A DNA stretch of 46,522 nucleotides from Candidatus Mediterraneibacter quadrami. Lineage in GTDB: Bacteria > Bacillota > Clostridia > Lachnospirales > Lachnospiraceae. How positions within the stretch are numbered: position 1 is the first letter of the stretch; every line of letters starts with the position of its first letter. The notes beneath the pieces are model-generated. The model did not search any database. It was not told the DNA's origin and was given only the letters and a program-made list of their open reading frames with translations. Positions 1 through 46,522 of this stretch are shown here, piece by piece. The translations under genes were made by a program, and so were the position numbers. The stretch covers positions 1 through 46,522 of the forward strand of contig DWUU01000033.1 of the NCBI GenBank assembly GCA_019120575.1, given 5' to 3'.

Positions 1-1064
1 TCAACAAGGTCGCATGCGATCTTCAGAGCAGCCTGAGCTGTTCTCTTACCGTTACGTGTCTGAAGCATGTACAGTTTACCGTGCTCTACAGTAAACTCCA
101 TATCCTGCATATCTCTGTAGTGTGTCTCCAGAGTCTTGCACACATCTTTGAACTGTGCGAATGCTTCCGGGAACTTCTGCTCCATCTCGGAGATGTGCAT
201 CGGTGTACGAACGCCGGCAACAACGTCCTCGCCCTGTGCGTTTGTAAGGAACTCACCGAAAAGTCCGTTTGCTCCTGTAGCCGGGTCACGTGTGAATGCA
301 ACACCGGTACCACAGTCATCACCCATGTTACCGAACGCCATCATCTGTACGTTGACAGCTGTTCCCCATGAATACGGGATATCGTTGTCACGACGGTATA
401 CGTTTGCTCTCGGGTTGTCCCATGAACGGAATACAGCCTTAACAGCGCCGATCAGCTGCTCTTTCGCATCAGACGGGAAGTCTGCGCCGATCTTCTCTTT
501 GTACTCAGCCTTGAACTGTCCTGCCAGAGTCTTCAGATCCTCTGCTGTCAGCTCAACGTCCTGTTTCACGCCTTTTTCTTCTTTCATCTTGTCGATGAGC
601 TCTTCGAAGTATTTCTTGCCTACTTCCATAACTACGTCGGAATACATCTGGATGAATCTTCTGTAGCAGTCCCATGCCCAGCGCTCGTTGCCTGATGCAG
701 ACGCCAGCGCCTCAACTACTTCTTCGTTCAGACCGAGGTTCAGGATCGTGTCCATCATACCCGGCATGGAAGCTCTTGCACCGGAACGTACGGAAACGAG
801 AAGCGGATTCTCTTTGTCTCCGAATTTCTTTCCTGTGATCTCCTCGAGTTTTGCCATTGCGTCCATGATCTGGCTCATGATCTCGTCGTTGATCTGTCTT
901 CCGTCCTCATAGTACTGTGTACAAGCTTCTGTTGTAACAGTGAATCCCTGCGGAACCGGAAGGCCCAGGCCTGTCATCTCTGCAAGGTTGGCGCCTTTAC
1001 CGCCAAGAAGGTTTCTCATTGTCGCGTTACCTTCTTTGAACATATAAACCCATTTTGTTGCCAT
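1..1064 (-). CDS. ppdK: Pyruvate, phosphate dikinase, N-terminal part (runs off the left edge)
   Basis: Interconverts pyruvate, ATP and Pi with PEP, AMP and PPi in the cytoplasm; in anaerobic clostridia it usually serves PPi-linked glycolysis. About 354 codons are present of a protein normally near 875 residues, so the phosphohistidine and PEP/pyruvate domains lie outside the window. The translation starts MATKWVYMFKEGNATMRNLL and continues with GGKGANLAEMTGLGLPVPQG, the hallmark of the nucleotide-binding N-terminal domain, followed by VSVRSGARASMPGMMDTILN. The start is fixed by an AGGAGG ribosome binding site at 1075-1080. It has its own promoter at 1122-1150. In relatives this gene usually follows glyS directly; here about 6.8 kb of other genes separates them. 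The family assignment is very secure. Confidence 0.97.
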   Translation of the reverse strand, partial: MATKWVYMFKEGNATMRNLLGGKGANLAEMTGLGLPVPQGFTVTTEACTQYYEDGRQINDEIMSQIMDAMAKLEEITGKKFGDKENPLLVSVRSGARASMPGMMDTILNLGLNEEVVEALASASGNERWAWDCYRRFIQMYSDVVMEVGKKYFEELIDKMKEEKGVKQDVELTAEDLKTLAGQFKAEYKEKIGADFPSDAKEQLIGAVKAVFRSWDNPRANVYRRDNDIPYSWGTAVNVQMMAFGNMGDDCGTGVAFTRDPATGANGLFGEFLTNAQGEDVVAGVRTPMHISEMEQKFPEAFAQFKDVCKTLETHYRDMQDMEFTVEHGKLYMLQTRNGKRTAQAALKIACDLV

Positions 1065-1121
1065 GTTCCAATGACCTCCTCAATAATTTTGCTAATATTT
1101 CCGTAATATTTCGCATATAAT

Positions 1122-1150
1122 ATTTTAATGGTTTCAGCCCCTTGCGTCAA
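1122..1150 (-). promoter_or_regulatory. Sigma-70-type promoter of ppdK
   Basis: On the minus strand TTGACG (1145-1150) is followed after exactly 17 bases by TAAAAT (1122-1127). The predicted start lies about 50 bases upstream of the ppdK start codon. The region is AT-rich, unlike its surroundings. Confidence 0.75.
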
Positions 1151-1211
1151 GCGTTTTATCGGGAATTGTACATATTCTGAATATTCCGGATGACGCTTCG
1201 CCCATCGGGCT

Positions 1212-1246
1212 GTAAAAGTCCCGTTCCGGCATACTGACGGCCGGAA
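1212..1246 (-). terminator. Possible terminator after the TauE gene
   Basis: On the minus strand a 7-bp stem (TTCCGGC at 1240-1246 pairing with GCCGGAA at 1224-1230) overlaps the end of the TauE gene and is followed by ACGGGACTTTTA. The U-run is only four long, so the element is weak. It would separate the accessory operon from the ppdK promoter. Confidence 0.45.
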
Positions 1247-1248
1247 TG

Positions 1249-2007
1249 TCACTGAAAGAACAGCTTTATAAGCGCAATGGCGATGGAGCCTGCCGCCACG
1301 ATACGCTTGAGCGTCACCGGATTGATCTTTTCCGCATTTCTGCTCCCGAACGCCACGCCGATCCCGTGGGCGATAAGGACCGGTATGAGCAGCCGGAACA
1401 TTTCCGTATTCTCCGCCCCGCTCCAGAGATAACCGCCCGCCGCCGGCAGGGCGATGAAGACCGAATTAAAGAGGGAGATGCCCACGGCCGTGTGCGCCGG
1501 GAATCCGATCAGCGTCAGAAGCGGCATGACCAGCACCGGGCCGCCGGCTCCGGACGCCGCGCAGACCGCCCCGGTCGCCGCGCCCAGCAGAAAGAAGAGG
1601 CCCGCCTTCGTTCCGGTTAAGGTCATCTGTTTTTCCGGCCCGTCCGTTTTCCCGTCCTTCCGGAGAAGAATGGAGATGCCGGAGGCAAGCACTACGATAT
1701 AGAGGATCATCCGCATCACATCTTCGGGGATCAGCAGGTTGACCCACACGCCGGCCAGCGCCCCCGGAAGGCTGCCTGCCGAGAGGATCACCGCCGGCTT
1801 CAGATCCAGATTGCCCTGGCGGTAATAGGTCACTGACCCCAGCGCGCCCGAGATAAGAAAGGCGGAAAAGCTTAATGCCAGCGATTCTCCGGCAGGCATC
1901 CCGAGAAACCCGGTATAGAACATCGGGAGCAGGAAGCCGGCGATGCCGGTAAGGCCGATGCAGGCGCCCACCAGCAGATTCAGAAGAAGGATCAGGATCA
2001 TACTCAT
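1249..2007 (-). CDS. TauE/SafE-family membrane permease (putative anion exporter)
   Basis: A 252-residue, very hydrophobic protein with about seven to eight predicted membrane segments, the usual size for the TauE/SafE (UPF0721) family. It begins MSMILILLLNLLVGACIGLTG and contains the family's glycine-rich turns: GFLGMPAGESLALSFSAFL, and GAATGAVCAASGAGGPVLVM in the second half. Characterised members export sulfite, sulfoacetate or related small anions; the substrate here is unknown. Its ATG overlaps the stop of the upstream deaminase gene by four bases (ATGA), so the two are translationally coupled and it is the last gene of a four-gene operon. The coupling suggests removal of an anionic product or by-product of that pathway, which is inference only. 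Confidence 0.85.
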   Translation of the reverse strand: MSMILILLLNLLVGACIGLTGIAGFLLPMFYTGFLGMPAGESLALSFSAFLISGALGSVTYYRQGNLDLKPAVILSAGSLPGALAGVWVNLLIPEDVMRMILYIVVLASGISILLRKDGKTDGPEKQMTLTGTKAGLFFLLGAATGAVCAASGAGGPVLVMPLLTLIGFPAHTAVGISLFNSVFIALPAAGGYLWSGAENTEMFRLLIPVLIAHGIGVAFGSRNAEKINPVTLKRIVAAGSIAIALIKLFFQ

Positions 2008-3290
2008 AATTCCGCCGCCTCTTTCATGATTTTCTCCTCATCCAGCGTGAGGACTTCCCGGTCCCGCATCAGGATCTTCCCGTTTACGATATTGTCGCAT
2101 ACGTCCCCGGCCGTCACGCTCTCCAGCAGTGTGTTGACGGGATTTCCGGTAGGGTAAAGATGGGGCTGCATCAGATTAACAGTGATCAGGTCCGCCTGCT
2201 TTCCCGGCGCAATCACGCCGCCGTCCTCGCCCATCAGCCGGTATCCGTTCTCCGTCGCCATGCGCAGGATCTCCCGGGCCGGCATGACCGCCGGTTCATT
2301 GAGGCGGCTTCCGTATTCCACGTTCATGACGGACCGGAAGATCTTCATCTCATTCCACAGGCTTAAGCCTCCGTGGGCCGCCCCGTCCGTCCCCAGTCCG
2401 ACGCAGATCCCGCGGGCCCGCAGGGACGGCGTATCCGGCGCGCCTTTGCCGCAGTTGCTGAACGGGCAGTGGCAGACTTTAACCTCATGCTCCGCCAGCA
2501 GTTCCTTTTCATGCTCCGAGAGGAGCAGGCAGTGGGCGGCGATGAAATCCCCATCCAGCGCCCCGATGGAATCCAGGTATTCAAAAGGCCGCATCTGTTT
2601 ATTTGTCAGGAAGAAATTGACCTCCCCGGCGTATTCATTCATGTGGGCCTGCAGTTTCGCCCCCCGCTCTTTCGCCCGCTCCGACACCTTCCGGTTCAGC
2701 CCGTCCGAACAGGAGAGCAGGGAGCGCAGGGAATAAGCCACTTTCAGATTTCCTTTTCCGTTGTACGCATCATAGAGCCGGTCGGTCTGAGCCAGCGCTT
2801 CATCCGCATTCTGCGCAATGGATTCCGGCAGCCCCTTCTCATCCATGGTGGATGCAGAGAGAAGGCCGCGAAGCCCCGAGCGCACATATACATCCGCTGC
2901 CGCTTCCATATGATAGCTTCCGGCGTCCACAAATGCGGTGGTGCCGGACCGGATCATTTCCAGGGCGGCAAGGGACGCGCTGAGTTTCATTTTTTCACCG
3001 GTAAGGGTGCTCTCAAAGGGCAGCATGATCCGCGTCCAGATCATCGGAAGGGCGTCCAGCACCCTGCCTTTCAGGAGCTGCTGCCCGGTATGCATGTGGC
3101 AGTCCGCCAGCCCCGGCATGACCAGTTTGCCCCTGCCGGAAATGTGCTCCTTTGCCGGCAGTTCCCGGTCGCCCTCCTTTGCTTCACGGACGGACTTAAT
3201 GATCCCGTCTTTTATCTCAATGGTCCGGCCGCCGCGCACCGTCCCGTCCGGGAGCAGCACCGCGGCGTCCGTTATGATCAGGTCAGGCAT
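2004..3290 (-). CDS. Amidohydrolase (TRZ/ATZ, MtaD/SsnA-like aminohydrolase)
   Basis: A 428-residue cytoplasmic metal-dependent hydrolase of the cyclic amidine deaminase type. Visible metal and substrate ligands are the HxH pair in LADCHMHTGQQ, a later His in QAHMNEYAGE, HCLLLSEHE, and the Asp in LGTDGAAHGG. The C-terminus carries the typical GVIAPGKQADLITVNL closing strand of the composite domain. Relatives deaminate S-adenosylhomocysteine, methylthioadenosine, guanine or pterin-like rings or dechlorinate triazines, so the substrate cannot be set from sequence alone. I take the start at 3290 (MPDLIITDAAV) rather than an ATG seven codons upstream because GGAGGG sits 7 bases before it. It lies 22 bp after a membrane protein gene and overlaps the TauE gene by 4 bp. 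Confidence 0.88.
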   Translation of the reverse strand: MPDLIITDAAVLLPDGTVRGGRTIEIKDGIIKSVREAKEGDRELPAKEHISGRGKLVMPGLADCHMHTGQQLLKGRVLDALPMIWTRIMLPFESTLTGEKMKLSASLAALEMIRSGTTAFVDAGSYHMEAAADVYVRSGLRGLLSASTMDEKGLPESIAQNADEALAQTDRLYDAYNGKGNLKVAYSLRSLLSCSDGLNRKVSERAKERGAKLQAHMNEYAGEVNFFLTNKQMRPFEYLDSIGALDGDFIAAHCLLLSEHEKELLAEHEVKVCHCPFSNCGKGAPDTPSLRARGICVGLGTDGAAHGGLSLWNEMKIFRSVMNVEYGSRLNEPAVMPAREILRMATENGYRLMGEDGGVIAPGKQADLITVNLMQPHLYPTGNPVNTLLESVTAGDVCDNIVNGKILMRDREVLTLDEEKIMKEAAEL

Positions 3291-3312
3291 ATGTTTTCCC
3301 TCCGTTTTCATG

Positions 3313-3759
3313 TCAGATGGCTCCCGTGATCTTCAGCACCACATGGGCGATCAGCGCCGAGCCAACAAAAGTGCCGGTCATGACAAAAATGCCCACGAGG
3401 ATCATTTTCCACCCCTGCTTCAGGAAAGATCTGATCTGGTCGCTGATGGAGATGCCGGCGTAGGCGCCCACCATGGTGAGCGGAGCCGTAAAATTGATCT
3501 TTCCCGCCGCATCAATGACAAATTCCCGGCAGGGAGAGACCGGGCAGGCCGCCAGAAGGCCGATGATGGATACATACGCCACTACAGGAAGTTTCAGCGG
3601 GATCACTTTGCTCACGGCAACGCCCAGCGCCGCGATGACCAGCAGCACCAGGATGCCCGGAAGAGACTCCATGAATCCCACATCAAATCCGACCAAGTTC
3701 GCCAGTGCGATCCCGCACCCGGATATTACAAACAAAACAAGCCATTCGATATATCTCAT
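3313..3759 (-). CDS. Small integral membrane protein, partner of the DUF3100 protein
   Basis: A 148-residue hydrophobic protein with four to five likely membrane segments (for example LVLFVISGCGIALANLVGF and LPGILVLLVIAALGVAVS). It contains a short CPVSPC motif near residue 75 in a loop. I do not recognise a named family with certainty. Its start codon overlaps the stop of the upstream DUF3100 gene by four bases, so the two are very probably made in fixed ratio and may form one transporter from two membrane subunits. The next gene downstream is the aminohydrolase. A role in importing the deaminase substrate is inference from the operon. Confidence 0.7.
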   Translation of the reverse strand: MRYIEWLVLFVISGCGIALANLVGFDVGFMESLPGILVLLVIAALGVAVSKVIPLKLPVVAYVSIIGLLAACPVSPCREFVIDAAGKINFTAPLTMVGAYAGISISDQIRSFLKQGWKMILVGIFVMTGTFVGSALIAHVVLKITGAI

Positions 3760-4634
3760 TTCTGCGCCTCCTTCTCCTCCACTGCGTCTGCGGCGGCAGC
3801 TTTCTCCTGTCTGCGCTTCCCGCCGAACCGACCGATCTTCGGCTCCAGCACTTTATAGAGCCAGTTGCAAAGCGGCAGGCCGATCAGAAGCGACATATAG
3901 ATCCCGTCGATGCCGGAAATGGTCTCGCTGGCGCTGGCCAGTGCCGAGATCTGGTCCGCCATGGCCGGGAATATTTCCGTCAGGGACGCCACGGCGCTCG
4001 CCATCAGGATGCCTGCGCCCACGCCGGACGCCATGCCCAGCGCATAGGGATGGAAAATGTCAAGCATGGCGATCACGGACACCATGAATCCAAAATAGAT
4101 CGTACCGATCATTCCGCCCACCACATAGATGGAAAGGCTTCCCCTCGCCTCCGGTGAATCCGGCCCGTACACATCAGTGATCAGCGCCAGGTTGGATTCC
4201 CGGTTGATGGAATGGGTCGCGCCGATGGCTTCCCGCTTCATGCCCAGCAGGATTGCCAGCGGCATGGCCAGAAGGATGGTCCCCAGATTGCCGAACTCCT
4301 GCAGAAGGAGCGCCGGACCCGCGGAGACAACGGTCTCCAGGCTGGCGCCGGCATTGATGCCCAGCTTTGCGATAAACGGGCAGATGGCCACGATGACCAG
4401 CTTAGACGCGGCCTTTACTTCTTTTGACTTCATGATCTTTGTTGCCTGCGGCCCCGAAAGGACGCCCATGATCAGCGCGTAGAAGATCGGAAACAGGATG
4501 AACTGCCCCGGTCCCAGCGGGATCTGGATCTGGCCGATAGAATCGGCGATCAGGATGAATATGACGGCTGCGATGTAGATCTTGTACTCTGTCTTCAGCC
4601 TTGCCTTGAGCGACGGATAGACGAACTTATCCAT
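3756..4634 (-). CDS. DUF3100-family membrane protein (putative transporter)
   Basis: A 292-residue protein with about eight to nine hydrophobic segments and a charged, Lys/Glu-rich cytoplasmic tail (GGKRRQEKAAAADAVEEKEA). It begins MDKFVYPSLKARLKTEYKIY, then enters membrane segments; polar elements between them include GMKREAIGATHSINRESNL and TEIFPAMADQ. This pattern matches the uncharacterised DUF3100 family as I remember it. It is the first gene of the operon DUF3100 / small membrane protein / aminohydrolase / TauE and is read divergently from a Crp/Fnr-type regulator gene, with about 160 bp between the two start codons. Transport function is inferred from topology and context, not from any motif. 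Confidence 0.7.
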   Translation of the reverse strand: MDKFVYPSLKARLKTEYKIYIAAVIFILIADSIGQIQIPLGPGQFILFPIFYALIMGVLSGPQATKIMKSKEVKAASKLVIVAICPFIAKLGINAGASLETVVSAGPALLLQEFGNLGTILLAMPLAILLGMKREAIGATHSINRESNLALITDVYGPDSPEARGSLSIYVVGGMIGTIYFGFMVSVIAMLDIFHPYALGMASGVGAGILMASAVASLTEIFPAMADQISALASASETISGIDGIYMSLLIGLPLCNWLYKVLEPKIGRFGGKRRQEKAAAADAVEEKEAQK

Positions 4635-4793
4635 TTCACTTCCTCCTCATTCTCTTTTGTATTTTTTATGCCAACGCTATGTATTGTAGCGGGACACGCC
4701 CCGGCAAAAAAGGACAAATGGGACTTTTTTTCTTCTTTTTTTGATCCTATAATGGATATAATCAGATCAATCCGTTTTATGGGAGAACTTGCT
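4635..4793. promoter_or_regulatory. Divergent control region between DUF3100 operon and crp-like gene
   Basis: The 159-bp gap contains TATAAT at 4748-4753, a good -10 for the plus-strand regulator gene, bracketed by an exact inverted repeat TTGATC (4741-4746) and GATCAA (4765-4770). Upstream, 4706-4730 carries A-tract/T-tract symmetry around AGGACAAATGGGACTT. These are the best candidates for binding sites of the adjacent Crp/Fnr-type protein. The spacing of TTGATC/GATCAA is too wide for a classical FNR box, so the operator itself is not proven. Confidence 0.45.
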
Positions 4794-5513
4794 ATGACGC
4801 TGGAAGAACTGGTCCGGGAAGTGCCGGAGCTTGAAGAATACACAAGATATATGCCGGAAGAACTGTGGCAGCGCTGCAGCGTCCGCGTGTATCCGCCGGG
4901 AACGATCATCCATCAGAAAGATTATAAGCTGGAATATTTCGGCCTCATCGCCAAAGGCGAGCACCGGGTGATCAATGAATTTCAGAACGGGAATGTCTAT
5001 ATGATCGAAAAGAATGAGCCCATCGACTTTGTGGGCGAAGTGACCATTCTCGCGGGAATGGAGAAAACGTCCGTCACCATTGAGACGCTCACCGAGACAA
5101 CGGTGGCATTTTTCTCGCGGAAAGATTTTGAAGACTGGATCTCAAAGGATATCCATTTCCTGCGTCTGGTAGCGCACAAAGTCGCCTGTAAGCTGTACCG
5201 CTCCTCCTACAACCGGGGCGCAAGGCTCTTCTACCCGCCTCATTTTATCCTGCTGGACTACATCCTGAAGGCGGCCGCCGCCATGGATATCGAGAAAAAT
5301 CATGAGATCATCCTGCCAAAGACCCGGCAGGCTTTATATGAAGAGTGCGGCATCACGGTAAAAACGATCAACCGCACGGTGAAAAAGCTGAAGGATGAGG
5401 GGCTGATCTCCCTCAGAAAAGGGAAGATCAGCATAACCTCCGACCAGTACCGCAAAGCACAGAAAGTGATCCATCACTATGTGAACTATGAGGACTGGAC
5501 TCCTACATGTTGA
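4794..5513 (+). CDS. Crp/Fnr-family transcriptional regulator
   Basis: A 239-residue protein with an N-terminal cyclic-nucleotide-binding-like beta-roll (about residues 20-130, including YPPGTIIHQKDYKLEYFGLI and PIDFVGEVTILAG) and a C-terminal winged helix (about 165-230, TRQALYEECGITVKTINRTV). No cysteine cluster for an FNR-type iron-sulfur centre is seen. The reading frame stays open upstream, but the start at 4794 is supported by GGGAGA 7 bases before it and by the -10 at 4748-4753, which would lie inside a longer protein. It is divergent from the DUF3100/aminohydrolase/TauE operon and is probably its regulator. The 3' end overlaps the convergent aminopeptidase gene by 11 bp. Confidence 0.87.
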   Translation: MTLEELVREVPELEEYTRYMPEELWQRCSVRVYPPGTIIHQKDYKLEYFGLIAKGEHRVINEFQNGNVYMIEKNEPIDFVGEVTILAGMEKTSVTIETLTETTVAFFSRKDFEDWISKDIHFLRLVAHKVACKLYRSSYNRGARLFYPPHFILLDYILKAAAAMDIEKNHEIILPKTRQALYEECGITVKTINRTVKKLKDEGLISLRKGKISITSDQYRKAQKVIHHYVNYEDWTPTC

Positions 5514-6894
5514 GGAATGCGCGGTAGCCTTTTACCGCTTCGTACACATCCGCCTTGCTCGTGACTTCATAGGGCGCGTGCATGTTCAGAACCGCAACGC
5601 CGCTGTCGATCACTTCCATGCCGTAGTTGGCCATGATATAGGCAATGGTTCCGCCGCCGCCCAGATCAACACGGCCCAGTTCCGCAAACTGGTAGGCCAC
5701 GCCGGCGTCATCCAGCGCTTTCCGAAGCGCCGCGATGTATTCCGCATTGGCGTCATTGGAGCCGGATTTGCCCCTGCTGCCCGTAAATTTGTTAAATGTA
5801 ATTCCGTTTGCAAAAAATGCGGAACTCCGTTTCTCGAATGCCTCGGCAAACATCGGGTCGTAAGCCGCGCTTACGTCAGAAGAAAGCATCCGTGAATTCA
5901 TCAGCGCGCGGCGCACTTTCAGGTCTGATTCACCCTCCGTCATGGCGATCAGCTCTGCCACCGTATTCTCGAAGAAGCGGGAGTGCATGCCTGTGGCGCC
6001 GACGCTTCCGATCTCTTCTTTATCCACAAGAAGGCAGCACCCCGTCCGCTTCGCCTCCGTAACATCCAGCATCGCAAACAGCGACGTAAATGCGCAGACC
6101 CGGTCGTCCTGCCCATAGGAAAGGATCATGCTGCGGTCCAGTCCGCAGTCGCGGGCCCTGCCGGCCGGAACGATCTCCAGTTCCGCCGAGAGGAAATCCT
6201 CCTCCGCCATATCATATTTCTCTTTCAGAAGACGGAGAACATTCGCCTTGATCGCCTCTTTCTCCTTTTCATCCCCCGCAGTTTCTTCCAGCGGACGATT
6301 GGCGATAAGCAGGTCCAGCTTCTCCCCCTCGATCACTTTCGAGGCTTTCTTCTCCATCTGCTCCTGAGCAAGATGAATAAGAAGATCCGTGATCACGAAT
6401 ACCGGATCATTCTCATCCTCTCCGATGGAAATCTTCTCCGTCGTCCCGTCCTTCTTCACGATCACGCCGTGCAGCGCCAGCGGCTGCGCCACCCACTGAT
6501 ACTTTTTGATACCGCCGTAATAATGCGTATCCAGATAAGCCAGTCCTTCATTCTCATAGAGCGGATTCTGCTTCACGTCGATGCGCGGAGAATCAATGTG
6601 GGCGCCCAGGATATTCATGCCCGCGGAAACCGGTTCCTCCCCGAGGCGGAAGAGCACCAGCATCTTCTTCATGCATACCGCATATACCTTATCACCCGCC
6701 TTCAGGCTCTCTCCCGCCGCCATCACCTCATTCAGATCCCGGTAGCCAGCCTCCTGCGCCATGCGGACGCCGAGTTCCACGCACTCCCGCTCCGTCTTGC
6801 CGGCATCAAGACAGGATTTGTATCTTTTGCTTATCTGTTCAAGCTCTTCCATCTGCTGACTGTTGTAAGAACTCCATGCACATTTTCTATCCAT
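5503..6894 (-). CDS. M18-family aminopeptidase
   Basis: A 463-residue cytosolic zinc aminopeptidase of the aspartyl/lysyl aminopeptidase (M18) family, which forms dodecamers and trims peptides. Metal-site motifs are all present: GAHIDSPRIDVKQ near residue 100, DKEEIGSVGATGMHSRF near 300, and the terminal MHAPYEVTSKADVYEA. NGITFNKFTGSRGKSGSND is the conserved substrate-loop region. The length is normal. A GAGGAG ribosome binding site precedes the ATG by nine bases. A perfect 41-bp palindrome (6913-6953) lies just before this ribosome binding site, so the mRNA leader would carry a strong hairpin. The gene stands alone between the crp-like gene and the transposase element. Confidence 0.93.
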   Translation of the reverse strand: MDRKCAWSSYNSQQMEELEQISKRYKSCLDAGKTERECVELGVRMAQEAGYRDLNEVMAAGESLKAGDKVYAVCMKKMLVLFRLGEEPVSAGMNILGAHIDSPRIDVKQNPLYENEGLAYLDTHYYGGIKKYQWVAQPLALHGVIVKKDGTTEKISIGEDENDPVFVITDLLIHLAQEQMEKKASKVIEGEKLDLLIANRPLEETAGDEKEKEAIKANVLRLLKEKYDMAEEDFLSAELEIVPAGRARDCGLDRSMILSYGQDDRVCAFTSLFAMLDVTEAKRTGCCLLVDKEEIGSVGATGMHSRFFENTVAELIAMTEGESDLKVRRALMNSRMLSSDVSAAYDPMFAEAFEKRSSAFFANGITFNKFTGSRGKSGSNDANAEYIAALRKALDDAGVAYQFAELGRVDLGGGGTIAYIMANYGMEVIDSGVAVLNMHAPYEVTSKADVYEAVKGYRAFLNM

Positions 6895-6912
6895 TGTTAC
6901 ATTCTCCTCTCT

Positions 6913-6953
6913 ATCGGGGACGTAGTAAAATTGAATTTTACTACGTCCCCGAT
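6913..6953. repeat. REP-like palindrome, copy 1 (41 bp, perfect)
   Basis: Perfect inverted repeat with 20-bp arms around a single central base. The arm reads ATCGGGGACGTAGTAAAATT and the second arm is its exact complement. The inner 33 bp are identical to copies at 7834-7866 and 14948-14980. It sits immediately left of the transposase element and about 18 bp upstream of the M18 aminopeptidase start codon. Confidence 0.97.
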
Positions 6954-7831
6954 TAAATTTTACTATGTCCCAAATTGAACTTTGCCCTGTCCCTTTTGGC
7001 TATTTGTTGATTATACAACTTTTTACGCCACGATACAATCGTTCGGTTTCTGCTTTTGATATCTTCAATTCTTTCCGAAGCAAAGCCTTATATTCTTCCC
7101 TTAACTTTTTATCTTCAAGAATTATCCTGGGTTCTTCCATGTTTTTCCTGTTTGCCTCCTGATTCAAATATATCAGCGCAGCTCTGTTTCTTTGCGCCTC
7201 CACTTCCCACGGAACATCAATAAAAACCTGTTTCTGTCCTCTGTCATGAAATTCAAGACTCTCTTCGAAATCTCCAAATTTAGACTTATACAGTTTTATT
7301 GCCTTTGGATGTAGTATGTGGTCTTTTTCAGCCGCATATTCTTTGAGACTGGAGAATTGATAGTTCACAGGATTTTTTACTATTTTTGCATGAACCGGAT
7401 TCATATGGATATATCTCATACAATTCCAGAAATACTGTTCAGTTTCCACACATTCGCTGCAAAACCGATCCTGAAATACATGTCCGTTACGATTGTGTTT
7501 ATAATTGTAATATTCTGCAAATTCTGCCAAGACACTGGCCATAAAATGAGATAAGAGTTTCAGATCAACATGAATCAAAATATGAAAATGCGTAGACATG
7601 ATAACATATGCATATATTTCTATATCTTGATCTTTAAGACGCTTCTTAAGAAGCCTCAGGAAATTGTTCTTCTCTCTTTTCTGGTTAAAAATCGCTTCTT
7701 TATTTATCCCTCGCGCTATCACATGATAAAAATCTGTAGTGCTTTTTCTGCGTGCTGTACGCGGCATCATTTCACCCCTTTCACAATCTGGGACAGGGCA
7801 AAACTCAATTTGGGACACAGTAAATGTTAAT
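6952..7831 (-). mobile_element. REP-associated Y1 transposase element with ~42-bp imperfect terminal inverted repeats
   Basis: The transposase gene is enclosed by inverted repeats: 6952-6993 on the left and 7790-7831 on the right. The inner 26 bases (6968-6993 versus 7790-7815, beginning TCCCAAATTGA and ending GCCCTGTCCC) match at 24 of 26 positions; the outer 16 match at 13 of 16. Directly outside each end stands a copy of the perfect palindrome (6913-6953 and 7834-7866). The outer repeats contain a GGGACATAGTAAAATT variant of the palindrome arm, so ends and palindromes are clearly related. I see no obvious target-site duplication. Confidence 0.85.
7000..7770 (-). CDS. REP-associated tyrosine (IS200/Y1-like) transposase
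   Basis: A 256-residue HUH-type single-strand transposase. The family block begins MPRTARRKSTTDFYHVIARG, the metal-binding HUH motif is in STHFHILIH, and the catalytic-tyrosine helix is in AEFAEYYNYKHNRNGHVFQD, followed by YIHMNPVHAKIV. The C-terminal 60 residues are basic and helical, as in many Firmicutes members. I start at 7770 (MMPRT) because AGGGG lies four to seven bases before the two adjacent ATGs; the frame runs 16 codons further upstream, but those codons are simply the terminal inverted repeat. Such proteins mobilise or maintain REP palindromes, and palindromes occur here at both flanks and near era. The gene looks intact. Confidence 0.9.
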   Translation of the reverse strand: MMPRTARRKSTTDFYHVIARGINKEAIFNQKREKNNFLRLLKKRLKDQDIEIYAYVIMSTHFHILIHVDLKLLSHFMASVLAEFAEYYNYKHNRNGHVFQDRFCSECVETEQYFWNCMRYIHMNPVHAKIVKNPVNYQFSSLKEYAAEKDHILHPKAIKLYKSKFGDFEESLEFHDRGQKQVFIDVPWEVEAQRNRAALIYLNQEANRKNMEEPRIILEDKKLREEYKALLRKELKISKAETERLYRGVKSCIINK

Positions 7832-7833
7832 TT

Positions 7834-7866
7834 GGGACGTAGTAAAATTGAATTTTACTACGTCCC
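7834..7866. repeat. REP-like palindrome, copy 2 (33 bp, perfect)
   Basis: Arms GGGACGTAGTAAAATT and its complement around one central base, identical to the core of copy 1 and to copy 3. It lies 18 bp after the glyS stop codon, so in the glyS transcript it would form a long hairpin and could act as a 3' stabiliser or weak terminator. Confidence 0.97.
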
Positions 7867-7884
7867 GGAATGGAGTATGGAGTA

Positions 7885-9285
7885 TTACCACTCAAATTTC
7901 TTCTCGAAATATGCCTTCAGATCTTCGATCTTGATCCGTTCCTGCTCCATTGTATCACGGTCGCGGACTGTCACAGCCCCGTCTTCTTCTGACTCGAAAT
8001 CGTAAGTCACGCAGAACGGTGTTCCGATCTCGTCCTGACGGCGGTACCGTTTTCCGATGTTTCCGCGGTCGTCATACTCGCAGTTGTAATACTTGCTCAG
8101 TTCTGCAAAGATCTTCTCCGCGCCTTCGTTCAGTTTCTTGGAAAGCGGCAGCACTCCGATCTTGACCGGTGCAAGCGCCGGATGGAAATGAAGCACGGTA
8201 CGCATATCCGGCTTTTCTTCTGTTCCGATGTTTTCCTCGTCGTATGCGCTGCACAGGAACGCCAGGACCATACGGTCGGCTCCCAGTGAAGGCTCGATAA
8301 CATACGGGATATATTTTTCATTGATCTCGTCGTCAAAATAAGTCAGATCCTGGCCGGATACGTTCTGATGCTGGGTCAGGTCGTAATCTGTACGGTCTGC
8401 GATGCCCCACAGCTCGCCCCATCCGAACGGGAAGAGGAATTCTACATCTGTGGTTGCTTTGCTGTAGAAGGAAAGTTCTTCCTTGTCATGATCACGGTAG
8501 CGCACCTCGTCTTCTTTGAGGCCGAGGGATGACAGCCAGTTCAGGCAGAAGCTCTTCCAGTAATCGAACCACTCCAGGTCTGTGTCCGGTTTACAGAAGA
8601 ATTCCAGCTCCATCTGCTCGAACTCTCTTGTACGGAATGTGAAGTTTCCGGGTGTGATCTCGTTCCGGAATGATTTTCCGATCTGCGCGATGCCGAACGG
8701 CAGTTTCTTTCTGGATGTACGCTGTACATTCTTGAAGTTTACAAAGATTCCCTGCGCGGTCTCCGGACGGAGATAAACGGTATTCTTCGCATCCTCGGTC
8801 ACGCCCTGGAATGTTTTGAACATCAGGTTAAACTGACGGATATCTGTGAAATTATGTTTGCCGCAGGTCGGGCACGGGATCTGGTGTTCCTCGATAAATG
8901 CCGTCATCTGCTCCTGTGACCAGCCGTCCACGGAGCCTTCCAGTGTGATGCCTTTTTCTTCACAGTAGTCTTCGATCAGCTTGTCAGCACGGAAACGCTC
9001 ATGACATTCTTTACAGTCCATCAGCGGATCGCTGAAGCCGCCCAGATGTCCGGACGCCACCCATGTCTGCGGGTTCATCAGGATCGCACAGTCAACGCCT
9101 ACATTGTACGGATTCTCCTGTACGAATTTCTTCCACCATGCTTTCTTTACATTGTTCTTCAGTTCCACACCGAGATTGCCGTAATCCCATGTGTTTGCAA
9201 GGCCGCCGTAGATCTCGGATCCCGGATAGACGAATCCTCTTGATTTGGCAAGGGCCACGATTTTATCCATTGTCTTTTCAACCAT
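7885..9285 (-). CDS. glyS: Glycine--tRNA ligase (single-chain, alpha2 type)
   Basis: Charges tRNA-Gly. A 466-residue class II synthetase of the eukaryote-like homodimeric type used by many Firmicutes. Seen: [20 protein letters not shown] at the N-terminus, a zinc ligand set CKECHERF...CPTCGKHNF, motif 2 in [20 protein letters not shown], and motif 3 in [18 protein letters not shown]. The open frame extends 41 codons upstream of the chosen ATG, but GAGGAA seven bases before 9285 and a promoter at 9325-9353, inside the longer frame, fix the start. It follows recO in the conserved recO-glyS order and would normally be followed by ppdK. Confidence 0.97.
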
Positions 9286-9324
9286 AATTATGTTCCTCAC
9301 ATTTCTTTTTCTCAATCGGTACTT

Positions 9325-9353
9325 ATTATAACGGCTGCATCCATTTTTTTCAA
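9325..9353 (-). promoter_or_regulatory. Promoter of glyS
   Basis: Minus-strand TTGAAA (9348-9353), 17-base spacer, TATAAT (9325-9330). It would give a leader of about 35 bases. No T-box leader is visible in this short gap. Confidence 0.78.
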
Positions 9354-9411
9354 GGGAATGAGCGCAATGTTTCCCCTGCTGTACATGCGTCTCCGTGACT
9401 GCCCTCATCCG

Positions 9412-10152
9412 TCATGTCAGCGTCTCCAGGATCTCCAGCGATTTGAACCGCCTGTCCACGTATACTTCCATGAGCCGGTCCATCACTTTTTCCAGTTCGG
9501 CGAGCACATTTTCCGCCACAGTAAATGTATACAGTTTCACGACCGGCGTGGATTCTATGTACTGCATGCTGTATAGCGTGGAATTGTCAAGGATCATCCC
9601 GTCTATGACGTCCCCGCTGCACTCGCTGCAGACAAGGCCGCCCTTTGCCGGGCTGAATACGGCGGGCCGCTCCTTATCCCCGCAGATCACACACTGAAAT
9701 ACCTGGGGCGCCTGCCCGTTGACCGTCAGCGCTTTCAGTTCGAAGATCCGGCGCACGAGGCGGTTGGGGATATGGGGATTGATCAGCGCACGCATGGACT
9801 GATAAAGCAGCTTCAGCATTTCCCGCTCATCGGTATATTCCTTTGCATAATAATCGGCTACCTCGAGAAAATAAAATCCATAATAGGCGCCCACCACATC
9901 TTCCCGCAGCTCCGCGAAATAGTTGGTGATACTGGCCGACTGGATCGTATAGGAAGTCCGCCCCTCATACATGGTAAATTCACCGAACGCCAGCGGATTG
10001 ACCGCGCCGACAAGGGGGCTGTTCGGCCGCCTCGCACCGCGGGCAAACGCAGAGATCTTTCCCTGTTCTTTTGTCAGTATGACCACCCGCCGGTCATATT
10101 CCCCGATGGGCATGGTGGAGAGCACCATCCCTGTAAGTACGATCTGATTCAC
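9412..10152 (-). CDS. recO: DNA repair protein RecO
   Basis: RecFOR-pathway protein that anneals strands and loads RecA at gaps. The 246-residue product starts at a GTG (VNQIVLTGMVLSTMPIGEYD), the usual RecO N-terminal OB-fold start; GGAAAGGAA lies a few bases upstream. The Cys-x2-Cys pairs of the zinc finger are present in FQCVICGDKERPAVF and LVCSECSG. An ATG 19 codons upstream gives only a low-complexity extension that overlaps the yqzL-like frame, so I reject it. Length and domain order are normal. It is co-transcribed with the small upstream yqzL-like gene and precedes glyS. Confidence 0.95.
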   Translation of the reverse strand: MNQIVLTGMVLSTMPIGEYDRRVVILTKEQGKISAFARGARRPNSPLVGAVNPLAFGEFTMYEGRTSYTIQSASITNYFAELREDVVGAYYGFYFLEVADYYAKEYTDEREMLKLLYQSMRALINPHIPNRLVRRIFELKALTVNGQAPQVFQCVICGDKERPAVFSPAKGGLVCSECSGDVIDGMILDNSTLYSMQYIESTPVVKLYTFTVAENVLAELEKVMDRLMEVYVDRRFKSLEILETLT

Positions 10153-10288
10153 GCTGTTCCTTTCCGCAGGTTTCCCGGAAGATGCCGGTTTTTCCCGCAC
10201 TGCATTCACGGTCGGCCGTCATCCTGTAATTCAGGTAATCTTCGATCCTGCCGCTTGCCATAAACTGATTCCAGTATGTCTCTTTCAT
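10094..10288 (-). CDS. YqzL-like small protein upstream of recO
   Basis: A 64-codon frame starting MKETYWNQFMASGRIEDYLN, which resembles the short YqzL-type proteins that stand just before recO in many Firmicutes (pattern: aromatic-W..F...G.IE.YL.Y). A GAGGTGG ribosome binding site precedes the ATG. The last 20 or so codons overlap recO in another frame and look unconstrained. Function of the family is unknown. The fixed position next to recO supports that it is a real gene. Confidence 0.65.
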   Translation of the reverse strand: MKETYWNQFMASGRIEDYLNYRMTADRECSAGKTGIFRETCGKEQRESDRTYRDGALHHAHRGI

Positions 10289-10345
10289 CGGTCCACCTCG
10301 TCTTATGTGATAAGATTAGGTTTCCCGGCTCATAAAAACACTATA

Positions 10346-10429
10346 CCCCGCAAAAAATACCAGGACTTTTTGCAGGGTAAAGCCTTGACAGTCCATTCAC
10401 ATTATAATGAATTTCCTGCCCGATATCAA
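10346..10429 (-). promoter_or_regulatory. Promoter and hairpin leader of the yqzL-recO genes
   Basis: Minus-strand TTGATA (10424-10429), exactly 17 bases, then TATAAT (10401-10406). The roughly 100-base leader contains a stem: CCCTGCAAAAA (10367-10377) pairs with TTTTTGCGGGG (10346-10356) with one G-U pair and a 10-base loop. The promoter stands right after the DUF134-NifX gene, which explains how recO is expressed after being separated from era. Confidence 0.65.
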
Positions 10430-10448
10430 TTTATTTTAGCGGCAGTTT

Positions 10449-11291
10449 CTAGTGGCAGCTTCCGTTTCCGCCACAGCCGTGTTTGTTCTCACCACAGTGT
10501 CCGCCATGATGCCCTTCTCCGTGATGATGCCCCTCACCGTGGTGGCTGCACCGGACATCCGGGTTATAGGACAGATTTCCTGCAAGGAACGCTTTTACCG
10601 CCTCGTCCGCATTTCCGGAAACGCCGCCGTACAGATCGATCCCGGCGTCCGAAAGGGCATTTTTCGCGCCCATGCCGATGCCGCCGCAGATCAGCGCATC
10701 CACACTCATGTCTGTCAGAAAACCTGCCAGCGCGCCGTGGCCGCTCCCGTTCGTGTCAACGACCTGTTCTTTCGCGATCTGCCCGTTCTCCACATCGTAG
10801 ACTTTAAACTGCTCCGTATGTCCGAAATGCTGAAATACTTCTCCGTTTTCAAATGTTACTGCGATCCTCATTGCATGTTCCCCTTTCTCTGCTATATCCG
10901 GACGGCGCTCCGGAGCCGTTCCTGGTTCCCGCGCTTCTGTGCTTTCCGGGAACGCGCCTGTGCCCCGCCGGCATTTTTTCCGGCAGAAATGAACAGCGGA
11001 ACCGTCGCACAGGCGGTAGCTGCCTCCCGATATCTCCATGGGCCTGCCGTTCACGATGCAGTCCGCGATCTTCTCACGTGCAGATTCATAGATCTCCGTC
11101 ACCGTTGTCCGGGAAATATCCATCTGCTTCGCACACTGTTCGTGGGTCAGCTTCTCCAGATCGATCAGCCGGATCACTTCATATTCTTCCACCGCCAGCG
11201 TCACACGCCCTCCGCAGGGAATGCCGTCCGGCGCGAAACTTGAATAATCCGGTTCCGTGCAGACCCTTCTGCATCTTCTCGGTCTTGCCAT
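10449..11291 (-). CDS. DUF134 DNA-binding domain fused to NifX/NifB-type cofactor-binding domain
   Basis: A 280-residue two-domain protein. Residues 1-105 are a DUF134 helix-turn-helix domain (MARPRRCRRVCTEPD, then VEEYEVIRLIDLEKLTHEQC and SRTTVTEIYESAREKIAD) with a Cys-rich region CRKKC. A proline-rich linker leads to a dinitrogenase iron-molybdenum cofactor domain from about residue 141 (MRIAVTFENGEVFQHFGHTE ... ALICGGIGMGAKNAL). The last 35 residues are a His/Gly-rich metal-binding tail (SHHGEGHHHGEGHHGGHCG). Such fusions occur in anaerobes and are thought to sense or handle metals or iron-sulfur clusters; no target is proven. A near-perfect palindrome lies just upstream, suggesting autoregulation. 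Confidence 0.9.
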   Translation of the reverse strand: MARPRRCRRVCTEPDYSSFAPDGIPCGGRVTLAVEEYEVIRLIDLEKLTHEQCAKQMDISRTTVTEIYESAREKIADCIVNGRPMEISGGSYRLCDGSAVHFCRKKCRRGTGAFPESTEAREPGTAPERRPDIAEKGEHAMRIAVTFENGEVFQHFGHTEQFKVYDVENGQIAKEQVVDTNGSGHGALAGFLTDMSVDALICGGIGMGAKNALSDAGIDLYGGVSGNADEAVKAFLAGNLSYNPDVRCSHHGEGHHHGEGHHGGHCGENKHGCGGNGSCH

Positions 11292-11308
11292 AGAGACACC
11301 TCCGTTTC

Positions 11309-11330
11309 ATTTCCGTCATATGTCGGAAAT
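11309..11330. promoter_or_regulatory. Candidate operator of the DUF134 regulator
   Basis: A 22-bp palindrome matching at 20 of 22 positions (ATTTCCG, 8 central bases, CGGAAAT). It lies between a -10-like TATATT (minus strand, 11331-11336) and the ribosome binding site of the DUF134-NifX gene, the expected place for a repressor site. Confidence 0.5.
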
Positions 11331-11345
11331 AATATAACACATCTC

Positions 11346-12305
11346 TCACAGAAATACAAGTCCCACCTGTCCCAGTACATTCCCAATATCCCCGTCAATA
11401 CACACTGATCGCCCCGCGATCTCTTCCGGCGCATACGCCTCCCCATAATTGATGCAGGCATACACAGCCCCCGGGTTCCGGTATGTCATCTGCCAGAATG
11501 GATACTTAATGATGCCCGGCGTATTCATTCCCACCCCCAGCTCCAGGAACAGGATCCGCTTTCCCTCATGTTCTCTCAAAAATCGCTCATACCGTCCTGC
11601 CGCCTGGTGCCAGCCCGCATCCTGAACGAACGTATCGTCCGCCCGGAGATTCATGCTCATCGGCGCCCCGCATTCCGGACAGCGGGGGATAAGTTCCGAA
11701 GGGATCATCATTTCCGGCCGCCTTCCTTCCGGCAGGCTTAAGCCCCCGTCCGCTCCGGTCACATACCCCTGGGCCAGCACCATCCTGCGGACTGTTTCCC
11801 CATTATCATAAGTCGCCTGGTGGCACGGCCTGCTGCACTGAAAGAGGCCGTAATCGCCCTGGGTATAAAAAAGCCGGCGCTTATCAAATCCGGCTTTCTG
11901 AAAACAGTGATCCACATTCGTCGTCAGCACAAAATAGTCTTTGTCTTTCACCAGTCTGTACAGTTTTTCATAGACCGGTCCGGGCGGGTCCATATACCGG
12001 TTGATCCAGATATACCGGCTCCAGTACGCCCAGTATTCTTCCAGTGTGCCATACGGATAAAAACCGCCGGAATACATATCCCGAAATCCATATTTCCCCC
12101 GGAAATCCGCAAAATATTTTTCAAACCTCTCACCGGTGTAAATCATCCCTGCCGAGGTGGAAAGTCCCGCACCGGCTCCGATCACAACCGCGTCCGCCCC
12201 TGTGAGCAGGTTCCGTAGCCGCCCGGCCGGCGTCCGTTCTTTCGTATTCTTATCCGTTCCCGAGGAGTTCCCGGTAGATGCGAAGATCTTCGTCTTTGAA
12301 AACAT
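11346..12305 (-). CDS. SirTM-class sirtuin (protein ADP-ribosyltransferase)
   Basis: A 319-residue class M sirtuin. The NAD-binding loop is GAGAGLSTSAGM (residues 43-54) and the catalytic-core Asn lies in LTTNVDHCF (Asn130). The position of the classical deacetylase His is Gln149 in FYTQGDYG, as in characterised SirTM enzymes that transfer ADP-ribose rather than deacetylate. Zinc ligands are C157/C161 and C208/C211. The ATG lies inside the upstream macrodomain gene (56-bp overlap) and follows a near-perfect GGAGGTGAT ribosome binding site, so translation is coupled. Known SirTM enzymes modify a lipoylated GcvH-like carrier; neither that carrier nor its lipoate ligase is in this window. Confidence 0.9.
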   Translation of the reverse strand: MFSKTKIFASTGNSSGTDKNTKERTPAGRLRNLLTGADAVVIGAGAGLSTSAGMIYTGERFEKYFADFRGKYGFRDMYSGGFYPYGTLEEYWAYWSRYIWINRYMDPPGPVYEKLYRLVKDKDYFVLTTNVDHCFQKAGFDKRRLFYTQGDYGLFQCSRPCHQATYDNGETVRRMVLAQGYVTGADGGLSLPEGRRPEMMIPSELIPRCPECGAPMSMNLRADDTFVQDAGWHQAAGRYERFLREHEGKRILFLELGVGMNTPGIIKYPFWQMTYRNPGAVYACINYGEAYAPEEIAGRSVCIDGDIGNVLGQVGLVFL

Positions 12306-13062
12306 TGAATATCACCTCCAGCTTCCCGGCATCCGGGCCTGCCGCTGCGGTCCGGTCCCGGAACTCCCGCACGGTCCGCACTGCGATCTCAGCGGCCCGC
12401 CGGTTCGGAAAATGGAATTCTCCTGTGGAAATGCAGCAGAAGGCCAGGCTTCCCAGATGGTTTTCTGCGGCAAGTTCCAGACAGGACCGGTAACAGGACT
12501 CCAGCAGTTCCTCATCCTTTTTCGTTACCCGGCCGCCCACGACCGGCCCTACCGTGTGAAGCACATACCGGCAGGGCAGATTGAACGCCGGGGTGATCTT
12601 CGCCCGCCCGGTCTCCTCCTCATGTCCCCGGACCCGCATCCGCTCCGCACAGGCGGCGCGAAGCTGCACGCCCGCGTAAGTATGGATCGCATTATCGATA
12701 CAGCCGTGGCAGGGCACAAAGCAGCCCAGCAGCCGGCTGTTCGCCGCATTTACGATGGCATCGCATTTCAACGTCGTAATATCCCCCTGCCACAGATAAA
12801 TCCCGTCTTCCGCCGGGGTAAGTTCCGCGATGTCCGTGATCCCTTTCTGCCGGGTCTCTTCCTGCAGATACGCATCCTGGATCTCCAGGAATTCTCCTGA
12901 GACCGGACGGGGCGGACGGATATTGAACAGCGAACGGAGCAGACGCTTCTGCGCCTGCTCATCCGTCGGAATATCCGGGGTTTCATACCACTGTCCGCCG
13001 TATTCTTTCTGTTCATTTAAAAGTTCGTTTATCAGGTATATCCGCCGTTCTTTCTGTGTCAT
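12250..13062 (-). CDS. Zinc-containing macrodomain protein (ADP-ribosyl hydrolase)
   Basis: A 270-residue protein with a 60-residue helical N-terminal extension followed by a macrodomain. Visible are GDITTLKCDAIVNAANSRLL (residues 93-112), the zinc-binding loop GCFVPCHGCIDNAIH (113-127), and VLHTVGPVVGG and CCISTGEFHFPNRRAA for the ADP-ribose pocket. SirTM-linked macrodomains with this Cys/His loop remove mono-ADP-ribose added by the partner sirtuin. It starts four bases after the end of the NAD(P)-binding reading frame and overlaps the SirTM gene by 56 bp, making a tight writer/eraser pair. The AAGGAAATAAAG ribosome binding site supports the start at 13062. Confidence 0.93.
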   Translation of the reverse strand: MTQKERRIYLINELLNEQKEYGGQWYETPDIPTDEQAQKRLLRSLFNIRPPRPVSGEFLEIQDAYLQEETRQKGITDIAELTPAEDGIYLWQGDITTLKCDAIVNAANSRLLGCFVPCHGCIDNAIHTYAGVQLRAACAERMRVRGHEEETGRAKITPAFNLPCRYVLHTVGPVVGGRVTKKDEELLESCYRSCLELAAENHLGSLAFCCISTGEFHFPNRRAAEIAVRTVREFRDRTAAAGPDAGKLEVIFNVFKDEDLRIYRELLGNG

Positions 13063-13066
13063 ATCT

Positions 13067-13533
13067 TTATTTCCTTACTACACTGATCCGCTCGCGGAAA
13101 TGTTTCCCATTTACCGCCTCATCAACCACGGCAATGGCATAATCCGCATAGCTGATCACACTCTCGCCCCGCTCATTGAGGGTCAGTTCCTCACCGCCCA
13201 GGATGTAGGCTCCGGATCCACATAGAGGCTTCCTGCGCCGCCCACGATCAGGAGACGGGTGTCCGTGCCCGAAAGGATGTCGCACAGATGTTTCAGCGAA
13301 GTGCTGTGCTGCGGAAGCGTCTCCTCCGTCCATGCGCCGAATGCATCCACGACCACATCGAATCCTGCCAGATCCTTTTCCGTCAGATCATAAAGATCTT
13401 TCAGGATCACTTTTTCCGCTGACGTCCGATTATCTCCGCGCACAACTGCGGTTACGTACAGCCCGCGCTCTGCCGCTTCCCTGACGATCCGTTTTCCTGC
13501 TTTCCCGTTTGCACATACAACTGCTATTTTCAT
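13067..13533 (-). pseudogene. NAD(P)-binding (NmrA/YwnB-like) oxidoreductase with internal deletion and frameshift
   Basis: The N-terminal part reads MKIAVVCANGKAGKRIVREA with the dinucleotide GxxGxxG region and continues to LIVGGAGSLYVDPE. The C-terminal part, in another frame, reads GAYILGGEELTLN through ISYADYAIAVVDEA to RISVVRK. Full-length relatives are about 210 residues and have some 50-60 residues between these blocks; here they are missing and the frame is broken at about 13206-13215. The junction contains CCGGAGC, which plausibly was a short direct repeat at both deletion ends. A good AGGAGG ribosome binding site and a -10 (TATAAT, minus strand, 13632-13637) remain. It is divergent from the hxlR-like gene and heads the macro-SirTM operon. 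Confidence 0.8.
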
Positions 13534-13752
13534 GATAATCTTCCTCCTGTACTGATTCAATATTATTTAACAGATTATTTCCTGTCGTTCATCAGGGTCT
13601 TGAAACGGCCGTTTTCTCAACTCCTGGCTTTATTATAGATGTAGCAGGAAGCATCGTAAAGTACGCACAAAAATGTGGCATAGTAACCGGGAGGTAACTT
13701 TACAGATCCCGAAAATACGAATACAATAAGGTCATATAAAGGAGAAAAAAAT
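13534..13752. promoter_or_regulatory. Divergent promoter region of the HxlR/oxidoreductase pair
   Basis: For the plus strand, TACAAT at about 13723 and an AAAGGAG ribosome binding site precede the hxlR-like start. For the minus strand, TATAAT (13632-13637) precedes the oxidoreductase. Between them stands the direct repeat AGTAACCGGG / AGGTAAC (about 13682-13698), a candidate binding site for the HxlR-type regulator. Confidence 0.5.
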
Positions 13753-14028
13753 ATGTCAGACTATACAGAAAAGAAAACACTCCCGGCATGCCCGGTGGAA
13801 ACCACACTCACCCTCATCGGAGATAAATGGAAAGTACTGACCGCCCAGCTGCGCGATATGGAGCGCGACGGGCTTGTCAGCCGCAAAGTTTATCCGGAAG
13901 TACCCCCGAAAGTGGAGTACGCTCTCACAGAACTCGGCATGAGCCTGAAGCCCATCCTCGACGCCCTCTGGAACTGGGGCGAGGATTACAAGTCCAAAGT
14001 CTCATCTGATGAAGAGAACCGCCCCTGA
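13753..14028 (+). pseudogene. HxlR-family regulator with in-frame internal deletion
   Basis: A 91-codon frame in which the two ends are a normal HxlR regulator: MSDYTEKKTLPACPVETTLT with the conserved redox-type Cys13, and DMERDGLVSRKVYPEVPPKV ... LKPILDALWNWGEDYK. The middle reads IGDKWKVLTAQLRDM: the roughly 27 residues that normally lie between the two KVL motifs (rest of helix 2 and the start of the recognition helix) are absent. The loss is in frame and fits a deletion between two AAAGTACTG copies. The DNA-binding fold should be lost, so I call it a pseudogene, although a short product could still be made. It is divergent from the similarly damaged oxidoreductase. Confidence 0.75.
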
Positions 14029-14033
14029 GAGAT

Positions 14034-14930
14034 TTACTCCTCATCCCGGTAGCCGAAGTTCTTCATCATATAGTCGCTGTCCCGCCAGTTCTTCTGCACC
14101 TTCACCCACAGCTTCAGGTTCACTTTGCAGTCCAGCATCCGCTCGATCTCATACCGGGCCGTGCTGCCGATCTTCTTGAGCATGCTGCCCTGTTTTCCGA
14201 TGATGATCCCTTTGTGGGAATCCCGCTCACAGATGATGGTCGCGTCAATGTGCATGACTTTGCGCTCCATTTTCATGCGGTCAATGGCCACCGCAATGCC
14301 GTGCGGGATCTCTTCGTTCAGGCAGTGCAGCGCCTTCTCCCGGATCAGCTCCGCCACAATCTGGCGCTCCGGCTGGTCCGTCACCGTATCCTCGTCATAA
14401 AACTGCGGCCCGTAAGGGAGATATTTCAGAATCACCTTTACAAGCTCATCCGTATTGTCCCCGCTCCTTGCAGACACCGGCACAATATCCGCGAAATCAT
14501 ATTCCTTCCGGTATGTATCAATGGCCGGGAGCAATTCCTCTTTCTTCACCATATCAATCTTATTGATCACCAGAATGACCGGCGTCTTCACTTTCTTCAG
14601 CTGGTCAAGGATGTGCCGTTCCCCCGCTCCGATAAACGTGGAGGGCTCCACCAGCCAGAGCACCACGTCCACCTCATTGAGCGACCGCTCCGCCACATGG
14701 ACCATATACTCGCCCAGCCTGTTCTTTGCCTTGTGGATGCCCGGCGTGTCGACGAAAACGATCTGGCCGTCCTCCGTCGTCAGCACCGTCTGGATCCGGT
14801 TTCTCGTCGTCTGCGGCTTATTGGATGTGATCGCGATCTTCTGTCCGATCAGCCGGTTCATCAGGGTGGATTTTCCTACATTCGGCCTGCCGATCAGCGT
14901 GGCAAAGCCGGATTTAAAATTATCATTCAT
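14034..14930 (-). CDS. era: GTPase Era
   Basis: Essential ribosome-associated GTPase acting in 16S rRNA maturation. The 298-residue protein has G1 GRPNVGKSTLMN, G3 DTPGIHKAKN, G4 NKID, and a C-terminal KH domain (ERDSHKGIIIGKQGSMLKKI). The start MNDNFKSGFATLIG at 14930 is preceded by AGG in the leader; the frame stays open upstream only because the REP palindrome at 14948-14980 happens to be readable, so I exclude those codons. It follows the M16 peptidase gene and would in relatives be followed by yqzL/recO; here the SirTM/DUF134 insert intervenes. Confidence 0.97.
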   Translation of the reverse strand: MNDNFKSGFATLIGRPNVGKSTLMNRLIGQKIAITSNKPQTTRNRIQTVLTTEDGQIVFVDTPGIHKAKNRLGEYMVHVAERSLNEVDVVLWLVEPSTFIGAGERHILDQLKKVKTPVILVINKIDMVKKEELLPAIDTYRKEYDFADIVPVSARSGDNTDELVKVILKYLPYGPQFYDEDTVTDQPERQIVAELIREKALHCLNEEIPHGIAVAIDRMKMERKVMHIDATIICERDSHKGIIIGKQGSMLKKIGSTARYEIERMLDCKVNLKLWVKVQKNWRDSDYMMKNFGYRDEE

Positions 14931-14947
14931 GTCAAATACCTCGGTTT

Positions 14948-14980
14948 GGGACGTAGTAAAATTGAATTTTACTACGTCCC
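14948..14980. repeat. REP-like palindrome, copy 3 (33 bp, perfect)
   Basis: Identical to copy 2 and to the core of copy 1. It occupies the gap between the M16 peptidase stop (15001) and the era ribosome binding site, about 18 bp upstream of the era start, and lies 7 kb from the transposase gene. Confidence 0.97.
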
Positions 14981-15000
14981 GGTTCACAATTTTTTCACAT

Positions 15001-17958
15001 TTAGCTCAGTGTCTTTACTTCCATGAACATATCTCTGTTCTCTTCGATCTTGTCTTCGCTTCCGATGACGCACAGGGACTGTTCCGCCAGGACCGCCCGC
15101 AGCACGTCCGCCAGGGCGCGGATATCCGCCTGGTCCGCGTCCAGGATCTGGTTCCGTTCGGTGCGGATCATTTCTTCGGATACATGGTTCATGTACAGGT
15201 TCATGGACCGGCTGCCTTTTGCCGCCGGGTTCATCGGGCGGTCGATGTTGCTGATCGTGCCGATGACGAATTTATTCATGTCGCGGTCGCTCACGCTGAA
15301 GTTCTCAAGATAATCAACCACGCCCTCGTACACATCCATGGTCTTCTTCAGGTTCGGGTCGCGATAGGAAATGAGGTACCCTTCGCCGATCCGGTTGAAG
15401 TTGCTCATGCAGCCGTAAGCCCCGCCTTTGACGCGGATGTTCTGCCACAGGTAATCGTAGCTTAAGATCACTTTCAGGATCTGAAGAGCGCCGGTATACG
15501 CCGCGCCGCCGTCGATGAAGTTGCCGGTCCGCGCCACGTACTGTACTTTTGAAGACGTCTTGAACCCTTCGTTCCGTTTCCTGCAATGGAGGATGCACGG
15601 CCCCGAAACGCCGTCATCGCTGCCGTCTGCCGGCTCTGTTACGGAAGATGCGTCATTCAGATGTCCGCCCACGGCGTCAAAGGCTTTTTCCATGGGCTCC
15701 AGCCCGTCTTCCGCGGACGTGTAGCTGACCATCATGTTGTCCGCGCGGAAGAGTTTTGCCGCGATCGCTTTCAGGTTGCGGATCAGATCCGCTTTATGCG
15801 CTTCGAAATGTTCCTCGATCTCTTTAACGACTTCGTAATATCCGATGCCGTCCGTATCGTCCTTGAACTTGGCGATCGGCGAAGTATAGGACAGGGAGCG
15901 GAGCGCCGCCGTCGTATGACCGGAAGAGAGGAAGGACATCTGGAGACGGGATTTCAGCATGGCCAGGATCTCTTTCAGCCGCTTCTCATCATCCAGCTTC
16001 GATTCCATCAGGATCTCCCGCATCATGGCGAAGAGCACATCCATCTCCGGGTACAGGGCTTTTCCTTTCATTTCAAATGTGGCGCGGAACGCCTTTTCTT
16101 TTACTTTCATCACATCCGTGTACAGCTCCAGCGAGGTGCCGATGCCGCCGGTGTGCACGTTGATCTCGTTAAAAAGTTCTCCGTATTCATAGTTCGTGGT
16201 GTCGATGATCCCCAGCACGCTCTGCAGGATCCCCACATACGGAAGCTTCTCTTCCCGGATGCCGGACAGATCAAACATAAGGGTCACATACCCGATGCCG
16301 TTGGTCTCCACATTGTGGTGGACCATCTTTATGCCGTTCACTTCCCGCTCGTCGTTATAGACCGGAGCGATCTCCCGGGAAATGTCGGAGCGCTTCAGCA
16401 CCGGGATCTTCGCCAGGTCCTCCGGCGCGGACTCCTCTTCCTGGTAGGCTTCCAGTTCTTTTGTATCCCGGACGAGCTTCTCCAGTTCTTCTGCGGAGAG
16501 GCTTTCCTTATATGTCTGCAGTTTCTCCGCCAGTTCCCGGTCCATCCGTGCGGTGCGTCCCTGCTCCGGACGAATGATCACGATGGCGCCGTGGGTATTA
16601 TTAAGCAGCCAGGTCCGGATCAGATCCTCAAAATATCCTGTCTCTACCTGGCTCTTCAGAAATTCAAATGTCGGAATGGCCTGCATGTGGATGAACGGTT
16701 TCTCTTCATCATAAAGCCAGCTGTCGAAAAGCTGCAGCCCGTACATCAGGCCCCGCGGATAGCTGCCAAAATCCGCCTCGCGGAAACGGAATTCGTAGTA
16801 ATTGATGCCGGCACGGAGCGATTTTTTATCAATGCCGCTCTCCGCCAGATTCCGGAGGGTATCTTCCACCACCCGGATAAACGCTTCCTTCTGTTCCATA
16901 TTGGCGCTCTTGGCGATCACCGAGAAGATCGGCTGGTACACGCCGTTATCATAGGAGCCCATGATATCCTTGCCGATGCCGGCGTCCAGCAGCGCTTTCT
17001 TAAGCGGCGCGCCCGGAGCGGACAAAAGGGCATAGTCCAGGATCTGAAAAGCCAGATACAGCTTCTCATCCAGCGAAGTGCCGATCACCTTATTGTAGGA
17101 AAGGTAGGTATTATCTGATAAACTTTCATCGCTTGCTATGGAATACTCCTGCACGATCTCCTTCATTTCCCTGAAGGGTTGCTGATAATGGATCTCAGAG
17201 TCCACTTCGATCCGGTCAAAATCAGAGAGATATTTCTCATCCAGCCACTGAAGCTTCTCTTCCATATCCATATCGCCGTACAGGTAAATATAGCTGTTGG
17301 ACGGATGATAATATTTCCGGTGGAAATCAAGGAACTGCTCATAGGTCAGCTCCGGGATCACATCCGGATCGCCGCCGGACTCATTGGCGTAGGACGTATC
17401 CGGGAAAAGGGAATTCAGGATCACCCGGTCCAGCACGCCTTCCGGTGAGGAGAAGGCGCCCTTCATCTCGTTGTACACCACCCCCGACAGGGTCAGATCC
17501 CCGTCCGGATCCTCCAGATGACAGCTCCAGCCCTCCTGCCGGAATGTCTTGTCGCTTTCATAAATATTCGGATAGAACACCGCGTCCATATACACGTGCA
17601 TCAGGTTCTGAAAATCCGCGTCATTGCAGCTGGCCACCGGGTAAACCGTCTTATCCGGATAGGTCATTGCATTTAAAAATGTATTCAGAGATCCTTTCAC
17701 CAGCTCCACAAATGGATCCTTCACCGGAAAGTCCCGGGAACCGCACAGGACCGAATGCTCCATAATGTGGGGCACGCCGGTGCTGTCTGAGGGCGGCGTG
17801 CGGAACCCGATGGCAAACACTTTGTTCTCATCGTCATTTTCCATCAGGAGCACCCGCGCTCCGCTTTTTTTATGCCTCAGAAGTACGCCCTTTGATCTGA
17901 GATCCGAGAGATCTTCCTCTCTGACGACTTCATAGGCGGTCAGGTCATATATGCTCAT
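15001..17958 (-). CDS. M16C insulinase-type metallopeptidase (presequence-protease-like)
   Basis: A 985-residue cytosolic zinc peptidase of the large clamshell type that degrades oligopeptides. The inverted zinc motif HxxEH is HIMEH at residues 64-68, followed by VLCGSRDFPVKDPFVELVKG and FLNAMTYPDKTVYPVAS, the M16C signature. The length matches the four-domain family. A strong AAAGGAG ribosome binding site precedes the ATG. It lies upstream of era on the same strand, separated by 70 bp that contain the REP palindrome. Its physiological substrates are unknown. Confidence 0.94.
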   Translation of the reverse strand: MSIYDLTAYEVVREEDLSDLRSKGVLLRHKKSGARVLLMENDDENKVFAIGFRTPPSDSTGVPHIMEHSVLCGSRDFPVKDPFVELVKGSLNTFLNAMTYPDKTVYPVASCNDADFQNLMHVYMDAVFYPNIYESDKTFRQEGWSCHLEDPDGDLTLSGVVYNEMKGAFSSPEGVLDRVILNSLFPDTSYANESGGDPDVIPELTYEQFLDFHRKYYHPSNSYIYLYGDMDMEEKLQWLDEKYLSDFDRIEVDSEIHYQQPFREMKEIVQEYSIASDESLSDNTYLSYNKVIGTSLDEKLYLAFQILDYALLSAPGAPLKKALLDAGIGKDIMGSYDNGVYQPIFSVIAKSANMEQKEAFIRVVEDTLRNLAESGIDKKSLRAGINYYEFRFREADFGSYPRGLMYGLQLFDSWLYDEEKPFIHMQAIPTFEFLKSQVETGYFEDLIRTWLLNNTHGAIVIIRPEQGRTARMDRELAEKLQTYKESLSAEELEKLVRDTKELEAYQEEESAPEDLAKIPVLKRSDISREIAPVYNDEREVNGIKMVHHNVETNGIGYVTLMFDLSGIREEKLPYVGILQSVLGIIDTTNYEYGELFNEINVHTGGIGTSLELYTDVMKVKEKAFRATFEMKGKALYPEMDVLFAMMREILMESKLDDEKRLKEILAMLKSRLQMSFLSSGHTTAALRSLSYTSPIAKFKDDTDGIGYYEVVKEIEEHFEAHKADLIRNLKAIAAKLFRADNMMVSYTSAEDGLEPMEKAFDAVGGHLNDASSVTEPADGSDDGVSGPCILHCRKRNEGFKTSSKVQYVARTGNFIDGGAAYTGALQILKVILSYDYLWQNIRVKGGAYGCMSNFNRIGEGYLISYRDPNLKKTMDVYEGVVDYLENFSVSDRDMNKFVIGTISNIDRPMNPAAKGSRSMNLYMNHVSEEMIRTERNQILDADQADIRALADVLRAVLAEQSLCVIGSEDKIEENRDMFMEVKTLS

Positions 17959-18017
17959 ATTTCAATCTCCTTTTTTTGCGTTAGTCATTCTTACAGTATA
18001 GCACCATCTTCCGGCGT

Positions 18018-19562
18018 TTAAAAGACAAGCATCCGCTCTTTTATCATTTCCTCTTTTTCCCTGCCGGAATAAGGGATGCCCTGCGCCGCGTCCGCCGACG
18101 AAGCCAGCAGATGCATGGTGCCCCGGCTGATCCCGGTCGCCCTGGCCGCCGGATTGGATGAAAACTCCACGTACTGGATGTTCCTGAATGGCACGCACAG
18201 ATACTGCCGTCCGAAATAACCGCCGGCTGTTTTCAGGATCCGCCTGTCCGCGCCTGTTCCGGACGTCCGGTATCTGAGGAGCATGCACAGAAGGGTAAGG
18301 ACAGGGACAGCCGCCGCACCGGACCATACAAACCGGATATATTTCTCCGGAACTACAAAGACCGCTGCCGCCGCTGCCGCGAATGTACAGGCCGCGAAGA
18401 TCCCGAATGGGATGCTCCAGGCCGCCCAGACAGACGCCGGCATCCGCTCTGTCCGGATGTCCGGTGTGTCCGCATACTCCGGGAGCAGGAGACGGAGCTG
18501 ACGCCTCAGTTCATTCTCCGTACAATATAAGATCAGGAAAGAATTCTTCTCCTCCTGGTCGTCCCCCATCCCCACATTGATGATCTCCGCCATGTAGCGC
18601 CGGCCGATCCGCGCCACCATGGACTGACGGATCTTCAGCGCCTGGATCTTGTCCACCGGAATGGTGTATTCCACCTTTTTAAAGAACCCGTATTGAATGT
18701 GGATCTTATCCGCCCTGCGCTTTGCGCGGAAATCATAGTAACGGACGAAATCTTTCACCGTATCCCACAGAGAGGACAGGGCGATCAGCGCCGCGACCGC
18801 GATCCCGGCCGCTCCGCCCGCCGCCGTCCCGAGAAGGTCCGCATTGCGCACCGTTTCGACCATGCTGAACACGGTTCCCGCGAGCGCAAGGATGAAAATC
18901 ACGACTGAGACCGCGCTGATCGAAAAAATACCGTGCCGGAGCACGTCCCCGAGGTCCGCGCGCACGTCAAATTCTTCGCCGTCTTCCACGGGACACACCG
19001 CCCCCCTCTGGTCTTCCGCGCATTCCTGCCCTTTGCCGGCTTCATTCTCCGGCTTCCACAGACCGGACAGGCCTCCCGCCGCCTCGATCCGCCGCGCCAA
19101 TTCCTGACGGAACCAGAGCGCATCCGCCTTCTTCAGCACGATCTTCACGTCCGTGCTGTCCGCTGTGGACCGGCTGTTCGTATCCAGTTTCACCTTGCAT
19201 GTCCCGAACAGCATTTCGATCAGGTTCTGCTCCAGATTGATATTGGAAATATTGCGGATGCCGATCGTATTCTTCTGCTTATTGACGCTTCCCTTCTCGA
19301 TCACCACCGCATTGTCTTCGATCGATATGTACGTCTTCCGCCACACCAGCACCTGGGCGATGACCGCCGCTGCCAGAAGAAAGATCACGCCGGGTACGAT
19401 CAGCGCGCCTTTTTCCGTCAGGAACGAAAGGTCCGCTTTCAGGATCTCGTCCAGATGCTCCAGAAGCTGTGTAACGACGAGCACCGCGATGGCTGCCAGC
19501 GCGCCTGCGGTCTGCTCCAGAACGACCGATATATGATTGCGGAATTTCCTGTTCTCATTCAT
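18018..19562 (-). CDS. Membrane protein with bacterial PH (bPH2) domains, YdbT-like
   Basis: A 514-residue protein with several membrane segments (near residues 15-35, 50-75, 200-260 and 360-410) and repeated bPH2-type domains: TYISIEDNAVVIEKGSVNKQ with IRNISNINLEQNLIEMLFG, and later IQYGFFKKVEYTIPVDKIQA and FRNIQYVEFSS. This matches the B. subtilis YdbT layout. The start (MNENRKFRNH) overlaps the stop of the upstream YdbS-like gene by eight bases, so the two are coupled. YdbS/YdbT pairs have been tied to resistance to other bacteria's antimicrobial peptides in Bacillus; a similar envelope role here is inference. Confidence 0.85.
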   Translation of the reverse strand: MNENRKFRNHISVVLEQTAGALAAIAVLVVTQLLEHLDEILKADLSFLTEKGALIVPGVIFLLAAAVIAQVLVWRKTYISIEDNAVVIEKGSVNKQKNTIGIRNISNINLEQNLIEMLFGTCKVKLDTNSRSTADSTDVKIVLKKADALWFRQELARRIEAAGGLSGLWKPENEAGKGQECAEDQRGAVCPVEDGEEFDVRADLGDVLRHGIFSISAVSVVIFILALAGTVFSMVETVRNADLLGTAAGGAAGIAVAALIALSSLWDTVKDFVRYYDFRAKRRADKIHIQYGFFKKVEYTIPVDKIQALKIRQSMVARIGRRYMAEIINVGMGDDQEEKNSFLILYCTENELRRQLRLLLPEYADTPDIRTERMPASVWAAWSIPFGIFAACTFAAAAAAVFVVPEKYIRFVWSGAAAVPVLTLLCMLLRYRTSGTGADRRILKTAGGYFGRQYLCVPFRNIQYVEFSSNPAARATGISRGTMHLLASSADAAQGIPYSGREKEEMIKERMLVF

Positions 19563-20103
19563 AGGCTTTCCCGTCTTCCTGTATATTTTCTCTCTGTTTA
19601 TCAGCGGACCGCTGCTCCAGCACGATCTCATTGATCCGCTTTCTCAGGCTGTCCGCGATCTGCTCCGCCCGCTCTTCCTCCAGGAAGGACAGCGTCACAT
19701 CCCCGCCGCCTGTGGTCACAATCACCTTTGCCACATGAAACGCCTGGTCGATGGGGCCTTTCTTAGTCTGCAGCTTATGGATCCGCTCGATGGGCACGAT
19801 CTGCCGTTTCACAAACAGATATCCTTCTATGACGTCGATGCATTCTTCATTGATACTGTACCGGTACCGGTGATACCGGAAATACGGGCTGACCGTCATA
19901 TCCGCCAGCGTCAGCAGCACCAGGGCCAGCGAGATCCATTTCCCGACGGCTATATCCTTCGGGAACAGCCAGAAATAATTGACCGCTCCGATAACGGCCA
20001 GAACGATCAGTCCTGCCACCAGATCGGCGGTATACATGCAGCGCAGCGCCCGCACCGGAAGTTTCCTGTATTCTTTCGTACTTTGTATGATCTTTTCGTC
20101 CAT
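19555..20103 (-). CDS. Membrane protein with one bPH2 domain, YdbS-like
   Basis: A 182-residue protein with two membrane segments (MYTADLVAGLIVLAVIGAVN and ISLALVLLTLADMTV) followed by a bPH2 domain (YRYSINEECIDVIEGYLFVK, then IVPIERIHKLQTKKGPIDQA). This is the normal small partner of a YdbT-type protein. I use the ATG at 20103 because GGGAGAG lies just upstream. Upstream, GATTGTA and TACAATC form an inverted repeat (20116-20141) over the likely promoter. It follows the enolase-like gene by 46 bp on the same strand. Confidence 0.87.
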   Translation of the reverse strand: MDEKIIQSTKEYRKLPVRALRCMYTADLVAGLIVLAVIGAVNYFWLFPKDIAVGKWISLALVLLTLADMTVSPYFRYHRYRYSINEECIDVIEGYLFVKRQIVPIERIHKLQTKKGPIDQAFHVAKVIVTTGGGDVTLSFLEEERAEQIADSLRKRINEIVLEQRSADKQRENIQEDGKAYE

Positions 20104-20149
20104 AGCGCTCTCCCTGATTGTATTATCTGTATAGTACAATCATAAAGAA

Positions 20150-20827
20150 TCATTTTTCTTCTGTCAACTGCATTTCCAGCTTTTCACGGATCCTGAGAAG
20201 CCGGTTGTACTTTTCCACATACTCCATATGACGCGCCGGTCCGGCATCAATCCGGTCCGCCCCGTACGCGACCGCCAGATCCGTCAGCAGCGTATCCGCT
20301 GTCTCCCCCTCGGAGCAGCAGAAGATCACAGGGATTCTCTCCGCCTGCGCCTTCCGGATCTGTCCGGACAGTTCGCCAAGCGTCGCCGTCTGCCCGACCC
20401 TGACATGAAACCCCGGATCCGGATTCTCTTCTGTCAGGCGGATCTCCGGCACCGGCAGACGGGTGGCACGCACGCCGCCCAGATACCTGTACAGCGGAAG
20501 TTTCAGAGCCGCCGCTGCCGCGGAGGCCGCAGCGGCGGACACACAGAACAGAGTCTCGCTTCTTCGTTCAAACTGAGACAGGATCCCGTCGATCCGCTCC
20601 TGATCAAATATATTCTCCCCGGTCAGCTCCCCGGCGATCACGGTGTTGATATATTCCGCTTCCGCCCGCACCGCCGGATCCTCTCTCCCGTTCCCCGGCA
20701 CAGATACACGGCCGACCACATCCTCCCCGGCCAGCACATCCGTCTCAAGGGCGGACTGCCCGCAGCAGTTAAGGATCACTCTGGAAAAGATATCTCTTAT
20801 CGGTAAAACTGCATTTAACCGCTCCAT
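20150..20827 (-). CDS. Shortened enolase-like protein lacking the catalytic barrel
   Basis: A 225-residue protein clearly derived from enolase. Residues 8-130 follow the enolase N-terminal domain (LPIRDIFSRVIL, VGRVSVPG, ALKLPLYRYLGG, RLPVPEI). Residues 140-220 follow its last barrel strands (VGQTATLGELSGQIRKAQ, GETADTLLTDLAVAYGADRI, EKYNRLLRIREKL). The roughly 180 residues between them in a 430-residue enolase, which hold the Mg ligands and catalytic Glu and Lys, are missing. The active-site loop SGASTG is PGNGRED here, and SHRSGET is FCCSEGET. The frame is open and diverged, so this is an old, retained paralogue rather than a fresh break. The start at 20827 has an AGGAGG site. It cannot be a normal enolase; a structural or regulatory role is possible. 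Confidence 0.85.
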   Translation of the reverse strand: MERLNAVLPIRDIFSRVILNCCGQSALETDVLAGEDVVGRVSVPGNGREDPAVRAEAEYINTVIAGELTGENIFDQERIDGILSQFERRSETLFCVSAAAASAAAAALKLPLYRYLGGVRATRLPVPEIRLTEENPDPGFHVRVGQTATLGELSGQIRKAQAERIPVIFCCSEGETADTLLTDLAVAYGADRIDAGPARHMEYVEKYNRLLRIREKLEMQLTEEK

Positions 20828-20881
20828 TTTTCCCATCCTCCTTCCATATCCTAGTATTTCCCGCGGCACCTTCTTAATGCG

Positions 20882-20910
20882 TTGACTTTTCATATTCCAG
20901 AGATTACAAT
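20882..20910 (+). promoter_or_regulatory. Promoter of the yitT-like gene
   Basis: TTGACT (20882-20887), 17-base spacer, TACAAT (20905-20910). The predicted leader is about 60 bases. Confidence 0.7.
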
Positions 20911-20975
20911 TCGGGTAGATGTACCTGTATGAAATACCGGATCAGATTCAGAACACACTCAGGAGGAACCGGCAT

Positions 20976-21818
20976 ATGAAAGAAAAAGCCAAGTATTTTT
21001 CCATGCTGACGCTCAGCACGCTGCTCATCGCTTTCGGAACGTATTTCTTCAAATTCACCAACAATTTCACCTTCGGCGGCATCACCGGCCTGGCCGTGCT
21101 GGTCGCAAAGACCGGGCTTATTTCCGCCAGTGATTTCAACCTGGTCATGAGCATGATCCTGCTGCTGATCGGCCTCATCGTCCTTGGAAAGAAGTTCGCC
21201 GCAAAAACAGCCTACTGCAGCATCCTTCTCTCCGTGGCGCTGTCCGCCATGGAGCGCATCTGGCCCATGGACCGTCCGCTCACCGGACAGCCGATGCTGG
21301 AACTGTGCTTTGCCATCGCGCTTCCGGCGCTCGGCTCGGCAATCCTGTTTAATATCGGGGCGTCCAGCGGCGGCACGGATATCATTGCCATGATCCTGAA
21401 GAAATATTCCAGTTTCGACATCGGCCGGGCGCTCCTCATCTCGGACGCGCTGATCACGGCCGCCGGCTTCTTCATCTTCGATGTGGAGACCGGGCTTTAT
21501 TCGGTCCTCGGCCTGGCGATCCGTTCATTTATGATCGACAACTTCATAGAGAGCTTTAACCTGTCGAAATATTTCAATGTCGTCTGCGACCATCCGGAAC
21601 CGATCTGCGACTTCATCGTGCACACACTTTCCAGGAGCGCCAGCGTCTGTCACGCCAAAGGCGCCTATTCCGGTAAAGATAAATACATCATCTTCACCGC
21701 CCTGAACCGTGTGCAGGCTGTCCGGCTCCGGAACTTTATCCGGCAGAATGATCCACAGGCATTCATCCTCATCTCCAACACAAGCGAGATCATCGGAAAA
21801 GGATTCCACAGCGTATAA
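20976..21818 (+). CDS. YitT-family membrane protein (DUF161 + DUF2179)
   Basis: A 280-residue protein with five to six membrane segments holding the paired YitT repeats (TFGGITGLAVLVAKTGLIS and NIGASSGGTDIIAMILKKYS) and a cytosolic C-terminal DUF2179 domain (GAYSGKDKYIIFTALNRVQA, then QAFILISNTSEIIGKGF). The family is common in Firmicutes and its transport role is unproven. A perfect AGGAGG at 20961-20966 fixes the start; an ATG 19 codons upstream has no such site. Its stop lies within a stem-loop (21817-21866) that precedes topB on the same strand. Confidence 0.9.
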   Translation: MKEKAKYFSMLTLSTLLIAFGTYFFKFTNNFTFGGITGLAVLVAKTGLISASDFNLVMSMILLLIGLIVLGKKFAAKTAYCSILLSVALSAMERIWPMDRPLTGQPMLELCFAIALPALGSAILFNIGASSGGTDIIAMILKKYSSFDIGRALLISDALITAAGFFIFDVETGLYSVLGLAIRSFMIDNFIESFNLSKYFNVVCDHPEPICDFIVHTLSRSASVCHAKGAYSGKDKYIIFTALNRVQAVRLRNFIRQNDPQAFILISNTSEIIGKGFHSV

Positions 21819-21866
21819 GATGCCAGGGCCAAAAGGCCGGAGCACGGAACAATCCGACGGCATCTT
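21817..21866 (+). other. Stem-loop between yitT-like gene and topB
   Basis: AAGATGCC (21817-21824) pairs exactly with GGCATCTT (21859-21866), enclosing a smaller GGCC-AAAA-GGCC hairpin. There is no strong U-run directly after it, so it may be a processing or attenuation structure rather than a terminator. Confidence 0.4.
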
Positions 21867-21898
21867 AATCCAACCAGACAAGAAACGGAGAAATTTAC

Positions 21899-24118
21899 AT
21901 GAAACATCTTGTTATTGCTGAAAAGCCTTCCGTCGGCCGCGACATCGCCCGGGTGCTCGGCTGCGGAAAGAAGAACAATTCCTATATGGAAGGGGAAAAT
22001 TATATCGTTACCTGGGCGCTGGGCCATCTGGTCACCCTGGCCGACCCGGAGGAATACGGCAGCCAGTATAAGACCTGGAGCATGGACACCCTGCCCATGC
22101 TTCCCGATCCCTGGAAGCTGGTCGTCATCGGCCAGACCGCCCGGCAGTACCACGCCGTGAAAGAACAGATCTTCCGCAGGGATGTAGCGGATATCATCAT
22201 CGCCACCGACGCAGGGCGGGAAGGCGAGCTGGTCGCCCGGTGGATCCTTGAGAAAGCCGGAAATAAAAAGCCGGTAAAACGTCTCTGGATCTCATCTGTG
22301 ACCGACAAAGCCATCCGGGAAGGCTTCACACGCCTGAATCCGGGAAAGGATTATGAAAATCTGTACCATGCCGCCGTTGCGCGGGCGGAGTCCGACTGGG
22401 TCGTAGGCATCAACGCCACCCGGGCGCTCACATGCAGATATAACGCCCAGCTCTCCTGCGGACGTGTACAGACGCCCACCCTTGCGATGATTGCCGCACG
22501 GGAAGAAGAAATCAAAAAATTTGTTCCGAAACCATATTATGGACTAAAGCTTTCCTGTAGCGGGATCACATTCATCTGGAATGATGCGAAATCCGGCTCA
22601 AACCGTACCTTCGACAGGGACCGGATCGAGGCTGTCCGAAAAGCGGCGCGCGGAAAAAACCTGCATATCACGGAGATCCGGAGGAAAGCGAAAAAAACGT
22701 TCGCGCCTGCGCTTTACGACCTGACCGCGCTTCAGCGGGAAGCGAACCAGCGGTACGGATATTCTGCCAAAGAGACCCTGAACATCATGCAGCGCCTGTA
22801 CGAAAATCACAAGGTTCTGACCTACCCGCGCACGGATTCCCGGTATCTTACGTCCGACATCGTGCCCACCCTGAAAGAACGGCTCCGGGCATGTGCCGTC
22901 GGTCCTTACCGGAAGGCCGCGTCGCGGCTTGCCATGGGGGAGATCAGGGCAGATAAATCTTTCGTCAATAACGCAAAAGTATCTGACCATCACGCCATTA
23001 TCCCGACGGAGCAGTTCGTCCAGCCGGAACATTTCTCAAATGAAGAGCGGAAGATCTATGATCTGGTCGTCCGCCGTTTCCTCGCGGTCCTGTCCCCGGC
23101 ATGCGAATATGAAGAGACTTCCCTGACCGGGACCATCGGCGGTGAAATATTCCGCGCAAAAGGGAACGTCATCCTGAAGGCCGGATGGCGGGAAATCTAT
23201 GACTCCGACTGGCAGGATCCGGAAGCGGATGAAGACGAAGAAAGCTTTGACAATGACGCGGCGGAAAGCCTGCTTCCCGGAAGCGCAGCTATTACATTTA
23301 AAGAGGGCGCAGATCTGACAATAGACGCCATCCGCACCACTGAGGGCCGGACCCGTCCGCCCGCGCATTTTACCGAAGGCACTCTGATCGCAGCCATGGA
23401 AAACCCGGTGCGCTATATGCAGCATCAGGACCGCACCCTGGCCCGCACACTTGGCGAGACCGGCGGCCTCGGGACCGTGGCTACCCGGGCCGACATTATC
23501 GAGAAACTTTTTGCCGGCTTCCTCATGGAGAAAAAAGGAAATGAGATCCACATCACCTCCAGGGGAAGGCAGCTTCTGTCCCTGGTGCCCGCCGACCTGA
23601 AAAGCCCCGAACTCACCGCCCAGTGGGAACTGCGGCTGAAAGCCATCGCACAGGGAAAAGAGTCCGCCGGGAAATTCATGTCCGAGATCGAGGCTTATAC
23701 CCGGTCACTGATCAGCCAGATCAGAACTGCGGACGGAACCTTCCGCCACGACAATCTGACCCGGCACAAATGCCCCCGGTGTGGGAAGCTCATGCTGGAA
23801 GTAAACGGAAAACACGGGAAAATGCTCATCTGCCAGGACCGGGAATGCGGATACCGTGAAACCGTTTCCCGCCGCACCAACGCCCGCTGCCCGGTCTGCC
23901 ACAAAAAAATGGAACTGGTCGGCAAAGGCGAGGCCCAGCGGTTCGTCTGCTCCTGCGGACATAAAGAGAAACTGAGCGCTTTCCAGGAGCGGAAAAAGAA
24001 AGAAGGAAAAGGTGCCAATAAACGCGACGTGGCCGCCTACATGAAAAAACAGGCAAAAGAAGCGAATGCGCCGATCAACAACGCATTCGCGGAAGCCTTC
24101 AAGAATCTGAAATTATAA
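21899..24118 (+). CDS. topB: DNA topoisomerase III
   Basis: Type IA topoisomerase acting on replication and recombination intermediates. The 739-residue protein has the TOPRIM domain (MKHLVIAEKPSVGRDIARVL; TDAGREGELVARWIL), the catalytic Tyr in KVLTYPRTDSRYLT, and GRVQTPTLAMI. The C-terminus carries zinc-ribbon-like Cys pairs (HKCPRCGKLML, CQDREC, ARCPVCHKKMEL, FVCSCGHKE) and a basic tail. The length is normal for chromosomal TopB. An ACGGAG site precedes the start. It converges on the cell-wall hydrolase gene with only about 20 bp between them. No conjugation or plasmid genes are nearby, so a chromosomal copy is likely. Confidence 0.96.
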   Translation: MKHLVIAEKPSVGRDIARVLGCGKKNNSYMEGENYIVTWALGHLVTLADPEEYGSQYKTWSMDTLPMLPDPWKLVVIGQTARQYHAVKEQIFRRDVADIIIATDAGREGELVARWILEKAGNKKPVKRLWISSVTDKAIREGFTRLNPGKDYENLYHAAVARAESDWVVGINATRALTCRYNAQLSCGRVQTPTLAMIAAREEEIKKFVPKPYYGLKLSCSGITFIWNDAKSGSNRTFDRDRIEAVRKAARGKNLHITEIRRKAKKTFAPALYDLTALQREANQRYGYSAKETLNIMQRLYENHKVLTYPRTDSRYLTSDIVPTLKERLRACAVGPYRKAASRLAMGEIRADKSFVNNAKVSDHHAIIPTEQFVQPEHFSNEERKIYDLVVRRFLAVLSPACEYEETSLTGTIGGEIFRAKGNVILKAGWREIYDSDWQDPEADEDEESFDNDAAESLLPGSAAITFKEGADLTIDAIRTTEGRTRPPAHFTEGTLIAAMENPVRYMQHQDRTLARTLGETGGLGTVATRADIIEKLFAGFLMEKKGNEIHITSRGRQLLSLVPADLKSPELTAQWELRLKAIAQGKESAGKFMSEIEAYTRSLISQIRTADGTFRHDNLTRHKCPRCGKLMLEVNGKHGKMLICQDRECGYRETVSRRTNARCPVCHKKMELVGKGEAQRFVCSCGHKEKLSAFQERKKKEGKGANKRDVAAYMKKQAKEANAPINNAFAEAFKNLKL

Positions 24119-24139
24119 AAGCAGCTCACAGGCCGGCTT

Positions 24140-24853
24140 TTACCGGAAGAAATGATCGCCCAGCTGATAGCCGTTCCCGCCGGTGCTGAAGTAGAGACAG
24201 TCCCCGACCGGATTGCTGCCTGCCAGCGCATCGGCCGCGGCCTGCATCGCGGAATCCGTATAGCCGTCGCTTGCCAGCACGGAATCCAGCCATCCGGTCA
24301 TAGCCGGCGTAAACTGCCCGGACTGATAGATCACATCCGTGATCGTGTCCGGGAACTGACCGCTGTTTACCCGGTTCATTACAACGGCGCCCACAGCCAC
24401 CTGGCCCTCGTAGGGCTGATTGCCGGCCTCGCAGAAGATGAGCGCCGCCAGAAGTTCTTTCTCCTGTGCGGCTGTCTCTGCCGCCGCCTGCGCAGCCGCT
24501 TCGCGGGCCGCCTCTTCCTCCGCCTTCCGGCGCTCCTCTTCCACCTTCTCTATATACGCTTCATGGGCCTTTTCGGCCGCCGCTTTTATCCCGACCACTG
24601 TATCTTCATGAATCCCGGCTGTAATATCTGCAAAATCCCATGCCGCCTCATCCGCAGCCGGCTCTGCTCCGGCTTCTGCCTGCACCTGCACGGCTACTTC
24701 CTGTGCCTGCACGTCTTCTGTCTGCGCCTGCACGATTTCTGCCCCGGCTGTATGCTGCTCGGCCGCCAGGCTCGTGAATCCCGTTAACAATATCAGACCT
24801 GCCGTTGCCGCATAACACGCGCGCATCAGCCGTCTGTTCTGATTATATTTCAT
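24140..24853 (-). CDS. Secreted cell-wall hydrolase (SleB-type Hydrolase_2 domain)
   Basis: A 237-residue exported protein: signal peptide (RACYAATAGLILLTGFTSLA), an acidic Gln/Ala-rich linker, a charged coiled coil (about residues 90-130, AYIEKVEEERRKAEEEAARE) and a C-terminal SleB/CwlJ-like domain (EKELLAALIFCEAGNQPYEG, AVGAVVMNRVNSG). This domain cleaves peptidoglycan as a lytic transglycosylase or amidase and includes the conserved Glu of CEAGN. Sporulating clostridia carry several; a vegetative or sporulation role cannot be told here. It has a consensus promoter, a roughly 100-base leader and an AGGAGGAG ribosome binding site. Confidence 0.9.
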   Translation of the reverse strand: MKYNQNRRLMRACYAATAGLILLTGFTSLAAEQHTAGAEIVQAQTEDVQAQEVAVQVQAEAGAEPAADEAAWDFADITAGIHEDTVVGIKAAAEKAHEAYIEKVEEERRKAEEEAAREAAAQAAAETAAQEKELLAALIFCEAGNQPYEGQVAVGAVVMNRVNSGQFPDTITDVIYQSGQFTPAMTGWLDSVLASDGYTDSAMQAAADALAGSNPVGDCLYFSTGGNGYQLGDHFFR

Positions 24854-24934
24854 AGACTCCTCCTCTGATTCATTGCAATATCTTTAACACTTCTTTTCTA
24901 AATATATGCTGTTCATTTCGTTTTTATTACAGAT

Positions 24935-24951
24935 ATTACAAAAATGTTACG
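24935..24951 (-). promoter_or_regulatory. WalR-box-like direct repeat
   Basis: On the minus strand CGTAAC, five bases, TGTAAT, matching the WalR consensus TGTWAH-N5-TGTWAH except for the first base; a further TGTAAT follows three bases later. It lies just downstream of the -10 of the cell-wall hydrolase gene, a class of gene WalRK commonly controls. Confidence 0.4.
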
Positions 24952-24957
24952 AACCGG

Positions 24958-24986
24958 ATTATAATATAATCAGCCGAGATTGTCAA
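24958..24986 (-). promoter_or_regulatory. Consensus promoter of the cell-wall hydrolase gene
   Basis: Minus-strand TTGACA (24981-24986), exactly 17 bases, TATAAT (24958-24963): a perfect sigma-A consensus, consistent with vegetative rather than purely sporulation-sigma expression. Confidence 0.85.
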
Positions 24987-25004
24987 CTTTTTTATTGCGT
25001 CACA

Positions 25005-25045
25005 ATACAAAAACAGCCGGCCGGAGAAAAAATCCTCCGACCGGC
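25005..25045 (-). terminator. Intrinsic terminator of the riboflavin transporter gene
   Basis: Minus-strand GC-rich stem (GCCGGTCGGAG pairing with CTCCGGCCGGC, 25016-25045) followed by TGTTTTTG. It lies about 20 bp after the transporter stop codon. Confidence 0.85.
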
Positions 25046-25065
25046 GTGTCTCATCCGAAAAAATA

Positions 25066-25629
25066 TTATTTTCTCAGGAAATTTGCGATCCGTTTATAAA
25101 GAACAAAGGTTACTGCTCCGTTGATCCCGGCTTTAATTACATTAAATCCCACGATAAAAGGCATCAGCGACCACACGGCTGACGCCGGAACGCCCATAAA
25201 AATCGGTGTGATCACCATATTTGCACCCATCATGACAACCGCCATCGCAGCCATGCCGCACAATAACGCCACAACCGCCATTGTTCTCGTCTTTTTATAC
25301 CGGTAGATCGAGCCGGCTACAATGACAAGGACTCCCGTGGCGATCACATGCATCAGGATGCCGTAAAGTCCGCTCGATGCGCTGACGGTCAGCCCCTGGA
25401 CCACCGCAGTAACGACGGTGAGGATCAGCCCCACGACCGGCCCGAAGGCAAATGTACCGATCAGAATCGAGATATCCGCCGGATCATACTCCAGAAACGC
25501 TACCGCCGGAAAGATCGGAAAATGGATCAGGTATACCAGTACAACCGATATAGCGACCATCGCCCCCATCTTTACAAGCTTTGCCGTTCGTCTTCCTGTT
25601 GATACTGCTGCATTTGTTTCTGTACTCAT
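25066..25629 (-). CDS. ribU: ECF transporter substrate-binding subunit for riboflavin
   Basis: A 187-residue membrane S-component with about six membrane segments that binds riboflavin and works with a shared ECF module (EcfA/A'/T) encoded elsewhere. RibU-like features are FPAVAFLEYDPADISILIG and FAFGPVVGLILTVVTAVVQG. The assignment is strongly supported by the FMN riboswitch in its leader (25801-25934). The start at 25629 has an AAGGAGAG site 7 bases upstream; the longer frame would begin within the leader. The gene is monocistronic, ending at a terminator. Confidence 0.92.
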   Translation of the reverse strand: MSTETNAAVSTGRRTAKLVKMGAMVAISVVLVYLIHFPIFPAVAFLEYDPADISILIGTFAFGPVVGLILTVVTAVVQGLTVSASSGLYGILMHVIATGVLVIVAGSIYRYKKTRTMAVVALLCGMAAMAVVMMGANMVITPIFMGVPASAVWSLMPFIVGFNVIKAGINGAVTFVLYKRIANFLRK

Positions 25630-25710
25630 ATTGTGTCTCTCCTTTTTCTTCCGCATCTGCGGGTTAATTTTTTTGAAAAAGGCAGTCTTCCCGGAAATCC
25701 GTCCACCTGA

Positions 25711-25743
25711 TCAAAAAGAAACCCCGGAAATAATTCCGGGGTT
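25711..25743 (-). terminator. Riboswitch-controlled terminator hairpin
   Basis: Minus-strand 10-bp perfect stem (AACCCCGGAA / TTCCGGGGTT, 25720-25743) followed by TCTTTTTGA. It stands between the FMN aptamer and ribU, the usual expression platform for transcriptional attenuation. Confidence 0.88.
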
Positions 25744-25800
25744 AAATTACATCGATCACAATGAACCGCCGCCTGCACTCCATAAGGCAGGCTGCTCAAA

Positions 25801-25934
25801 ATCTCTTCTCTCATCCAGACTATACTGTCGGTACCGGAATTCTTTCCTTATGGAAAGTCACCGGTTCGGCCGCTCAGGCGAGCGGTTCGCGGACTGTACC
25901 GCCGGTTGGGACTTGCACCCGACCCCGAAGATCT
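25801..25934 (-). ncRNA. FMN riboswitch (RFN element)
   Basis: Read on the minus strand, all conserved blocks of the RFN element occur in order: GATCTTCGGGGTCGGGTG, CCCAACCGGCGGT, AGTCCGCGA, a variable stem, GAACCGGTGA, AATTCCGGTACCGACAGT, and AGTCTGGATGAGAGAAGA. FMN binding would favour the terminator at 25711-25743 and so shut off ribU when flavin is plentiful. Confidence 0.97.
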
Positions 25935-25995
25935 GTTCCTTTTTACATATGTTACTATAACTCTTTATAACGCCGATTTCAAGGACTTTTTCGGA

Positions 25996-27276
25996 TTATT
26001 TTCTCTCGCCGCAGGAGCAGACATAATACGTCTTCGTCTCCGTCCAGGCCTCTTTGTCAACTACTTTGACCTCCTCCGTCCAGGCTTCTTTATCAACAAC
26101 TTCGATCGTATCAGTACTTGCCGGAACATCGACTACCCATTCAGGTTCTTCATGCGTACTCCAGCCGCCGGATTCTCCGTTTGCCTCATGCTGGGCCGAA
26201 TGCGCGTTTGCAGCGCCTTCACCTGAGGACGTCTGTTCGCACGTATTGCATACATAAACAATCCGGGTCTCATAATGTCCCTCTTCCTCCGTTGTGACAG
26301 TTTCCATATGCGTTTCTGCCGGATGCAGCACATAATCAATATGAGACTCCTCCGGATGTCTGATCGTTTCCGTCTTTTTCTGCCACTTATGCGTATGCGC
26401 TTCCGGTTTATCTTCCTTTTCAGGTTCGTCTTCTTTTTCTTCTTCCTCGGGTTTTGTCTCTTCCTTCTTAATCACATGCACAACCGCTTCAACGGTCTCT
26501 GATTTCTGTCCCTCTCCTGCAGGAAGAATCGTATAAACGATCTTATAATCGCCTGCTTTGGAAAGATCCACATCTTTCTTATCCACAGAAACCTCTTTCA
26601 CATACTCCTTATTCCACGAGATTCCTTCCATACAGTCAATATCTTTTGCACCCTCTTCCGCCTCCAGGTCGCGGATCCCGGTTACATAGGAAACAAGTTT
26701 TCCAATAACGGTCACATGAACCGTCGCCTCTGTTGTCTCCTCTGCTTCGGCTGTAATCAGGAAGTCATATTCCCCCGCCTCGCTGAAAATGATCCGGATA
26801 TCCGGCACTCCGTTCACAGCGTCTCCGCTTCCTTCGGTCACCTCTGCTCCGCCGGCCGTACACTCTATGGAGACTTCCGCCGGCTCGCCGTAAGATTCAA
26901 CAGAACGGACAACCTCTTTCTGAACGGATACTTCCTGTCCGATCCCGGCATAGATCTTATCGCTGTAGACACTGATCACCGGTGCGGAAGTTTTCTTCAC
27001 AACAGCTTCCGCCGACGCCTGAACTTTATCTGCAGGCGCCTCGTCAATGGTCAGCACATAGATGACTCCTCCCACCAGGAAAACCCCGACCGCACATATC
27101 AGGACAGACACCCCTTTAATATGTCTGCCAATCCAGTCTCTCAGTCTTTCCGTCCATACAACCCCCTCATCCCGGAAGTCATATTCTTCATCATCGTAAT
27201 ATTCGTCCTCACCGGCTTTTACCGGTTCTTCTGTTTCCTGTGTCTGTTCGTAATTTTCATCTTTTTCTCTGTTCAT
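25996..27276 (-). CDS. Single-pass surface protein with Ig-like domains and C-terminal W/Y repeats
   Basis: A 426-residue protein of unknown function. Order: acidic cytosolic N-terminus (about 45 residues), one membrane segment (GVSVLICAVGVFLVGGVIYV) in type II orientation, then an extracellular part. The latter contains bacterial Ig-like beta domains (about residues 90-250; DLSKAGDYKIVYTILPAGEG resembles a DUF5011-type domain), a Glu/Lys/Pro linker, and a C-terminal region with repeated phrases (YVLHPAETHMETV, VYVCNTCEQ, VVDKEAWTEEVKVVDKEAWT, YYVCSCGERK). The two Cys pairs may bind metal. An AGGAG site supports the start. A promoter-like cassette at 27330-27349 resembles those upstream of the DUF5685 gene. 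Confidence 0.8.
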   Translation of the reverse strand: MNREKDENYEQTQETEEPVKAGEDEYYDDEEYDFRDEGVVWTERLRDWIGRHIKGVSVLICAVGVFLVGGVIYVLTIDEAPADKVQASAEAVVKKTSAPVISVYSDKIYAGIGQEVSVQKEVVRSVESYGEPAEVSIECTAGGAEVTEGSGDAVNGVPDIRIIFSEAGEYDFLITAEAEETTEATVHVTVIGKLVSYVTGIRDLEAEEGAKDIDCMEGISWNKEYVKEVSVDKKDVDLSKAGDYKIVYTILPAGEGQKSETVEAVVHVIKKEETKPEEEEKEDEPEKEDKPEAHTHKWQKKTETIRHPEESHIDYVLHPAETHMETVTTEEEGHYETRIVYVCNTCEQTSSGEGAANAHSAQHEANGESGGWSTHEEPEWVVDVPASTDTIEVVDKEAWTEEVKVVDKEAWTETKTYYVCSCGERK

Positions 27277-27656
27277 TATTTATCTCCTCGTATTCTGCCG
27301 GCCCTGAATTCTGTCCGGCTGACTCCTGTGTGCAATCATTGTATCACATGTGCGGGAAAATGTCCTCATTTTTTCTGTGCTTCATTCAGCGCTGCATTCA
27401 GAATGAATTCAAAACCCGCCGGGCGGATTAAAAAAATATTTTTCATAATGTTCATAATCCATTCAAAACTTAAACACACTTTCTACACATCTCATTTGTA
27501 TACTGTAATTGTTCTTAAGAAGAACACTTTTTCATAAACTTTTTCCCCCTTTGAGCCGCAGAAATGTGGCTCTTCCTTTTTGTCCGAATCCGGGCTGACC
27601 GCACAAAAAAAGAACCGCGGAATCTTCGCAGCTCTTTTTTATGCAGATCTTTATTA
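27277..27656. other. Noncoding gap: promoter on the minus strand, possible small RNA on the plus strand
   Basis: The minus-strand promoter of the surface-protein gene lies at 27330-27349. On the plus strand, two TTCATAAT copies 9 bp apart (27442-27449, 27451-27458) precede TTGTATACT (27496-27504), then a GTTCTT/AAGAAC hairpin (27511-27525) and a GAAA-tetraloop hairpin with TTCCTTTTT (27553-27581). No protein-coding frame is convincing. Confidence 0.4.
27604..27638 (-). terminator. Terminator of the DUF5685-dnaJ-membrane operon
   Basis: Minus-strand imperfect stem with arms AGAGCTGCGAAG and CCGCGGTTCT followed by seven T. It lies about 20 bp after the last gene of the operon. Confidence 0.75.
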
Positions 27657-28187
27657 TTACAGAAATCTTCCTCTCATCTTTCCCCATATATGCGCCTGCA
27701 CATAATCGTAGGCCCTGTCGTAGACAAAGAGTCCGATCTGACCGCCCGCGATCACGATCAGGAGCATCGTGTCCGACACCGCCTGCGCGAACAGCATATC
27801 TCGGAAAAGAATCACGATCGGAATATATACGATATTGAACACAACATATTTGGCGATCCAGAAGATCAGATGCCGTTTCTGCATCCCGTCCCTCTTTAAG
27901 AGCCAGCGCCACACCGCTTCGATCCCCAGGATATAGAATCCCATGGCCGCAAATGTGAGCACATAGAATTTATTCGGCGCCACGAAGAACCCCAGCAGCA
28001 CTGCCGCCAGGTAAAATGCAGCGCCTGCCGCCAGTCCGAACTCGCGGATCACGATCCCCACGAAAAAGGACGCCGCCGCAAGAAGGAAAAGGGTGCTGGT
28101 CTCAATCACGCTTCCAAGCGCCATAAAAACGATCGTCAGCGCAAGCAGCAGGCCGCCCAGCGCTACAGTTTTTGCCTTTACATGCAT
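27657..28187 (-). CDS. Polytopic membrane protein (unknown function)
   Basis: A 176-residue hydrophobic protein with about five membrane segments ([53 protein letters not shown] near the C-terminus). The look is that of small YybS/DUF2232-like or ECF-S-like proteins, but I cannot assign it. The ATG at 28187 has GGGAGGAG ten bases upstream and overlaps the dnaJ-like gene by ten bases. It is the last gene of an operon with a DUF5685 protein and a J-domain protein, so it may be the membrane client or partner of that pair (inference). Confidence 0.75.
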
Positions 28188-28858
28188 GAACAGAGATCTC
28201 CTCCCATACATTCGCAGCACGTATCCGCCAGCCACAGGTCACAGCAGAAGTTTCCGGTTCCGCAGGATGATCCGCCCATGCCGTACCCGGTTCCGTACGG
28301 ACTGTTCTGATATCTCCTGCTGCTGAACTCCAGCTGGTTCAGAAGCTGTCTGTACTGCAGGTTATTGGGTTCCATATTGACAGCCTGCGCCGCGTGGTCT
28401 CTGGCCAGTACATTGTTGCCCAGGCCTGCATTGGCACATCCGCTTAAATAATACCACAGGGCGGAACGCTCTGATATCTGGTCCAGTGTGTTGAGCGCCT
28501 CACGGAAACGCCGGCTGTTGATGTAATTGACCGCCGCCTGAAGCCTCGGGTCCTGCTGAGCATTCTGGTAGCTGCCGCCTCCATAGGATCCGCCGCCGTA
28601 GGAATAGCTTCCCGAACTGCTCCCGGATGAGCTCCCCCCATAGGAATATCCGCCGGCTCCGCCTGATGAACGTTCATGCATGATCGTATCATAGGCTTCC
28701 TGCACTTCTTTGAACTTTTCCTCCGCCAGATCAGCCAGCGGGTTGTTCACATTTGCATCCGGATGATATTTCCTGGTCAGATCGCGGTATGCTTTCTTTA
28801 TCTCATCATCTGAGGCGTTCGGAGATACGCCGAGCACCTCATATGGATTCTTACTCAT
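28178..28858 (-). CDS. J-domain (DnaJ-like) protein with Gly/Ser-rich linker
   Basis: A 226-residue protein. Residues 1-65 are a complete J domain ([20 protein letters not shown], with the HPD tripeptide in KYHPDANVN), so it should stimulate an Hsp70 (DnaK) ATPase. A Gly/Ser/Tyr linker (about 68-100) leads to a helical TPR-like region ([40 protein letters not shown]) and a Cys-rich tail ([20 protein letters not shown]). It lacks the zinc centre of true DnaJ. It overlaps its neighbours on both sides (4 bp and 10 bp), indicating a tight operon. Confidence 0.92.
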
Positions 28859-29691
28859 TTTTTCTGATCCTCACTTTTCTTCATCTGTATCTTATTATAA
28901 CGACTCCAAATTCCATCATACAATATATTCCGCAAAATGTCCACATCTATCAGACAGGGAAGCCGCTCGAATTCCGCCGTACTCTCTGCGATCATCATGC
29001 AGAGGATTTCACGGATCCGCTCCTCATATCCTTCTTCAGCATATATCTTCTTCAGCGGATTATAGCGGTTCTTCTCCAGGTCTTCCGGCAGATCCTCATA
29101 GGCGTCCATAAGATAGATAAACTTGCCCAGAAAGAAGCCCATCCGTCTGAGCTGTTCTTCCCACACATCCTTTCTGTACAGGAAAAGCTCTTCCATCAGT
29201 TCCCCGAAACAGCCCGCCGTCCGGTCAAGATCCATGCTGTTTTCCCGCTCACATGCAGCCAGTTCTTTAAGCGATTCCCGGATCGCCCGGCTCTGCCGCG
29301 GATACTGCCGGATCACTTTACTCACCCTGCGCCGGATCACATTCCTTGCCGCCAGACTTGTAATCTTCCTGTCGTCTTTCCAGTCGTCATCCAGATGATA
29401 ATAAGCCAGCAGCACATTCATCGCCGCCGCATAAGACGTAACCTCATTCTTCAGCATCGGACGCTTCTTCACCGGATGCGCCTTGCACCGGCGCATCTCT
29501 GTGCTTCCCTCACACTCATACAGGGAAGAAAGCAGGATGACCGCGAAGGTCATATCATAGGTCAGCGTCATCTGCCCCATAAAACCGTACTCTTCCTTCA
29601 GGACACGGCACAGGCCGCAGTAGTATGCTTTATATTTATTCAGATCTTTTACCTTTAATTCCGGTTCATGAACCGTCACATAACCAAACAT
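28855..29691 (-). CDS. DUF5685-family protein
   Basis: A 278-residue, mainly helical cytosolic protein that matches the Clostridia family DUF5685 as I recall it (N-terminus [20 protein letters not shown]). It has conserved cysteines C25/C28 (YYCGLCRVL), C60 and C69, and two acidic helix motifs ([10 protein letters not shown] near residue 100 and [14 protein letters not shown] near 215). The two Asp-rich motifs recall all-alpha isoprenoid synthases, but this is only a resemblance. The start at 29691 is preceded by GGGAG; a longer frame upstream would run through the promoter cassettes. Its stop overlaps the J-domain gene (ATGA). Confidence 0.82.
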
Positions 29692-29710
29692 AACAGTCTC
29701 CCGCTTTAGA

Positions 29711-29739
29711 TTGCGCTCCGCGCAATCATTATACCACGT
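29711..29739 (-). promoter_or_regulatory. Promoter-palindrome cassette, proximal copy
   Basis: On the minus strand ACGTGGTATAATGATTGC holds an extended -10 (TGGTATAAT) followed by the palindrome TTGCGC-N3-GCGCAA (29711-29725) at the expected start site. It would drive the DUF5685 operon with a leader of about 30 bases. Confidence 0.6.
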
Positions 29740-29838
29740 GCGCAGAGAAGGAAGCGCTGCGAAGCAGCATTTACTTCTCAAGCCGTGGCCTGCCGGTATA
29801 ATCCCCGCACTGCGGAGCAACCCGGATTCCTGGCTGGA

Positions 29839-29868
29839 TTGCACGTATGTGCAATCATTATACCACGT
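29839..29868 (-). promoter_or_regulatory. Promoter-palindrome cassette, distal copy
   Basis: The same 18-base stretch (ACGTGGTATAATGATTGC) recurs 129 bp upstream, followed by a second palindrome TTGCAC-N4-GTGCAA (29839-29854). Between the copies a GCTGC-GAA-GCAGC hairpin is visible. Confidence 0.55.
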
Positions 29869-29941
29869 CTCCTCTAAATTAATTATGATTTTTTTCTGAA
29901 ATATACAGCCGGGACGTGAACCTGACACAGCTTATCAGATT

Positions 29942-30150
29942 TTGGGCATTCAGACCGGACTGATCGGCAAATTTGTTCGGCCTGGAAATCCAAAATGTAT
30001 GATCTGGCCGAACATTCCCCTGAAATTGTTCGGCCCAGACAGCAAAATCACTGAATCCGGCCGAACCGGGGACCAACCTGCGGAAACGTCCGGCCGAACC
30101 GGGGCGCCAGCCTGCGAAACGATCATACCGAATCCGGGGCGCCGCCTCTG
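29942..30150. repeat. GC-rich noncoding repeat region
   Basis: Five occurrences of GGCCGAA or its complement TTCGGCC in about 130 bp, including two near-identical units TCCGGCCGAACCGGGG about 36 bp apart, each followed by CCAACCTGCG- or CCAGCCTGCG-like sequence, and a third degraded unit (AATCCGGGGCGCC). Overlapping frames exist on both strands but neither looks like protein. No RNA family is recognised. Confidence 0.6.
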
Positions 30151-30157
30151 AAGCGGC

Positions 30158-30203
30158 AAAAAAAGCGGAACGCCGGGAAATACATGCCGGTGTTCCGCTT
30201 TTG
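30158..30203 (-). terminator. Strong terminator of the binding-lipoprotein gene
   Basis: Minus-strand stem with arms AAAAGCGGAACACCGG and CCGGCGTTCCGCTTTT (one mismatch) followed by more T. It directly follows the stop codon, so nothing downstream is co-transcribed. Confidence 0.9.
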
Positions 30204-30207
30204 TATC

Positions 30208-31386
30208 TTATTTAGCCTGAAGCACTTTATATGCTCCGCTTTCTACTACTACGACTGTCGGCTCTTTAGACGGCTCGCCATCCTCGCCCCATGAGATCTG
30301 TTTTCCGGTAAGACCGTCGATGGTGATCTCTGTCATAGCTGTCTTCATTGCTTCGCACATATCTGTCACACTCATGGTCGGATCTATGTCCGCTTTCTCA
30401 GCAGCCGCTTTGATTACATAGATGCAGTCATATGCGTCTGCAGCGAACTGGATCGGTGTATCGCCGAATGCTTCTTCGAAGTCGGCAACGAATGTCTGGG
30501 TTGCCTCGTCCTCTGCGTCCGGTGTGAACGGTGTCAGGAACATCAGTCCCTCTGCCAGTGCAGCGTCAAATCCTTCTACGTCAAGAAGTCCGTCCATACC
30601 GTCCACGCCGAACCACTTCGGAGCAAATCCCGCTCTGTCAGCCTGCGCGAGGATCAGGGAAGCTTCCTGATAGTAGATCGGAAGGAATACAAGCTCTGCG
30701 CCTGCATCTTTTGCTTTCTGGATCTGTACGGAGAAATCTGTGCTGCTGTCTGATGTAAACGCCTCTGCAGCTACGATTTCAAGTCCTTTTGCCTCTGCCT
30801 CTGTTGCAAAGTTCTGATAGATACCTGTTGAGTACGTATCTGAACTGTCGTAGATGATCGCTACTTTTGTCGCAAGTCCGTTTTCAGCGATGTAGTCCGC
30901 TGATACTGTACCCTGACTCGGGTCAGAGAAACACATACGGAATGCATTGTCATACTGGATACTCTCTACTGCCGTAGCTGACGGTGTGAGCTGGAACATA
31001 TTGTCCGCGTGCGTCTCCTCAACTACCGCTGTACACGGTGTGGATGTTACCGTTCCGACCAGCATCTGCATGCCCCAGTCTTTCAGCGTGTTGTATGCAT
31101 TGACGGATTTCTCAGAGTTGTTCTGGTCATCCTCAAATGAATACTCGATCTGATAACCGTTGATACCGCCGTCCGCGTTGATCTCATCCACTGCCAGCTG
31201 GATGCCGTTCTGAACCGCTGTTCCGTAGATTGCCGTATCTCCTGTGATCGGTCCGATGCCGCCGATCTTGAATGTTGTCGCATCAGCATTGCCTTCGCTG
31301 CTGTCTTTTCCGCCGCCGCATGCAGCCAGGGAAAATACCATTGCAGATGCAAGGGCAAGGCTTGCTGCCTTTTTCCACATTTTCAT
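30208..31386 (-). CDS. ABC-type branched-chain-amino-acid-like substrate-binding lipoprotein (orphan)
   Basis: A 392-residue lipoprotein: signal peptide with lipobox FSLAACGGG (Cys at about residue 23), then a LivJ/LivK-type type I periplasmic-binding fold (KIGGIGPITGDTAIYGTAVQ; LAVDEINADGGINGYQIEYS; LVGTVTSTPCTAVVEETHAD). It should capture a small amino-acid-like ligand outside the cell. The permease and ATPase genes that normally accompany it (livHMGF) are not adjacent; a terminator follows immediately and the upstream neighbour belongs to a different operon. It has its own strong promoter. Frequent TCT/GAT-type codons suggest high expression. Confidence 0.92.
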   Translation of the reverse strand: MKMWKKAASLALASAMVFSLAACGGGKDSSEGNADATTFKIGGIGPITGDTAIYGTAVQNGIQLAVDEINADGGINGYQIEYSFEDDQNNSEKSVNAYNTLKDWGMQMLVGTVTSTPCTAVVEETHADNMFQLTPSATAVESIQYDNAFRMCFSDPSQGTVSADYIAENGLATKVAIIYDSSDTYSTGIYQNFATEAEAKGLEIVAAEAFTSDSSTDFSVQIQKAKDAGAELVFLPIYYQEASLILAQADRAGFAPKWFGVDGMDGLLDVEGFDAALAEGLMFLTPFTPDAEDEATQTFVADFEEAFGDTPIQFAADAYDCIYVIKAAAEKADIDPTMSVTDMCEAMKTAMTEITIDGLTGKQISWGEDGEPSKEPTVVVVESGAYKVLQAK

Positions 31387-31410
31387 AATAACTCCTCCTT
31401 GATAAATGCT

Positions 31411-31448
31411 AACGGTTTAATGTTAAACGTCTCCGCCGCATTTGTCAA
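31411..31448 (-). promoter_or_regulatory. Promoter and candidate operator of the binding-lipoprotein gene
   Basis: Minus-strand TTGACA (31443-31448), 17 bases, TAACAT (31420-31425). An imperfect palindrome centred on the -10 (AACGTTTAA..TTAAACCGTT, 31411-31430) could bind a repressor. AAGGAGGAG follows as the ribosome binding site. Confidence 0.7.
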
Positions 31449-31452
31449 GGCA

Positions 31453-31496
31453 AAAAACAGAATGCACTCTGCTTTTTTGCAGAATGCATTCTGTCT
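31453..31496 (-). terminator. Terminator of the polyol operon
   Basis: Minus-strand stem CAGAATGCATTCTGC / GCAGAGTGCATTCTG with an A-rich loop, followed by six T. It lies just after the aldo/keto reductase stop and closes the six-gene operon. Confidence 0.85.
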
Positions 31497-31503
31497 GTCT
31501 CTG

Positions 31504-32517
31504 TTAATCCAGCGTTACGATCTTTCCATCCTCATCCCAGAGGTCATGCCAGTCTTTTGCGCCCGGCCAGAGGAATACATGGCCCTTCACAAGACGATTG
31601 TTGCGCTCCAGCGTCGCGATCTTCGCCATCTCCTCATCGGTCAGCGGGTCTTCGGTGATGGACTTCAGGTTGCTGACATAATTCTTCTCGCGGACGGAGA
31701 AGGGGATCGGGATCGCGCCCAGCTGATGGGACCACTTCAGGCAGATCAGCGCCGGATGGCAGTTGTGTGCCGCCGCGATCTCCCGGATCACCGGCTGCTC
31801 CATATCCGCGATGTCCTCCGGCATGATGTCACGCTCCGGACGCTGCGGCGAACCGAGCGGCATGTAGCCGATCACCTGAATATCATGCGCTACGAGGTAG
31901 TCGAACAGCTCCTTCTGCTGCATGCACGGATGGAGTTCGATCTCGCAGGCTGACGGACGGATCTTCATCAGCGGGAGCACCGCCTCCAGCTTCGGGATCG
32001 TCATATTGGAGATCCCGATGTGGCGGATTAGTCCTTTCTCCACAAGGCTTTCGCACTGTCTGTAAGTATCCATGAACTCCTCCACGCTGAACGGTCTGGA
32101 ATCCGGATTTCTGGAATCCACATCGCATCCCGGCGCATGATAGTTCGGGAACGGCCAGTGGATAAAATACATATCAAGGTAATCACATTTCAGATCCCGG
32201 ATGCTCTTTGTGCAGGCCTCCTCCACTTTTCTGTGCATGTCGTTCCACACTTTGGACATGATAAAGAGCTCTTTACGCTCTACCACGCCTTCGTCAAACG
32301 CCGCCTGGAATACTTTCCCGATCTGGTCTTCATTTCCATAGCAGGCCGCGCAGTCAAACATCCGGTAGCCGCTGCGAAGCGCTCCTGCCACTGCATTTGA
32401 CACTTCCTCCGCGCTCACCCGGTCCGAACCGAACGTTCCGATCCCCATGCCCGGGATCTCTTCGCCGGTGTACACTTTCACTTTCGGCACGATGGCCGGA
32501 TTAATGATTTCTCCCAT
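31504..32517 (-). CDS. Aldo/keto reductase
   Basis: A 337-residue NAD(P)H-dependent oxidoreductase. Catalytic Tyr lies in MFDCAACYGNEDQIG, with Lys in FIMSKVWNDM and His in YFIHWPFPN; GLIRHIGISNM and the C-terminal cofactor region PIPFSVREKNYVSNLKSI are typical. It is the last gene of the polyol operon, 17 bp after the PfkB kinase gene, with a GGAGGAACGAAA site. It probably reduces an aldehyde or keto-sugar intermediate, but the substrate is not set by sequence. Confidence 0.92.
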   Translation of the reverse strand: MGEIINPAIVPKVKVYTGEEIPGMGIGTFGSDRVSAEEVSNAVAGALRSGYRMFDCAACYGNEDQIGKVFQAAFDEGVVERKELFIMSKVWNDMHRKVEEACTKSIRDLKCDYLDMYFIHWPFPNYHAPGCDVDSRNPDSRPFSVEEFMDTYRQCESLVEKGLIRHIGISNMTIPKLEAVLPLMKIRPSACEIELHPCMQQKELFDYLVAHDIQVIGYMPLGSPQRPERDIMPEDIADMEQPVIREIAAAHNCHPALICLKWSHQLGAIPIPFSVREKNYVSNLKSITEDPLTDEEMAKIATLERNNRLVKGHVFLWPGAKDWHDLWDEDGKIVTLD

Positions 32518-32534
32518 TTTCGTTCCTCCTTATA

Positions 32535-33464
32535 TTAAAGTTCTGTGATCTTTATCTGAGGCAGGATCCGTTCCATATCTTCCTTTACGAAAAATCCCGT
32601 CTCCTCTCTCAGCGCCGCCGCCGCCGAAATGGCGCTGGCTTTCCTGAGTGTCTCCTTTACTGAAAGGCCTTCGCTGATGCCCAGGGCATATCCGGCGATC
32701 ATGGAGTCGCCGCACCCCACCGTGTTCACCGCGTCGATCTTCGGCACCTCCGCCCGGAAGATCCCTTCGTCGCATACCACAAAAGATCCGTCTCCGCCGA
32801 GGGATACCGCCACAATGTCCACGCCTTTTCCATGGACCTCTTTTGCCGCTTCCACCATGTCTTCCAGATGGTCGCAGGCCTTGCCGGTGAGCATCCGGAT
32901 CTCATCGATATTCGGCTTGATCATGGTCGGGCAGGCTTCGATCCCCATTTCCAGCAGATTCCCGCTGGTATCAAGGATCACCGGCTTCCCGGCCTCTTTA
33001 CAGATCTTTACCAGCCGCTGGTAAGCCCTTCCGTCCAGTCCTTTCGGCACGCTTCCGGACATGGAAACAACGTCCGCCTTCGCAACCAGGCCTTTGAATT
33101 TCTCTTCAAAATTTACAAAATCCTCTTCCGTCACCGTGAATCCGGGCTCCAGGAATTCCGTCTGCACATGGTTCACTTCATCCCAGATATTGATGCAGGA
33201 CCGGCTCTCATCCGCCAGATGGTAGAACTCGCTTCTGATCCCGAAGGGCTTCAGAGAATCCTCGATGTAATTTCCCGCGTGTCCGCCCACGAATCCGGTC
33301 GCCACGACTTCCGCCCCGGCGATGGACGCGGGTTTGGATACATTGAGTCCTTTGCCGCCCGGTGTGTAGGCGCACTCCTTCACCCGGTTGACCTCGCCGA
33401 CCCGGAATCCTTCCACCACGTACCGCTTGTCGATGGCCGCATTCAGTGTCACTGTCAGTATCAT
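32535..33464 (-). CDS. PfkB-family sugar-phosphate kinase (1-phosphofructokinase / tagatose-6-phosphate kinase type)
   Basis: A 309-residue ribokinase-fold kinase. Family marks are MILTVTLNAAIDKRYVVEGF, the TPGGKGLNVSK substrate loop, LGGDGSFV, and the anion-hole/catalytic motif AVNTVGCGDSMIAGYALG (a GCGD form of the usual GAGD). Members phosphorylate fructose-1-phosphate or tagatose-6-phosphate to the 1,6-bisphosphate. In this operon it would make the substrate of the class II aldolase. It sits 27 bp after the dehydrogenase gene with an AGGAGGCGG site. Confidence 0.9.
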   Translation of the reverse strand: MILTVTLNAAIDKRYVVEGFRVGEVNRVKECAYTPGGKGLNVSKPASIAGAEVVATGFVGGHAGNYIEDSLKPFGIRSEFYHLADESRSCINIWDEVNHVQTEFLEPGFTVTEEDFVNFEEKFKGLVAKADVVSMSGSVPKGLDGRAYQRLVKICKEAGKPVILDTSGNLLEMGIEACPTMIKPNIDEIRMLTGKACDHLEDMVEAAKEVHGKGVDIVAVSLGGDGSFVVCDEGIFRAEVPKIDAVNTVGCGDSMIAGYALGISEGLSVKETLRKASAISAAAALREETGFFVKEDMERILPQIKITEL

Positions 33465-33491
33465 GTCTTCCGCCTCCTGATCCTCCTGGAA

Positions 33492-34541
33492 TTAATCTTC
33501 ATTTACAAGCATCAGTTTGCCTTTGACAAGCCCCGGCGTCTTAAACATCTGGAATGCTTCCTGGGCCTGACTCATAGGCATCTTCTTATAAATGAATTCC
33601 GGATCGAACTTCAGCTGTCCCGTTGCGAAGTAATGCGCGGTCAGTTCCCACTCTTTTCCCGGGAACGGCGCGCTGTAGGACATCCAGGAACCGGTCAGTT
33701 TGAATTCCTTGCGGTTCATCTGCTCCCAGAGATCCTGGGTAAATGACAGCGTTTCGTGGGGCGTGCCGATGAAGCACACATGGGATTTATTTGCGGCCAG
33801 CTTAAATGCCATCTGCATGGTCGGCACCTGTCCGGCCGTCTCGAATACATAGCCGTATCCCTTGCCGCCAGTGATGGCCATCGCCTTATCCATGAAATCT
33901 TCTTCTGTCGTATTTACCACTTCGTCCGCGCCGAGACGCTTTGCCAGTTCCAGCCTTGCGTCGCTGATATCGAATACAACGACTTTCTTCGCGCCGAAGA
34001 TCTTCGTCCACTGCATGGTGAACATGCCGATCGTGCCGCCGCCCAGCACCGCCACATACTGGCCGCCCTGGTAATCATTCTGGTAAACGCCGTGGATCGC
34101 CACGGTGGCCGGCTCGAACATGGCCGCCTGCTCATACGGGATGGACGGATCATAAACAATCGCGTTCTGCTCCGGGATTACCACATAATCCGCGTTGCTG
34201 CCCTGCTCTCTGGAACCGATGAAGCTGTAATGCTTGCACAGGGAGAAATTGCCGTTCTGGCAGTCATCGCATTTCATGCACGGTTTCAGCGGCGCGCCGG
34301 ACACATGATCACCGACTTTGACCTTTGTCACGCCTTCGCCCACTTCGACCACATCGCCGGAGAATTCATGTCCCAGAACGATCGGATAGAAATGCACGCC
34401 GTGGTTGAGTACGCGCGGGATATCCGAACCGCAGATGCCGGACGCCTTCACTTTAACCTTGACTTCACCCGGCCCTGGCGTCGGTTCTTCATAATCCATG
34501 TAACGCACATCTTCATTTGCACATACAACAGCTGCTTTCAT
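33492..34541 (-). CDS. Zinc-dependent polyol dehydrogenase, GatD-like
   Basis: A 349-residue medium-chain dehydrogenase. The catalytic zinc site is GICGSDIPRVLNHG and GHEFSGDVVEVGEGV; the structural zinc site is CMKCDDCQNGNFSLC; the NAD-binding motif is VLGGGTIGMFTMQW. The C-terminal phrase TGSWMSYSAPFPGKEWELTA is shared with galactitol-1-phosphate 5-dehydrogenase, so the substrate is probably a hexitol or hexitol phosphate. It follows the FGGY kinase gene by two bases. In the pathway it would oxidise the polyol (phosphate) to a ketose (phosphate). Confidence 0.9.
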   Translation of the reverse strand: MKAAVVCANEDVRYMDYEEPTPGPGEVKVKVKASGICGSDIPRVLNHGVHFYPIVLGHEFSGDVVEVGEGVTKVKVGDHVSGAPLKPCMKCDDCQNGNFSLCKHYSFIGSREQGSNADYVVIPEQNAIVYDPSIPYEQAAMFEPATVAIHGVYQNDYQGGQYVAVLGGGTIGMFTMQWTKIFGAKKVVVFDISDARLELAKRLGADEVVNTTEEDFMDKAMAITGGKGYGYVFETAGQVPTMQMAFKLAANKSHVCFIGTPHETLSFTQDLWEQMNRKEFKLTGSWMSYSAPFPGKEWELTAHYFATGQLKFDPEFIYKKMPMSQAQEAFQMFKTPGLVKGKLMLVNED

Positions 34542-34543
34542 GT

Positions 34544-36064
34544 TTATCTGCCTCCTCTTTCTTTCATGATGCCTTTTAACTGCTGATAAAGTTCTATGTA
34601 TGTTTTATAATTTCCGTCATATACCGCACGTTTTTCCGGATCCGGCTCATGGGATCTCCTGTCGTGTACGGTCAGCCGTACCGCCTCTTCAAAATCCCGG
34701 TACATGCCGATGCCCACGCCCGCCAGGATCACCGCCCCAAGCGTGGTGGCCGTGTCCGATGACGGAACGACGATCGGTTTGCCTGTAATGTCGGACTTGA
34801 TCTGGGTCCAGAGCAGGGAATTCGCCGAGCCGCCCATGGCGCGCATGACCGTCACTTTCGCGCCGGCTTCTTCCGCAACGTCCAGGTTGTGCTTCAGGGC
34901 GTATGCCGTGCCTTCCATGGCCGCACGGATGAAATGCCCCTTCGTCTTGCTGAAATCCAGCCCGTAGTACACACCTTTGGCGTCCGGATCCCAGATCGGG
35001 GTCCGCTCGCCGGACATATAGGGCAGGAAGATCACCCCGTCGCTTCCCGGAGCGACCGCAGCCGCCTCTTCATTGAAGAGATCCAGAGAACTCTTCCCCT
35101 GACGTTTTCCTTCTTCCCGCTCCCAGGCGCCGAACTCCTTCTCCAGCCAGCGCATCACGCCGCCTCCGCCGGTAGTTCCGCCCTGCAGGAGCCAGTGCCC
35201 CGGGATCACATGATAGCCGAGGATCAGCCGTTCATCCGCCTGATACGTATCGGTGCAGATGCTCATGCCGCCGGCCTGTCCGCCCTGCTCCTGGGTCTCC
35301 CCGCTGTGGATGACACCCGCACCCAGGGTTCCACATGCCGCGTCGAGTCCGCCCGCCGCCACCGGTGTACCTGCGGCAAGCCCGCACTGCGCGGCCGCCT
35401 GCTCCGTCACCGTTCCGATGATGGCATGGCAGGGATAGATGTCCGGCAGAATGTCCGGCGAAAAGCCGAATGCCCGGCACATTTCTTCATCCCACACGCC
35501 TTTCCTCATATCGAAACAGTGCAGCCCGTATCCCTGCGACAGTTCCTGGCTCATCACCCCGGTCAGCCGGAATGCGATAAAGCTGTTGGACTGCAGGATC
35601 TTGTATGTCTTCGCATACACATCCGGAAGGTTCCGCTGATACCAGATGATCTTCGGCGTCGTATAGGACGGCTGCAGCGGATTGCCGCACAGCCCGAAGA
35701 TCCGGTCCTTCCCGATCTTTTCATTATATTCTTCACAGATATCGACCGCCCGCGTATCCATCCAGATCGGCGTGTTCGCAAGGACATTCCCGTCCCGGTC
35801 CACCGGAATGGCGGACCAGCTCTGCCCGTCGATCCCCACGCCCCGGATCTCGGCCGGATCGATGCCGCCTTTCTTCAGCACTTCCGGGATGGTCCTGCAT
35901 ATGGCGTCCCACCATTCATCCGGGTTCTGCTCCGCCCATCCGGGGTGCGGGTAATACACCGGATAATCGCCGTTCCCGGCCGCCATCACCTGTCCGTCCT
36001 TCGCGAACACAGCGATCTTGCAGGCGCTTGTCCCGATATCAATGCCCAGTAAATATTCTCCCAT
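34544..36064 (-). CDS. FGGY-family carbohydrate kinase (xylulokinase-like)
   Basis: A 506-residue two-domain sugar kinase: phosphate-1 motif LLGIDIGTSACKIAVFAKDG, sugar-contact region GWAEQNPDEWWDAI, catalytic Asp in VGIDGQSWSAIPVD, and the C-terminal FGGY block MRAMGGSANSLLWTQIKSDI. Xylulose is the commonest substrate for this subgroup, but other ketoses or polyols are possible, and the operon (a GatD-like enzyme and an aldolase) argues for a hexulose-type substrate. It has a TAAGGAGATC site and lies 11 bp after the LacI gene. Confidence 0.9.
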   Translation of the reverse strand: MGEYLLGIDIGTSACKIAVFAKDGQVMAAGNGDYPVYYPHPGWAEQNPDEWWDAICRTIPEVLKKGGIDPAEIRGVGIDGQSWSAIPVDRDGNVLANTPIWMDTRAVDICEEYNEKIGKDRIFGLCGNPLQPSYTTPKIIWYQRNLPDVYAKTYKILQSNSFIAFRLTGVMSQELSQGYGLHCFDMRKGVWDEEMCRAFGFSPDILPDIYPCHAIIGTVTEQAAAQCGLAAGTPVAAGGLDAACGTLGAGVIHSGETQEQGGQAGGMSICTDTYQADERLILGYHVIPGHWLLQGGTTGGGGVMRWLEKEFGAWEREEGKRQGKSSLDLFNEEAAAVAPGSDGVIFLPYMSGERTPIWDPDAKGVYYGLDFSKTKGHFIRAAMEGTAYALKHNLDVAEEAGAKVTVMRAMGGSANSLLWTQIKSDITGKPIVVPSSDTATTLGAVILAGVGIGMYRDFEEAVRLTVHDRRSHEPDPEKRAVYDGNYKTYIELYQQLKGIMKERGGR

Positions 36065-36075
36065 AATTGATCTCC

Positions 36076-37119
36076 TTACGCTTTCAGCGTCCGCACCGAG
36101 CGGCCTTCCACGAATCCCGTCTTCAGCGTCACCGTTGCCGACAGCTTCTGTCCGTCCGCATCGTCTTCATTTTCATGCTCTTCCGGAAGTTTTCCTTCCA
36201 GCCGCCCGATGAGAATATCGGCGGCCGCCCGCGCGATCTTCGCCGTAGGCTGGGTCACGATGCTCAGCTTCGGGACAGACGCCCGGGCAAAGTCCACGTT
36301 GTCAAATCCGATAACAGACAGCTCATCCGGCACCCGGATCCCCAGGTCGTTGATCTCCATCATCGCGCCCACGGTCATCTCATAGTTGGAAATGAACACC
36401 GCCGTCATGTCCGGGTTCTGCTCATGAAGTTTCCGCATGGCCGCCGCGCCGCCCGCGATCGTATAATTTCCTCTGGCGATTAGCGCTTCATCCGCATCCG
36501 CCCCGGCTTCCCGGACCGCCTCCCGGAATCCCTTCAGTCTCTCCTTCGCCGTATAGACGTCCTCCGGCCCGGCGATCATGCCGATCTTCCGGTGTCCGGT
36601 CTTTAAAAGCCGCTTCACCGCATCTGAAGCGGCGCCTTTATTGTCCACCAGAATGCTGTCGCAGGACACGTCCTGCATCTTCCGGTCGATCATCACAACC
36701 GGCTTACCGGCACGGATGAATCGCCTGAACCCCGGATCCGACCGGCCCGTCGGCATGACAATCAGCCCGTCCACCCGCCGGTGACAGAGGAATTCCACCG
36801 CTTCCTTCTCCCGGTCCGCATCGGAACGGCAGTCGCAGATCATGGTCGCATAGCCGTGGCTTCGCAGGATATCCTCCGCCTCTGTAATGATCTCGGCAAA
36901 GAAAATGTTGTTCAGTTCCGGGATCACGATCCCGATGGTCTTCGTACGGTTCGTCTTCAGCCCCCGCGCTACTTCATTCACCTCAAAATGAAGTTCCTCG
37001 ATGGCTTCTTCGATCTTGATGCGGTTCTTTTCCCGGACATTTCCTCCGTTCAGATAGGAAGAGATCGTCGCCAGTCCGAGACCGGTCCGCTTTGCGATGT
37101 CCTTCATCGTAGCTCCCAT
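36076..37119 (-). CDS. LacI-family transcriptional repressor of the polyol operon
   Basis: A 347-residue LacI/GalR regulator. The helix-turn-helix is DIAKRTGLGLATISSYLNGG with hinge RGLKTNRTKTIGIVIPE, followed by a type I periplasmic-binding-like sensor domain (LVDNKGAASDAVKRLLKTGH; SVIGFDNVDFARASVPKLSI). Two adjacent starts are possible (37119 or the ATG four codons later). It lies inside the operon it probably controls, between the aldolase and kinase genes, and the 22-bp palindrome at 38059-38080 upstream of the aldolase is the natural operator. The effector is unknown. Confidence 0.93.
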   Translation of the reverse strand: MGATMKDIAKRTGLGLATISSYLNGGNVREKNRIKIEEAIEELHFEVNEVARGLKTNRTKTIGIVIPELNNIFFAEIITEAEDILRSHGYATMICDCRSDADREKEAVEFLCHRRVDGLIVMPTGRSDPGFRRFIRAGKPVVMIDRKMQDVSCDSILVDNKGAASDAVKRLLKTGHRKIGMIAGPEDVYTAKERLKGFREAVREAGADADEALIARGNYTIAGGAAAMRKLHEQNPDMTAVFISNYEMTVGAMMEINDLGIRVPDELSVIGFDNVDFARASVPKLSIVTQPTAKIARAAADILIGRLEGKLPEEHENEDDADGQKLSATVTLKTGFVEGRSVRTLKA

Positions 37120-37185
37120 CTTCTCACCGCCTTTTCTTTTTCTGTCCGCCTGCGCGGAAATATTTCCCGTATTCCTCTGCCCGGA

Positions 37186-38037
37186 TTATTCTGCCTTGCC
37201 GTTGCAGCCGCACATCTTCATACGGATCTTTACCTGCTCTTTGACCGCTTCCATGCCGACATTGCCCAGTTTCTTCGGATCATAGGTCTCCGGCTTCTCC
37301 TCAAGCAGCTTCTTCACGGCAGCCGTATATGCGGCTCTCAGTTCTGTGGCGAAATTCACCTTGCACATACCGCGCTCCACGCACTCTCTTACATCTTCCT
37401 CACTCAAGCCCGATGCGCCGTGAAGCACGAGCGGTACGGATACCAGTTCTTTGATCGCGCTTACACGCGGTTTGTCAAGCACCGGTGTGCCCACATAGAA
37501 TCCGTGCGCCGTCCCGATGGCTACAGCCAGTGAGGATACGCCTGTGCGCTCCGCGAACTCCTTCGCCTCCTGCGGATCCGTATTCGTGTCCGCATCCGCC
37601 TCCAGGTCGTCTTCCTTGCCGCCCACTTTGCCAAGCTCGGCCTCAACCGGGATGCCAAGCGCCTTCGCCACATCGACTACCTTCTTCGTCAGTGCGATGT
37701 TGCTCTCGAAATCCTCGCCGGAACCGTCGATCATGACAGAGGTATATCCCGCGTGCATCGCCTGTACAGCCAGCTCAAAGCTGTTGCCGTGATCCAGGTG
37801 CAGGCAGACCGGAACAGACACTTTCTCCGCCTCGGCTTTCACGATCGCCGCATAAGTCTCAACCGTTCCGTATTTGATCGTACCCGGCGTCGTCTGGAGC
37901 ATGACCGGCGCTTTCAGTTCCTCAGCGGCAGCCAGCACCGCCTTCACCATTTCCATGTTCTCGATGTTGAACGCACCGACCGCATAACCGCCCTTCTGCG
38001 CGTCCAGAAGCATTTTTTCTGAAGTAACTAATGGCAT
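37186..38037 (-). CDS. Class II ketose-bisphosphate aldolase
   Basis: A 283-residue zinc aldolase of the fructose/tagatose-bisphosphate type that splits the bisphosphate into dihydroxyacetone phosphate and glyceraldehyde-3-phosphate. Zinc and catalytic residues are visible in CLHLDHGNSFELAVQAMHAG, AVEAELGKVGG-like segment PVEAELGKVGGKEDD, GTAHGFYVG, and VLHGASGLSEEDV. It is the first gene of the operon, right after the promoter/operator, with a GGAGG site eight bases before the ATG. Whether it prefers tagatose- or fructose-bisphosphate is open; the operon context favours a tagatose-type role. Confidence 0.92.
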   Translation of the reverse strand: MPLVTSEKMLLDAQKGGYAVGAFNIENMEMVKAVLAAAEELKAPVMLQTTPGTIKYGTVETYAAIVKAEAEKVSVPVCLHLDHGNSFELAVQAMHAGYTSVMIDGSGEDFESNIALTKKVVDVAKALGIPVEAELGKVGGKEDDLEADADTNTDPQEAKEFAERTGVSSLAVAIGTAHGFYVGTPVLDKPRVSAIKELVSVPLVLHGASGLSEEDVRECVERGMCKVNFATELRAAYTAAVKKLLEEKPETYDPKKLGNVGMEAVKEQVKIRMKMCGCNGKAE

Positions 38038-38058
38038 GATTCATTCCTCCTTAATCTC

Positions 38059-38080
38059 AAAACCGAAACGTTTCGGTTTT
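38059..38080. promoter_or_regulatory. Perfect 22-bp palindromic LacI-type operator
   Basis: Arm AAAACCGAAAC and its exact complement. The central CGAAACGTTTCG is typical of LacI-family operators. It lies just downstream of the predicted transcription start, where bound repressor would block the operon. Confidence 0.85.
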
Positions 38081-38091
38081 TCTATGTATTT

Positions 38092-38120
38092 ATAGTAATA
38101 CACGGGATGGCGATTGTCAA
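38092..38120 (-). promoter_or_regulatory. Promoter of the polyol operon
   Basis: Minus-strand TTGACA (38115-38120), 17 bases, TACTAT (38092-38097). Confidence 0.8.
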
Positions 38121-38175
38121 GTGGAAAAAAGAAGTTTGAAAAAAGCATGTCAGGTTTTGTTATTTTATGCAATCA

Positions 38176-38212
38176 ATAGCATAAACTTGATTATTTTTTT
38201 AGTTTATGCTAT
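38176..38212. other. 12-bp perfect stem with 13-base loop
   Basis: ATAGCATAAACT (38176-38187) and AGTTTATGCTAT (38201-38212) are exact complements. The element is AT-rich and sits at the left edge of the ATPase gene remnant, so it may mark the break point. Confidence 0.6.
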
Positions 38213-38363
38213 GCAAAGCAAAGACGTCCGCAGACGGGAGCTTGCCCCGTTGCAGAAAATCAGGGACAATTATGAAAAGATCGTACTCTCTCTCGCCCCC
38301 GGACTCGATTCAACCTACGACGGAATAAAATCGTTCAACTTAATTGACTGGCTGCTGTCCTAA
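38205..38363 (+). pseudogene. 3' remnant of an ATP-binding protein (AAA/DUF4143 type)
   Basis: The last 50 codons (AMQSKDVRRRELAPLQKIRD, NYEKIVLSLAPGLDSTYDGI, KSFNLIDWLLS, stop) match the C-terminal end of the common bacterial AAA ATPase / DUF4143 proteins, which end in an 'I..INIIDFLL' strand. Nothing upstream resembles the P-loop domain, and the open frame before residue A is AT-rich and hydrophobic. So only the tail of the gene survives. Confidence 0.7.
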
Positions 38364-38373
38364 CCACAATATT

Positions 38374-38406
38374 GAGTGTATAGGGGAGCCCTTCCCCTAT
38401 ACACTC
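38374..38406. other. Perfect 13-bp hairpin
   Basis: GAGTGTATAGGGG (38374-38386) pairs exactly with CCCCTATACACTC (38394-38406) over a 7-base loop. It sits between the convergent ATPase remnant and HPr-like gene; no clear U-run follows on either strand, so it may be a U-poor bidirectional terminator. Confidence 0.6.
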
Positions 38407-38412
38407 ACTGTC

Positions 38413-38640
38413 CTATACCGCATATTTCTGAAATATGATAAAAGCACGATCGTCGTCTGTGACCGCATTCAGCGTAAGCGGCACTGACAGATCGAGGCTG
38501 AATATTCCCAGGAAAGATTTTGCATCAACAACTTTTCTTCCGGAAACAATGTCAAATTCACCTTTCAAATTTGCAATATCTCTTGAAAACATTTCTATCA
38601 TATCATAGTCTGTGAATCGAATACTCAGTGATCTCCTCAT
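38413..38640 (-). CDS. Small HPr-fold protein without the active-site histidine
   Basis: A 75-residue protein whose second half (FDIVSGRKVVDAKSFLGIFS, LDLSVPLTLNAV) matches the HPr fold of the PTS phosphocarrier. The N-terminal half (MRRSLSIRFTDYDMIEMFSR) lacks the His15 active-site stretch and there is no histidine at all, so it cannot carry phosphate as HPr does. Such stand-alone HPr-like proteins are frequent in Lachnospiraceae with unknown role. GGAGG eight bases upstream sets the start at 38640; a longer frame exists but lacks a site. Its own terminator may be the hairpin at 38374-38406. Confidence 0.75.
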   Translation of the reverse strand: MRRSLSIRFTDYDMIEMFSRDIANLKGEFDIVSGRKVVDAKSFLGIFSLDLSVPLTLNAVTDDDRAFIIFQKYAV

Positions 38641-38698
38641 ATGCTTTACCTCCTGACTCTCTCCGAAATGCCCATACAGGCTTTGGCCCATTACTGTT

Positions 38699-38752
38699 GC
38701 AAAAAAAAGACAATAACCACGTTATCCTGCATTGGATTCCCTGTTTATTGTC
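38699..38752 (-). terminator. Terminator after the ATP-binding-protein remnant
   Basis: Minus-strand stem GACAATAA / TTATTGTC with flanking A/T pairing and a run of eight T after it. It is what remains of the transcription end of the broken gene at 38785-39153. Confidence 0.65.
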
Positions 38753-38784
38753 TCTTTTCTTAATATCTGCTTTCACAGATTGTA

Positions 38785-39153
38785 TTAATATGCACTTATA
38801 ATATCAGAACAAATATAACTCTGCAAGCATTTTTTGCTTTTAAGCCTTAGAATCGTCATAGAAATCCGCCCCTGCGACAGTAGTACATTTAAATATTTTC
38901 TTACGCTCCTCTTATCTTTGTATCCAAGATAATCCGCTATTTCTAATACTGACTTTGGCTCATGACAAAATTCCAAGATCAAAACTAACTTGTCTTCTTT
39001 ATCTGGTACATTTTCATCCCTGACTGGTACATTTTCATCCTAAACTGGTACATTTTTATCATTAACTGGTACATACGTCTTTGTCTCTAACCGCTCAAAA
39101 GGAATTGTCACCACAATGCTGTTTTCGCTGTCTTGAGTCAGCTTATCCACCAT
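38785..39153 (-). pseudogene. 3' remnant of an AlbA_2-type ATP-binding protein gene
   Basis: On the minus strand a frame reads MVDKLTQDSENSIVVTIPFE, RLETKTYVPVN, four 7-residue repeats of the form NVPVxDE, then KLVLILEFCHEPKSVLEIAD and YLGYKDKRSVRKYLNVLLSQ. The last part is the winged-helix tail seen in AlbA_2/Schlafen-like ATP-binding proteins. A TAG stop (39040-39042) interrupts the repeats, the end after GRISMTI is degenerate, and the whole N-terminal domain is absent. The 5' side abuts a group II intron-like stretch. Confidence 0.65.
39003..39086. repeat. 21-bp tandem repeat, four copies
   Basis: CTGGTACATTTTCATC-type units begin at 39003, 39024, 39045 and 39066, exactly 21 bp apart, so each encodes seven residues (NVPVxDE) on the minus strand within the gene remnant. 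Units differ by a few bases. Confidence 0.85.
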
Positions 39154-39400
39154 GTACGCCTTGTATCAGGTTTCTGTTCGTCAGGCTGCGATTTTGCTAT
39201 TCCTTCTTCTCGCCCACACCTCACGATGTAAACCTTGGGAGTCGCTATGGAGTTCGTCGGCAACTACGCCCCTTGTGGACTTTCACCACAGACTGACGGC
39301 ATGCCCGTCATACTCAAAAACCTCCCAGGGCAACGTCCTGGGAGGCCATGCAGCGCCTTGCGGCATCTGGATCGTATATTGTTGTATCCGATTAACGTTT
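39154..39400 (-). pseudogene. Group II intron-like fragment (domain I region)
   Basis: Read on the minus strand the stretch contains GGTGAAAGTCCAC, GGGGCGTAGTTGCCGACGAA, CCAAGGTTTACATCG and CCTGACGAACAGAAACCTGA followed by TACAAGGC, a series of blocks that I associate with domain I of bacterial group II introns. A hairpin CCTCCCAGG..CCTGGGAGG lies at about 39323-39343. There is no reverse transcriptase frame and no domain V, so only the 5' part would be present. The identification is from memory of the consensus. Confidence 0.45.
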
Positions 39401-39497
39401 GGGTAACCGAAAACAGCGGAAATCCGAGGATTCAGCCGGAATTTGTTGCAGATGCGCTACAAACTGCAAACTACTGAACACAATTGAGGACACCTCT

Positions 39498-42400
39498 CTA
39501 TCTTCTCTTTCTGCGCCAGATCCAGCTGCTGGTCACCGCCGCGCCCGATACGAGCATCAGCATGATCCACGGCGCGATATCCGTCGGATCGCCGGTCTGT
39601 GCAACGACTGTATCATCAGCCGCATCCTCCTCCGGCTTCTCCGGTTCTGTCGGCTTCTCCGGCTCTTCCGGTTCTGCCGGCTTTTCCGGCTCCTCCGGTT
39701 TTTCCGGTTCTTCCGGTTTTTCCGGTTCTTCCGGTTCTGTCGGCCCGGTCGCCGGGATCTCCACCGGATCCTCCGCATATCCGCAGACCGTACACTCTTC
39801 ATGCTTCAGACCGGCTTCCGTCTCCGTCGCCTCTTTGTCTGTTACCCAGATGAAGTCATGCGCCTCTCGGACGGTCACCTTCATTTCCGTGACATTGCCG
39901 GCTTTATCCAGTGCCGTGATGATATATTCACCTGCCTTAAGTGTGTAAACGCCGTCCTCTGCCGTCGCATCCTTTCCGTTTATCTGCACTTTATCGATGT
40001 TCCTGTCGTTCACGGTAAATTCTGCTCTGATACAGTATGCCGCACCGTCCGTAATGCCTTCGATCACCGGAGCAGTCAGGTCAAACTCTGCGCCGTCCGT
40101 GGACAGATAGAGCACATTGCCCGCCCGGTCTGTGATCCGTGCATAGTAGATGAACCGCCCGCCGTCTTCCGGCGTCACATTCACGCGATCCGCTTCCGTC
40201 CAGTCGGTCAGGACCTGCACTTCGTCCAGTGACAGCGCCTTGTCAGACACTGCGTATTCCACTTTGGAAATACCGGAAAGGGCGTCTGCGCTTTCAATCG
40301 AAACGGTCTGTGTGTCCTTAAAGAACAGGCCGAACGTGATCGTATTCAGGAACTCACGCCACCGGTTCTCACCGATCCGGATCTCCCCTTCGGGCAGTGT
40401 CCGGTCGATCTTATAGTCTTCCGTCTTCACCAGGGAGATCGCGCCAGTCGTCTCATTCTTCACGTAGAATGCGATCTCTCCGCTGTCCGTCTCATCCGAT
40501 GCGCTGAGAGTGTCTGTCCACGCCCCGTCCACGGTATCCGTAAGGGACAGGCTGAACCCTTCTTTGGCTGTGATCATGAAATCCTCTTTCAGCCAGTCAT
40601 TGCTGTTCACCGTGTAATCCGTGCCCGGCTCCGCCTCATACGTATTGTAGATCTCTGCGGTCACGCCTGAGGGCTGCGTCAGGGTATAGTTGCCTGCACT
40701 GTCTCCGCCAATGACGAACTTCGTAAAGCTGACCGCAATGTCCTCGCCGGCTTTCACGCTGTCAAAGGTAGGCGTGCCGCCTGTGAGTTCAATGTTGTCG
40801 CCGCTCACCACGCCAACGAGTTCCGGTCCTTCCGCATACGCAGCCGTATTCAGGCCGTCGTACTGTTTGTCCTGTATTTTCAGCGATACGGTCAGTTCTT
40901 TCTTCGCGATGGTGAAGTCCTGCGTAGCTGACGCTTCTGTATAGTTGCCTGCCGCATCTTCTTTTACTGTGACGCGCACCGTGTAATCCCCGGCATTCTC
41001 CGGAGCTTCGGTTGTATAAGCTGCATCGTCTGCGCCTTTTGCCTTGTACTCGATGACCACGTCGCCGTCTGTATTGTTCGCGGTATATACCGGCGCGGCC
41101 GGCTGTCCGTCGTAAGTCTTTCCGGTGTCGCCGTCGATCGTCACGGTTCCCGCCACACGCTCTACAGTCAGGGCGACGGTTGTGGCTGCCGGAGCGTCAT
41201 TGTCCGCACCGTCCACGTAGGTCTCGCCCATCGGATTATAGTCCACACGGATCGTGTAATTTCCCGCTGCAAGGGACTGCAGATAAGATGCTTTCAGTGT
41301 GATCGTTCCGTCATCCGTAACCGTGTAGTCCGTGTCCGGGATCGTCTTACTGATCATCTGTCCCTGGGCGTCTTCTGACTCAAGCGTCAGGCTCTTCACC
41401 GTATTGCCGTTCAGCGATACGGCAAAGGATACATCGTCCTTTGAAAGCTTCGTGAAGGAAATATCCTGCGTCTGCTGCGCGGCGTCTGTGTAGACCACGA
41501 TGCCCGCGGAATTGATCACCGTCGTGTTGCCCGCATGGTCTGTCACACGAACGTATACGGACCCTTTCTGGTTCGGTTCGATGCTAAAGCCGTATGTGCC
41601 GTCGCCGCTGGCTGCCAGTTCCTTCCAGTCGCCGCCCACCTGGTCAGGGGCTGTGAATGCATCTGTGGAAAGCATATATTCCACCTTCTCCACACCGCTG
41701 GCATGAGCGGTATCACTTGCCGTAATCTTCACATCAACAGTCTCTTTGAAAAACTTCCCGAATGTTATAGCGTTCAGGAATCCCATCCATTTATTGTCTT
41801 TGACATGAATCGCTGCCGCCGGTGCGGTCCGGTCGATCTTCACGTCAAACGGTTCTCTGGCCGTCCCTTCTGTTCCGGCTTTCGTCACAACCCGGAAGAG
41901 ATATGTCGTCTGGCCTTCATCCGAAACGGTCAGGCAATATGCCCCCTCGGCATCCGGTGTAATCCCAGTCCAGTTCTTCCCGTCATCTGTAGAATACTCA
42001 TATCCGGCGATTCCGCTTTCCGCACTTGACCCTGAAACGGTAAAGGTCACATGATCCTGTTTTGTCCAGGTACCGGAAGTATAGGGATTATCATCCGCTG
42101 TGACAGCGGTAACAACCGGCGCAGCCGGAACGCTTTCTTTCACCGAGATCACCTTTGCATCCTCTGTATTTACAGAAACATAATTGTTGTCGCCCCCATA
42201 CGCCGCATACAGACTGATTTCCCCGGCCAGCAGATCTTCCACATCCACTGTAAACTCCAACGTAATGAATCCGTTTTTAAGTGTTCCTTCTGCCAAAACT
42301 GCCGCTCCTTCTGTACCCGGATTACCATTATAAAGTGTCACCGTACCAGTCGGCGTTCCGACTAAAGGCACATCTTCTTTTTCCGAAGCGACTTTCATTG

Positions 42401-45400
42401 TCACCGAAACCTGATCTTCAAACCCGGCAACCGGAGTGTCGGTCGTCTCACCATTTACAGCAATTGACTCAATCGTTATCTCCGGCGTATAACCGTCTTC
42501 GCAGTACAACCTCAGATATCCGCCCTGTCCGGAAATAGTGAAATCCACTCCTCCGCTCGGACTCTTCTCTACAGGGATCTGCTCTGGGTTACCGCCTGTT
42601 TTGGGGATCATATAAAGAGCTACGACTTTATTTTCCAGTTCTGTAATTTTAGTCGGCGTAAAATGAATCTCAATCTCGCCTCTTGCAGCTGCCACATCCG
42701 CCCCGACTGCATTCAGCGGAACAAGAACAAAGCTTTCCTTCCCTTTCGGATCATATCCGTCTGCTTCTGCCTTCTCATCAAGCAGCTCGTCCAGTTCTTC
42801 ATCTGTTTTCCCGTTATCGATATAATCCGCGTCCGGATAGAACGGCCGCACCCACAGGATGTCATCCTCCGCTTCTTCCGCCAGTACATTCACCGTCTGC
42901 ACAGTAAGCGTCAGTTTTTTATTGCCCGCCGTTACAACCAGAGTTGCCTCTTTATCCGCATCTGCCGATCCGCCTGTCACCGTCAGGATTGTGCCTGTAT
43001 AGATAACGCTGTTTATCATATCATCTGCATCTGCAGTCTCCGCAACCGTGATGATTTCTGCATCCTCAAGCCAGCGGCTCAGATCATAGCTTCGCGTCAC
43101 ATCCGTACTTCCAGCCGGCAGCAGGACTGTTCCAATCATATTTGTCGCAAACGGAAGCGTGATCTGCAGATCATACTGATCCGAATGAAAATGTTGATCC
43201 GACTGCGCGTTGCTTGCTTCGACCCGCATCTTCAGGGTATATGTTGCACCGGGAATCAACCCGCTATAGGTGATCGTATTTCCCTCGCCTAGTTTCTGGG
43301 GACCCGCCTGATAACCATTTCCATCCTGAAGCTGATAGCTGACGCCCTTCTGGCCCTGGAAGGAGATGCTGCCTGCCGCAGCTGTCACATCCGATTCCTG
43401 AAGCGGCGTCATCGAAGGCCGATTTGGAATCTTGATTTCAGTCACAGCATTCCCATTCTGATATTTCGCATAGAGGCTCTTCTCCTCTTCATCGCTGTTC
43501 GCAATATACTTTGAGATATCAATACTCAGGCTGCCGGAATTCTGATTAAGAGCCTCTCCCGTACACTCTTTATTTTCATAAATATAGATCCCGCTCTGAA
43601 ACTTCAGCTTCTCGTTCACATAGTCGAACGTAAATTCATCTACCTGCGGAGCGTCCGATAACGTCGTGAAACTTGCCGCAGGACTGATGCTATTTCCGTC
43701 TTTCTGGATAAAAGTGTAGGTCTGGCCTCTCATCAGACCGGTAAATTCCGGACTGGACTGCCAGTCTTCTGTTCCCACTGGTCCGTTGACGATTTTGTAT
43801 TCATAGCCGACGATTTCTTTCAATGTAATGCTGTCTTCCGTCCTGCCAGCCAGTTCAGGAGCATGCACATTGCCCTCATTGTCTGTAACAGTCACCGCAT
43901 TGCTTGTAACAGCGCCCGTGTAACCGCCGATGCCGGACACAACACAGTACACCACTTTATTCTCGTCTTCTTGCGTCAAACTGTAGCTTGCACCGGTTGC
44001 TCCGGAAATCTCTTCTCCATCCCTGTACCACTGATATGCCACTTTATCATTACTGTCATTTTGTACGGAAGCCGGCGCAAGACCAGTCAGACCGGCTTTC
44101 AGGGCTGTTCCGACACCTGCAGAACCGGTAACCGCTTCCCCATTATTATCCACAAGCCGGACCGTTCCATAAATCTCCAGCAGTGGGCTGGTAAAGAAAT
44201 ACTGCCATCCGGTTGATCCAATATTAAATTTATCCGAACTGCTTGTTACATCTGTAAGAACTGAATTGCCGAACTTCATGTCTGCACCGGTCTGCGCAGA
44301 CAAATTTGTCGCCGCGACCGACGCATAACCGTACCCCAGTTCACCTATGGACTCGTCTCCAACCGTAACAGCTCCGGGACTTTCTGCTTTGTACAGCGTC
44401 TGACTGCTGCCAGTCTGTGTTACCATGGTGTTCTGTACAAGGTTCGTATTCTCACAGGTGACCGTCTTCCCGTAGATCGCAAGCACACCGGATTTGGCGC
44501 TGATCTCAGGTTTCCCCTCTACCGTAATATTCACATTATCGGTAAGCTGCATTTCTTCAGCAAACGCAGCCTGCAAATCTTCGCCTGTGATCCGCGGCGC
44601 CATGCTTCTGGCGGCGCGCAGGGAATGAAGCCCGGCATCCTCATCACTAACCGACGTTCCCCCTCCCCAGTTTCCGATGCCGCTTCCGATCACCAGCTCG
44701 ATCTTTCCGTCATCCTTAATCGTTGTCGTACCCCAGCGTCCGCCTCCGATGGCAGCCGACTGAATGCTGGTTGCTGTCACATCACTGTCGCCGGAAATTG
44801 TGACAGAAAGGTCCTCAAGGTTCTCTGGTTTCTCTTTTTCCTTTTCAAGATACGGCATACCGATGGCGGCGCCCTTGTCACTGGCTGCTTCTATATAACT
44901 GTCACAAATCGTTATCTTTGATCCGGAAATATTCTCATCAACCGCCTCCTCATTTGGCCCAATCGCAGGAGCATCCTCCGCTTTTGCGTAAACTTTGGAC
45001 TTGGTAATATCCAGCGTCTCAAAGCATCCTCCGATGCCGCCATAATCTCTCATTGTCTCAATGCCGGAGATTACCGAGTCGTCTATTGTGATTGTTTCAG
45101 CATTCCCCAGCGCAGGAGTACAAGAATAATGGGAATCGAACTTAGGGTGAAATTCTATGGTTGAATCATCTATATCTATCAAAGAACCGTCAAAAGAGTT
45201 CTCATCAAACTCATCCGCCGGGCTTATCCTGCCCACATTATACAGGGCAGATCCGCTGATCCGGGTCGATCCGGCCTGAATACGACGATTCATATTAGAA
45301 GTTTCTTTAAAAGTGATTGTCGAATCTTCTATTGAAAGATCAGACGCTGACAAGTTCTCTTCCACTTCATATGTTCCGCCTGTTATATTGATGTGACATC

Positions 45401-46358
45401 CTGAAGCATTCACATATCTGAATTTTAACCCGGATGAATCATCCTTCGCGCTTACATTAAGCACATGCTCGTCCGCCTTATTACTCAGATCGATCTGATA
45501 GATTTCACAACTTCCCTGATACTGGAGCGTTGACGTACCACTGCCATGAAGCTGTACATTTCCACCCTTCGTTCCTGTCAAACCTGTTGAAAAATTGTCC
45601 AGGGTAAGATCGACCGAAGGATACTCCGGATACTTCTGAATGATAAAATCAATCGGAAAACTTTTTCCCGGCGCACCTTTTATCGTAATATCCGTGCCTG
45701 GTTCCCTGGGATAAATCTGAACATCCACAGACGCTTTCGGATTCTCAACCGCCTCTGAAAAATCAAGGATCAGGCTCTCCCCTGCATCAACTGATATACT
45801 ATAAATCTTAAAGTCGTCCGGAAAAGTATGAAACTTCCTGGTAATCACATTTCCCTCGACGGTTTCCGTATACTCCTCGTCAGCCAGCGGTTCAACCGCA
45901 TCTGCAAACCGTACAGTTACAGCCGGGTTTTCAGCAGTCTCATACCCTTCCTGAATCTCTGCTGTAAAGGTATATTCTCCCTCCTGCGGCCATGCCCCCT
46001 GCCCGTCCGCAACATACTCCGGACAGTTCCAGGCAGAAACTTCAACCGGGACTTCTTCCGCTCCTTCTGTTTTGGCAGTCAGGCTTCCAGGAAGCATGGA
46101 TGCCAACTCATCCAGTGGGATGTTTCCCTGCGGAACATCTGCAGCATATTTCCCGTCTTCCTCATAAACGGACAGGCCGTCCGGATTGTCCGCGAACTGC
46201 CAGTCAACAATCTTTATTGCCTGCGTCTCCACAGTATTTTCCTGATATCCGGTCTGTTCACCCGTTTCCTCCCCCTCGGCAAACGCCGTCTGCGGCGCCA
46301 CTGTAACCAGCATCGCCGAACACAGGATCATGCTCAGGATCTTTCTTGTCTTTTTCAT
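39498..46358 (-). CDS. Giant sortase-anchored surface protein (2286 aa)
   Basis: Secreted multidomain wall protein. Order: signal peptide ending near PQTAFA (residue 27); a beta-helix-like region to about residue 700 with recurring IGG/AIG turns (ITIDDSVISGIET, AAIGGGRWGTTTI); Ig/fibronectin-like modules; two copies of a 'W..FLN.ITFG.FFK' module near residues 1520 and 2003; an MBG/filamin-like domain (KTYDGQPAAPVYTA, about 1750); a YDG domain (IQDKQYDGLNTAAYA, about 1820); a Cys-containing module (EECTVCGYAEDPVEIPATG); a Pro/Glu/Lys wall-spanning repeat; and a C-terminal QTGD motif, membrane segment and RRKRR tail. QTGD replaces classic LPxTG. It probably serves adhesion or glycan binding at the cell surface. 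It stands alone between the remnants and a right-hand terminator. Confidence 0.9.
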   Translation of the reverse strand: MKKTRKILSMILCSAMLVTVAPQTAFAEGEETGEQTGYQENTVETQAIKIVDWQFADNPDGLSVYEEDGKYAADVPQGNIPLDELASMLPGSLTAKTEGAEEVPVEVSAWNCPEYVADGQGAWPQEGEYTFTAEIQEGYETAENPAVTVRFADAVEPLADEEYTETVEGNVITRKFHTFPDDFKIYSISVDAGESLILDFSEAVENPKASVDVQIYPREPGTDITIKGAPGKSFPIDFIIQKYPEYPSVDLTLDNFSTGLTGTKGGNVQLHGSGTSTLQYQGSCEIYQIDLSNKADEHVLNVSAKDDSSGLKFRYVNASGCHINITGGTYEVEENLSASDLSIEDSTITFKETSNMNRRIQAGSTRISGSALYNVGRISPADEFDENSFDGSLIDIDDSTIEFHPKFDSHYSCTPALGNAETITIDDSVISGIETMRDYGGIGGCFETLDITKSKVYAKAEDAPAIGPNEEAVDENISGSKITICDSYIEAASDKGAAIGMPYLEKEKEKPENLEDLSVTISGDSDVTATSIQSAAIGGGRWGTTTIKDDGKIELVIGSGIGNWGGGTSVSDEDAGLHSLRAARSMAPRITGEDLQAAFAEEMQLTDNVNITVEGKPEISAKSGVLAIYGKTVTCENTNLVQNTMVTQTGSSQTLYKAESPGAVTVGDESIGELGYGYASVAATNLSAQTGADMKFGNSVLTDVTSSSDKFNIGSTGWQYFFTSPLLEIYGTVRLVDNNGEAVTGSAGVGTALKAGLTGLAPASVQNDSNDKVAYQWYRDGEEISGATGASYSLTQEDENKVVYCVVSGIGGYTGAVTSNAVTVTDNEGNVHAPELAGRTEDSITLKEIVGYEYKIVNGPVGTEDWQSSPEFTGLMRGQTYTFIQKDGNSISPAASFTTLSDAPQVDEFTFDYVNEKLKFQSGIYIYENKECTGEALNQNSGSLSIDISKYIANSDEEEKSLYAKYQNGNAVTEIKIPNRPSMTPLQESDVTAAAGSISFQGQKGVSYQLQDGNGYQAGPQKLGEGNTITYSGLIPGATYTLKMRVEASNAQSDQHFHSDQYDLQITLPFATNMIGTVLLPAGSTDVTRSYDLSRWLEDAEIITVAETADADDMINSVIYTGTILTVTGGSADADKEATLVVTAGNKKLTLTVQTVNVLAEEAEDDILWVRPFYPDADYIDNGKTDEELDELLDEKAEADGYDPKGKESFVLVPLNAVGADVAAARGEIEIHFTPTKITELENKVVALYMIPKTGGNPEQIPVEKSPSGGVDFTISGQGGYLRLYCEDGYTPEITIESIAVNGETTDTPVAGFEDQVSVTMKVASEKEDVPLVGTPTGTVTLYNGNPGTEGAAVLAEGTLKNGFITLEFTVDVEDLLAGEISLYAAYGGDNNYVSVNTEDAKVISVKESVPAAPVVTAVTADDNPYTSGTWTKQDHVTFTVSGSSAESGIAGYEYSTDDGKNWTGITPDAEGAYCLTVSDEGQTTYLFRVVTKAGTEGTAREPFDVKIDRTAPAAAIHVKDNKWMGFLNAITFGKFFKETVDVKITASDTAHASGVEKVEYMLSTDAFTAPDQVGGDWKELAASGDGTYGFSIEPNQKGSVYVRVTDHAGNTTVINSAGIVVYTDAAQQTQDISFTKLSKDDVSFAVSLNGNTVKSLTLESEDAQGQMISKTIPDTDYTVTDDGTITLKASYLQSLAAGNYTIRVDYNPMGETYVDGADNDAPAATTVALTVERVAGTVTIDGDTGKTYDGQPAAPVYTANNTDGDVVIEYKAKGADDAAYTTEAPENAGDYTVRVTVKEDAAGNYTEASATQDFTIAKKELTVSLKIQDKQYDGLNTAAYAEGPELVGVVSGDNIELTGGTPTFDSVKAGEDIAVSFTKFVIGGDSAGNYTLTQPSGVTAEIYNTYEAEPGTDYTVNSNDWLKEDFMITAKEGFSLSLTDTVDGAWTDTLSASDETDSGEIAFYVKNETTGAISLVKTEDYKIDRTLPEGEIRIGENRWREFLNTITFGLFFKDTQTVSIESADALSGISKVEYAVSDKALSLDEVQVLTDWTEADRVNVTPEDGGRFIYYARITDRAGNVLYLSTDGAEFDLTAPVIEGITDGAAYCIRAEFTVNDRNIDKVQINGKDATAEDGVYTLKAGEYIITALDKAGNVTEMKVTVREAHDFIWVTDKEATETEAGLKHEECTVCGYAEDPVEIPATGPTEPEEPEKPEEPEKPEEPEKPAEPEEPEKPTEPEKPEEDAADDTVVAQTGDPTDIAPWIMLMLVSGAAVTSSWIWRRKRR
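39631..39750. repeat. Pro/Glu-coding short repeats in the wall-spanning region
   Basis: Tandem TCCGGTTCTTCCGGTTTT-like units encode EPEKPEEPEKP on the minus strand. Such repeats change length easily and can alter how far the protein projects from the wall. Confidence 0.8.
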
Positions 46359-46395
46359 ACGCTTTCCTCTCTTTCCCGTAACTTATTAAAGAACG

Positions 46396-46440
46396 CAAAA
46401 AGACGCATCCCGCCCGTTGTTAAACCGGCAGGATACGCCT
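46396..46440 (-). terminator. Terminator of a minus-strand gene beyond the right edge
   Basis: Minus-strand arms AGGCGTATCCTGCC and GGCGGGATGCGTCT with an A/T-rich loop, followed by five T. It lies between the window edge and the start of the giant surface protein, so that gene should have its own promoter. Confidence 0.65.
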
Positions 46441-46494
46441 TTCATCTCTCTGATATTCTTTTCTGCTGACAGTAAAAAGGACAGACTTATGCTA

Positions 46495-46522
46495 TGCGTG
46501 CGTGCGTGCGTGCGTGCGTGCG
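46495..46522. repeat. Tetranucleotide repeat (TGCG)7 at the window edge
   Basis: Seven exact TGCG units run to the last base, so the true length is unknown. Simple repeats like this are rare in such genomes and can be phase-variable, but an assembly edge effect is possible. Confidence 0.9.

Follow-up and report, generated by a model that had tools for sequence, protein, structure and literature searches.

The window analysed here is the whole stretch of 46,522 nucleotides. Close to its middle, on the reverse strand, lies a short gene for an enolase paralogue, hereafter mini eno2, in the company of two genes for bacterial PH domain proteins and of a divergent gene for a YitT-family membrane protein. 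The features of this neighbourhood are as follows.

18018–19631, (-) strand: PH2, with two bPH_2 stretches (Pfam).
19555–20139, (-) strand: PH1, a bacterial PH domain protein (bPH_2; Pfam), its ATG probably at 20103.
20139–20167, (-) strand: promoter-like sequence TTGACA-17-TATGAT (11/12), across the 3′ end of mini eno2 and before PH1 (consensus scan only).
20150–20827, (-) strand: mini eno2, a catalytically dead, barrel-deleted enolase paralogue (open reading frame, Pfam, alignment, active-site census, omega).
20177–20410, (-) strand: kept C-terminal part, residues 140–217, equivalent to about 338–415 of eno1 (Pfam, phmmer, alignment).
20411–20446, (-) strand: junction, residues 128–139, in place of about 178 barrel residues (alignment).
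20447–20809, (-) strand: kept N-terminal domain, residues 7–127, a three-strand sheet plus helices, with PLYRYLGG (Pfam, alignment, AlphaFold2).
20837–20843, (-) strand: Shine-Dalgarno-like AAGGAGG, upstream of the ATG at 20827 (sequence).
20919–21818, (+) strand: gene for a YitT-family membrane protein, divergent, the usual upstream neighbour of eno2 (Pfam).

Several other features of the window are noted for completeness. Among the PADLOC models, PH1 has a borderline hit to ThsA (E 0.00092, 16.6 bits) that is probably due to chance. An FMN riboswitch (25799–25936, (-) strand) is followed by the gene for an ECF transporter substrate-specific component (25066–25656, (-) strand), presumably an ordinary arrangement for riboflavin uptake. 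A stretch at 39068–39230 on the (-) strand matches the group II intron D1–D4 family (49.2 bits), and a 2286-aa frame (39498–46358, (-) strand) with one YDG domain match perhaps encodes a large surface protein, its location being a guess.

Mini eno2 opens with an ATG and encodes 225 amino acids, in which two separate pieces of enolase can be recognized. Enolase_N (PF03952) matches residues 53–116 (43.8 bits; cut-off 35), while Enolase_C matches residues 142–218, corresponding to profile positions 206–282 of 296 (36.9 bits; cut-off 21.5), so that the C-terminal barrel is incomplete. A phmmer search of the PDB with the mini protein likewise returned enolases, the passing stretches in the best of them being residues 50–131 and 139–220. 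The same genome carries a separate full-length enolase, eno1 (G000:C50:71481), and alignment to its product places central gaps at eno1 positions 154–281, 285–289 and 292–336, about 178 residues in all, with junction boundaries that are alignment-defined and hold to within a few residues; smaller gaps fall at 43–59 and 101–107, and the tail (424–431) is also missing. We compared the two proteins at 12 active-site residues, chosen from what we take to be the essentials of enolase biochemistry and located by motif in eno1. All 12 are present in eno1 and none in the mini protein, where six are deleted and six substituted (S41, K341, H369, R370, S371 and K392 of eno1 being replaced by G, R, C, S, E and D respectively). 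A preliminary description of this DNA had portrayed the gene as an enolase N-terminal domain joined to the last elements of the barrel, in an open frame with its own ribosome binding site, and had called for confirmation of a separate full-length eno; all of this is borne out. Its statement that the central gap takes with it every catalytic and metal-binding residue is right for six of the 12 only, since the other six lie in the kept parts and have been substituted. The gene has three orthologues of near-equal length (222 aa each, 90–93% identity).

To place mini eno2 among its relatives, we turn to the genus as a whole, with genomes denoted by G and loci by L. A second enolase gene, eno2, was found in 55 of the 58 Mediterraneibacter genomes, at 56 loci (two in G014) and usually at the same genomic place. 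Of the 54 loci with over 1.2 kb of sequence upstream of eno2, 49 have the YitT gene there, on the opposite strand. The genus search did not find eno2 in G072, G080 or G021, nor was a YitT match at E 1e-60 found in these three; G072 and G080 contain a single Enolase_C match each. Its absence from three of 58 genomes indicates that eno2 is dispensable. A second enolase-like gene does occur in G021 (L157:1210–2412, on G021:C3), where it encodes a full-length but different and distant paralogue, not counted here as eno2, near frames that by eye resemble glycerate kinase and glutamate dehydrogenase. In G034, which is 98% complete, the only enolase match is an intact eno2; thus eno2 was probably a working enolase ancestrally, with ordinary catalytic activity in the common ancestor of the genus.

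The active-site census divides the 56 loci into 24 with all 12 residues, one with 11 and 31 with nine or fewer. Every one of the 31 degenerate genes is an open frame with its stop within the contig (11,527 codons in total); among the intact genes, that of G011 is cut by the contig end. A Shine-Dalgarno-like motif precedes 55 of the 56 genes, a count biased upward by a choice of starts that favoured those with such a motif. Of the 31 genomes with a degenerate eno2, 30 have another, separate match to enolase, whose open frame is 432–468 aa long, the exception being G019 (85% complete); all 19 of the eno1 genes that were extracted, 13 of them from these 30 genomes, have the full set of 12 residues. 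Long inactive and shortened forms of eno2 coexist within this one genus, and some of the long ones retain part of the active site (e.g. G017 with 9/12, G029 with 6/12). Judged by its sequence, mini eno2 is the far end of this genus-wide series, its most eroded form.

The degeneration of eno2 appears to have happened repeatedly. In the eno2 protein tree the degenerate genes occupy several positions: G068 adjoins the intact G011 and G018, G029 lies beside intact relatives, and G030, G062 and G077 fall within an intact group (supports 99 and 100), while the remaining degenerate genes form one large clade with a support of 56, which may reflect long-branch attraction. A tree built from neighbouring genes (55 loci, one to three markers per locus, with G028 left out as having none of the three) contains 11 maximal degenerate clades and five maximal short clades, several of its nodes being weak and recombination of genes being possible. 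For these last reasons we give the number of losses of activity as a range, which would be at least four by the gene tree and up to 11 by the neighbour-gene tree. On the latter tree, segments of the barrel have been lost in five lineages, all of which retain the N-terminal domain and the final quarter of the barrel. The short forms are those of the mini clade (222–225 aa), G070 (279 aa), G008 (232 aa), G068 (288 aa), G013 (326 aa), G005 (329 aa) and G026 (361 aa). In all eight shortened genes examined the N-terminal domain is kept, and the last gap in the barrel ends, by alignment, at eno1 position 326–339.

Selection on these genes was assessed with codon models. For the four genes of the mini clade, maximum likelihood gave a dN/dS (omega) of 0.194 and rejected omega = 1 (2dlnL 44.9, the likelihood at omega = 1 being taken with kappa from a grid of five values on a fixed tree); taken separately, the N part gave 0.127 (2dlnL 33.6) and the C part 0.203 (2dlnL 17.3). 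Five groups of longer degenerate eno2 genes yielded values of 0.14–0.32, with omega = 1 strongly rejected, as against 0.05 and 0.11 in two groups of intact genes. Pairwise NG86 ratios, which ignore transition bias, run from 0.12 to 0.40 in 33 pairs with degenerate genes (in one of these, G030 with G078, one partner is the 11/12 gene), from 0 to 0.13 in 11 intact pairs and from 0.03 to 0.12 in seven eno1 pairs. Constraint on degenerate eno2 is relaxed relative to intact eno2, but it is real. As to the open frames themselves, a neutral, substitution-only simulation starting from the 426-codon gene of G078 accumulated a mean of 7.2 stops at 0.25 changes per site, whereas at 0.1–0.04 changes per site, as in the shallow mini clade, the simulated probability of no stop at all is 0.22–0.55. 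An open frame is thus unsurprising at the depth of the mini clade, where it is the omega test that carries the argument.

We also considered whether a split in constraint, with the ends kept and the middle of the barrel free, might be a mark of degeneration, and set the idea aside. The split is absent from groups c002 (omega 0.26 in the middle, 0.24 at the ends), c004 (0.16, 0.14) and c062 (0.34, 0.30); a middle less constrained than the ends was seen in c027 and c020, and equally in int007 and int010, which are intact groups. The inactive barrel is thus under about the same constraint as the ends in three of the five degenerate groups, and constraint is not confined to assembly surfaces.

In the AlphaFold2 model of the mini protein, both kept parts pack as they do in enolase when the two are superimposed. 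The best of the five models (78, 60, 56, 41 and 38) is alone good, and AlphaFold2 already knows the enolase fold; a long degenerate form, L036, was predicted with less confidence than the mini protein (pLDDT 65.4, pTM 0.59). On the strength of this model, we consider it likely that the mini protein is folded in the enolase arrangement. Its gene branches inside eno2 in the gene tree, so that ancestry as well as modelled fold are held in common with the active enzyme; the frame is undisrupted and omega is far from 1, and loss of the catalytic residues is combined with selection on the protein. Mini eno2 is thus very probably a pseudoenzyme under selection. The preliminary description had argued for a retained new role rather than decay, and three of its expectations were realized: there are orthologues of the same length, dN/dS lies well below 1 and a folded chain is predicted, though by one good model of five. 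What did not survive is the special tie that it drew between the short enolase and the envelope PH proteins. PH1 adjoins eno2 in 15 of 21 intact and in 21 of 28 degenerate loci (those with more than 3 kb of downstream sequence), and degenerate eno2 genes without PH genes in the fetched stretches occur in G002, G009, G026, G070 and others; PH neighbours are not obligatory.

Which surfaces the degenerate proteins have kept may bear on what they do. An ion pair between E20 and R414 spans the enolase dimer, according to one report (PMC9452966), and by our own mapping the equivalents are E24 and R410 of eno1; in the mini protein the corresponding residues are E28 and R212. The two positions are kept in 1.00 and 0.73, respectively, of 26 degenerate representatives (the five near-identical rows of G019, G025, G031, G076 and G077 being left out of the counts), in which the mean is 0.26 for active-site residues and 0.63 for the remaining conserved positions of the kept ends. 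Contacts in the octamer of Staphylococcus aureus enolase include F354, D355 and N389, as given in the accessible portion of its description (PMC4667285). Among the nine equivalents of these octamer contacts whose conservation in intact eno2 reaches 90% or more, 91% are kept in the degenerate genes, an excess that varies with the cut-off applied (p 0.0025 at 0.9, 0.027 at 0.85, 0.11 with none) and that is gone once YLGG is left out; the equivalents of F354, D355 and N389 themselves are mostly lost. We therefore rejected kept octamer contacts as an explanation, strong at the 0.9 cut-off but sensitive both to the choice of cut-off and to the removal of YLGG, and regard a kept assembly surface in degenerate eno2 as only suggestive.

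We propose the following role for the mini protein. In its lineage, as in several others, eno2 would have lost active-site residues first and the middle of the barrel afterwards, an order inferred from the long degenerate relatives, while by comparison among them the reading frame, the N-terminal domain and the last barrel elements appear to have been kept by purifying selection. Since catalysis is gone, binding of some kind is the most likely activity of the product, which would then work as a non-catalytic binding protein. It may have kept enough of the surface by which enolase assembles to join full-length Eno1, or to occupy the binding site of an Eno1 partner, and the mini protein could in this way be a regulatory or scaffold subunit. 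An eroded eno2 retained by selection as a non-catalytic binding or assembly subunit is our best explanation of the whole, and one that we hold to be reasonably probable; we would say much the same of the narrower claim that the product acts by binding. That its partner is Eno1 itself is a tentative suggestion, less probable than not in our estimate. Binding is our best inference and Eno1 the most natural partner, yet the evidence from sequence does not favour Eno1 specifically.

The non-catalytic binder might instead have a partner other than Eno1, such as an RNA-decay enzyme, another enzyme, or a membrane or PH protein, and we count this, too, as a serious possibility that falls short of being probable. 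Enolase has a groove near residues 136 and 350–365 through which it binds partners, as it does RibD in Francisella (PMC12742849), and the parts kept in the mini protein include this region, with the L350 equivalent as well as YLGG well kept; the losses at F354 and D355, however, lie in the same region, and a PH partner in particular is weakened by the PH-less loci. Far less probable is that eno2, redundant beside eno1, is simply a decaying pseudogene drifting to loss, its open frames a matter of time. Very fast protein evolution, the loss of all examined active-site residues, internal deletions, an omega above that of intact eno2 and the three genomes that lack the gene would all fit decay, but the low omega of the mini clade and of the five degenerate groups, the openness of all 31 degenerate frames and the downstream boundary common to barrel deletions of separate lineages argue against it.

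We give still less credence to the idea that what preserves the frame is a need for its DNA or its translation and not for the protein, whether through coupling to PH1–PH2 or as regulatory sequence. PH1 follows closely behind eno2 in the mini clade and may have its own promoter at 20139–20167 (-), in the promoter-like site that overlaps the 3′ end of mini eno2; against this stand the low omega of both halves of the gene and the persistence of degenerate eno2 where neither PH1 nor PH2 lies downstream in the fetched stretch. A changed enzyme, with a remodelled pocket for another ligand or reaction, is just as improbable for the mini protein: long degenerate forms that keep parts of the site, with constrained barrels, might invite it, but with most of the barrel gone the enolase pocket cannot remain. 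Least credible of all is that the mini protein serves as a decoy for a phage protein recruiting the enolase of its host, an idea suggested by the title of structure 9no4 (Csm/AcrIIIA2/enolase). 9no4 is among the structural matches, as enolases generally are, and conflict typically brings fast and repeated change. Of the 58 genomes of the genus, however, only two, G017 and G073, have a Csm1 match that exceeds the family cut-off (some match at E 0.001 being found in 41 of 58, nearly all short and of 18–35 bits), a rarity that speaks against a type III-A version of the decoy, and at E 0.001 the mini protein matches none of the PADLOC models.

If selection for a non-catalytic subunit is the right reading, the 31 of 56 eno2 loci that have degenerate active sites and yet stay open, from full length down to half size, amount to a natural dissection of the parts of enolase that such a role needs. 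Work on what enolase does outside glycolysis is difficult, since glycolysis itself requires the enzyme; in this case eno1 covers glycolysis, and eno2 should therefore be deletable. The genus also offers a dense series from enzyme to pseudoenzyme, traversed several times. In a bolder generalization, which we think rather unlikely, a duplicated glycolytic enzyme would have been cut back repeatedly in the direction of its assembly surfaces while under purifying selection, and a new class of small enolase subunits would have arisen that are not catalytic and that modulate Eno1 or the partners of Eno1.

Beyond the genus, no clear short form of enolase was seen among the matches listed for 397 genomes of the family, and the 28 best-scoring loci of other genera all have 12/12 active-site residues, degenerate ones being expected to rank lower. 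One genome of another genus of the family, G401, does encode a 400-aa enolase paralogue with 1/12 (L155), and degenerate enolases are thus not confined to Mediterraneibacter. Three candidate short forms were discarded: in G355 a frame change divides the gene, and the remainder of an ordinary enolase follows it, and those of G313 and G144 are eno2-like genes interrupted by an insert. In these last two (L152 in G313, L154 in G144), which represent two other genera, the insert sits directly after the NGGA codons and before the catalytic His; the inserts begin almost alike, the frame continues as CVIIMTQGRTPYN.RALAI, and no Rfam family reached its gathering score in the short stretches fetched.

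How, then, does mini eno2 compare with known systems? It departs from ordinary enolase, as defined by the equivalog TIGR01060 and by PF03952 plus PF00113, in the missing barrel residues (about 178), in an active site with 0/12 residues and in a score of 93.6 bits against a cut-off of 300. It also matches NCBIfam PRK08350, which we take to be a model of an archaeal enolase paralogue, at 59.6 bits, below the cut-off of 624. The second enolases of Thermococci and Methanococci evolve fast and, in the portion of the study available (PMC4390880), are proposed to retain nothing but an ancillary role outside glycolysis, which is left to the other copy. They resemble eno2 in being a fast-evolving second copy beside a glycolytic one, but differ, by the same portion of that study, in being ancient, in occupying few branches and in lying in a ribosomal gene neighbourhood; internal deletions of the barrel are not described in that portion (PMC4390880). 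Trypanosomatid prozymes, for example the AdoMetDC prozyme and a dead deoxyhypusine synthase (PMC5201418, PMC3663545), share with mini eno2 the pairing of a catalytically dead paralogue with an active enzyme, here the presumably active eno1 with its 12/12 residues in the same genome. They differ in that activation of the partner is reported for them, and the mini protein is shortened to half size. The YLGG turn, L350 and the dimer-strand regions that figure in the available descriptions of the S. aureus octamer (PMC4667285) and of the RibD–enolase complex (PMC12742849) lie within the kept parts of the mini protein, and several of the contact residues named there are lost in degenerate eno2. Among the open-licence full texts listed as matches, we recognized none that describes such barrel-deleted enolases. 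Mini eno2 thus looks like a pseudoenzyme, which is a known kind of protein; its precedent looks to be the fast archaeal enolase paralogues, and the repeated, convergent deletion of the barrel looks new.
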